A stretch of 38,546 nucleotides of DNA from an uncultured Clostridia bacterium (GTDB taxonomy: Bacteria; Bacillota; Clostridia; Oscillospirales; Acutalibacteraceae): positions 1 through 38,546 of the forward strand of contig CALWIU010000041.1 of the NCBI GenBank assembly GCA_944380845.1. Direction: 5' to 3'. Made by a program: the position numbers and the translations under genes. Position 1 is the stretch's first letter, and each line of letters starts with the position of its first letter. The notes beneath the pieces were generated by a model, which saw nothing but the letters and a program-made list of their open reading frames with translations, made no database searches and was not told the DNA's origin. This document shows positions 1 to 38,546 of the stretch, piece after piece.

Positions 1-28
1 AGACTCAATCACTGCGCGACGGCCTTCC

Positions 29-69
29 TATCTGTCTTCCCTCCATGGCGGAGAAGGAGGGACTCGAAC
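29..69. repeat. 41-bp direct repeat, copy 1 (tRNA-Ser 3' end plus flank)
   Basis: This stretch matches 252-292 at 40 of 41 positions; the one difference is C at 44 against T at 267. The shared block contains the tRNA-Ser(GCT) 3' end from the T-loop through CCA, plus about 17 bp beyond it. The copies are offset by 223 bp. Identity stops exactly at the T-loop edge, a usual boundary of att cores used by tyrosine recombinases at tRNA genes. An att-type duplication is an inference; a partial tandem duplication is the alternative. Confidence 0.85.
46..69 (-). pseudogene. Truncated tRNA-Ser 3' end (T-loop to CCA)
   Basis: Read on the minus strand, this gives the T-loop, the 3' half of the T-stem, the 3' acceptor strand, the discriminator G and an encoded CCA, identical to the intact tRNA-Ser(GCT) at 269-359. 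Upstream of the T-loop the sequence is unrelated to a tRNA: the 5' T-stem, variable arm, anticodon arm and acceptor 5' strand are missing. It cannot make a functional tRNA. Confidence 0.8.
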
Positions 70-214
70 TTGCCAGGCAAGCCCTCTTGCGGTGCCCGAA
101 ATTCTTTTCGCTCGCCGTCGCTCGCAAGAATTTCGACCGCTGCGCCTGACTCTGTTCGCTTCATCGCCCACCGGGCGCGCTCACAGAGTCAGCCCGCGCC
201 TTTCGGCGCTCGGG
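69..214. other. GC-rich palindromic stretch between tRNA-Ser 3'-end copies
   Basis: Four inverted repeats follow one another: a 6-bp palindrome at 69-81; perfect 10-bp arms at 97-106 and 126-135; perfect 10-bp arms at 146-155 and 183-192; and a C/G-rich hairpin at 193-214. I see no coding sequence here; the one open frame across it runs on through the antisense of the tRNA. The stretch could be a small palindromic repetitive element or a structured RNA. I do not recognise it as a named family. Confidence 0.6.
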
Positions 215-230
215 TTCGAGTGGATTAAAC

Positions 231-266
231 AAAAAAGAGGGAAGGCAGATTTATCTGTCTTCCCTC
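231..266 (-). terminator. Rho-independent terminator of the tRNA-Ser unit
   Basis: Arms 237-249 and 254-266 form a 13-bp stem with one A·C mismatch in the minus-strand transcript and a 4-nt loop. Six U residues follow (plus-strand A 231-236). It lies directly after the CCA end of tRNA-Ser(GCT). The half of this stem next to the tRNA is part of the 41-bp duplicated block, so copy 1 carries only half of the terminator. Confidence 0.8.
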
Positions 267-268
267 TA

Positions 269-359
269 TGGCGGAGAAGGAGGGACTCGAACCCTCGCGC
301 CGGTTACCCGACCTACGCCCTTAGCAGGGGCGCCTCGTCACCAACTTGAGTACTTCTCC
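269..359 (-). tRNA. tRNA-Ser (anticodon GCT)
   Basis: Minus-strand tRNA with acceptor pairing GGAGAAG/CTTCTCC, discriminator G and encoded CCA at 269-271. The anticodon loop CTGCTAA gives anticodon GCT, which reads AGC/AGU serine codons. The long variable arm of a class II tRNA and a standard TTCGAGT T-loop are present. It lies 47 bp downstream of tRNA-Ser(TGA) with no promoter between them, so the two are probably co-transcribed. Confidence 0.95.
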
Positions 360-406
360 ATGGTAGCGTGATTTATCTATATGAAAGCGAAAAAGCGGTT
401 TTGTTC

Positions 407-496
407 TGGCGGAGAGAGTGGGATTCGAACCCACGGTACCGTGATGGTACGACGGTTTTCAAGACCGTTCCGTTATGACCGCTTCGGTATCTCTCC
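407..496 (-). tRNA. tRNA-Ser (anticodon TGA)
   Basis: Minus-strand tRNA with acceptor pairing GGAGAGA/TCTCTCC, discriminator G and encoded CCA at 407-409. The anticodon loop CTTGAAA gives TGA, which reads UCA and related serine codons. It has a long class II variable arm. It is the first gene after the promoter at 515-543, followed by tRNA-Ser(GCT). Confidence 0.95.
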
Positions 497-514
497 GAAT
501 AAGAAGCGGTTATT

Positions 515-543
515 ACTATATCATATGCCCCCAGATTTGTCAA
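515..543 (-). promoter_or_regulatory. Sigma-A-type promoter of the tRNA-Ser pair
   Basis: Minus strand: -35 TTGACA (538-543), 17-bp spacer, -10 TATAGT (515-520). The start site would fall near 508, about 12 nt upstream of tRNA-Ser(TGA). The consensus -35 and optimal spacing suit a strong stable-RNA promoter. Confidence 0.8.
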
Positions 544-575
544 GGGGAAAATCAATTTTTGTTGCAACTGCCTGT

Positions 576-1097
576 TTAGGCGTCTTCAATCACCAGATGC
601 AGAGGAACCTCAAAAAGTCGGCGTGCCGCTGTCTGTTCGTTCACGCCGGAAGAGTAATCCAGGGTGAGAGTGGGCGTCAGAGTCGTTCCGCTCTGCGCAT
701 GGAAATACAGACGGATCAGCCATTTGCTTGTAATACATTTGCCGTCTGACGCGCGCAGATGCGCCTGTGCGAAGGGCGTATTGTTCGGGTCATCTTCAGC
801 GGGAAGGATTTCCATACGGTCAAAACCCATACCCGAGCAGGAAAGATTGTGAAGTACCGCGTAAAAATCGGCTTCGGTTTTTTCAGCTGAAAAAGCAATC
901 TGCGCCATATACTCGCCGTTGTCGGAAGGGGAAAAGGTTTGCTCGACATTTTCAAACGACAAATTCACACGATTGACCGTTTGAGAAACGACCGCGCCGT
1001 GTTGTTCTTTCGCGGACTGAAAAACGGCAGCACCGGCAAAAACAGCGGTAAGCAGAGCCAAAAGCAAGCATAAAATAAGAATACCGGTTTTTTTCAT
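576..1097 (-). CDS. Small membrane-anchored protein of unknown function
   Basis: A 173-residue protein. Residues 1-27 form a basic start followed by a hydrophobic stretch rich in Leu, Ala and Ile, so it is probably anchored in the membrane by an uncleaved N-terminal helix, or secreted, with the rest outside the cell. The remainder is mixed polar and beta-like, with no cysteine-rich, lipobox or catalytic motif that I recognise. The ATG at 1097 is supported by a GGAGG sequence 7 nt upstream and by a separate promoter at 1128-1156, so it need not depend on the upstream biotin ligase gene. It ends next to the tRNA-Ser promoter. I do not recognise the family. Confidence 0.7.
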   Translation of the reverse strand: MKKTGILILCLLLALLTAVFAGAAVFQSAKEQHGAVVSQTVNRVNLSFENVEQTFSPSDNGEYMAQIAFSAEKTEADFYAVLHNLSCSGMGFDRMEILPAEDDPNNTPFAQAHLRASDGKCITSKWLIRLYFHAQSGTTLTPTLTLDYSSGVNEQTAARRLFEVPLHLVIEDA

Positions 1098-1127
1098 TGA
1101 CGATCCTCCGAAGGTTTCTTCAAGTTT

Positions 1128-1156
1128 ATTGTACGCTTTTTATGCGATGAAGTCAA
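1128..1156 (-). promoter_or_regulatory. Promoter of the small membrane-anchored protein gene
   Basis: Minus strand: -35 TTGACT (1151-1156), 17-bp spacer, -10 TACAAT (1128-1133). It lies just downstream of the corrected end of birA (1179) and upstream of the SD and start at 1097. That position fits an intergenic region and argues that the frameshifted continuation of birA to 1094 is not real coding. Confidence 0.65.
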
Positions 1157-1178
1157 TCGGAAAAATTCTCTTGCGGAT

Positions 1179-2035
1179 TCATTCAGATAGAGGGCGAATG
1201 CTGATTTCTCCTGACTCCAGATATTCTTTTTCCCCGTTTTGATATTCCACCAAAAGACGGCAATCTTTATCGACATCCAGTGCTTTTGCCGGTGTCTTTT
1301 TGCCGGAGCGAATGACCAGAATTTGTTTGCCGAGAACAAAGCAGCGTTCACGATAACGAGCCGGATAGACTTTCTTTTCTTCTGTTTTGTAATATGCAAA
1401 AAACGATTCAAAAAAAAGGCAGCCAAGCGGTTACGGCCATCGGGGCGGATCGTTGGGAAAACAGAGCCTGCGATATGTGACAGTTCCGGGGGAAACCCAT
1501 CGCGCGGGGGATAGACATTTATCCCGACGCCAACAATCAAAAATTCTGCTTGTGAGGTCGCCGGATCGACTGCGCCTTCTGTTAAAATGCCGCAGACCTT
1601 TTTGCCGCTGACAAATACATCGTTGACCCATTTGATGGATGCGCTGCCGGCGCCGGCAATCTCAATCGCTTCGCACGCGGCGACAGCAGCGATGGTTGTT
1701 ACATTTGCGGCGTCACACAGATCGAGACTTTGCGGCCTGAGAAGAATACTGCAATAAACGCCGGTGTCTGCGGGGGAATAAAAGGCTCTTCCCATTCGTC
1801 CCTTGCCGCCGGTTTGTTTTTGCGCCAATAGGACGGTGCCTTCTTTTGCTCCGCCCATGGCGGTCTGACGCAGCAGTGTATTGGTCGATGTTACTTCGCG
1901 CCGGATGGTAAGGGAAAGATCCGGAATCAACAGGTGTTTTTGTATGCCGGTCAGCGTCAGCGGATCATCGTCCATGACCGTAGGCAGCGGCGATTGTTGT
2001 TCGGCAGCTGTTTTGTTATTATGCGTTGTCTGCAA
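1179..2035 (-). CDS. birA: Biotin–[acetyl-CoA-carboxylase] ligase, frameshifted
   Basis: Biotin protein ligase activates biotin to biotinyl-AMP and transfers it to carrier-protein lysines. Visible family motifs are the GGKGRMGRAF biotin/ATP loop and the KWVNDVFVSGKKVCGIL region. There is no N-terminal winged helix, so this is the enzyme-only type without a DNA-binding repressor domain. The best start is TTG at 2035, preceded by GAGGTG at 6-nt spacing; an in-frame ATG at 2062 lies further upstream. The reading frame breaks in an A8 run at 1410-1417. As written, translation leaves the family sequence after RNRLAAFF and runs on to 1094. With one base added, the normal C-terminal domain continues (FFAYYKTEEKKVYPARY, later VEYQNGEKEYLESG) to a stop at 1179. 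It is either a sequencing error or slippage in the homopolymer. Confidence 0.85.
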
Positions 2036-2062
2036 AAGGATCACCTCAGCGCCAAAATTCAT

Positions 2063-2632
2063 TTATCGGTCGATTGTTCTGTGCAGGCGGACATAAGCAG
2101 CAAGGCTTTCCCCTAATTCGTTCAGTGTTTCTTCCAGCTTTTCCGGGTCAAAGCCGTTCAAATTGATCAGACAGGAATCCATAAGCCCGCCCATAATAAA
2201 GGCGACCATGGTTCGCTCCCATCGATTGCTTTTGGCATTGAAGCCGTTTGATTCTGCAATTTTTTCACTGAGGCGCTGTTTTAAATTGTATGAAAACTCC
2301 GGCGCCAGAGGGGAAGAAGCAAGTTTTTGATAAAAAGCAAGATTATCTTTAAAATAGGACACCACAGCGTGGATGTATGCCTGCGGATTCATTGCGATTT
2401 TATCAAGGCTGAGATCATGCACCAGGGATAATATTTCGTCAAACATCTCGTTTTGCCACTGCGTTTTGCAGTCGTATATATCCATAAAATGCAAATAAAA
2501 AGTGCTTTTGTTCACATCTGCTTTTTCGCAAAGTTCCTTGACGGTAATATTGCGGATATCCCGTTCAAAAAGCAGGGACACCAGCGCCGAGTAGATATTG
2601 GTCTTTGTTCGTTTGATTCGTCTGTCCGGCAT
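2063..2632 (-). CDS. TetR/AcrR family transcriptional regulator
   Basis: A 189-residue protein. Residues 10-55 form a TetR-type helix-turn-helix (ITVKELCEKADVNKSTFYLHF is close to the family consensus, with the usual Tyr-x-x-F after the recognition helix). The rest is a helical ligand-binding domain of the smaller TetR_C type. It is first in a minus-strand unit with birA, whose TTG start lies 27 nt past this stop, and has its own promoter at 2665-2693. The M14 peptidase gene is divergent, so autoregulation of the 119-bp shared region is plausible, but I see no clear palindromic operator. The ligand is unknown. Confidence 0.9.
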   Translation of the reverse strand: MPDRRIKRTKTNIYSALVSLLFERDIRNITVKELCEKADVNKSTFYLHFMDIYDCKTQWQNEMFDEILSLVHDLSLDKIAMNPQAYIHAVVSYFKDNLAFYQKLASSPLAPEFSYNLKQRLSEKIAESNGFNAKSNRWERTMVAFIMGGLMDSCLINLNGFDPEKLEETLNELGESLAAYVRLHRTIDR

Positions 2633-2664
2633 TTCAACACTTCCTGTCAGGGATTTTCTCTTCT

Positions 2665-2693
2665 ATTCTATACGCTGCCGGGATGTTTGTCAA
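2665..2693 (-). promoter_or_regulatory. Promoter of the TetR–birA unit
   Basis: Minus strand: -35 TTGACA (2688-2693), 17-bp spacer, -10 TAGAAT (2665-2670). The SD AGGAAG and ATG at 2632 follow. Confidence 0.7.
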
Positions 2694-2751
2694 TCAGAAT
2701 GCGGGCATAAACCCGTAACCCGGCGCATAAGTGTGAAGAGGGGGCGATTTT

Positions 2752-3684
2752 ATGAATATGAGTGTGGTGCCTGTTGATGTGGCATACAGCGGGCAATTGA
2801 CAAGATCCGTTTGCGACGCTTTGTCAGAAACCTATCAGGGGATCAAGTGCAAAGCTGAGGGAAAAAGTATTTCAGGGCAAACGATCCCGGTTTTGTCCAT
2901 CGGGGAGGGCGAGAAAGAAGTTTTTTTCGCGGCGTCTTTTCATGCAAATGAATGGATCACAACGCCTCTTGTTTTAAAGTTTGCAGAGGATTACGCCCGG
3001 GCAATAAAAGACAATACGGAAATTTCCGGGCGCCGTGCAGCCGAGCTTTTTCATGCGGTGCGTCTTTTTGTATTGCCAATGGTCAATCCTGACGGTGTCG
3101 ATCTGGTCAATGGATTTTTACAGGGCGTTCTGCGGGAAAATGCTTCCTATATTGCCGAGCAATACCCGAATGTTCCTTTCCCGGAGGGCTGGAAAGCCAA
3201 TCTGCTGGGAACGGATCTGAATTTAAACTTTCCGGCTGGCTGGCGGTTGGCAAGGCGAATGAAATTTGCCGCCGGCTTCACGACGCCTGCGCCGCGTGAT
3301 TTTGTCGGATTTGCTCCGCTGAGCGCACCGGAAGCGCGAGTCGTTTATGATTTTACCCTTCGCCGTGATTTTTCAATGATCCTGGCTTTCCATACGCAGG
3401 GAAACATCATTTATTGGAAATACGACGACTATGAGCCGCCGATGTCCCGTCATATTGCGCAGATTTTATCTGAAGCCTCCAGCTACCCTCTTGAGCTGAC
3501 CCCGGCATTTTCTTCGCAGGCCGGTTATAAGGATTGGTTTATTAAGAATTATGATCGTCCCGGCTATACCGTGGAATGCGGAATCGGCAAGAATCCGCTG
3601 CCAATCCGTGATTTTTGGAATATATATCGCGCGGTTTTGCCATTGATGGCGGCTGCTTTGGATTCAGCGGCAAAACTTTTGTAG
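2752..3684 (+). CDS. M14 family zinc carboxypeptidase (gamma-D-glutamyl-diamino acid endopeptidase type)
   Basis: A 310-residue zinc peptidase of family M14. The zinc ligands are visible as H64-A-N-E67 (FHANEW) and H214 in FHTQGN; the catalytic Glu is E275 in YTVECGIGK. VNPDGVDLVNG and the DLNLNF segment are also typical. Bacterial members with this VECG(I/T)G(K)NPLP ending cleave gamma-D-Glu–diaminopimelate bonds in peptidoglycan stem peptides, so a role in wall turnover or muropeptide recycling is likely. No signal peptide is seen, so it is probably cytoplasmic. The start is ATG at 2752 after a G-rich SD. The stop is TAG (3682-3684), which shows TAG is an ordinary stop here. It is divergent from the TetR gene. 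Confidence 0.9.
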   Translation: MNMSVVPVDVAYSGQLTRSVCDALSETYQGIKCKAEGKSISGQTIPVLSIGEGEKEVFFAASFHANEWITTPLVLKFAEDYARAIKDNTEISGRRAAELFHAVRLFVLPMVNPDGVDLVNGFLQGVLRENASYIAEQYPNVPFPEGWKANLLGTDLNLNFPAGWRLARRMKFAAGFTTPAPRDFVGFAPLSAPEARVVYDFTLRRDFSMILAFHTQGNIIYWKYDDYEPPMSRHIAQILSEASSYPLELTPAFSSQAGYKDWFIKNYDRPGYTVECGIGKNPLPIRDFWNIYRAVLPLMAAALDSAAKLL

Positions 3685-3710
3685 AAGATCAAAAAGAACG
3701 ACAGAAAATC

Positions 3711-3739
3711 TTGCTTTTTCTTTAGCCTTTTTGTATAAT
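3711..3739 (+). promoter_or_regulatory. Promoter of the glycosidase–peptidase operon
   Basis: -35 TTGCTT (3711-3716), 17-bp spacer, -10 TATAAT (3734-3739). It lies 72 bp before the ATG at 3811. The same unusual TTGCTT -35 serves the converging GH38 operon (18240-18268). Confidence 0.75.
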
Positions 3740-3810
3740 TATAGCAAGCCCTTAACGGCTGCGCCCTGCGGTATGCGGCGCTGCCGATTTTAACAATGAG
3801 GAGTAAAGCA

Positions 3811-5592
3811 ATGGAAGGACCATATCAACTTAAAAAACACAAATGTCGATTTGTCAAGATCCTGCCGCTGTATTCTGATGAAATACCGGAGGAGCTTTTC
3901 TATGCGGTATCGGACAAGCCCGATCTTCGCTCGTTCCCCTATCCGCTGCCGGCATCGCCTTCGGCCTATTTCTGCTCGGCGCAGACATCGGACGGTATTT
4001 GCTGGTACGGTGCGGACAACGGCGTGACTGCTGTGGATCTTGCCGCCGAAAGACCCTCTTTCCGCGTGATGTACTTCAGCGCGGAACGGTATCTGCCGGA
4101 TAATTAGGTAAAATCTTTGTATGCCGCCGGAAGCGTGCTTTGGGTTCAGTGCCGTACCGGTGCGGCGCGCATCGAAATGAAGGAGATATCCTGCGAAGAA
4201 AAAGCAAAGCTGCTATATGCTGAAACCCGCAAAGCGGTTGACCGGCGCGGCATGGTAACCAGCAAGTTTTTGACCGAACCGCGCGTGATCGAGTCGGCGG
4301 TTTCCTATGGGCATTCAGACAATGACGGTTGCTTCACCGCTGCCTTTGCCATCGGTGAGATTTTTCATTATGCTTATAACAAGCGGACAAAGGGTCCCAA
4401 TCATCCCGATACATTAAACGCAAAAGCGGCAGCTAACCGTGCCAGCGAAGCTTGTCTGCTTTTGATGAATATTTCCGGTAGAGGAAACGGCTTTGTCGCC
4501 CGTACCTATCTGGCGCCCGATGAGCCGCTGCCGGACGATGGTCTGTTTTTCCGTAAAACCGAGGACGGAACCGCTGTTTGTCTGGATACCAACGAGGCGA
4601 GAAAGCGGGGAATGGTTGGCTTGAAGGTGAAATCCGACGCCCCGGTGCCTTCGCGTTTGGCGCGTCAGTATCGCTCTTTGGGTTACGACGATGTCGGCAT
4701 TCGCTATAAAGGAGATACCTCCAGCGATGAAGTAACGCTTCATTTCTTGAATATGCGTTATGCCTATGATCTGCTTTGCGATGACGACGAGGAATTGCGG
4801 GAGCTGATTGTAAATTCCTGTAAAAATCTGATGAATCACATCATTGATAACGGGTATATGCTGATGGAAGCGGACGGCAAGCCAACCACTTGGGCGCGCT
4901 GGTATCCCGATTATTTTCAAACGGAGGTCGGCTGGGCGGATGCCTGCCTGAATTCCGCTGAAATTCTGATGTATCTTCAGGTAACCATGCACATTACCGG
5001 CGAGGAAGGCAAATGGCGTGAGCATTATGAAAAGCTCATCCGCACCTATCATTACGACGACTTGCCTTTGCTGCATTATGACCGCTTTTCTCATTATTCC
5101 TATGCGCTTGGAAATGACTGTGCAGAGGAATTGATGTACGGTGACAATATGCTGGCAGTCTGTGCCTTCTGGGGGCTCATTGACCTTGAAACCGATCCGG
5201 TACGCAAGGAAAAATTCCGAAAAGCTCTGCGCACATGGGATCATACCTTGCTGCGTGAAGTAAATCCCGGGTATTTGTACCCCTGTAAACTGGTCTGCCC
5301 GGACTATCCGCTGGATGAAGAAGCGGTGGCAGACTGGTTCTATCATAATAATGTCAGCCGTCTGACGGCAGATGTCAACATGGTTCGCCGCGATCAGCCC
5401 AAGCGCATTCTGTTCGGCGGCAGAGCGGAAACCAGTTGGCTCATGCAGCCGGATGAACTGCGTATTGCGCGATATGACAGCAATTTCAACGCCTATTACG
5501 AGCAAATCGGCGGCAGCTTGCAATCGGTTGAAACCTGCTATGTGTATACTTTTGCCTATTGGACAGGCAAGTATTTCGGATTTATTGATTGA
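3811..5592 (+). pseudogene. Propeller/alpha-helical glycosidase-like protein interrupted by an amber codon
   Basis: One frame runs from ATG 3811 (SD GAGGAG, 7-nt spacing) to the TGA at 5590-5592, broken by a single TAG at 4105-4107 (codon 99 of 594). Residues either side join naturally: the segment before the stop (WYGADNGVTAVDL, YLPDN) and after it (VKSLYAAGSVLWVQ) together form a two-component-regulator-propeller repeat in which LPDN is normally followed by Glu, Asp, Lys or Gln. One base change from GAG, AAG or CAG would give TAG. The C-terminal part (about residues 120-593) is helical, with KGDTSSDEVTLHF and TTWARW motifs like those of (alpha/alpha)6-toroid glycosidase-like proteins; I cannot assign a substrate. 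No signal peptide is seen. It is first in an operon with GH38 and M20 genes. A nonsense mutation, a sequencing error or readthrough are all possible. Confidence 0.7.
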
Positions 5593-5606
5593 GAGGGGCG
5601 AAAAGA

Positions 5607-8084
5607 ATGGAAAACAAAAAAAATATACATCTGATCGGCAACGCCCATTTGGATCCTGTTTGGCTCTGGAAACGAATGGAAGGACAAACTGAAGTTTTAC
5701 AAACTTTCCGCTCCGCACTGGATCGGATCCGTGAGTACGATGATTTTGTTTTTACCTGTTCTTCCGCCGCGTATTATGATTGGGTGGAAAAAACGGATCC
5801 GAAGATGTTCCGTGATATTGTTTTGGCTGTTCGGGACGGACGCTGGGTTCCTGTCGGCGGTATGTGGGTTCAGGCTGATTGCAATATCCCATCCGGCGAG
5901 AGCTTTGCCCGGCAGCTTTTGTACAGCCAGCTGTACTTCTTGGAAAAATTCGGCAAAATCTGCAAAACCGGTTATCATGTCGATTCGTTCGGTCACAATG
6001 CAATGCTTCCGCAGCTTCTCAAACAGGGCGGTATGAATCAATATGTAATGATGCGCCCAAATGAAAAGGAAAACCCGGACATTCCCAAAGGGGTTTTCTG
6101 GTGGGAAAGCCCGGACGGTACCCGCGTTCTGACTTATCGGATCCCAACGGGATACGGCGAGCACGGCAGAGCGGCTTTGGATAAATCAATGAAACTGCTG
6201 CGTGAAATCGCCGCAGAAAAAGATCACAGCATGATGCTGTTTTATGGCGTTGGCAATCACGGAGGCGGTCCGACCCGCGGGGATATCGAATATTTGCAGC
6301 GCTATGTTGAAAAAAGCAGCGATGTGCAGTTTTCGGATCCCACGACTTATTTTGAAGAAGTTATGCAGACCATGGTCGATCTGCCGGTCTGGAAAACGGA
6401 GTTGCAGCACCATGCCAGTGGCTGCTATTCGGCAACATCTCTTGTTAAAACCCAGAACCGCCAGACGGAAAATCTTCTTTATGCTGCCGAGACCTGGGAC
6501 ACCATCGCTTCGCAGCTTGTCAACCGCGCGGCAGAGACAGAACGCTTTGCCAATGCGTGGAAAAAGGTTTGTTTCCAGCAGTTCCATGACATCCTGTGCG
6601 GCTGTTCCATTGTGGAAGCCTATGATGATGTGCGCGATGCCTTCGGCTATGCGAAAACCATTGCTGACGAAACGAAAACCAATGCGCTTTTGCAGATCAG
6701 CAGCAACATCGATACCTGGGTCGAGGGCGTTTCCGACCCCGTCAGCGGAGACGCGCGGCACAACGACGGCGGCCGTGATTTTCTGCGCCCGGTGGTGGTA
6801 TTCAATTCGCTGTCTGTTGCCGTCAAAACACCGGTTCGCGTTCCCTCGCCTTCAGCGCGTGTCTATGATGAAGCGCATGAGCCGGTTCTGTTTTCCAATG
6901 TCCGTTCTTCTGCCTCGAACGGCAGTCATCAGGACACGCTGTTTCTTGCCGAGGTGCCGCCCTTTGGATATCGCACCTATTGGCTTGGCGAAACCGAGGA
7001 CGGCGGCGTAAAAGCCCGTTCCGGTCTAAAGGCAGGGAAGTCCTTTCTGGAAAATGAATTCATGCGCGTAGAATTTGACCGGAAAACAGGTGGCATCAGC
7101 CGACTGCTGGATAAAAAATCAGGTATCGAGTATTGCGGCAATCGCCAGCTTGGCATACCTGTGGTTCTTCGGGACGAGAAAACCGATACCTGGGCGCATA
7201 ATGTCTTTACCTTCGATGACTTCATCGGGCCGATGCAGCTGGAAAGCATGGAGCTTGTTGAAAAAGACGGCGTTCGTGCGGTGCTGCGGCTTCGCTTTGT
7301 GTATGAAAAATCGTATCTTTCCTGCGATTATATTTTGGCGCAATCGGCATCGGTGCTGCGTGTAAAATGCCGCGCTCTCTGGCAGGAAAAATTTACCATT
7401 GTCAAGATCCCCTTTGCGCTCGGCGGCAGTGAACCTCGCTTTACTTCGCAGATCCCCAGCGGTTTCCTGGTTCGTGAACCGGTCGGTACAGAAGAACCCT
7501 GCCAAAAATGGATTGATTTGACAGTAACAGATGACGATGGAAAACGCCGCGGGCTTTCGGTTGTCAACGATAGCCGGTATAGCTGTGACTGCACCGGCAC
7601 AAGGCTTTCGCTTACCGTTCTGCGCAATGTTATTTTTGCCGATCATTATTCCAATCGTCCCCCCGCAGACTTCCGGTATACGGATGAGGGGCTGAGCTGT
7701 TTTGAATACGGTGTTGTTTTGCATGAAGGTGAGGTCTCGCCTTCTGCGCTGACCGCTGAAGCACAGGCGTTTAACATCCGCCCCGATGTCATTCTTGCCG
7801 GCTACCATAAAGGCTCAATGCCGCAAAAGGCCAGTTTTGTAAAAATTGACGCGCCGAATGTGCTTGTCACCGCCCTTAAACTCTCTGAGGACGGGAGCGA
7901 CAGTGTGGTTCTGCGTCTTTATGAGACGGAAGGAAAAGAAAAAACACGCATCAGCGTTATGAGTGAGTTATTAAACTGCGGATTTTATTCTGACCTGACA
8001 GCCAATCAGATCAAAACTTTCCGTATTGATTCGTCCGGACGGGTCTACGATGTCAACTTCCTGGAAGGCATCGACAGAAAATAA
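5607..8084 (+). CDS. Glycoside hydrolase family 38 alpha-mannosidase
   Basis: An 825-residue GH38 enzyme that hydrolyses alpha-mannosides with retention and a zinc-bound active site. Zinc ligands H14 and D16 lie in GNAHLDPVWLW; the nucleophile is D126 in YHVDSFGHN. The VGNHGGGPTRGD and QFHDILCG motifs follow, then the beta-rich GH38 C-terminal domains. ATG 5607 is chosen because an AGGGG SD precedes it; an in-frame TTG at 5589 overlaps the previous stop without a good SD. There is no signal peptide, so it probably acts in the cytoplasm on imported manno-oligosaccharides. It follows the split glycosidase-like gene by 14 bp and precedes the M20 peptidase by 25 bp. A second, longer GH38 of a different subtype lies at 15014-18208. 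Confidence 0.95.
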   Translation: MENKKNIHLIGNAHLDPVWLWKRMEGQTEVLQTFRSALDRIREYDDFVFTCSSAAYYDWVEKTDPKMFRDIVLAVRDGRWVPVGGMWVQADCNIPSGESFARQLLYSQLYFLEKFGKICKTGYHVDSFGHNAMLPQLLKQGGMNQYVMMRPNEKENPDIPKGVFWWESPDGTRVLTYRIPTGYGEHGRAALDKSMKLLREIAAEKDHSMMLFYGVGNHGGGPTRGDIEYLQRYVEKSSDVQFSDPTTYFEEVMQTMVDLPVWKTELQHHASGCYSATSLVKTQNRQTENLLYAAETWDTIASQLVNRAAETERFANAWKKVCFQQFHDILCGCSIVEAYDDVRDAFGYAKTIADETKTNALLQISSNIDTWVEGVSDPVSGDARHNDGGRDFLRPVVVFNSLSVAVKTPVRVPSPSARVYDEAHEPVLFSNVRSSASNGSHQDTLFLAEVPPFGYRTYWLGETEDGGVKARSGLKAGKSFLENEFMRVEFDRKTGGISRLLDKKSGIEYCGNRQLGIPVVLRDEKTDTWAHNVFTFDDFIGPMQLESMELVEKDGVRAVLRLRFVYEKSYLSCDYILAQSASVLRVKCRALWQEKFTIVKIPFALGGSEPRFTSQIPSGFLVREPVGTEEPCQKWIDLTVTDDDGKRRGLSVVNDSRYSCDCTGTRLSLTVLRNVIFADHYSNRPPADFRYTDEGLSCFEYGVVLHEGEVSPSALTAEAQAFNIRPDVILAGYHKGSMPQKASFVKIDAPNVLVTALKLSEDGSDSVVLRLYETEGKEKTRISVMSELLNCGFYSDLTANQIKTFRIDSSGRVYDVNFLEGIDRK

Positions 8085-8109
8085 GTACCAATCGAGAGGA
8101 GTCTTCAGT

Positions 8110-9576
8110 ATGAAAATGGTCTGGAAAGCTGCTTTGGGTGCGGCAGCCGCCGCTGTGGGCGCTACTGTTGTCAAAGCGGCGATGTATAAGCCCGAAGTAA
8201 AAGAAGCAAAAAGTTTCCCTGCGGAAGCGGTTGATTTGGATCGGTTTAAACGGAATTTATCCGACGCCATCAAAATTCAAACCATTTCCGACCGGGATTC
8301 TGACAAGGTAGACTGGAGCAAATTCGAGCAATTTCATTCGTTTTTGCGCGAACGCTATCCGTTGATTCACCAAAAACTTTCTTTGGAAATCGTCGGAAAG
8401 GCCAGTCTGATGTATTTCTGGCAAGGTACTGACTCCTCTTTGGATCCGATCGCCATGCTGGCGCATCAGGATGTTGTTCCCATTAGCCCCGGCACGGAAT
8501 CGGCATGGGAACATGATCCTTTTGGCGGCGAGGAAGCCGACGGCTTTATCTGGGGCAGAGGCGCACTGGATATCAAGAACCATTTGATCGGCGTAATGGA
8601 GGCAATCGAAACTCTTTTGGAAGAGGGCTTCACGCCCCAGCGCTCGATTTACATCCTTTTTGGTCACAATGAAGAAATAATGGATCGTGAGACTTCCGGC
8701 GCAACTTTGATGTGCCAGGTGTTGAAAGAGCGCGGCGTTCATCTGGAAGCGATTCTTGACGAAGGCGGTGCGATCCTTCCGGTGCATGTCGGCAAACTGC
8801 TGGATGTCAATTTGGCAGGCGTCGGCATCGCGGAAAAAGGCTATGCCGATTTTGAAATCTCAATTGACGCCGTGGGCGGGCATTCCTCTCAGCCGCCGAA
8901 GCATACGGCGCTGGGAAAAATGGCAAATGTGATTCGTGATCTGGAAAACAACCAGTTCAAAGCCGAGCTGACTCCCATGATGCAGGAGTTATTTGACCGG
9001 ATCGGCAGAAGGGTTTGCTTCCCGGCAAAGCTGATTACCTGCAATTTACCGCTGCTCAAGCCCCTTGTGTTGGAAATTATGAAACAGATTCCGCCCGCTG
9101 CCTGTATGACCCGCACAACGACCGGCGTCACAATGGCAAGCGGCAGCCCCGCGCCGAATGTTTTGCCGCAGAGAGCGACTATCAATGTGAACTTCCGCAT
9201 TATGCCCGGCGAAACCATTGCCGATGTGGAACAGCATATCCGCAAGGTGTCCTCTGTGAAAGATATTGAAGTAAAACTGGTGAAAGGAAAAGAGCCTTCG
9301 GCAATTTCTCCGACCGATTCCAAAGCGTTCCAGGCCATTGAAGAGATTTGTTATGGCATGAACCAGAAAAATCTGGTAGCGCCCTATCTGGTTATGGGCG
9401 GAACGGACGCCTGTAACTATGAGGCGGTTTGTGAAAACATTTATCGGTATTCTCCTTACATGGTCAACACCGAGCTGCTTTTGACCACGCATGGCACCAA
9501 TGAGCGGATTCCCGTTGATTGTCTCGCCGACGGCATTGCGTTCTTTAAACGCTATATCCGCGCCATGTGCGAATAA
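8110..9576 (+). CDS. M20 family metallopeptidase (PM20D1/carboxypeptidase-like)
   Basis: A 488-residue di-zinc hydrolase of the M20/ArgE/DapE family. Metal ligands and catalytic residues are visible: H119 and D121 in MLAHQDVVP, D154 in GRGALDIKN, E188-E189 in GHNEE, and a late THGTNERI segment carrying the last His ligand. The arrangement WEHDPFGGEEADGFIWGRGALD is typical of PM20D1-like and carboxypeptidase S-like members, which act on N-acyl amino acids or dipeptides. Residues 5-25 form an Ala-rich hydrophobic helix, so it may be membrane-anchored. ATG 8110 is preceded by GAGAGGAG. It ends the plus-strand operon, and a shared terminator lies 70 bp beyond. Its link to mannosidase action is unknown. 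Confidence 0.9.
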   Translation: MKMVWKAALGAAAAAVGATVVKAAMYKPEVKEAKSFPAEAVDLDRFKRNLSDAIKIQTISDRDSDKVDWSKFEQFHSFLRERYPLIHQKLSLEIVGKASLMYFWQGTDSSLDPIAMLAHQDVVPISPGTESAWEHDPFGGEEADGFIWGRGALDIKNHLIGVMEAIETLLEEGFTPQRSIYILFGHNEEIMDRETSGATLMCQVLKERGVHLEAILDEGGAILPVHVGKLLDVNLAGVGIAEKGYADFEISIDAVGGHSSQPPKHTALGKMANVIRDLENNQFKAELTPMMQELFDRIGRRVCFPAKLITCNLPLLKPLVLEIMKQIPPAACMTRTTTGVTMASGSPAPNVLPQRATINVNFRIMPGETIADVEQHIRKVSSVKDIEVKLVKGKEPSAISPTDSKAFQAIEEICYGMNQKNLVAPYLVMGGTDACNYEAVCENIYRYSPYMVNTELLLTTHGTNERIPVDCLADGIAFFKRYIRAMCE

Positions 9577-9646
9577 GGTAATCTCTGCTTCCCGGGATGA
9601 TTACTTCCTGCTCATAAAAGAGGGAGCAGGGGAAACAGATAAAAAT

Positions 9647-9683
9647 AAAATCCGCAGGATGGTGAAATCCTGCGGATTTTTTT
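9647..9683. terminator. Bidirectional terminator between convergent glycan operons
   Basis: Perfect 14-bp arms (9647-9660 and 9667-9680) enclose a 6-nt loop. Seven T residues follow on the plus strand (9677-9683), and A-rich sequence on the left gives a U tract on the minus strand. It ends both the M20 operon (plus) and the PHP gene (minus). Confidence 0.92.
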
Positions 9684-9689
9684 CGTGTA

Positions 9690-10649
9690 TTATTCAAACA
9701 GTTCAGAAAGGAAATAGGCGATGGAATTTGCCCGTTTGCCGTCTGCGCCGGTAACTTCTATACGAAAATAGACATCGTCGTCCCTAAGGGGCAGTTCCGC
9801 TTCCGTCAAAAGCGCATTCCCCACGGCTTCCGCCCTTTCGCCGTGGCGCGTTGCTGTGCCGAGGGTAATGGAGCGCGCGGGAGAGCTGCGTACATGAACG
9901 GTCTTCTTTTCGGTATCAATGCTCAGGGATAAAATGTCCGGTCCGTTGGAACAGTAAAAATCCCCGGCTTCCAGCGCATGAATGATGCCGGCATAGCTCA
10001 GCTCGCCTCCGGTCATAACCCAGCCGCCAAAGGAATCACAAAGCGGATCGCCGGGCAAATGACAGTCGTGGTTATCGTCGGTCATCGTGCAATACAGCCG
10101 GTCGCAGTGTCCCCAGCGAAGCATGTCATCGTAAACATTGACTTGATTTTCATGCAGACCGTCGCCGATATAACAGCCGTAATTGAAGATCTCTAAAAAA
10201 TCGATATGCTTCAAAGGCGCATAATCTTCAAAGTTTTGAAGGGACCAGTAGGGATGATTGTAGCTGCACAGAAATCCCTGCGATTTGATTTTTTCGATAA
10301 AGAGATTCAGCGATTCTTTGTCGTCATAATCTGGTTCCGGCGGAATGACGGGTATCAGATCCGGAGTTTTGGCAAAAAAGTTAAAGTGATAGCATTTCCC
10401 CGGACCGAAGCGCTCTTTTTCTTTGCGTTCAACGTTTTGTTCATAGGCGTTGAGCACAACAAAATCGTCCCGCTGCAAATCATTATGAGAATAAAACCGG
10501 TCATGATCGGATAGCGCCACAAAAGCATATCCGTGGTCATAATATGCGTTTACAATCTGCTCTGGCGTCATCTGACCATCTGACAAGGTGGTGTGACAGT
10601 GCAAATTGCCCTTGTACTTATTTTTTTCTGTTAATAAATAGCGGATCAT
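9690..10649 (-). CDS. PHP-domain phosphoesterase-like protein
   Basis: A 319-residue PHP superfamily protein. Metal-binding motifs are NLHCHTTLSDG (H17, H19), ALSDHDRF (D48, H49) and CSYNHPYWS. The residues after the core (about 235-319) look beta-rich. PHP proteins hydrolyse phosphoesters (histidinol phosphate, nucleotide or oligonucleotide substrates). The glycan operon suggests a sugar- or cyclic-phosphate substrate, but that is only inference. It is last in the minus-strand operon, 20 bp after the GH36 gene, with a weak SD, so it may be partly translationally coupled. Confidence 0.85.
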   Translation of the reverse strand: MIRYLLTEKNKYKGNLHCHTTLSDGQMTPEQIVNAYYDHGYAFVALSDHDRFYSHNDLQRDDFVVLNAYEQNVERKEKERFGPGKCYHFNFFAKTPDLIPVIPPEPDYDDKESLNLFIEKIKSQGFLCSYNHPYWSLQNFEDYAPLKHIDFLEIFNYGCYIGDGLHENQVNVYDDMLRWGHCDRLYCTMTDDNHDCHLPGDPLCDSFGGWVMTGGELSYAGIIHALEAGDFYCSNGPDILSLSIDTEKKTVHVRSSPARSITLGTATRHGERAEAVGNALLTEAELPLRDDDVYFRIEVTGADGKRANSIAYFLSELFE

Positions 10650-10669
10650 GGTTCAACCAGCTTTCTGTT

Positions 10670-12844
10670 TTATTGTTTGGTAAAATAAAGCATCAGACTT
10701 GCGCCGTCCCGGTTCAGGTCGCGGTCGGACAAGTTCAACCCCGCGTTCATCAAAAAGGCACCGGAATAGCTTCTGCCGATTTCTTCGCAATAATATATTG
10801 CGTTTGCATCCAGACCGCGCATCCGAACGACGAGGGTCTGGAATTCCCGCCGGCGGATACCGATAACGGTTAAAAGAGCCGAGGATTGATCTTTCGCGGT
10901 AAAGTTCCACGCACAGGTAAAACCGTTTTTCCATGGAGGAGTCAGCCGGTACAGATCGCCGTTATGTATCGTATCGTATGTTTTATGATAATAGGCAATC
11001 TGATCTTTGATGGTGGCTTTTTGCTCCTCTGTCAGTTTTTCCGGATCCAGTTCATACCCAAAGGTTCCCCAAAGGGCGACGGCTGCTTTGGTGTCATAAT
11101 CTGTGCGGCGGTTCGCAGAAACATGTGCGCCCATTGAGCTGGCGGGATAGAACAGTGAAGTTCCAAATTGAATACTCAGCCGCTCTATGGGGTCGGTGTT
11201 GTCGCTGCACCAGATTTGCGGGGAGTAATAGAGCATACCGCCGTCAAACCGGCCGCCTCCTCCTGAGCAGTTTTCCAAAAGCAGCTGCGGGTATTCATCC
11301 AAAAGCCGCTGTTGCAATTCATAGGTGCCCAGTATGAACCGGTGAAAAAATTCCCCTTGTTGATCGGGCGGCAGCATAAGGGAGGACGGTTCCGTCAGAT
11401 TGCGGTTGAAATCCCATTTTACATAGGAAATGGGACAGCTATCCAAAACGGCTTTCATTTGTCTGAAAATTTCATCCCGCACCTCTTGCCGTGTCATATC
11501 AATAACGCACTGATGTCTTGCCAGGGATTTTTCCCTGCCTTTGATTTGTACGCACCAGTCCGGATGGGCGCGGTACAGATCAGAATCCGGAGAAATCATT
11601 TCAGGCTCAAACCATATGCCGAATTGCAGCCCTTCTTCGCGGACTTTGCGCACCAGTTGTGCCAATCCGCCCTTGAGTTTGTTTTCATTGACAAACCAAT
11701 CGCCAAGGGAGGAGGTATCGTCGTTCCTGTGCCCGAACCAGCCATCGTCCATAACCAGAAGTTCAATTCCCAGTTTTTTGCCTTCTTGCGCCAGACGCAG
11801 TATTTTTTCTTCGTCAAAATCAAAGAAGCAGCCTTCCCAACTGTTTAAAAGCAGCGGGCGCTTGCGTTCTCTCCAATAGGGGGGAATGACATGATTAAGA
11901 TATACCCGGTGAAAAATACGGCTCATTTCTCCAATGCCTTTGCCGGAAAAAACCATAATTGCTTCCGGCGAAAGCAGAGAGTCGCCGGGCGTCAGTTTCC
12001 AGCAGAAATCCTTCGCATGAATGCCCAATGTTACCCGGATGCCGCCGTAGCCATCCGCTTCGGTGTCTGCGGAAAAATTGCCGCTGTACAAAAGGTTGAA
12101 TCCGTAGCACACGCCGTGTTCTTCGCCTGTTTCTTTTTTGGCAAGGCAAATACCCGGGTTGTGATAATGACTGGACGCGCCACGGGTCGAGGCGACCGAT
12201 TGCACCCCCTGCATAACCGGCAGTCTTTGGGGCGAACGCTCTTTTGCCCATTTGCCGTATAAATGGATCAAATCAAAATCATTTTCCGGAAAATCACAGC
12301 AGAGTGAATGAAGTTTTTGCAGATAGATCGTGTCGCTGCTGCGGTTCTGTACACAAATGCTTCGTGCAATGGCATCCAGATCCCGCAGGACGGTGTAATT
12401 GATAAGAAAAATCACGCCGGTTGCCGGATCCTGCATGGTAATTTCCAGCGTATCGGCATTGCTTTCGTCCAGCCGAAGATGCGGCAATGCACCGGCATCC
12501 GGTCTACCGGGAAAAATGCGGTGCGATAAGTAGCGCAGATCTGTGGCGGTGGTGCCGTCTTTGTAGCGGACGATGACCGTTGACAAACGGTAATCGCCGA
12601 TGCCGTTGCCCGAACATTCCATCATCGCAACATCGGGAGAAATGTTTCCCTCGCCGCCGGTTGCATCCGGCGAAAAAGACGAGTAGGAAGAGCGGAAAAA
12701 GCTCGGCTCGATTTCAAAATCGGATATTCTTGCTCCGTAATACAGATGCAGCAGATAGTTTTCTTTGCTGACGGTAAAAACATAGCTGGAGCCGGGGGTA
12801 TCCAATTTAAAAAGCCGGTTTGATTCGTAATAAGATATAGACAT
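10670..12844 (-). CDS. Glycoside hydrolase family 36 alpha-galactosidase
   Basis: A 724-residue GH36 enzyme that removes terminal alpha-galactose from melibiose, raffinose-type sugars or galactosylated mannans. The N-terminal beta-sandwich (about 1-310) is followed by the barrel. LVMDDGWFGHRNDD lies near 363-376, the nucleophile D478 in YVKWDFNRN, the acid/base D548 in WCSDNTD, and ENCSGGGGRFDGG near 524-536. Length matches the family. No signal peptide is seen, so it is intracellular. Start ATG 12844 has the SD GGAGG. The gap from the histidine kinase stop is 44 bp and holds a small GC-rich inverted repeat, so it belongs to the GH38–regulator operon. A second alpha-galactosidase of family GH27 is at 33238-34980. 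Confidence 0.95.
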   Translation of the reverse strand: MSISYYESNRLFKLDTPGSSYVFTVSKENYLLHLYYGARISDFEIEPSFFRSSYSSFSPDATGGEGNISPDVAMMECSGNGIGDYRLSTVIVRYKDGTTATDLRYLSHRIFPGRPDAGALPHLRLDESNADTLEITMQDPATGVIFLINYTVLRDLDAIARSICVQNRSSDTIYLQKLHSLCCDFPENDFDLIHLYGKWAKERSPQRLPVMQGVQSVASTRGASSHYHNPGICLAKKETGEEHGVCYGFNLLYSGNFSADTEADGYGGIRVTLGIHAKDFCWKLTPGDSLLSPEAIMVFSGKGIGEMSRIFHRVYLNHVIPPYWRERKRPLLLNSWEGCFFDFDEEKILRLAQEGKKLGIELLVMDDGWFGHRNDDTSSLGDWFVNENKLKGGLAQLVRKVREEGLQFGIWFEPEMISPDSDLYRAHPDWCVQIKGREKSLARHQCVIDMTRQEVRDEIFRQMKAVLDSCPISYVKWDFNRNLTEPSSLMLPPDQQGEFFHRFILGTYELQQRLLDEYPQLLLENCSGGGGRFDGGMLYYSPQIWCSDNTDPIERLSIQFGTSLFYPASSMGAHVSANRRTDYDTKAAVALWGTFGYELDPEKLTEEQKATIKDQIAYYHKTYDTIHNGDLYRLTPPWKNGFTCAWNFTAKDQSSALLTVIGIRRREFQTLVVRMRGLDANAIYYCEEIGRSYSGAFLMNAGLNLSDRDLNRDGASLMLYFTKQ

Positions 12845-12888
12845 ACTAACCTCCGAGAACTGGAATTGCGTTATCGTGAATCCGCCGC

Positions 12889-14277
12889 TCAGCCGGCGGT
12901 TTGCACACGGTTTACTTTAACAATCAGGGTAAAAATGTGATCCTGACACCGGATCAGGTATTCGCCTGCATATTTGTCCGCAGTTGCTTTGATGCTTTTC
13001 AGCCCGAAGCCATGATTCTGTTTGTCATGCTTGGAAGAAATGTATTCGTTGCCGCGTTTTTTGGGCGGCTCCTGATAGGGATTCGCACAGGAAAGAACCA
13101 GACTGTCTTTATTTGCGGTAATTTTCAGATGAATGTACCGGTCTTCATTTTCCGGAATTTTGACGCACGCCTCCACGGCGTTGTCCAGCGCGTTGGCAAG
13201 AATAATGCAAAGATCCATCGGCGGGAGGAACAAGTCGGTCAGCTTGTCCACTTCAAAACGGGTCGCAATCTTGTTCTTGTGCGCGGCAAGCAGTTTTTCG
13301 TTCAAAATCGCATCGACGGCTGATTGTCCGCTGATGGTCATAAACGCCGCTTCGTCAACTGTATTTATCATGGTTTTGACATAGCTTTTCAGATCGTCGT
13401 ATTTTTCATTATCCAAAAGGGAACGCACGATCAGCAGTTGGTTTTGCATATCATGCCGCAGCTGCCGCATCCGAGTGTAGGAGTTTTCCAGTTTTTCAAT
13501 CGAAGCGCTTTGTTCTTCGATTTGCCGCGTCAGGATTTCATAGCGAGTTTTCATATCGGCGTTCTTTTGCAGACGGGAAAACAGAACAAAAACCAAAATG
13601 TTGATAAAGATCAACCCGATGCCTGCTGTAATAATGTAGCCGTAAATGGAAAGCCAGGGAAAAATGATTTCTTCGCCGTTAATCAAAATCCGTATGGATT
13701 CGCTGAGTTGGCGGGCCTGCGGCGGCAGCGCGTCAATATAGTATTGAAATACCGTAAAGATCGCCAGCGTAATCAGCGGCACGGAAAGCAGAAGGATCCA
13801 GTATTTCGGCGCAAAATTCCATGATTTACGCTTTAGCAGAGACGACAGGCAAAAGATAAAAATCATCAAAAGCGCTTTTGGCAAAAACAGGCGAAGCATC
13901 GAAAAGAACATCGAGCTGTTATCAATCAGCGGCAAATTCTCCGGCAGAATGGACAGAATCATGCTTGCCAGAATGGAGGAAAGAGAAACGGCAAGCGCGC
14001 AGACGACGCAATATATCGCTTTGTAACGGATATTTCCCTTATACATGCTGATCAGCATCAGCGCGATTAAAAGAATTTCCAGAGGCGTGCTCCAGCCGAA
14101 GGGTAGTAAGCTAATGGCAAACAGCAGGCCGGCAGCGGCAAAGCCGGTGATGTATTTGATCGCTTTTTTTTGAAAGCGAAACACAAAAAAGCTGTCCATC
14201 AGCACGATGGCAAGCAGCATTTCGATGACAGCGGTCAAGGCGTTGACAATGGACAGGGCAATGGTTTCATTCCACAT
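12889..14277 (-). CDS. GHKL-type sensor histidine kinase (AgrC-like)
   Basis: A 462-residue kinase. Residues about 1-235 contain six or seven hydrophobic segments, followed by a coiled stretch (240-270) and the phosphoacceptor H275 in RQLRHDMQNQL. The ATPase domain carries NALDNAVEAC (N box) and GFGLKSIKATADKY (G box). This is the HPK10/AgrC architecture, which usually senses peptides or other extracellular ligands through its membrane domain. It is 3 bp downstream of its LytTR response regulator, and both sit inside a glycosidase operon. No AgrB- or AgrD-like gene is present in the window, so the ligand is unknown. Confidence 0.92.
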   Translation of the reverse strand: MWNETIALSIVNALTAVIEMLLAIVLMDSFFVFRFQKKAIKYITGFAAAGLLFAISLLPFGWSTPLEILLIALMLISMYKGNIRYKAIYCVVCALAVSLSSILASMILSILPENLPLIDNSSMFFSMLRLFLPKALLMIFIFCLSSLLKRKSWNFAPKYWILLLSVPLITLAIFTVFQYYIDALPPQARQLSESIRILINGEEIIFPWLSIYGYIITAGIGLIFINILVFVLFSRLQKNADMKTRYEILTRQIEEQSASIEKLENSYTRMRQLRHDMQNQLLIVRSLLDNEKYDDLKSYVKTMINTVDEAAFMTISGQSAVDAILNEKLLAAHKNKIATRFEVDKLTDLFLPPMDLCIILANALDNAVEACVKIPENEDRYIHLKITANKDSLVLSCANPYQEPPKKRGNEYISSKHDKQNHGFGLKSIKATADKYAGEYLIRCQDHIFTLIVKVNRVQTAG

Positions 14278-14280
14278 AGG

Positions 14281-14988
14281 TTACCTCAATGACCATAGAT
14301 AAGCGTCATTTACGCTTTTTCTGTATTTTTTGCTGACTGGAATTACGACTGAATTTTTCAAAATCAATTCTCCTGCGCTCAGACGCAATATTTTCTTTGC
14401 GTTGACCAGAAAGCTCTGATGACATCTGATAAAATCTTTTCCGGTCAGCGCTGTTTCAATGTCATCTAATTTTGCGTATGTTTTGTAAGAGCTGTCGGAA
14501 AGCTGAATATTAACGATGCGCTTTTTGCTTTCAAAATAATAAATGTGCCGAAGTTCCAGGCTGATTGTTTCGGTGCCGAACTGAAAGGTAAAACGATCCT
14601 CTTCGTGGTGTTCCAGTTCATCGATCGTATCCCGCAGGACTTTGGCAAAACCGAAATCCAATTCGTTTTTCATCAGATACCGAAAGGCTTTGACCTCATA
14701 CCCGCGAAAGACATATTCGGCGGAAGAAGTGAGGAAAATGAGAAGGACATGGCTGCCCAACTGCCGAATTTCTTCCGCCAGCTTAATACCGTTCAGACCG
14801 TCCATGCGAATATCCAAAAACAGGATATCGTAGGCGGCGGGATCCTCCCGGAACTTTGATAAAAGTTTTTGCGGATCGGAAAACAGGGAGATGTCGGCGT
14901 CTTTGTTTTCTTTCGCCAGTTCGTCCCGCGTTTTATCAAAGAGGATATCTAAGATTTTCGGCTCATCATCACAGATGGCAATGCGCAT
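14281..14988 (-). CDS. LytTR-family response regulator (AgrA-like)
   Basis: A 235-residue response regulator. The receiver domain (1-125) has the acidic pocket D7-D8 and phosphoacceptor D59 in FLDIRMDG; the LytTR DNA-binding domain covers about 135-235, with YYFESKKR and the RCHQSFLVNAK motif. LytTR proteins bind pairs of short direct repeats upstream of target promoters. It is co-transcribed with the AgrC-like kinase (3 bp) and lies 25 bp after the GH38 gene, so the operon promoter at 18240-18268 is an obvious candidate target. I could not identify a convincing LytTR repeat pair there by eye. Confidence 0.93.
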   Translation of the reverse strand: MRIAICDDEPKILDILFDKTRDELAKENKDADISLFSDPQKLLSKFREDPAAYDILFLDIRMDGLNGIKLAEEIRQLGSHVLLIFLTSSAEYVFRGYEVKAFRYLMKNELDFGFAKVLRDTIDELEHHEEDRFTFQFGTETISLELRHIYYFESKKRIVNIQLSDSSYKTYAKLDDIETALTGKDFIRCHQSFLVNAKKILRLSAGELILKNSVVIPVSKKYRKSVNDAYLWSLR

Positions 14989-15013
14989 GATCCATACTCC
15001 TTTTCGTTACACT

Positions 15014-18000
15014 TTACTGGAAACGAAGTTTCAGTGTTTTGATCTCGAAAGGCCGGAAGGAAAGGGCGATTGTATTATCCGCAATATCCAGTTTGCTGTC
15101 ATGCTCTTCCATCATGTCGCACTGTGCGGCTTCGTGAATCAGCAGATCCGAGCAAAGGCGGCAATCTGTCTTTTTGTTCCATGTTTCGTAAAGCCTGACG
15201 ATAACATCGTCGCTGTCTTCCGCTTTTTTTATGGTTTCTATAATAATGTTATCTCGATCACAGGCAAGCAGGGAAAAATTCGTGGGCAGACTGCCTCGTC
15301 CGGTTGCCTCGACGCCTATCAGCGGTACATTCAGGCAAAGCGCATGGCGGACTGTATCGCTGTCGGCAACAAATCCTGCGTGCGGATAAATGGAATAAGT
15401 AAAAATATGTTTCTTCTGATCCTGCTTTTCCTGCGGGCAGTTCTGTGAACGCAGAAGCGAAAGGCGTATCTTGCCATCTTTAATGTTGTAACCGTATTTG
15501 CAGTCATTCAGAATGCTTACACCGAAACTGTTGTCGCTCATGTCCGCCCATTTTTGTGCCGATGCCTCAAATTTTGCGAAATCAGCCAGCGTATTGCTGT
15601 GAGTCGGACGCTCCAAATTGCCGAATTGAATGTCATAGGTCGCTTTGTCGGTGTTGACATCCACCGGAAATTCTGCTTTCAGAATCGTGCAGTCTTCTTT
15701 CCAGTCGATCTCATTAACGATATCGATGCGTTCACTGTTTTTGTAAAGGGTCAGATACTGTTTGATGATCGAGTTGTGATAGGCGCGGGAAATCAAAAGA
15801 ACCGCGCGCACCGGGCCGTTTTCCAGAACCCGCGCATTGATTACATGACTGACGATCTCGCTTTTTTCCTCAAAATATGCGTTTGTGTTCCAGTTGTTGT
15901 CCTGATAGGGCATTTCCTCAAAGGCGATCAGTCGGTTAAATACTTTTCCCTTCGGTATGACCTCGCGACCGATTTTTTTGCAATACAGGCGGGTAATTTC
16001 CATGTCGTCTGAAAAATCAAAAAGATAAGAATCGGTCTGTACGCGATTTCCGTTGATGTCAGCAGTTTTTTCCGCATTTGCGTTCTGTGTGCTGATGCCC
16101 AGCGGGAATACGCGATATCCTTTTGCGGGAACATGGTCAAAAGCGATGATCCATTGGTCATCCCATGTTTTCTGTGCCGGAAGCTCTTTCCCATTTTCGT
16201 CAAAATAGCTTTGCCCCTGCGGCGGGGTGTGTGGGAGAATGACTGTTCCGCCGCGCGAAAAGCCCAGGGTATTAAAAACGGTAACTGCGGCACGGTTCAT
16301 CTCGGTTGCGTTGGCGATACGCTCCAGGGCGGTGGACTGCATATACTGACCATCTGTTATCAGTTTCTTGTATTGCTTACGGGAATCTTCATATACAGGC
16401 GCTATGGATGAACCGGGGATAATATCGTGAAACTGGTTCAGCAGGATCAGTTCCCACCCGTTGTCGATTCCTGTTTTCGGATAGCGGTCAAAGCCGTTGT
16501 CCAGAAGCAATGACGCCAAAACATTGACGATTTCAATATTTTGGTATAGCAATTCCGATTTTCGGTTCCATTTTTTATTTTCCGCTTCGGCGGTTAAGGT
16601 GCCTCTGTGGTATTCCAAATACAATTCACCGCGCCATTTGTTCAAATAACGGCTGCCTGCAACATCTTTTTCCAGCCGGTGGAAAAAATCACCGGCAAAT
16701 TCAAATTGAACCTTTGGGCAGCCGGGAATACCGGCGCGCATCCGCAGCCCCTCTTCGATCATGGTTTCGGTCGGACCGCCGCCGCCGTCTCCGAAGCCGT
16801 AGCTGTTCAAAATGTTGTTGTTCAGATCTTTATTGGAATAACGCTGCCAGCCGCCCATAACCTGCGACGGTGACAGGTCGCTGTTATAAGTAGTCATAAA
16901 TTCGCCGCTTCCTTCAGACCCATCGCCCTGCGAGGGAATGAAGTGCGTTAAAATTTTCGTTCCGTCAATGCCTTCCCACAGGAAGGTATCGTAAGGAATC
17001 TTGTTATATTCATTCCATGAGATTTTGGTTGTCATGAAATATTTGATTCCGCATCCTGCCATGATTTGCGGCAGAGCGCCGCTGTAGCCGAATACATCAG
17101 GCAGCCAGAGAATTTCGCAGTTTTTGTCAAATTCACGGCGAAAATATCGTTTGCCGACCAGAAATTGCCGGATAAGCGATTCCCCGCAGGGAATATTGGT
17201 ATCCGCTTCGACCCACATGCCGCCTTCCACTTCCCAGCGGCCTTCGCGCACACGCTTTTTGATTTCCTCAAATAAGGCGGGTGCGTCTTTTTTTACAAAA
17301 TCATAGAGCTGTGCCTGGGAAGAAATAAAGCGGAAATCAGCATATTCGTGCATTAAATAATTCATCGACGCAAAGGATCGTACCGCTTTTTCTCTGGTTT
17401 GCCGCAGCCGCCAGAGCCATGCCACATCGATGTGTGTATGTCCGATCGCGGATACAACGGCATTGGCGGGATTGGATCCGAGAATCGTTTCTTCTATTGC
17501 GCGGTTTGTCGCCTTGACAGTTGCCAGGAAGTCCGGTCCGTAGGGCAGAGAAAGGTCAAGATTGCGAAGCGCCTCAGTCAGTTTTGAAATCATTTCCACT
17601 CGCGGCGCATCATCCGCTCCGAACAGATTGGCCGTATCGCGGATGGTTCTGAGGTGATACGACAAACGCAGTACCTGTTCGTCACGGGTGAAAATACGAG
17701 AAGATAAAAACATCCTGCCGCGGTAGGTATAATCATCAGAATAGGCGCACAGGTGGATTTTCAGTTTTTCTCCGCCTTTTGCCTCTTTCAGTATACGGAT
17801 TTCCGCATGGTTTTCATCCATGCCCGACAGCAGAACGCCGTTGACATATAAGATGAACTGTGGGTTTGTGGTATGAGACCACGCGCCGTCTTCCGCGGCG
17901 CTGACGGTGTAAAAGATGTCTTTTCCCTTCATGCGGTCAGGTACCGTTATCACCTGACGAAAACGGCAGTAGGCTTCTTTGCCGCCCCAAAGACTTTGAG

Positions 18001-18208
18001 AAGGCGCGAAATCATGCCATTCGCCATCGTTCAAGTGATCCGCCGGCGCTTGTCCATCGCTGATTTCAAAAGCGCCGCCGTCCATCTGATCGGTGATCAA
18101 AAATTTGCTTCTCAGTTCTTTTTCGATCGCGCCGATGCGTTTGGATAGCATGAGCCGCTCGGAGTTCTTGTCCACAAAGGGAGAAATATCAAAGAAACCC
18201 ATATACAT
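15014..18208 (-). CDS. Glycoside hydrolase family 38 alpha-mannosidase (long form)
   Basis: A 1064-residue GH38 enzyme with an N-terminal beta domain (about 1-245) before the catalytic barrel. The metal motif HTHIDVAWLWRLRQ lies near 255, the nucleophile Asp in WLPDVFGYSG, GFGDGGGGPTE in the middle, and NQFHDIIPGSS in the helical domain. This matches the Ams1/MAN2C1-like cytosolic class of about 1000 residues, distinct from the 825-residue GH38 at 5607. No signal peptide is seen. ATG 18208 is preceded by an AGAAGGA SD. It is the first gene of the minus-strand operon, so the two-component system and the GH36 and PHP genes probably share its promoter. Confidence 0.95.
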   Translation of the reverse strand: MYMGFFDISPFVDKNSERLMLSKRIGAIEKELRSKFLITDQMDGGAFEISDGQAPADHLNDGEWHDFAPSQSLWGGKEAYCRFRQVITVPDRMKGKDIFYTVSAAEDGAWSHTTNPQFILYVNGVLLSGMDENHAEIRILKEAKGGEKLKIHLCAYSDDYTYRGRMFLSSRIFTRDEQVLRLSYHLRTIRDTANLFGADDAPRVEMISKLTEALRNLDLSLPYGPDFLATVKATNRAIEETILGSNPANAVVSAIGHTHIDVAWLWRLRQTREKAVRSFASMNYLMHEYADFRFISSQAQLYDFVKKDAPALFEEIKKRVREGRWEVEGGMWVEADTNIPCGESLIRQFLVGKRYFRREFDKNCEILWLPDVFGYSGALPQIMAGCGIKYFMTTKISWNEYNKIPYDTFLWEGIDGTKILTHFIPSQGDGSEGSGEFMTTYNSDLSPSQVMGGWQRYSNKDLNNNILNSYGFGDGGGGPTETMIEEGLRMRAGIPGCPKVQFEFAGDFFHRLEKDVAGSRYLNKWRGELYLEYHRGTLTAEAENKKWNRKSELLYQNIEIVNVLASLLLDNGFDRYPKTGIDNGWELILLNQFHDIIPGSSIAPVYEDSRKQYKKLITDGQYMQSTALERIANATEMNRAAVTVFNTLGFSRGGTVILPHTPPQGQSYFDENGKELPAQKTWDDQWIIAFDHVPAKGYRVFPLGISTQNANAEKTADINGNRVQTDSYLFDFSDDMEITRLYCKKIGREVIPKGKVFNRLIAFEEMPYQDNNWNTNAYFEEKSEIVSHVINARVLENGPVRAVLLISRAYHNSIIKQYLTLYKNSERIDIVNEIDWKEDCTILKAEFPVDVNTDKATYDIQFGNLERPTHSNTLADFAKFEASAQKWADMSDNSFGVSILNDCKYGYNIKDGKIRLSLLRSQNCPQEKQDQKKHIFTYSIYPHAGFVADSDTVRHALCLNVPLIGVEATGRGSLPTNFSLLACDRDNIIIETIKKAEDSDDVIVRLYETWNKKTDCRLCSDLLIHEAAQCDMMEEHDSKLDIADNTIALSFRPFEIKTLKLRFQ

Positions 18209-18239
18209 TTCGCCGTCCTTCTGTTGATTCTTTGAGAAT

Positions 18240-18268
18240 ATAGTACAGGATTAGCTTGAAAAAAGCAA
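18240..18268 (-). promoter_or_regulatory. Promoter of the GH38–regulator–GH36 operon
   Basis: Minus strand: -35 TTGCTT (18263-18268), 17-bp spacer, -10 TACTAT (18240-18245). It is squeezed between the ymxH stop (18272) and the GH38 SD. It has the same TTGCTT -35 as the promoter of the opposite glycosidase operon. Confidence 0.72.
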
Positions 18269-18271
18269 GTA

Positions 18272-18565
18272 TTATTGGTTAAAAATACCGCGAAACGAGT
18301 TGTTTTTTCGTCCGGAGCTGTGGTGAGGCAGTTCACAGTTTACCAGAATGGTATCCTTGCCGATGACGACAATGTTGCACCATGGAATTTTAATATCCTC
18401 TTCTTCTTTTCCCAATCCGAAGAATTTCTGTTTTCCGTAAATGATCAGCGCCGTGATCCGCCCATCCTCTGAACAAAATTCCACATCGCAAACCTTTCCA
18501 AGCAAGTTACCGTTTTTGATATCGATTACATCTTTTTCGCAAAGTTCCGTAATGCTGCAAGGCAT
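18272..18565 (-). CDS. YlmC/YmxH family sporulation protein (PRC-barrel)
   Basis: A 97-residue protein matching the YlmC/YmxH family found in endospore-forming Firmicutes. It shows the ITELCEKDVIDIKNGNLLGKVCDVEF start, the ALIIYGKQKFFG strand and the EEEDIKIPWCNIVVIGKDTILV PRC-barrel ending. The biochemical role is not established; expression in Bacillus is linked to sporulation. It has a strong SD (GGAGGG) and ends immediately before the GH38 operon promoter. It supports a spore-forming lineage but does not prove that this strain sporulates. Confidence 0.9.
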   Translation of the reverse strand: MPCSITELCEKDVIDIKNGNLLGKVCDVEFCSEDGRITALIIYGKQKFFGLGKEEEDIKIPWCNIVVIGKDTILVNCELPHHSSGRKNNSFRGIFNQ

Positions 18566-18687
18566 AAAATCCCTCCTTCCTCTTTATTACTATATTCTCG
18601 CTGCCGGTCGGTGAGAATCGCAGCAGAAATTTTTATGTGCTGTCAAGAACGGTTTGTAATGAAAATGACAAAACTTTGAAATTTGTA

Positions 18688-18716
18688 TTGACATTATTTT
18701 ACTTTTTTAATACAAT
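18688..18716 (+). promoter_or_regulatory. Promoter of the dockerin gene region
   Basis: -35 TTGACA (18688-18693), 17-bp spacer, -10 TACAAT (18711-18716), within an AT-rich stretch. A perfect 8-bp hairpin (18733-18740 / 18745-18752, loop TATT) lies just after the predicted start site in the 5' leader. Apart from these, I see nothing in 18566-18794. Confidence 0.75.
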
Positions 18717-18794
18717 TTAATATAGAACAAAAAAGAAATCTATTGATTTCTTATAATTTTCCAGATGAATTAGCCATAAGGCGGTGAGACCCGT

Positions 18795-19487
18795 GTGGAC
18801 ATAACAACGGACAAGGCGCGGCATTTACTGAAAAAGACAGCCTGCCGGAAGGAAAAACCGTTTTTATATGATTGGAAAAATATAATAAAAAGAAAAAACA
18901 GCAAGTTTGCTGTTGTCCTTTGTGCATTTGCTTGTTTTTTGTATGCCTTTTGCCGCAGCTGAAAACACGGCTGCGGAATCGGACAAGGTGATTTCCTATT
19001 GTCCCGGCGATTTAAACGATGACGAAGTGATGCGCACTGATGACGCTTGGCTTTGCCTGCGCGAAGCTATGGGACAGGAAATACTGACGGCAGAGCAGAC
19101 CGTTACCGCACAGGTTGCCGGAAAAGCTGCCTTGACAACCGCCGCCTGCGTCAGATTTTGCGCGTCGCAGTTGGACTGGAAGAAATTTTGCAACTTACGG
19201 TGCAGATACAGGTGGGACAGCAGTGTGATGTTCAGGGATTAAAAACAAAGGTGCTCTATGGCTGGTGCTGCGATGGCGGCAATAAGCTGGATCAGATTAT
19301 TGTACAGGGTGGAGTGGTTTCTCCCAATGACAATATTTTCGGTGAGTCAATTCCTGGCGGCTCGTATCCATATTTTCCTTTTACGCCGGTAACTGCCGGT
19401 GCTTATTATTTTGTTTTCCATAACATAGGGCTGTTTGCTGATCAAATCCGGAATCGTTTCAAAATACGCTTGCATATTGTACAATAA
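18795..19487 (+). pseudogene. Degraded secreted dockerin-containing protein
   Basis: The likely start is GTG 18795 with a GGCGGTGAG SD. The first frame encodes a basic stretch (KNIIKRKNSKF) and the beginning of a signal peptide, then stops at 18960-18962. Removing one T from the T6 run at 18935-18940 joins it to the next frame, which gives CMPFAAAENTAAES, a plausible signal peptidase site, and then PGDLNDDEVMRTDDAWLCLREAMG, the first half of a type I dockerin. A second shift near 19145 (one base missing) is needed to read TTADLRQILRVAVGLEE, the second dockerin half, which continues to 19487. The two shifts compensate each other. The calcium-loop Asp residues of the second repeat are lost (QVAGKAALTTA), which suggests real decay. 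About 75 residues after the dockerin resemble nothing I know. Confidence 0.7.
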
Positions 19488-19525
19488 AATAAGTTTATCG
19501 AATGCAATAGAAAGGAGAATGATAT

Positions 19526-20593
19526 ATGATACGCGCAAAAAAGGGAATGGCATTTCTGTTTGCCATCGTATTTTTATTTATGAGTCAATCCATATTCGTT
19601 TGGGCAGAATCAAGGGAGCAAGTCTCTTCGTATGGCCTCGTTCCAGAAGATGCGGCGTCTGTTAGCAGCCAGCCGGCAGCAGATCTTTTGCCCATGGCAA
19701 ATTTGCCTGCGGCTGTCGATTTGACGGATATATTTCCACCGCCCGGAAATCAGGGAGGACAAAACAGTTGCGTCGGATGGGCTGTTGGCTATGCGCTGAT
19801 GTCACAAATGCAAATAGCAAAGCGAGACTGGTCCGTGTCTTCTGCTGCCCATCAGTTCAGCCCGGCCTATATCTATAATCAGATAAATGAAAATGATACA
19901 GGCATCAGTTTGACGGATGCACTTGATTTGGTATGTACAAAGGGTGTATGTTCGCTGAATTATTTCCCCTATACAGATGAAGACTATTCGTCGCAGCCAA
20001 CGGCGATACAAAATGCCGCAGCAGCAATGTATAAAGCAAGCAGCTGGAGTAAAGTTACAGGAATCGAACAGATAAAAGCCCAAATATATAATGGCCGGGG
20101 TGTTGTGATCGGAGTTAAGTCGAATACAGGTTTTACTGAGCTCTATGCGGGAATTCCTGGATATGTCAATACTGATGAATCAGCATGGCAATACCATGCG
20201 GTTTGTTTAATTGGGTACGATGATTATCACAACGGCGGTGCTTTTAAGCTGATTAACTCCTGGGGCAGCGATTGGGGGCTTCGCGGCTATGGATGGATCT
20301 CATATAGTGCAGTAAATAGTTCGATTACGAACACAAGCGGCGCTGGCGTGGGTTATATTTTGAATGTGAGCGCAACAGATCCTTATAAATTAGGCGATGT
20401 GGATAATAGCGGAAGTGTGACAACTTCTGACGCCCGGATGGTTTTGCGTTTCGCTTCCAGACTCGATACGCCTACCGCACAGCAGTATGTTTTGGCTGAT
20501 GCAGACGGTGACGCGCAGGTGAAGTCAGGCGATGCAAGAGCGATTTTGCAATATGCTTCAGGAGCGATCAGCAAACTGCCGCTTTATAATTGA
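19526..20593 (+). CDS. Secreted papain-like (C1) cysteine protease with C-terminal dockerin
   Basis: A 355-residue protein. The signal peptide spans 1-27 (FVWA|ES) and a short linker runs to about 60. The papain-family catalytic domain (60-285) has Q77 and C82 in GNQGGQNSCVGWAVGYA, H224 in YHAVCLIGYDD and N244 in LINSWGSDWG. The type I dockerin (289-350) has two calcium loops, GDVDNSGSVTTSDA and ADADGDAQVKSGDA, each followed by an LR/LQ helix. No long inhibitory propeptide is seen. The dockerin would attach the enzyme to a cohesin on a cellulosome-like scaffold or the cell surface; no cohesin is encoded in this window. ATG 19526 has an AGGAG SD. It lies 38 bp after the decayed dockerin gene and may share its promoter. 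Confidence 0.93.
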   Translation: MIRAKKGMAFLFAIVFLFMSQSIFVWAESREQVSSYGLVPEDAASVSSQPAADLLPMANLPAAVDLTDIFPPPGNQGGQNSCVGWAVGYALMSQMQIAKRDWSVSSAAHQFSPAYIYNQINENDTGISLTDALDLVCTKGVCSLNYFPYTDEDYSSQPTAIQNAAAAMYKASSWSKVTGIEQIKAQIYNGRGVVIGVKSNTGFTELYAGIPGYVNTDESAWQYHAVCLIGYDDYHNGGAFKLINSWGSDWGLRGYGWISYSAVNSSITNTSGAGVGYILNVSATDPYKLGDVDNSGSVTTSDARMVLRFASRLDTPTAQQYVLADADGDAQVKSGDARAILQYASGAISKLPLYN

Positions 20594-20645
20594 CAGGATA
20601 ACTTGAAAAGTTCAGTGGTTTAGCAGGCAGTGCGTTTTGACAAGC

Positions 20646-20690
20646 GACTGCCGCTCAGACAATTTTGTTTGGGCGGCAGTCCTTTTGTTT
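20646..20690 (+). terminator. Terminator after the dockerin protease gene
   Basis: The 17-bp stem (20646-20662 / 20665-20681, with two G·U pairs) has a very tight loop and is followed by CTTTTGTTTT. It separates the dockerin genes from the LicD module. Confidence 0.85.
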
Positions 20691-20743
20691 TCTGATCGCT
20701 GTGTCGGGTGCTTTTCGTAAGTTTGCAAGAAGAAAATATGTGC

Positions 20744-20772
20744 TTGCAAAGTTTTCCGTGCTGCTGTATAAT
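20744..20772 (+). promoter_or_regulatory. Promoter of the licD–cytidylyltransferase/kinase–flippase operon
   Basis: -35 TTGCAA (20744-20749), 17-bp spacer, -10 TATAAT (20767-20772); the start codon is 49 bp downstream. It shows the module is transcribed separately from the protease. Confidence 0.78.
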
Positions 20773-20820
20773 AAACTAAATATATTTTGGCAATAGACAT
20801 TCATAAGGGTTGGGTGGAAT

Positions 20821-21708
20821 ATGTTAACTGAGCAGCAGCTTTCAGTTTTGCGGCAGATACAGGATGTGGAACTGAAAATCCTGGTTGAGCTGGATCGCAT
20901 CTGTACCAAATATGACATAAAATATACCTTGAGCGGCGGCACGCTGTTGGGCGCGATCCGTCATAAGGATTTCATCCCGTGGGATGATGACATCGATTTG
21001 GATGTCAAAAGAGAGGATTTTTATAAGCTGCTGCGTGTTTTGCCGGACGAGCTGGGCGAAGACTTTGATTTCGTCAACTATGATGAGTTCGGCGATCATT
21101 TTTGTGATTTTATTCCTCGTATTTTTTATAAAAACTGTAAGGTCCAGAATTCCTTTACCATTGATGGCGGAGCAAGGAATATGGCCGGCGATGAGCGGAT
21201 GGATAAAATCTTTATTGAGCTGTACTGCCTGCATGACACCAAAAAAGGTCTTACCGTAAAGTTGCAGATCTTTTTGGTAAAAGTCATTTACGGCATGGCA
21301 ATGGCGCACCGAATCGGAAAAAAGCCGACAACCCATTATTCCCCTCTGCAAAAAGCGCAGGTCAAGGTGCTGACGAGCATTGGCAAACATGTGCCCATGA
21401 AAACCCTTTGCCGCTGGTATGAAAAGACCGTTAATATGGTGAAGACGGGGAAGGGGAATTTATATTTTAAGCCTTCTGTGCCGATTTGGGTTCAGGAAAA
21501 GAATGTTTTTCATAAAGATTGGTTCGACGAAGTCGTTCGCGTTCCCGTTCGCAATTATATGATCTACGCCCCGGCGAAATATCTGCAAATCTTAGAGTCG
21601 CTTTATGGCGATTGGAAGAAATTGCCGCCCGAAAAAAACCGCCGTCCGGATCATTTTTCTCTCGAGGGCGTTGAAATCTGGCAAGACGAAAGGAAAGTGA
21701 CGAAATGA
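20821..21708 (+). CDS. LicD family phosphotransferase
   Basis: A 295-residue LicD-family protein. The nucleotidyltransferase-like core is visible as YTLSGGTLLGAIRHKDFIPWDDDIDLDV, with G39-G40 and the metal-binding cluster D55, D56, D57, D59. LicD enzymes move a phospho-substituent such as phosphocholine from a CDP-activated donor onto glycans or teichoic acids. Here the next gene, overlapping by 4 bp (ATGA), encodes a cytidylyltransferase–kinase fusion that could supply such a donor, and a flippase follows. There is no signal peptide, so it acts at the cytoplasmic face before export. The exact group transferred cannot be read from sequence. Confidence 0.92.
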   Translation: MLTEQQLSVLRQIQDVELKILVELDRICTKYDIKYTLSGGTLLGAIRHKDFIPWDDDIDLDVKREDFYKLLRVLPDELGEDFDFVNYDEFGDHFCDFIPRIFYKNCKVQNSFTIDGGARNMAGDERMDKIFIELYCLHDTKKGLTVKLQIFLVKVIYGMAMAHRIGKKPTTHYSPLQKAQVKVLTSIGKHVPMKTLCRWYEKTVNMVKTGKGNLYFKPSVPIWVQEKNVFHKDWFDEVVRVPVRNYMIYAPAKYLQILESLYGDWKKLPPEKNRRPDHFSLEGVEIWQDERKVTK

Positions 21709-23309
21709 ATATCGTAATGATTATGGCTGGCGGAATCGGCAAACGCTTTGGTGCACCGATTCCGAAACAATATACCCTTTTAAAGGGCAGACCGGTGATT
21801 GATTATGTCATTGACGCGGCAAAAGGGTCAAAACTTGCGGATAAAATTGTAGTCGTGATCGACGAGCAGTGCATGAAATATTCCTCTGCGCTGAAAGATC
21901 CGACGCTGGATTTTGCTCCCAATGGCAAAGAACGGTATGATTCTGTCAAAAGCGGTTTTGATTATATCAAAAGTCATTATGTATGCAGCAAAGTCGTGAT
22001 TATGGATGCCGTTGCGCCTTTTGTTTATCCGGAGCTGATCGACGATTATTTTCGTAAGCTGGACGAGTATGACGCCGTCATCACCGCCCAAAAGCTGACC
22101 GGTGCGCTCGGCAATACGGATTTTGAACCGCTGGATCGTGAAAAATATTATATGACCCAGTCCCCGGAAGGGTTTGTTTTTGATAAAATCAGCGCTGTTC
22201 TTGACACCCATTTCCCCAGTCAGGAACTGGCGTGGCAGCTTCCGGAAGGTTCCAAGTTTTACTTGAATTTTGATTTCAAAAACAATTTGAAGTTAACCTA
22301 CGATTTTGAGCTGCAATATGCAGAATATATGCTGGATTATCTGCGCGGCAAGAAGATCAAGGGAAATTTAAAAATATATGATAAAAGTCAGTTTATTACA
22401 GAGGGAATCCGTTATTTCCTCATGCGTCTGTATCCCGACAAAACCGACGCATGGCTCGGGAAAATCGCATCTGAGTACAGCCGCCTTGCTGATCTTTGGG
22501 GGCTGAAATCCTTTATTCCCAGCCAGACCTCCCGCTATGGGCTGGTGCTTTTTGCGGAATCAGAGATCTACGGCGATGTGGTCGTCAAATTCATCCCGGA
22601 TTTTGTGGATCGCTTTGAAACGGAGATCGCCTCTTATCAGGAACTTTCCCCGGATTATATGTGTGAGTTCCTCGGCTATGACGACGCCGCACGCGCCATG
22701 CTGCTGCGCCGTGTATCCCCGGCAAAATATGCTGATTTCAACGACAACATCCTGTTGACGGAGTTTTTTGATAAAGTGGACAAAACCATCCGTCCGATAA
22801 AAGCGGTGAATGAACCGGAGCGTTTTCTGGATTATTATGCCGACTTGCAGCAGAAATTGAAAGATATTGACACCGTTCCGTTCTTCCGCGACCGGATCAA
22901 AGAACATTTGCAGACGGCAATCGCCATGTACGATCGGCATTTTTCCGATTCGCCGCTGTATCTTTGCCATGGTGATTTGCATGCGTTCAATATTATTCAG
23001 GGCAAGGACGGATATGTTGCTGTCGATCCGCTGGGCATCCGCGCCCCCAGAGAATTGGAATATGTTCGCTTCATCCGGAATGATATTTTAAACATTCGAT
23101 CTTTCGGTATGCGCGAGCGTCTGAACCTCCTTTTGTCCTATTTTTCCCGGTGGGCGGGCAAAAAGAGCCTTTTGCTTTTCCTGTATATCGACACGGTTTA
23201 TGTGACCTTTAACTGTACTTTTGAACACCCCGATGACGGCCCGACGGGCTATAACCTGAAACTTTTAAATGTCATCCGTCAGATGATCGATTTGGATCTG
23301 ATGAATTGA
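21705..23309 (+). CDS. Cytidylyltransferase (TarI/IspD-like) fused to an APH-type small-molecule kinase
   Basis: A 534-residue two-domain protein. Residues 1-225 are an IspD/TarI-type nucleotidyltransferase: MAGGIGKRFG (8-16) with K21 in PIPKQY, then MDAVAPFV and MTQSPEGF. Residues about 265-520 have an aminoglycoside-phosphotransferase/choline-kinase fold: probable ATP lysine K295 in VVVKFIP, Glu in RFETEIASY, catalytic loop HGDLHAFN (422-429, D424) and metal-binding D441 in VAVDPLGIRAPRELEY. The inference is that the kinase phosphorylates an alcohol and the other domain couples it to CTP, giving a CDP-alcohol. In Lic systems these steps are separate proteins, LicA and LicC. MAGG rather than the usual LAAG, and the neighbours LicD and flippase, argue against a role as the MEP-pathway IspD, though that remains possible. 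Confidence 0.85.
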   Translation: MNIVMIMAGGIGKRFGAPIPKQYTLLKGRPVIDYVIDAAKGSKLADKIVVVIDEQCMKYSSALKDPTLDFAPNGKERYDSVKSGFDYIKSHYVCSKVVIMDAVAPFVYPELIDDYFRKLDEYDAVITAQKLTGALGNTDFEPLDREKYYMTQSPEGFVFDKISAVLDTHFPSQELAWQLPEGSKFYLNFDFKNNLKLTYDFELQYAEYMLDYLRGKKIKGNLKIYDKSQFITEGIRYFLMRLYPDKTDAWLGKIASEYSRLADLWGLKSFIPSQTSRYGLVLFAESEIYGDVVVKFIPDFVDRFETEIASYQELSPDYMCEFLGYDDAARAMLLRRVSPAKYADFNDNILLTEFFDKVDKTIRPIKAVNEPERFLDYYADLQQKLKDIDTVPFFRDRIKEHLQTAIAMYDRHFSDSPLYLCHGDLHAFNIIQGKDGYVAVDPLGIRAPRELEYVRFIRNDILNIRSFGMRERLNLLLSYFSRWAGKKSLLLFLYIDTVYVTFNCTFEHPDDGPTGYNLKLLNVIRQMIDLDLMN

Positions 23310-23327
23310 CAGTAGGAGACTTTTTTC

Positions 23328-24602
23328 ATGGGAAAAAAGAGAAAATATGCGAATGTCGCGTCTGATATGATTTTCAGCATCGCCGCCGTGGTGGTGCTGA
23401 ACGCGGTCATTCAGCTTTTTATTTATCCCTCCTTTAACAGCAAACTCGGGCCGGAGGCCTATGGAGAAGCGATCACGGTGATGTCCATGGTCGCTGTTAT
23501 GGGCATCGGATTTGGAATTGCCGCCAACTATTCACGCATGGTCATGAGCACAAAAAAGCGTGATGTGAAGGGCGATTACAATATCTTTCTTTTGATGATC
23601 TGGGTGCTTTGTGTGCCGGTAGCATTTTTTACCGCCAAAGTATTCGTTTCTGAGTTCTCCGTTCTCAACGCGGTTTGCATTGCTCTTTTGATGATCAGCA
23701 CGGTGACCCGCTATTACAGTGACGCGGAGTTCAAACTGAACATCAACTATAAGGGATATTTTGTTTATAATATCTGCATTGCGGCGGGGTACAGCCTCGG
23801 AATGCCGATCTTTTTTGCAACCGGAAATTGGATGATCCCGATGATTATCGGTGAGACGGCGTCAGTGGTGTATACAGCCATCCGCGGCACTTTGTACCGC
23901 CGGCCTCTTTTGAAAAAGAGCGAATACTTCAAAGAGGATTTCAAATCCTTCGGCGTTTTGTCCTGTTCCTATGTTGCAGACACGCTGATCCAAAATGCAG
24001 ACCGCCTGCTTTTAAACGCCATGTTCAGCGACGGCACGATGGTCACAACCTTTTATAATGCCGCGTTGATCGGCAAGGTTATTGCGCTTTTGACAACTTC
24101 GCTGAATTCGGTTCTGATCGGGTACCTTGCCAAGTTCGACGGCAAATTTACCAAAAAGTTTTACAACCTGATTACTGCTGCGCTCTTGCTGGTTGGTATT
24201 GTTGCCGCTTTGGCGTGCACATTGGTGTCGCATGTTTTTATCCGCATTATGTATCCGGATACTTATGAGGCGTGCCGGCCGTACTTTTTGGTCGCCAACG
24301 CCGGACAGGTCCTTTATTTCATCTCCAGCACGATCATGATCGTCGTTCTGCGTTTCGCAGATGAAAAATACCAAATGCAAATGAATGTTCTTTATACCGT
24401 TTTGTATCTGGTCGTCGTGCCGGTTTGTACTTATTTCTTCCAGATCTGGGGGCTTGCTTACGGTATTTTGGCTGTGAATTTAACAAAGTTCCTGATCGTA
24501 TATTTCATCGGTCTCTGGCAGCTGGGCAAACGCAACCGGCTACAGACAACGAGTGATTCCGACGGTGAAGACATGGATGCCTTTACTCGTCCCGGTCAGT
24601 AA
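23328..24602 (+). CDS. Polysaccharide flippase (Wzx-like, MOP superfamily)
   Basis: A 424-residue polytopic membrane protein with about 12 hydrophobic segments spaced as in oligosaccharide-unit flippases of the MOP superfamily. A polar Arg/Lys-rich start precedes the first segment. It likely flips a lipid-linked glycan, already decorated by the upstream LicD enzyme, across the membrane. It is 18 bp downstream of the cytidylyltransferase–kinase gene with SD GTAGGAGA. It has no close relative in the window, and no glycosyltransferase or Wzy-type polymerase is encoded beside it, so the glycan must be built by genes elsewhere. Confidence 0.88.
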   Translation: MGKKRKYANVASDMIFSIAAVVVLNAVIQLFIYPSFNSKLGPEAYGEAITVMSMVAVMGIGFGIAANYSRMVMSTKKRDVKGDYNIFLLMIWVLCVPVAFFTAKVFVSEFSVLNAVCIALLMISTVTRYYSDAEFKLNINYKGYFVYNICIAAGYSLGMPIFFATGNWMIPMIIGETASVVYTAIRGTLYRRPLLKKSEYFKEDFKSFGVLSCSYVADTLIQNADRLLLNAMFSDGTMVTTFYNAALIGKVIALLTTSLNSVLIGYLAKFDGKFTKKFYNLITAALLLVGIVAALACTLVSHVFIRIMYPDTYEACRPYFLVANAGQVLYFISSTIMIVVLRFADEKYQMQMNVLYTVLYLVVVPVCTYFFQIWGLAYGILAVNLTKFLIVYFIGLWQLGKRNRLQTTSDSDGEDMDAFTRPGQ

Positions 24603-24649
24603 AATGACCGCAACTTTCACAAACTTTTTGGGATATTTATCCTTTTTAC

Positions 24650-24678
24650 TTGCAAATTCCGGTGAAATGAGATAAAAT
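24650..24678 (+). promoter_or_regulatory. Promoter of the parvulin-type foldase gene
   Basis: -35 TTGCAA (24650-24655), 17-bp spacer, -10 TAAAAT (24673-24678), 51 bp upstream of the ATG at 24730. Confidence 0.65.
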
Positions 24679-24729
24679 GTCCGAGATGCAATTTCTATAC
24701 CGATAAATTCATGAAAGGTGAGTTTGCGA

Positions 24730-26526
24730 ATGAATGCAAAAGAAACTCGCTCCGATGCTGAAAAATACCGGCAGGAGCGCAAAGAAAGAATGAAAAAAGA
24801 TGCCGCAAAAACCAAAAAAGGCACCGGCAAAGGCGCTACGATTTTCCGCAAGGTTATTGCCGTGGTGCTCTGTGTTGTTATTGCCGGCGGGGCGATCTGG
24901 TTTTTGGCAGATTTCTTCGGTTGGCCGCAAAAGCTGACGACCGTTGCGACAGTTACTGTTGATGGGGAAGAAGTAAAGGTCAGCCAGGCGAAATTTAATT
25001 TCTATTATTCCGCTGCGCTGAATGAGGCTGTTAACAGCTCTTATCAATCGTCGCAGTATGGACTGACCTCCGGTTTTGATTATACCAAGTCTCCGGAATC
25101 CCAGACAACGACGGATGATGAAGGCAATGAAATCACCTACGCTGAAAAGTTTAAGCAGGATGCGATCGAATCCATTGAGCAAACGCTTTACTATGCCGCT
25201 AAGGCAAAAGCGGAAAATCTGGAGCTGACAAGACATGAACTGACCCAGATCGAGCAGACGATGGATTCCCTGCGTGAGAATGCGGACAGTGCAAATTATT
25301 CCCTGAGCGCTTTCATTATTTTGAATTATGGCAAGGGGTTGAATGCCAACCTGTTTGAAGATTACCTGGAAGAGCAGATGATGGCTCATCGCTACACGGA
25401 GTATCTTCAGGAAAAATACGCCGCCGAGTATACGGATGAAGAGATTCAGGCGGAGTATGACAAGGATCCCAATGCTTATAACAATATTGATGTTCGTGTT
25501 TACGGCTTCTCGATCGGTGAACAAACCGACGATGAGGGCAACACCGTTGAGCCGGAGTACACCGAAGAGCAGCAGCGTGAAAGAGCGCAGGAAATGCTTT
25601 CGCGCATTACGGATGAAGATTCCTTCAAAACACTGTGCCTTGAATATTGCACGGAAGATGAAGTGGAAGATTTCAGTGATGACGATGCTTCTCTTGCGCG
25701 TGGCATGAGCTATGAAACGGTCAGCTCCAATATGGGCGAAGAATCCGCCGACTGGGCGTTTTCTTCTGATCGTCAGGCTGGTGATACGACAATCTGGGAA
25801 ACCGATTCCTATATTTATGTTGTTTATTTGGTAAAGCCTGCCTACCGCAGTGAGCAGAACTATGTGTCCGTGCGTCACCTTTTGGTGAAGTTCCCGGATG
25901 AAGAAACAACAACAGCAGAGGATATTGTGTCCGAACCTGTGACCAATGAGGACGGCGAGACGACCGTTCCGGAAGAAACCGAGCCTGAAACGCATATGCA
26001 TGACGGCATTGCCTATGAAGGCGCCAAGCACGATGATGCAACCGGCGACACCGTGTATAAGGAGACTCCGAAGAATAACGAGGATGCAAAGCGTATCGCG
26101 GAAGAATATTTGGCGAAGTTCAATGAGGGCGACAAGACAGAAGATGCGTTCGCCGAGCTTGCCGATCTTTACAGTGATGATACTTCTTCTACGACCGCAG
26201 GCGGCGGCGAAGGCGGCTTGATCGAAAATATGAAGCCCGGTCAATATGTGCAGCCCTTTGAGGATTGGGCATTTGATCCCGCCAGAAAACCCGGTGATGT
26301 CGGTATTGTGGAAACAGAATATGGATATCATGTGATGTATTTTGTCAGCGCGGAAGACGAACCGATTTGGAAAACTGATATTCGCAACGCATTGGCTTCT
26401 GAAAAGGTAACGGAAGAAACCGAAGCACAGGAGAAGGAATATGACGGTACTTTGACCGAAACTTCTTCGATGGAGCGTGCGTACCGCGCGTGTGTTGATT
26501 TCGCGGCCAGCAAACGCTATTCATAA
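24730..26526 (+). CDS. Membrane-anchored parvulin-type peptidyl-prolyl isomerase (PrsA/SurA-like)
   Basis: A 598-residue protein. A highly charged cytoplasmic start (1-40, many Lys/Arg/Glu) precedes one transmembrane helix (41-60). A SurA-N-like helical region (about 75-235) follows, then a degenerate rotamase-like segment (about 250-375). The PpiC domain begins at VRHLLVKF (about 381) and ends with EDWAFDPARKPGDVGIVETEYGYHVMYF. That domain is interrupted by an acidic, Thr/Glu-rich insert (about 391-450). It probably folds secreted proteins outside the membrane. Unlike PrsA it has no lipobox. ATG 24730 is preferred over an in-frame GTG at 24718 because AAAGGTGAG sits at the right distance from it. 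Confidence 0.88.
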   Translation: MNAKETRSDAEKYRQERKERMKKDAAKTKKGTGKGATIFRKVIAVVLCVVIAGGAIWFLADFFGWPQKLTTVATVTVDGEEVKVSQAKFNFYYSAALNEAVNSSYQSSQYGLTSGFDYTKSPESQTTTDDEGNEITYAEKFKQDAIESIEQTLYYAAKAKAENLELTRHELTQIEQTMDSLRENADSANYSLSAFIILNYGKGLNANLFEDYLEEQMMAHRYTEYLQEKYAAEYTDEEIQAEYDKDPNAYNNIDVRVYGFSIGEQTDDEGNTVEPEYTEEQQRERAQEMLSRITDEDSFKTLCLEYCTEDEVEDFSDDDASLARGMSYETVSSNMGEESADWAFSSDRQAGDTTIWETDSYIYVVYLVKPAYRSEQNYVSVRHLLVKFPDEETTTAEDIVSEPVTNEDGETTVPEETEPETHMHDGIAYEGAKHDDATGDTVYKETPKNNEDAKRIAEEYLAKFNEGDKTEDAFAELADLYSDDTSSTTAGGGEGGLIENMKPGQYVQPFEDWAFDPARKPGDVGIVETEYGYHVMYFVSAEDEPIWKTDIRNALASEKVTEETEAQEKEYDGTLTETSSMERAYRACVDFAASKRYS

Positions 26527-26547
26527 ATAGCAATAGAATACGAAAAT

Positions 26548-26582
26548 CCCGCGTTCCTCTGAAAAGAGAACGCGGGTTTTTT
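26548..26582 (+). terminator. Terminator of the foldase gene
   Basis: The 9-bp GC-rich stem (26548-26556 / 26568-26576) can extend inwards past a bulge, and is followed by six T residues (26577-26582). Confidence 0.88.
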
Positions 26583-26590
26583 ATATAACA

Positions 26591-26619
26591 AAAAAAGCTT
26601 GCGGCAGTTGCCGCAAGCT
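26591..26619 (-). terminator. Terminator of ackA
   Basis: Perfect 11-bp arms (26596-26606 / 26609-26619) are followed on the minus strand by a U run (A 26591-26596 on plus). It stands back-to-back with the foldase terminator, 19 bp after the ackA stop. Confidence 0.85.
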
Positions 26620-26638
26620 AAAAAAACAAAAGTGGGGA

Positions 26639-27859
26639 TCAAAGCGCCTCAACAATGGCTTTGGTATCTCTAGCAATCAAAAGCTCTTCATTGGTGGGGA
26701 TGACAAATACACGCACGGCGGAATCGGGCGTTGATATTTCGCCCTCTTTTCCCTTGCGGGTAACCTGGTTGACCTCTTCATCCAGCTTGATGCCAAGATA
26801 GGACATCTTCAGGCAGATGTCGCGGCGCATATCCTCTGTGTTTTCTCCGAGGCCGCCGGTGAAAACAATGGCGTCAACACCGTCCATCGCAGCGACATAA
26901 CCGCCGATGACTTTACGGATTTCATACCACTGCATATCGCGGGCGAGTTTGGCGCGCGGCTGAAGCGGATTGGTCGGGTCGGCTGCCACCGCTTTGACCT
27001 CACGGTCATCGCTCGAAACACCCGAGATGCCCAAAACGCCGGACTTTTTGTTCAAAATATCGCTCATTTCATCCGGCGAGACATTCAGTTTCTTTTCCAA
27101 ATACAAAATCGCGGAAGGGTCTACCGCACCGCAGCGGGTTCCCATGGCGAAACCATCCAAAGGCGTCAGCCCCATGGAAGTGTCGATGACTTTGCCATCC
27201 TTGATGGCGGTGATGGAAGCGCCGTTGCCAATGTGGCAGGTGATCATTTTGATGTCTTTCAGGTCCTTGCCCATCAGTTCCGCACAACGGGCGCTGACAA
27301 AACGGTGTGAGGTGCCATGGAAGCCATAGCGGCGTACATGGTATTTTTCATAGTATTCATAGGGAAGGGGGAACATATAGGCTTCCGGCGGCATGGTGCT
27401 GTGGAAGGCGTTGTCGAAAACAGCAACTTCAGGTACTTCCTTGCCGAAAACTTCCTGACAGGCGCGGATGCCCTGCAAATGCGCGCCATTGTGCAGCGGC
27501 GCAAGATCAATGATGGATTCAATGCCATCGGTAACAGACTCATCAATCAGAATGCTTTTATTGAACAGCGATCCTCCCTGCACGATGCGGTGACCGATTG
27601 CGGAGATCTCTTCGATGTCGTCAATAACTTTTGTTTCTCCTTTGGTCAGCGTGTCCGTGACAACATGAAACGCCTCTGTGTGGTTTTTCATCGGTACGGC
27701 ACGGTCGGGGAATTTCTGTCCGTTGGCGCTTCCGCCAATAAAACTGCCTGCAAGACCGATTTTTTCACAGTTGCCTTTGGCAAGGCAGGTCTCGTTATCC
27801 ATATCGATCAATTGATACTTCAGCGAAGAACTGCCGGCGTTGATAACCAGTACTTTCAT
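26639..27859 (-). CDS. ackA: Acetate kinase
   Basis: A 406-residue acetate kinase, which converts acetyl phosphate and ADP to acetate and ATP. Family signatures are MKVLVINAGSSSLKYQL at the start, AVFDNAFHSTMP, RYGFHGTSHRFV, CHIGNGASITAI, MGLTPLDGFAMGTRCG and VFTGGLGEN; all the expected catalytic residues (N7, R93-equivalent, R243-equivalent) appear to be in place. The length is normal. The usual partner pta is not adjacent. The gene is monocistronic between its terminator (26591-26619) and a promoter with a palindrome (27887-27939). It drives substrate-level ATP formation in fermentation. Confidence 0.98.
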   Translation of the reverse strand: MKVLVINAGSSSLKYQLIDMDNETCLAKGNCEKIGLAGSFIGGSANGQKFPDRAVPMKNHTEAFHVVTDTLTKGETKVIDDIEEISAIGHRIVQGGSLFNKSILIDESVTDGIESIIDLAPLHNGAHLQGIRACQEVFGKEVPEVAVFDNAFHSTMPPEAYMFPLPYEYYEKYHVRRYGFHGTSHRFVSARCAELMGKDLKDIKMITCHIGNGASITAIKDGKVIDTSMGLTPLDGFAMGTRCGAVDPSAILYLEKKLNVSPDEMSDILNKKSGVLGISGVSSDDREVKAVAADPTNPLQPRAKLARDMQWYEIRKVIGGYVAAMDGVDAIVFTGGLGENTEDMRRDICLKMSYLGIKLDEEVNQVTRKGKEGEISTPDSAVRVFVIPTNEELLIARDTKAIVEAL

Positions 27860-27886
27860 TCTTTTACCATCCTTTTGAAAAATAAC

Positions 27887-27939
27887 TTGAAAAAGGTTTC
27901 AACCTTTTATATTATATACATAGCGCTTTTTGTTTGCAA
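27887..27939. promoter_or_regulatory. Overlapping divergent ackA/tmcAL promoters with an 18-bp palindrome
   Basis: Minus strand (ackA): -35 TTGCAA (27934-27939), 17-bp spacer, -10 TATAAT (27911-27916). Plus strand (tmcAL): -35 TTGAAA (27887-27892), 17-bp spacer, -10 TATTAT (27910-27915). The two -10 boxes overlap almost completely. AAAAGGTT-TC-AACCTTTT (27891-27908), with perfect 8-bp arms, fills the spacer of the plus promoter and covers the ackA start site. It has the shape of an operator for a dimeric regulator. Confidence 0.7.
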
Positions 27940-27965
27940 GTATTTTTGAAGGGTTTTTGAATGAG

Positions 27966-29153
27966 TTGAGGACTTTTTTTACCGCAGCTGAATACAATCC
28001 GTTCCATAACGGACATCAATATCAAGTGCAGGCCATGCGTCAGGCAGGCGCGACCCATGTCGCTGCTGTTATGAGCGGAAGCTTTGTTCAGCGCGGAGAG
28101 CCGGCGCTTTTGGATCCGTATCTTCGTGCGCAGGCTGCGGTTCGTTCCGGTGTGGATCTTGTCCTCAGTCTTCCGCTTCCGTGGGCGGTTGCTCCTGCCG
28201 AACGGTTTGCCTTCGGTGCGGCATTCCTTGCGGTCAAAAGCGGCGCTGCCGATGGCTTTTCGTTTGGCTGTGAATGTGACGCTCCCTCCCTTTTGCTGCA
28301 AACGGCGCAATGGCTCGCAAATCAGGAAGACGAGTTGCGGCAGCAAAGTGCAAAAAGAACCAATTGTTCCTATCCTTCTCTGCTTTCTTCTGTATTGCCG
28401 CAGCCGTACGGAGCGGTTTTGCAGCAGCCGAATAATATTCTCGGCGTTGAGTATATCAAAAGTTTAAAGGCGTTGGGTTTTACCGGTGAGATTTTCCCTG
28501 TCAGAAGAACCTGTGAGCATGACGGATCCAGCCCATCCGGCGTCTTTGCCAGTGCTTCCTTTTTGCGCTCTCTGGTGCGGGAAGGAAAAGATTTTTCCGC
28601 TTATGTTCCGCCGGAATCGTTGGATGTTATTTCCCAGGCAATAGCAGAAGGGCGCGTTACCGGAACTCCGGAGAAGTGGGAAAGGCAGATCCTCTCCGTT
28701 CTGCGCCTGAAAGAGAAAGGGGATTTTTCCGCTTTGCCGTTTGTGGGAGGCGGTCTGGAAGACCGTCTGTATCGGGCGGTGCGTCAAGCCTGCAATTTGC
28801 AGCAGCTTTATGCGATTATGAAAAGCAAGCGTTTTACCCACGCCTCCGTCAGACGGCTGACGATTCATGCTGTATTGGGCGTCCCGGATGAATTCTGCCG
28901 CGCCGATCCGCCGTATCTTCGGGTGTTGGCGGTCGGCAAGGGGGGAAATGATATCCTGCGCAAAATGCGTGAGAGCGCAAAAGTCCCGGTGATTCAAAAG
29001 AGATCCGATGTCAGCCGGCTTGATTTCTTTGCCCAAAAGGTGTATGCTTTGGAGTGCAGAGCAGGGGATTTTTATAATTTGCTGACGGATCGCGTACGAC
29101 CCTGCGGAACCGAAATGACAGATCAAATTTTCCGGATCGGAGAAAAGGAATGA
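27966..29153 (+). CDS. tmcAL: tRNA(Met) cytidine acetate ligase
   Basis: TmcAL (YlbM) uses acetate and ATP to form N4-acetylcytidine at the wobble position of elongator tRNA(Met). The nucleotidyltransferase core is clear: AAEYNPFHNGH near the start, VMSGSFVQRGEPALLD, and GVDLVLSLPLPWAVAPAERFA. Residue alignment favours a start at TTG 27966, giving MRTFFTAAEYNPFHNGH, although no perfect SD precedes it (GAAGGG is 12 nt away). In-frame TTG codons occur up to 27930. Its length of about 395 fits the family. It overlaps the flavoprotein gene by 4 bp. It is divergent from ackA, whose product makes acetate, TmcAL's substrate. Confidence 0.9.
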   Translation: MRTFFTAAEYNPFHNGHQYQVQAMRQAGATHVAAVMSGSFVQRGEPALLDPYLRAQAAVRSGVDLVLSLPLPWAVAPAERFAFGAAFLAVKSGAADGFSFGCECDAPSLLLQTAQWLANQEDELRQQSAKRTNCSYPSLLSSVLPQPYGAVLQQPNNILGVEYIKSLKALGFTGEIFPVRRTCEHDGSSPSGVFASASFLRSLVREGKDFSAYVPPESLDVISQAIAEGRVTGTPEKWERQILSVLRLKEKGDFSALPFVGGGLEDRLYRAVRQACNLQQLYAIMKSKRFTHASVRRLTIHAVLGVPDEFCRADPPYLRVLAVGKGGNDILRKMRESAKVPVIQKRSDVSRLDFFAQKVYALECRAGDFYNLLTDRVRPCGTEMTDQIFRIGEKE

Positions 29154-30382
29154 GCAATATTCTTGTTGTCGGCGGCGGTGCCGCCGGAATGATGGCGGCA
29201 GGCATAGCCGCAAAGAATGGGCACCGCGTAGTGCTTTTGGAGCGGAATGACCGGTTGGGACGCAAGCTGATGATTACCGGCAAAGGCCGGTGTAATGTGA
29301 CCAACAATTGTAATCTTATAAATGAATTGATTGAAAATGTGCCGGTCAACGGTCGTTTTTTGTTTGGCGCGTTTTCCCGTTTTATGCCATCGGATACGAT
29401 GGATTTTTTTGAAGATGCCGGTGTCCCTTTGAAAATTGAACGAGGGGAACGGGTGTTTCCATGCAGTGATAAGGCTGTTGATATTGTGGATGCGCTGGTA
29501 GCCTTTTTGAAAAAGGAAAAAGTTCGGATCAAAAAGGGTAGAGCCGTGTCTCTGCGCTGTGAAAACGGGCGGGTCGCGTCCCTGTTATGTGAAGACGGGG
29601 AGCAGCTTATTTTTGACGATTATATTTTGGCAACCGGGGGCAAGTCGTATCCTGCGACGGGGTCAACCGGTGACGGCTTTGTTTTGGCTGCTCAGGCGGG
29701 GCATACCATTGTTCCGCCAAGACCCTCCCTGATCCCTTTGACTTTGGCAGGGGATCGGTATCGCCAGCTTCAGGGGCTGAGTCTGCGCAATGTGGCAATT
29801 CAAATTCTTGACAGGCAGACCGGCAGCTGTAAATATGAAGATTTTGGGGAAATGCTCTTCACACACTTTGGCGTGTCCGGGCCGATCATTCTCAGTGCAT
29901 CCGCGCATTTAAGGGATATTGCCGATGGAAAATATCAGTTATTGATCGATTTGAAGCCCGCTCTCAGCGAAGAAAAACTGGACGCGCGGTTGATTCGTGA
30001 AACAACGGAACAGCACAATAAAAGCATGTCGAATGTTATGGCTTCTCTTGTGCCCAAAGCGCTGATCCCTGTGATTTTGGAAAACGCTTCCGTCAACGGC
30101 GAAATCAAAGCCAATCAGCTGACTCGTCAGATGCGCGCCGAAATCGGTTTTGCCTTGAAACATCTCGCCTTTACGATTACCGGTACCCGGCCGATCGAAG
30201 AAGCCATTGTGACAAGCGGCGGCGTGAGCGTCCGCGAAATCGATCCGAAAACCATGCGCTCCAAACTTTGTTCAAATCTGTATTTTGCCGGCGAGCTGAT
30301 CGATGTCGATGCCTATACCGGCGGATTTAATTTGCAGATCGCCTTTTCAACCGGCTACTGTGCGGGCAGTAATGTACAGTAA
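29150..30382 (+). CDS. HI0933/BaiN family FAD-dependent oxidoreductase
   Basis: A 410-residue flavoprotein. The N-terminal FAD-binding Rossmann motif VVGGGAAGMMAAGIAAKNGH is followed by LGRKLMITGKGRCNVTN, a hallmark of this family, and ATGGKSYPATGSTGDGF. The C-terminal segment YFAGELIDVDAYTGGFNLQIAFSTG closes the flavin site. Members are often annotated as aminoacetone oxidase or YhiN, and BaiN acts in bile acid dehydroxylation; the physiological substrate here cannot be told from sequence. It sits between tmcAL (4-bp overlap) and cmk (24-bp gap) in a common clostridial housekeeping gene order. Confidence 0.93.
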   Translation: MSNILVVGGGAAGMMAAGIAAKNGHRVVLLERNDRLGRKLMITGKGRCNVTNNCNLINELIENVPVNGRFLFGAFSRFMPSDTMDFFEDAGVPLKIERGERVFPCSDKAVDIVDALVAFLKKEKVRIKKGRAVSLRCENGRVASLLCEDGEQLIFDDYILATGGKSYPATGSTGDGFVLAAQAGHTIVPPRPSLIPLTLAGDRYRQLQGLSLRNVAIQILDRQTGSCKYEDFGEMLFTHFGVSGPIILSASAHLRDIADGKYQLLIDLKPALSEEKLDARLIRETTEQHNKSMSNVMASLVPKALIPVILENASVNGEIKANQLTRQMRAEIGFALKHLAFTITGTRPIEEAIVTSGGVSVREIDPKTMRSKLCSNLYFAGELIDVDAYTGGFNLQIAFSTGYCAGSNVQ

Positions 30383-30406
30383 GCAAAAACAGGAAGGAGT
30401 TTTTTT

Positions 30407-31081
30407 ATGATTCATATTGCCATTGACGGTCCGTCCGGCGCAGGAAAAAGCACGATTGCCCGTCTTGTTGCCGCGCGGCTGGGATTTATGTATATTGATA
30501 CCGGAGCGCTGTACCGTTCTGTCGGCGTTGCTGCGCTGAAACGGGGATTTGATCCCGGTGATGAAAAGAAGGTCGAGCAGATGCTTCCGACCATTCGCGT
30601 CACCCTCGGTTTTGTTGACGGTATACAGCATGTGTATGTGAATGATGAGGATGTTTCGGTGCAGATCCGTTTGCCTGAGGCTTCCATGGCAGCTTCCGCC
30701 GTATCGGCTTTGCCTGCGGTTCGTCGCTTTTTGTTCGGACTTCAGCAGGATCTTGCCGCATCTCATAATTGTGTGATGGATGGCAGAGACATCGGCACGG
30801 TTGTTTTGCCTGACGCTGAGGTGAAAATTTTTCTGACCGCTTCGCCTGAGGTTCGCGCACAGCGCAGATATCGCGAACTGATCGAGAAGGGGAACGAGGT
30901 CAATTTTGATACGCTTCTGAAAGAAATCATTCAAAGAGATTATAATGATTCGCATCGAGCGGTCGCCCCTCTGAAAAAAGCGGATGATGCCGTTGAAATT
31001 GACAGCTCCGAAATGACCCTTGATGAAGTGACAGAACAAATTCTTGCCATTGTACACCAAAAGATCGGAGAGAAAGCATGA
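30407..31081 (+). CDS. cmk: Cytidylate kinase
   Basis: A 224-residue CMP/dCMP kinase. The P-loop IDGPSGAGKSTIARLVA starts at residue 4, GFMYIDTGALYRSV follows, and the CMP-binding CVMDGRDIGTVVLPDAEVKIFLTAS stretch is intact. It phosphorylates CMP and dCMP to the diphosphates. It overlaps the ispH-S1 gene by 4 bp (ATGA), so translation is probably coupled. Many Clostridia carry a plsC-like acyltransferase gene between cmk and ispH; it is absent here. SD GGAAGGAG. Confidence 0.97.
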   Translation: MIHIAIDGPSGAGKSTIARLVAARLGFMYIDTGALYRSVGVAALKRGFDPGDEKKVEQMLPTIRVTLGFVDGIQHVYVNDEDVSVQIRLPEASMAASAVSALPAVRRFLFGLQQDLAASHNCVMDGRDIGTVVLPDAEVKIFLTASPEVRAQRRYRELIEKGNEVNFDTLLKEIIQRDYNDSHRAVAPLKKADDAVEIDSSEMTLDEVTEQILAIVHQKIGEKA

Positions 31082-33177
31082 AACTAACCGTTGCCAAAAC
31101 CGCCGGCTTTTGCTTCGGGGTCGATCGAGCGGTCAAAATGGTGGAAGCGCTATTATCGCAGGGCAAAAAAGTCTGTACCATGGGGCCGCTGATTCATAAT
31201 CCGACCTTTATCGCCGATTTGCAGAAGCGAGGGGTCCTTATTGTGTCAGAACCGGAAGAAGTTCCGCCGGACAGTACGCTTGTTATCCGTACCCACGGCG
31301 TGGCAAAAGATGTCCGGGAAAAGATCGATGCGCTCGGCTGTGATGTCGTCGATGCGACCTGTCCTTTTGTCAGAAAAATTCAACAGATTGTCGATACGAA
31401 AACCGCTAACGGTGAAACCGCACTGATTGCCGGTGATCCGGCGCACCCGGAAGTGATTGGCATCAGAAGTTATTGCCACGGTTTGTCATATGTTTGTTTG
31501 AATTTTGAAGATTTTAGACAGGTGATTGATAACTTGCCCGCAATTTGCGAAAAAGACATCATTTTGGTTTCTCAGACAACCTTTAGTGTAAGTGAATATG
31601 AAAAATATATAAATTATGTTAAATTACACTGTACAAAGGTTGAAATTTTTGCTACAATATGTAATGCGACTTCTAACAGGCAATCTGAAGCTCGTGCTCT
31701 GTCGTTGGAAAATGACGCGATGATTATCGTCGGCGGTCGAAACAGTTCCAATACGCGTAAGTTGTATGAGGTGTGCCGTGCCAACTGTCCTTCGTATCTC
31801 GTGGAGAGTGCCGCGGAGCTTGAGCCGCAATGGTTTACCGGTTGTCGCAATGTAGGCATTACTGCCGGTGCATCCACGCCCGACAGTATCATTAAGGAGG
31901 TACGGATCACCATGTCCGAAAACACAGTTGGAGTTTCCGCTGAAAATTTAGAGAAAGAAGCGGAACAAACCGCCCCCGCCGCGGAAGAGACGGGCAAAAC
32001 CGCTGAAGAAATGGCGTTTGCCGATGCACTGGAAGAATCGCTGAAAAGCATGAACAGCGATCAGAAAGTTGTCGGTACTGTTATGAGCATTCAGCCCAAT
32101 GAAATCCAGGTCGATATCGGCCGCAAACAGACAGGGTATATTCCGATCGAGGAATACAGCTCTGACCCCAATGCGGATCCCACCAAAGAATTAAAAGTTG
32201 GCGATGAGATCCACGCGATCATTATGAAAACCAATGACGCCGAAGGCACCGTGATGCTGTCGAAGCGCCGCTACGACGCAAGCAAGTATTGGGATACGGT
32301 TGCTTCTGCTTATGAGACGAAAGAGATCTTGGAAGGCAAGGTCACTGAGATTTTGCAGAAGGGCGTTATTGTTCACTATAACGGCATCCGCGTTTTTATT
32401 CCCGCTTCTCAGTCTTCTGTGCCCAGAAGCGGCAATCTTGAAACCCTGAAAGATCAGGTTGTTTCTTTCCGTATTATTGATATCGACCAGCGCAGACGCC
32501 GTGCTGTCGGTTCGATCAAATCTGTTACTGACGAGCGCCGCGCCGCTTTGGCTGAGCAGTTTTGGGCAGACGCTTATGTTGGTAAAAAACTCACCGGTAC
32601 CGTCAAAAATCTTACGACCTTTGCCGCGTTTGTTGATCTCGGCGGTGCGGAAGGCATGATCCATCGTTCAGAGCTTTCCTGGAGACGAATCAAACATCCT
32701 TCCGATGTGGTCAATGTCGGCGATACCGTTGAAGTGACCATCAAAAGCCTGGATCCGGAAAAGAAAAAGGTTTCCCTGTCATATCGCAAGATCGAGGATA
32801 ACCCCTGGGAGATCCTGAAAAGAGATTATCCTGTTGGTTCCATCGTCGATGTTAAGATCGTCGGTTTGACCGACTTTGGCGCTTTTGCGCAGATTTTCCC
32901 CGGTATGGACGGTCTGATTCACATTTCTCAGATTGCTGACCGCCGCATTGCCAAGCCTTCCGATGTGCTTTCGATCGATGATATCGTTAAGGTAAAAATT
33001 ACCGGCATCGATTTTGATAAAAAACGCATCAGCCTTTCCATCCGTGCGCTTCTTGAGCCGCAGAAGGAAGAGACACAAGAGGCGAGCGCTCCTGTGGAAG
33101 AGGATTCCAAACCTGTGCCCATTGAGGAGTATGCCGCTGCTGCTGCCGATGAGGAAGTTGCTCAGGACGAGGAATAA
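31078..33177 (+). CDS. ispH: IspH–ribosomal protein S1 fusion
   Basis: A 699-residue fusion. Residues 1-278 are HMBPP reductase, the last enzyme of the MEP isoprenoid pathway, with its three Fe-S cysteines C12 (GFCFG), C95 (DATCP) and C195 (TICNATSNRQ). A linker rich in Glu and Ala (about 285-325) leads to four S1 RNA-binding repeats (about 329-398, 415-482, 500-570, 585-657) and an acidic tail. Such fusions are known in Clostridia; the S1 part is thought to serve as ribosomal protein S1 or a relative. A perfect internal SD before M279 (31894-31914) suggests that a separate S1 protein may also be made. A terminator directly follows the gene. Confidence 0.96.
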   Translation: MKLTVAKTAGFCFGVDRAVKMVEALLSQGKKVCTMGPLIHNPTFIADLQKRGVLIVSEPEEVPPDSTLVIRTHGVAKDVREKIDALGCDVVDATCPFVRKIQQIVDTKTANGETALIAGDPAHPEVIGIRSYCHGLSYVCLNFEDFRQVIDNLPAICEKDIILVSQTTFSVSEYEKYINYVKLHCTKVEIFATICNATSNRQSEARALSLENDAMIIVGGRNSSNTRKLYEVCRANCPSYLVESAAELEPQWFTGCRNVGITAGASTPDSIIKEVRITMSENTVGVSAENLEKEAEQTAPAAEETGKTAEEMAFADALEESLKSMNSDQKVVGTVMSIQPNEIQVDIGRKQTGYIPIEEYSSDPNADPTKELKVGDEIHAIIMKTNDAEGTVMLSKRRYDASKYWDTVASAYETKEILEGKVTEILQKGVIVHYNGIRVFIPASQSSVPRSGNLETLKDQVVSFRIIDIDQRRRRAVGSIKSVTDERRAALAEQFWADAYVGKKLTGTVKNLTTFAAFVDLGGAEGMIHRSELSWRRIKHPSDVVNVGDTVEVTIKSLDPEKKKVSLSYRKIEDNPWEILKRDYPVGSIVDVKIVGLTDFGAFAQIFPGMDGLIHISQIADRRIAKPSDVLSIDDIVKVKITGIDFDKKRISLSIRALLEPQKEETQEASAPVEEDSKPVPIEEYAAAAADEEVAQDEE
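31894..31914 (+). promoter_or_regulatory. Internal ribosome-binding site at the IspH/S1 junction
   Basis: AAGGAGG (31894-31900), the full anti-SD complement, precedes ATG 31912 (codon M279) by 11 nt, in frame and exactly at the domain boundary. Initiation here would yield a free 421-residue protein with all four S1 repeats. Whether it is used is inference. Confidence 0.6.
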
Positions 33178-33189
33178 TCCCGGTTATTT

Positions 33190-33227
33190 AGCAGGGTGGA
33201 GCTTTGTGCTTCATCCTGCTTTTTTTT
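33190..33227 (+). terminator. Terminator between ispH-S1 and GH27, abutting the GH27 SD
   Basis: The 13-bp stem (33190-33202 / 33208-33220, two G·U pairs) has a 5-nt loop and an 8-T tract (33220-33227). The GGAGG of the next gene starts at 33228, directly after the T tract. The next gene therefore depends on readthrough unless a promoter lies within the S1 coding end; none is obvious. Confidence 0.85.
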
Positions 33228-33237
33228 GGAGGTAAAT

Positions 33238-34980
33238 ATGAAAAAAGCAAAACTATTTGCAGCGGGTTCCGCTGCTGCGGCAGCGGCTGCTGCGACCGCT
33301 TCGGCAGCCGTTTTTATCAAAAAAAAGGGAATTTGTGTTCCATGTCTTTTGCGCAGAGGAACTGCGGCTGTTCAAATGCGCGCTTCAACTGGAAAAAAAT
33401 ATGATAATGGTCTTGCTCTGACGCCTCCGATGGGGTGGTCATGCTGGAATTTATTCCAACACCGCGTCAATGAAAAATTGATTTACGAAATGGCGGTGGC
33501 ACTGAAAGAAAGCGGCCTGGCTGACGCGGGATATCAATATGTCAATCTGGATGATTGCTGGCAATCCTCCATGCGCGATCGTGATGGTCGGCTGACGGGC
33601 GACTTGTCCCGTTTTCCATCCGGGATTCCCGATCTGGTTCAAAAAGTCAATGCGCTGGGGCTGAAACTGGGTATTTATTCTTCTAACGGCACTTTGACTT
33701 GTGAAGATTTGCCTGCCAGTTTGGGCAACGAAGCGCTGGATGCTGAAACCTTTGCGCAGTGGGGCGTTGAGTATTTAAAATATGATTTCTGTCACAATAT
33801 CCCGCTGCCAACGCGCGCGCCGGATATCGATAAAATTTCCATCTCTGCCGTAGGGTCTTCGGATGAGTTGGTCTTTGAAGCCGAAAATGGACAGCTTTTC
33901 GGGATGGCGCGAATCGAAAAAGACGATCAGCTGGAAAGCGGTAAATATGTTACCGGCCTGTGTTCCGGAAACGGAAAACTGTATTTCCCCGATATCCCTG
34001 TGCCGGAAGACGGCGAATATGTTCTGACAATCGGTATCCGCAAAGGCGGAGATATGGAAAAATATTTGGAGATCAAGGTCAATGACACGGAAGTGTATGA
34101 CCTGTTGGTGCCGGCAACCAAGGGATGGACGCATGAAGGCAGAATGCAGCTGCGCGTATTTCTGAAAGCTGGCTCCAATTCCATGATATTATACAATCCG
34201 ATCGGCTCGCGGTACGACAGCGCCATTCGTCAGTATACAAAAATGGGAGAGCTTCTCAAACGGGCGAGCGCGAAGGTCGCGGAAGAAACCGGCAAGCCGG
34301 AGAAAAAGATTGTATTTTCGATATGTGAGTGGGGCAGAAATTTACCTTACAAATGGGGCGCGGAAGCCGGTAACTTGTGGCGCACGACGCCGGACATCCA
34401 GGCAAATTGGGCTTCCATTATGGGGATTTATGAAATCAATGTCCATTTGTGGAAATATGCCGGCCCGGGCGGTTGGAACGATCCGGATATGCTGGAAGTC
34501 GGCAACGGCAACTTGACCCTGACGGAAAATGTTGCGCATTTTTCCTTGTGGTGCATGATGGCTGCGCCTTTGCTGCTCGGCAATGATCTTCGCCGTTTTG
34601 TCGTTGATGGAAAAGCCGATACTTCCAATCCGGTTTTGAAGATATTAGCAAACAAAGATCTCATCGCCATCGATCAGGATCCGCTGGGAATTCCCTGCCG
34701 TCGCGTTTATACCAATGGAATCATTGATGTTCTGGCTCGTCCCTTAAAAGGAAACAGACTTGCCGTTTGCTTTTTAAATAAGGCGCTCAACAGCATGCGT
34801 GTCAAAATTCGTCTTTCCGAACTTGCGGAAAAACCGGATTTTGCATTTCCTGCTGCTGATAAGTACTTTGTGCGGGATGCCTGGAGCGGCGAAGAAACCG
34901 TTACAACGGATGAAATCAAAGGCTCTGTGCCGTCACACGGCGTTCGGGTTTATGTGGTTGAACAACACCACGGGGAATGA
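33238..34980 (+). CDS. Glycoside hydrolase family 27 alpha-galactosidase with inserted CBM-like domain
   Basis: A 580-residue GH27-type protein. An N-terminal Ala-rich hydrophobic helix (about 6-26) suggests membrane anchoring or export. The catalytic barrel begins at LALTPPMGWSCWNLF (59-73). YVNLDDCWQ and the nucleophile D183 in YLKYDFCHN follow, then the acid/base D386 in RTTPDIQANW and the substrate-binding GGWNDPDMLEVGN (411-423). Between D183 and WGRNLPYKWG (366-375) about 140 residues (about 197-340) form a beta-rich segment resembling a CBM6/CBM35-like module, with YFPDIPVPEDGEYVLTI and LKAGSNSMILYN. ATG 33238 has a GGAGG SD. The downstream phosphorylase gene follows within 5 bp. Confidence 0.9.
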   Translation: MKKAKLFAAGSAAAAAAAATASAAVFIKKKGICVPCLLRRGTAAVQMRASTGKKYDNGLALTPPMGWSCWNLFQHRVNEKLIYEMAVALKESGLADAGYQYVNLDDCWQSSMRDRDGRLTGDLSRFPSGIPDLVQKVNALGLKLGIYSSNGTLTCEDLPASLGNEALDAETFAQWGVEYLKYDFCHNIPLPTRAPDIDKISISAVGSSDELVFEAENGQLFGMARIEKDDQLESGKYVTGLCSGNGKLYFPDIPVPEDGEYVLTIGIRKGGDMEKYLEIKVNDTEVYDLLVPATKGWTHEGRMQLRVFLKAGSNSMILYNPIGSRYDSAIRQYTKMGELLKRASAKVAEETGKPEKKIVFSICEWGRNLPYKWGAEAGNLWRTTPDIQANWASIMGIYEINVHLWKYAGPGGWNDPDMLEVGNGNLTLTENVAHFSLWCMMAAPLLLGNDLRRFVVDGKADTSNPVLKILANKDLIAIDQDPLGIPCRRVYTNGIIDVLARPLKGNRLAVCFLNKALNSMRVKIRLSELAEKPDFAFPAADKYFVRDAWSGEETVTTDEIKGSVPSHGVRVYVVEQHHGE

Positions 34981-34985
34981 GCGGT

Positions 34986-36290
34986 ATGACATTCGATGAC
35001 ATTTTGGCAAAAAAAAGATACGGCATCGAGCTGACAAGGGAAGAAATTCAGTATTTTATTTCGCAGCTGACAGAAAATGCGATTGCGGACTATAAAGTCT
35101 CGGCGTTTTTAATGGCAATCTGTCTTCAGGGAATGACGGACCGGGAAACTTTTGATCTGACAGATGCCATGGCAAAAAGTGGAGATGAACTGGATCTTTC
35201 CGTTTTCGGCGAAAAGACAGTGGATAAGCATTCAACCGGCGGTGTCGGCGATAAGACAACGCTGATTGTTGCTCCCATTGCCGCTTGCGCAGGGTGTAAA
35301 ATTGCTAAAATGTCCGGCAGAGGATTGGGTGATACCGGGGGCACCATTGATAAATTGGAATCGGTTCCCGGTTTTTCGGTCGAATTGTCACATCAGCAAT
35401 TTCTTCAGCAGGTTGAGGAGATCGGTGTCGCGGTCATCAGCCAGAGCGGTGATTTGGCGCCTGCGGATAAAAAGCTATACGCTTTGCGGGATGTTACCTG
35501 TACCGTTGACAGCATTCCGCTGATTGCGTCCAGCATAATGAGTAAAAAACTCGCTGCCGGTGCGCAGCATATTGTTTTGGATGTAAAGTGCGGGAGCGGC
35601 GCGTTTATGAAGGAGCTTTCACAGGCACAGCGCTTGGCAGAGGCAATGATTGATATCGGAAAAAGAAAGGGCAGAAGTGTTCGCGCTCTGATTACCGATA
35701 TGCAAACACCCCTTGGCAGCTGTGTCGGGAATGCGTTGGAGGTCATGGAGGCTGCTTCCATTTTGCAGGGCAAAACGGAGGGTGACGCGCTCACGGAGGT
35801 TTGTCTTGCTCTTGCCGGGATGATGATTTCTTCTGTTTTCGGCGAACCGTTCGCTCGAGGCAGACAGCAAGCGTTGCAGATTCTTGAAAGCGGCGCGGCA
35901 TACCAAAAATTGATTCAATGGCTGACAAAACAGGGCAGCGACAGGACAGTTTGTGAAAATCTCGATAACCTTCGGTTGTCCTCACTTTCGTATGAACTGT
36001 GCGCAGAAAGCAGCGGTTATTTATTTGGTATCGATGCGGCAAGAACCGGACACCTTGCGAAACAGCTTGGTGCCGGCAGAGAGAATAAGGGCGATCCGAT
36101 CGATTACGGCGCAGGGATTCGTTTTCTTGTGAAGCCCGGTGATCGTGTCACAAAAGGGAAGCCGCTTGCCATATTATATGCCGAAAAAGAAATCACGCGG
36201 GCTCGCCTTGCGCAGATTCAGCAGGAGTTATTTTCCTTTTCTGAGCAAAAACCATCGATTGCGTCACCGATTCTGCAAATGTTGGAATAG
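34986..36290 (+). CDS. pdp: Pyrimidine-nucleoside phosphorylase
   Basis: A 434-residue enzyme of the thymidine/pyrimidine-nucleoside phosphorylase family, which splits uridine or thymidine with phosphate into base and (deoxy)ribose 1-phosphate for salvage. Motifs are KHSTGGVGDKTTL (phosphate site), MSGRGLGDTGGTIDKLES, the family signature, and KKLAAGAQHIVLDVKCGSGAFM. The C-terminal lipoyl-like domain (DPIDYGAGIRFLVKPGDRVTKG) is present. ATG 34986 is preferred for SD spacing; ATG 34977 overlaps the GH27 stop. It ends in TAG. Co-transcription with a glycosidase gene is unexpected and may be only positional. Confidence 0.95.
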   Translation: MTFDDILAKKRYGIELTREEIQYFISQLTENAIADYKVSAFLMAICLQGMTDRETFDLTDAMAKSGDELDLSVFGEKTVDKHSTGGVGDKTTLIVAPIAACAGCKIAKMSGRGLGDTGGTIDKLESVPGFSVELSHQQFLQQVEEIGVAVISQSGDLAPADKKLYALRDVTCTVDSIPLIASSIMSKKLAAGAQHIVLDVKCGSGAFMKELSQAQRLAEAMIDIGKRKGRSVRALITDMQTPLGSCVGNALEVMEAASILQGKTEGDALTEVCLALAGMMISSVFGEPFARGRQQALQILESGAAYQKLIQWLTKQGSDRTVCENLDNLRLSSLSYELCAESSGYLFGIDAARTGHLAKQLGAGRENKGDPIDYGAGIRFLVKPGDRVTKGKPLAILYAEKEITRARLAQIQQELFSFSEQKPSIASPILQMLE

Positions 36291-36297
36291 TGCAGTG

Positions 36298-36324
36298 GGG
36301 AAGGGCGGATTTGCCGTCCTTCCC
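36298..36324 (+). terminator. Hairpin after the pyrimidine-nucleoside phosphorylase gene
   Basis: The 11-bp stem (36298-36308 / 36314-36324, one G·U) has a 5-nt loop. No good T tract follows, and the greA -35 begins at the very next base, so it is a weak terminator or a transcription insulator. Confidence 0.55.
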
Positions 36325-36353
36325 TTGACATATTCTAAAAAATTGATTATAAT
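36325..36353 (+). promoter_or_regulatory. Promoter of greA–lysS
   Basis: -35 TTGACA (36325-36330), 17-bp spacer, -10 TATAAT (36348-36353): full consensus, as expected for strongly expressed genes. Confidence 0.9.
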
Positions 36354-36395
36354 AACCAATTGTACTGAAAACAATTAGCGGAAGGAAGAAAGACA

Positions 36396-36869
36396 ATGGC
36401 TGACGAATTTATTCTTACTCAAGCCGGTCTGGAAGAGTTAAAAGCGGAGCTTCGCGAGCTGCGCACCACCGGCAGAACGGACATCGCGGAAAAGATCAAA
36501 GAAGCGAAATCTTTTGGTGACCTTTCCGAAAACAGCGAATATGACGAGGCGAAATCCGATCAGGGCAAGCTGGAAGCACGCATTGCTGAGATCGAGTATA
36601 TGCTTCAGCATGTGCGTATCGTTGATGAAGATACGCTTTCTACGGAAACGGTTCATGTCGGCTCAAAGGTTGTGATCCGCGATGAGGAATTTAAGGAAAA
36701 TCTTGAATACCGTATCGTGGGCTTCCCGCAGGCGGATCCGATGAAAAATAAAATCTCTGATGAATCCCCCGTCGGCAAAGCGCTTCTGGGGCATAAAATC
36801 GGCGATACCGTCGAGGCGGAAACCCCAACGGGATTTGTTAAATTTAAAATTTTGGAAATTTCTAAATAA
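36396..36869 (+). CDS. greA: Transcription elongation factor GreA
   Basis: A 157-residue GreA. The N-terminal coiled coil (about 1-75) carries the tip acidic pair within GDLSENSEYDEAKSDQG. The C-terminal FKBP-like domain has the VGSKVVIRDEEF start and the SPVGKALLGHKIGDTVEAETP signature. It stimulates transcript cleavage by stalled RNA polymerase. It has a strong consensus promoter and SD GGAAGGAAG. It precedes lysS by 14 bp, a common arrangement in Firmicutes. Confidence 0.98.
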   Translation: MADEFILTQAGLEELKAELRELRTTGRTDIAEKIKEAKSFGDLSENSEYDEAKSDQGKLEARIAEIEYMLQHVRIVDEDTLSTETVHVGSKVVIRDEEFKENLEYRIVGFPQADPMKNKISDESPVGKALLGHKIGDTVEAETPTGFVKFKILEISK

Positions 36870-36883
36870 GGCGGAGAAGTGGT

Positions 36884-38377
36884 ATGGCAGAAGAAAAAAA
36901 TACTCCTACGCTTGACAGCAACGAGTTGCGTTCCATCCGGCTGCAAAAGCTGAAGGAAAGACAGCAGGCCGGAAACGATCCTTTTGCGATCACAACAGCA
37001 AATCAGACCCATCGCTCGGCTGATATTCTTGCAAATTTTGATTCGTTGGAAGGAAAAGATGTTACCATTTGCGGCAGAATTATGACCTGGCGCAATATGG
37101 GCAAGGCGAATTTTATTGATGTGCATGATCGCAGCGGTAAAATACAGGTATATGTGCGAATGGACGATGTCGGCGCCGATGTGTTCGCCGACTTTAAGAA
37201 ATGGGACATTGGCGATATCGTGGAAATTACCGGCTTTGTGTTCCGCACCAAGCGCGGTGAGATTTCGGTTCATGCCAAAAGCCTTCGCCTGCTGACAAAG
37301 TCCCTGCTGCCGCTGCCGGAAAAATTCCATGGCTTGACCAATACGGACACGCGTTATCGTCAGCGGTATCTGGATTTGATCATGAATCCGGAAGTAAAAG
37401 ATACTTTTGAAAAACGCTCGGCGATCATCCGCGAGATCCGCAATTATCTGGATGCGCATGACTTTATGGAAGTGGAAACGCCTATGCTCGTTCAGAATGC
37501 CGGCGGCGCCGCTGCTCGGCCGTTCCTGACGCATCACAACTCTTTGAATCAGGATTTGAAACTGCGCATTTCTCTTGAGCTGTATTTGAAGCGTTTGATC
37601 GTTGGCGGCATGGAGCGCGTATATGAAATCGGCAGAGTCTTCCGCAACGAGGGCTTGGACATCCGCCATAATCCGGAATTTACGCTGATGGAGCTTTATC
37701 AGGCCTATACCGATTATCATGGCATGATGGATCTGATGGAAGGCTTGATCCGTACAGTCGCCGAAAAAGTTTGCGGCAGTGCCATTGTTACTTATGGCGA
37801 TGCTGAACTGGACTTTTCCAAACCTTTTGCTCGTATCACCATGATCGATGCGGTAAAGCAGTATGCCGGCGTTGATTTTGACGCCATTACCTTTGAGCAG
37901 GCAAAGGCTCTTGCTACCGAAAGGGGAATTGCTTTTGAACCGCGCCACAAAAAGGGTGATATCCTGAATCTCTTCTTTGAAGAATATGTTGAGGATAAAC
38001 TGATACAGCCGACTTTTGTCATGGATTACCCAATTGAGGTTTCTCCGTTAACGAAAAGAAAACCGGACAAACCGGATTTTACAGAGCGTTTTGAGCTTTT
38101 TGCATATGGCCGCGAACTCGCAAATGCCTACTCTGAGCTGAATGATCCGATCGATCAGCGTTATCGCTTTGAGGAGCAGGAAAAACAGTTTGCTGCCGGC
38201 GATGAAGAAGCCAACCACACGGATGAAGATTTCCTGACCGCTTTGGAATATGGTATGCCTCCGACAGGCGGTGTTGGTATGGGAATTGATCGTCTGGTAA
38301 TGCTGTTAACGAATAGCCCTGCTATCCGTGATGTTTTGCTGTTCCCCACAATGAAGTCCTTACCGAACGACAAGTAA
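36884..38377 (+). CDS. lysS: Lysyl-tRNA synthetase, class II
   Basis: A 497-residue class II LysRS. An N-terminal OB-fold anticodon-binding domain (about 60-165, with VTICGRIMTWRNMGKANFIDV) is followed by the catalytic core. Motif 1 surrounds FMEVETPML; motif 2 is FRNEGLDIRHNPEFTLMELYQAY; motif 3 is PTGGVGMGIDRLVMLLT near the C-terminus, and the DVLLFPTMK ending is typical. It attaches lysine to tRNA(Lys). Length is normal. It is last in the greA operon. No clear Rho-independent terminator follows within the next 120 bp. Confidence 0.98.
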   Translation: MAEEKNTPTLDSNELRSIRLQKLKERQQAGNDPFAITTANQTHRSADILANFDSLEGKDVTICGRIMTWRNMGKANFIDVHDRSGKIQVYVRMDDVGADVFADFKKWDIGDIVEITGFVFRTKRGEISVHAKSLRLLTKSLLPLPEKFHGLTNTDTRYRQRYLDLIMNPEVKDTFEKRSAIIREIRNYLDAHDFMEVETPMLVQNAGGAAARPFLTHHNSLNQDLKLRISLELYLKRLIVGGMERVYEIGRVFRNEGLDIRHNPEFTLMELYQAYTDYHGMMDLMEGLIRTVAEKVCGSAIVTYGDAELDFSKPFARITMIDAVKQYAGVDFDAITFEQAKALATERGIAFEPRHKKGDILNLFFEEYVEDKLIQPTFVMDYPIEVSPLTKRKPDKPDFTERFELFAYGRELANAYSELNDPIDQRYRFEEQEKQFAAGDEEANHTDEDFLTALEYGMPPTGGVGMGIDRLVMLLTNSPAIRDVLLFPTMKSLPNDK

Positions 38378-38434
38378 GAAAAAGCCAGTGTTTATGCGGG
38401 TTTCGGGACTTTCCAAACTGAATAAATTTACCTC

Positions 38435-38455
38435 TTTACACCAAATTTACACCAA
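38435..38455. repeat. Tandem 10-bp direct repeat downstream of lysS
   Basis: TTTACACCAA occurs at 38435-38444 and again at 38446-38455, a period of 11 bp, about one helical turn. CGGTGC then occurs twice (38457-38462 and 38469-38474), and CACC-AATC-GGTG is a small inverted repeat. Helically phased repeats suggest a protein-binding array, for instance integrase arm sites. The window ends too soon to tell. Confidence 0.55.
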
Positions 38456-38506
38456 TCGGTGCTAAAAACGGTGCAGAGACTAAAAAATCGCATAATTTAC
38501 GGAATG

Positions 38507-38537
38507 AATGGGCAGTCCCATAGTGGGATTGCCCATT
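38507..38537. terminator. Long hairpin at the end of the window (possible terminator)
   Basis: The 14-bp arms (38507-38520 / 38524-38537, one G·U in the plus-strand transcript) enclose a 3-nt loop. The tail TTCTAATAAA is only weakly T-rich. It could terminate lysS, or be the inverted end of an element continuing beyond the window. Confidence 0.5.
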
Positions 38538-38546
38538 TCTAATAAA

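Follow-up and report, generated by a model that had tools for sequence, protein, structure and literature searches.

A cytidylyltransferase-kinase fusion encoded beside LicD in a Clostridia bacterium may supply a CDP-polyol-like donor for surface glycans

Background

Kinase and nucleotidyl transfer activities are united in one chain in HldE, FKP and RibF, whose folds and substrates differ from those of the fusion considered here. In phosphocholine metabolism, a kinase-cytidylyltransferase (CT) fusion as such is already known, namely LicCA of Treponema denticola, which the accessible text of PMC8590670 places in the CDP-choline pathway; a sequence-only reading of the present DNA had held that kinase and CT are separate in known phosphocholine systems, and this claim fails because of LicCA. 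Compared by its published description, LicCA resembles our fusion in joining a CT and a kinase in one polypeptide, but it makes CDP-choline, while our protein has an IspD/TarI-type CT and no choline-kinase motif. In the TarI/TarJ supply, a CT of the IspD/TarI superfamily likewise feeds LicD or PF04464 proteins and a flippase, as in the EPA model proposed in the accessible part of PMC7188991, but the module described here has a fused kinase and no TarJ-like reductase, and its CT scores under the TarI cut-off and falls in another clade. ISPD (CRPPA), acting with FKTN and FKRP, is also an IspD-like CT that provides CDP-polyol for LicD-family transferases; the accessible text of PMC4873967 describes no kinase domain in it and has ribitol phosphate coming from elsewhere, with FGGY mentioned as a weak ribitol kinase on the authors' unpublished data. 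In their accessible parts, PMC4873967, PMC7188991 and PMC11666461 document or propose a LicD that works with CDP-polyols. That the range of CDP-alcohol donors goes further than choline, ribitol and glycerol is shown by CpgD, the Caulobacter CDP-glycerate synthase, which belongs to COG1213 and not to the IspD family and has no fused kinase in the accessible description (PMC12275187).

Organization of the three-gene module

The window analysed here is a stretch of 38,546 nucleotides from an uncultured gut Clostridia bacterium (contig CALWIU010000041.1). It contains a module of three genes (Table 1), in which the LicD and fusion ORFs overlap by 4 bases and the fusion and flippase-like ORFs are separated by an 18-base gap. 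A terminator-like hairpin stands between this unit and the upstream protease gene, and a promoter-like TTGCAA-17-TATAAT starts exactly at position 20744, where the sequence-only reading began the module. The proposal that the three genes form one tightly packed unit is confirmed by the ORF overlap and gap, the domain matches and the flanking sites, the promoter-like (9 vs 7.2 +/- 2.5) and terminator-like (8 vs 5.5 +/- 2.3) classes of which are barely more numerous than in shuffled sequences.

Table 1. Positions of the module genes, protein domains and boundary signals within the window
Feature	Position	Strand	Basis
Terminator-like hairpin, upstream unit boundary	20646-20681	+	16-pair stem, then T-rich tail; consensus match only
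Promoter-like TTGCAA-17-TATAAT	20744-20772	+	10/12 matches; consensus match only
LicD-family phosphotransferase gene	20821-21708	+	295 aa; PF04991 6.4e-26
CT-kinase fusion gene, bifunctional protein	21705-23309	+	534 aa; PF01128 and kinase matches
IspD/TarI-like CT domain, aa 1-216	21705-22352	+	PF01128 IspD, aa 3-210, 4.7e-22
APH/choline-kinase-fold small-molecule kinase domain, aa 228-534	22386-23306	+	invariant motifs, AF2, Foldseek
Flippase-like protein gene, probable lipid-linked-glycan exporter	23328-24602	+	424 aa; gene position, weak family signal
Promoter-like TTGCAA-17-TAAAAT of next gene, unit boundary	24650-24678	+	9/12 matches; consensus match only

All three parts are 69-94% identical across five congeneric contigs (L042-L046), the LicD of L046, which is masked by an antisense ORF, having been found with tblastn. 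The dN/dS values were 0.017-0.13 where computable among the pairs listed (6/15 per gene for the congeneric loci; dS is saturated), and judging from this conservation the three module genes are not chance ORFs. The LicD protein scores 92.3 bits against the curated PF04991 cut-off of 22.6, and it is the sole LicD match (E <= 0.01) in the window's own assembly, which is 87% complete.

Transferases around the fusion and the proposed route

We collected 17 fusion loci, 16 of them intact. LicD is present in nine of the 17 (4/12 units with the window genus counted once), PF04464 in six (6/12 independent fusion units) and PF14907 or a homologue in three, and at least one of these families occurs in 16/17 fetched loci; the association with a LicD or other CDP-alcohol-type transferase thus recurs outside the window. 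Two of these assignments, a LicD 6.4 kb away from the fusion in L064 and a PF14907 homologue 5.7 kb away on the opposite strand in L049, were confirmed via BLAST and not Pfam, and in L047 a PF00953 (TagO/WecA-type) gene adjoins the fusion. The position of the fusion beside PF04464 (TagB/TagF/TarL-type) transferases in relatives suggests that the module supplies the donor for surface glycans that are teichoic-acid-like or carry phosphodiester decorations.

We consider it rather probable that the fusion is an alcohol kinase/CT giving a CDP-polyol-like donor, used in phosphodiester decoration or in teichoic-acid-like glycans. In such a bifunctional alcohol kinase/CTP:alcohol-phosphate cytidylyltransferase, the C-terminal APH-fold kinase would use ATP to form the phosphate of a small, probably polyhydroxylated alcohol, which the N-terminal IspD/TarI-like domain would convert with CTP into CDP-alcohol and pyrophosphate; from this CDP donor LicD would then pass the alcohol phosphate on to a glycan, which most likely is lipid-linked, forming a phosphodiester, and the product of the third gene would turn the decorated glycan outward. 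Direct phosphorylation would stand in for the ketose-phosphate reduction by TarJ of the classical CDP-ribitol supply, and if so, phosphodiester-modified surface glycans could receive their CDP-alcohol donors without a reductase, through a compact two-domain enzyme for which a simple substrate panel could reveal the alcohol. More tentatively, this alcohol might be neither choline, ribitol nor glycerol, i.e. its CDP derivative would be new to bacterial surface polymers, made via direct phosphorylation and used by LicD, PF04464 and PF14907 proteins in gut and rumen Clostridia; PF14907, uncharacterised in Pfam so far, would then be a CDP-alcohol phosphotransferase. Against the main reading, no gene of polyol metabolism or transport recurs that would point to the alcohol.

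Alternative substrates and roles

A possible, if doubtful, alternative is a new route to CDP-glycerol or CDP-ribitol, in which the kinase would make glycerol 3-phosphate or ribitol 5-phosphate and the CT would replace TagD/TarI in genomes without them. Neither TagD nor a TarJ-like reductase had a match in any of the three genomes of the window genus (G000, which is the window's own assembly and 87% complete, G043 and G162), all of which retain LicD and PF04464 genes; the absence of a TarJ-like gene next to the module, pointed out in the sequence-only reading, thus extends to the whole of that assembly. A TarJ-like reductase was found in two of 11 searched genomes, the query being named from its place behind TarI, since NCBIfam gives it only sub-cut-off dehydrogenase matches. 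Also against the main reading, 11 single-CT loci carry kinase-less CTs of 60-69% identity, suggesting that the kinase is dispensable there or that its product comes from elsewhere. Under the CDP-glycerol or CDP-ribitol route, these loci could do without the kinase if its phosphate product, like glycerol 3-phosphate, were available from general metabolism; six of these 11 modules have a divergent glycerophosphodiesterase gene as a neighbour. On the other hand, the fusion would be redundant in G034, which has an IspF-adjacent IspD, TarI with a TarJ-like gene and TagD, and in G021, which has TagD, unless it serves as a locus-specific copy, and its presence in so well-equipped a genome as G034 hints at yet another CDP-alcohol.

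The kinase domain bears on a second alternative. Residues K295, E307, H422-G423-D424, N429, D441-P442 and G444 are invariant in 15/15 aligned fusions, and the Lys, Glu, HGDxxxxN and DP are retained in all 16 intact fusions (15 by alignment, L070 checked separately), so the ATP site is not degenerate. The window domain gives weak APH, RIO1, EcKL and APH_6_hur matches within aa 290-471, and AF2 predicts a high-confidence fold for it (pLDDT 94.6; mean of 84.1 for the full-length fusion, whose CT loops are of low confidence). The top Foldseek match is LicA (4r77, E 2.6e-9), and the nearest structures are LicA, macrolide phosphotransferases, choline kinases and methylthioribose kinase. With its N-lobe Lys and Glu, HGDxxxxN, DP and fold, the domain is APH/choline-kinase-like, and the description of a single protein joining it to a TarI/IspD-like CT holds as a real two-domain fusion. 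The likeness to LicA, the LicD of the module and the precedent of LicCA (in the accessible text of PMC8590670) would suit a phosphocholine or phosphoethanolamine module, a convergent version of T. denticola LicCA in which the kinase would yield phosphocholine (or phosphoethanolamine) and the CT CDP-choline, with LicD decorating the glycan. However, we regard this as unlikely, because the choline-kinase motif quoted in PMC4364537 occurs in 0/16 intact fusions and the CT is of the IspD/TarI and not the LicC kind: its best family is IspD, NTP_transf_3 matching at 1e-9, and the CT family profile has TarI 4jis as its best PDB match (1e-20), the nearest PDB relatives being the polyol-phosphate enzymes TarI and IspD. 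The (CS)HND form of Brenner's motif is likewise found in 0/16 intact fusions, Tyr197 of the LicA choline pocket would fall on the invariant G444 when residues are counted without gaps from the DP Asp, PF01633 matches only 1/15 kinase domains (0.0015), and the PF04464 transferases of half of the independent units are known for polyol phosphates. Phosphocholine was rejected as the leading model on the published motif and Pfam. A scan of 7 window proteins, those of the module and its surroundings, showed no choline permease LicB.

It is very unlikely that the fusion is incidental and that the kinase has as its target a xenobiotic, aminoglycoside-like or other, or a protein inside the cell. While APH_6_hur matches 9/15 kinase domains (best 1.8e-6) and RIO1 11/15, and a standalone kinase in genome G578, which is from another family (2.2e-24 with the kinase profile), lies away from glycan genes, with no LicD or CT among its neighbours as judged by eye, the fusion persists across two deep clades and is accompanied nearly always by the transferases counted above. 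The CT and kinase trees, the latter without L070 and L064, show the same two main clades, i.e. the domains are co-inherited, and of the 13 genomes searched that have this CT kind or its sister group, only the five with a fusion contain the kinase domain.

Returning to the CT domain of the proposed alcohol kinase/CT, its best NCBIfam match is ispD with 95.5 bits against a cut-off of 181.3, and it reaches 61.8 bits on the TarI model NF001183 (cut-off 166), on which the TarIs of L107 and L108 score 357 and 369. In the CT tree, calculated without L064 (whose CT is frameshifted) and L055 (almost a copy of L025), the fusion CTs stand apart from TarI and from IspDs adjacent to IspF by gene coordinates, the latter lying across a 100/100 branch; the CT of L071 had been missed by the ORF caller. 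That the CT serves as the organism's MEP-pathway IspD, beside a kinase with some other job, is scarcely credible and was rejected. In its favour, ispD is the best NCBIfam match, and in the window's assembly, where IspF is present, just one further IspD-family gene passes the Pfam cut-off and scores as TarI subfamily. Against it stand the score far under the ispD cut-off, the separate IspF-adjacent IspD of four genomes that have this CT family (G034, G021, G071 and G526), the tree and the LicD/PF04464 context. That further gene (G000:C25) is not taken as an MEP IspD, and hence no canonical IspD is seen in this assembly; given the TarI assignment and yet IspF without any TarJ-like match, by elimination it may serve the MEP step. 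If the main reading is right, IspD-family genes in gut Clostridia frequently do not belong to isoprenoid synthesis, a warning for their annotation. In the IspD/TarI D-x-x-R-P motif, nine of the 16 intact fusions have Ala in place of the Arg and seven keep it, and the substrate could therefore differ between the two fusion clades.

Third gene and distribution

The sequence-only reading called the third product a Wzx-like flippase. Its position is kept across loci (third in 6/6 congeneric and 8/11 single-CT loci), while the family assignment has weak sequence support: the window protein has no Pfam match better than E 0.31, PF01943 is matched by 1/12 family members (2.8e-5), and a PDB search with the family profile gave nothing useful.

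Inositol-type genes, recognised by eye alongside one single-CT locus (L028), were dropped as a substrate hint because they are convergent and were seen once. No fusion relative was found in viral contigs; the phage collection gave 14 records, all of the CT part only with <60% identity and none covering 80% of the query, and plasmids four records, also of the CT part only. A fusion relative of 35% identity over most of its length (L051) is carried by Eubacterium coprostanoligenes ATCC 51222, a strain that, if the main reading is right, would open a way to study the surface polymers that uncultured gut bacteria make.

Organisation and recurrence of the fusion module

The module in which a LicD gene accompanies an IspD/TarI-like cytidylyltransferase (CT) fused to a kinase is real, recurrent and coherent, and we judge it to be a putative new variant of CDP-alcohol donor supply. 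No description of an IspD/TarI-kinase fusion was found in searches of the open-licence literature. Related papers describe a LicCA fusion in Treponema denticola (PMC8590670), bacterial ISPD-LicD and reductase-ISPD fusions together with weak ribitol kinase activity of FGGY (PMC4873967), a polyol-phosphate polymerase of the LicD family (PMC11666461), CpgD as a CDP-glycerate synthase (PMC12275187), and, for EPA, a proposed ribitol phosphate role of LicD with a TarI homologue (PMC7188991).

The tight packing claimed by the sequence-only reading was borne out: LicD and the fusion overlap by 4 bases, 18 bases separate the fusion from the flippase-like gene, and all three genes are kept in five congeneric contigs (L042-L046). 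dN/dS was 0.017-0.13 in the computable printed pairs (6 of the 15 pairs per gene printed), the ratios being rough due to saturated dS. The unit lies between a papain-family protease gene bearing a dockerin, with a strong hairpin in between, and a PPIase-domain protein gene preceded by a second promoter-like site; the enrichment of such promoter- and terminator-like sites over shuffles is only slight in the window, thus they are hints. At 18907-19487, two ORFs overlap in separate reading frames and could be pieces of a single broken gene; a dockerin-like stretch was recognised by eye in the first.

A scan of genome contigs gave at least 24 loci, including at least 15 fusions (L042-L051, L053, L057, L059, L063, L064), at least 8 close single-domain CTs (L052, L054-L056, L058, L060-L062) and, among the matches listed, one distant (L065). 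Together with the window and L070 of genome G526, the fusion loci number at least 17, 16 of these 17 intact; the L064 fusion has a frameshift in its CT part. In overlapping genome samples, full-length fusions occurred in 5 of 200 genomes of the window's family and 3 of 394 of its order, all three from that family, while a kinase profile search of 391 genomes of the class recovered the fusion in the window's own genome only, the sole other match being a standalone kinase in G578 (2.2e-24). Among 13 genomes searched, the kinase domain was present in 5/5 with the fusion and 0/8 others, and the fusion was not found in phage, plasmid or viral-contig collections. One carrier is Eubacterium coprostanoligenes ATCC 51222 (L051). 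The L053 record (JAMPEQ010000012.1) is titled Bacteroides sp., yet its apparent counterpart (G021:C3) is placed in the window's family, and it is probably a mislabelled MAG.

Co-occurrence with LicD in other genomes was confirmed. Within flanks of up to 8 kb, several ending at contig ends, the fusion loci contain LicD (9/17), PF04464 (6/17) or PF14907 or its homologue (3/17), at least one of them in 16/17; with the window genus counted once, the figures are 4, 6 and 3 of 12 units. PF14907, a family of uncharacterised nucleotidyltransferases, occupies in L057 and L059 the position held elsewhere by LicD or PF04464, and its product is a candidate CDP-alcohol phosphotransferase.

Gene order and positions of features at the fusion and related loci
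Feature	Position	Strand	Remark
Strong hairpin	window 20646-20681	+
Promoter-like site	window 20744-20772	+	ahead of LicD
LicD	window 20821-21708	+
CT-kinase fusion	window 21705-23309	+
Flippase-like gene	window 23328-24602	+
Overlapping ORF pair	window 18907-19487
G000:C25	L036 6723-7574
Window, L042-L046 (window genus)			LicD, fusion, flippase
L047			PF00953, fusion, PF04464, PF01943
L048			fusion, LicD
L049			LicD, GT8, PF01943 flippase, fusion
L050			contig end 298 bases ahead of fusion; no recognised gene after it
L051, L063			GT2-PF04464 double protein, fusion
L053			fusion, acyltransferase, PF04464
L057, L059			PF14907, fusion
L064			fusion, PF04464; full-length LicD 6.4 kb upstream
L070			PF01943, PF04464, fusion
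PF14907 genes	L057 1906-3042; L059 6814-7989		directly adjoining fusion
PF14907 homologue, more distant	L049 1214-2350	other	5.7 kb upstream of fusion
CT + 2-hydroxyacid dehydrogenase	L030 3192-8045; L109 2644-7587		Pfam checked
CT + 2-hydroxyacid dehydrogenase	L033 3854-7581; L071 7618-10631; L111 843-4557; L035 1134-2837		by eye
CT + epimerase/dehydratase + aldolase types	L110 5124-7594		Pfam checked
CT + epimerase/dehydratase + aldolase types	L112 3530-5962		by eye

Kinase domain and origin of the fusion

Residues 3-210 of the fusion match IspD (PF01128, 4.7e-22), and its C-terminal part weakly matches APH, RIO1, EcKL and APH_6_hur. Fifteen kinase domains scanned singly matched APH (11/15), RIO1 (11/15), APH_6_hur (9/15, best 1.8e-6) and Choline_kinase (1/15, 0.0015). 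The kinase was predicted with high confidence (pLDDT 94.6, pTM 0.91), the CT loops being the weaker part of the full-length model; among solved structures, those closest in fold are LicA, the macrolide phosphotransferases, the choline kinases and methylthioribose kinase, the last also nearest by sequence profile (1.9e-5). K295, E307, HGD (422-424), N429, DP (441-442) and G444 are invariant in 15/15 aligned fusions and retained in L070. The ATP site thus shows no degeneration, in agreement with the sequence-only reading.

The fusion CT also grouped apart from IspF-adjacent IspD, as that reading implied. In a 51-row tree, rooted by midpoint only and with long branches flagged as a risk, a 100/100 branch sets the fusion CTs, their single-domain relatives and sister group B1 apart from IspF-adjacent IspDs, the TarIs of L107 and L108 and other relatives, and the window CT domain scores far below both the ispD and TarI cut-offs of NCBIfam. 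Fusions are not one clade, since single CTs nest among them, giving at least three changes, and the kinase tree recovers the same two main clades. One fusion event with two kinase losses would be the simplest history; three gains may also account for the changes.

Single-domain CTs at 60-69% identity occur in 11 loci (L027-L029, L052, L054-L056, L058, L060-L062), with the LicD-CT-flippase order kept in eight; L028 has LicD only, L029 PF04464, and L062 (contig of 3.6 kb) neither. Beside LicD in six (L052, L056, L058, L060, L061, L027) lies a divergent glycerophosphodiesterase gene (PF03009; one Pfam-checked, the remainder 78-82% identical to it), and FkbM-type methyltransferase genes are also divergent upstream of LicD there.

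Nature of the alcohol

No neighbouring gene at the fusion loci names the alcohol. The IspD/TarI-type CT, the PF04464 partners and a kinase related in sequence to methylthioribose kinase and APH(6) argue for a polyhydroxy compound. Besides the fusion, genome G034 carries TagD, an IspF-adjacent IspD, and TarI accompanied by a TarJ-like gene (so labelled from its position behind TarI, its NCBIfam matches being sub-cut-off dehydrogenase only), which argues, by parsimony only, that the alcohol is neither methylerythritol, ribitol nor glycerol; alternatively, the fusion may be a locus-specific duplicate supply of one of these. TagD and TarJ-like matches were not found in the window's own genome (87% complete) or its two congeners (96 and 90%). 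Choline is disfavoured, as the choline-kinase motif quoted in PMC4364537 occurs in 0/16 intact fusions and the aromatic Tyr197 of LicA putatively maps, by ungapped count from the DP Asp, to an invariant Gly. At the Arg position of the D-x-x-R-P motif of IspD/TarI, 9/16 intact fusions carry Ala and 7/16 Arg, thus the two clades may differ.

G000:C25, the sole other IspD-family gene above the Pfam cut-off in the window's genome, is an annotation trap: it scores as TarI subfamily, not ispD, in a genome that has IspF and yielded no TarJ-like match. By tree only, its equivalents in G043, G080, G190, G056 and G175 likewise lie on the side of TarI.

Other CT modules

A second recurrent module, which may make a CDP-hydroxyacid, combines an IspD/TarI-like CT, a 2-hydroxyacid dehydrogenase (PF00389/PF02826) and a protein of ~650 aa with C-terminal LicD, the latter not seen at L035; L030 and L109 also have a PF04464-type gene. 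The dehydrogenase partnership is common to two separate CT clades, B1 and B2. In a third (G186, G075), the CT accompanies two proteins, one of NAD-dependent epimerase/dehydratase type and one of class II aldolase type (PF00596). Neighbouring IspD- and LicD-family genes of some Flandersviridae gut phages were assigned in PMC8008677 to isoprenoid and teichoic acid functions, respectively; for the pair, a shared CDP-alcohol function seems the more natural interpretation.
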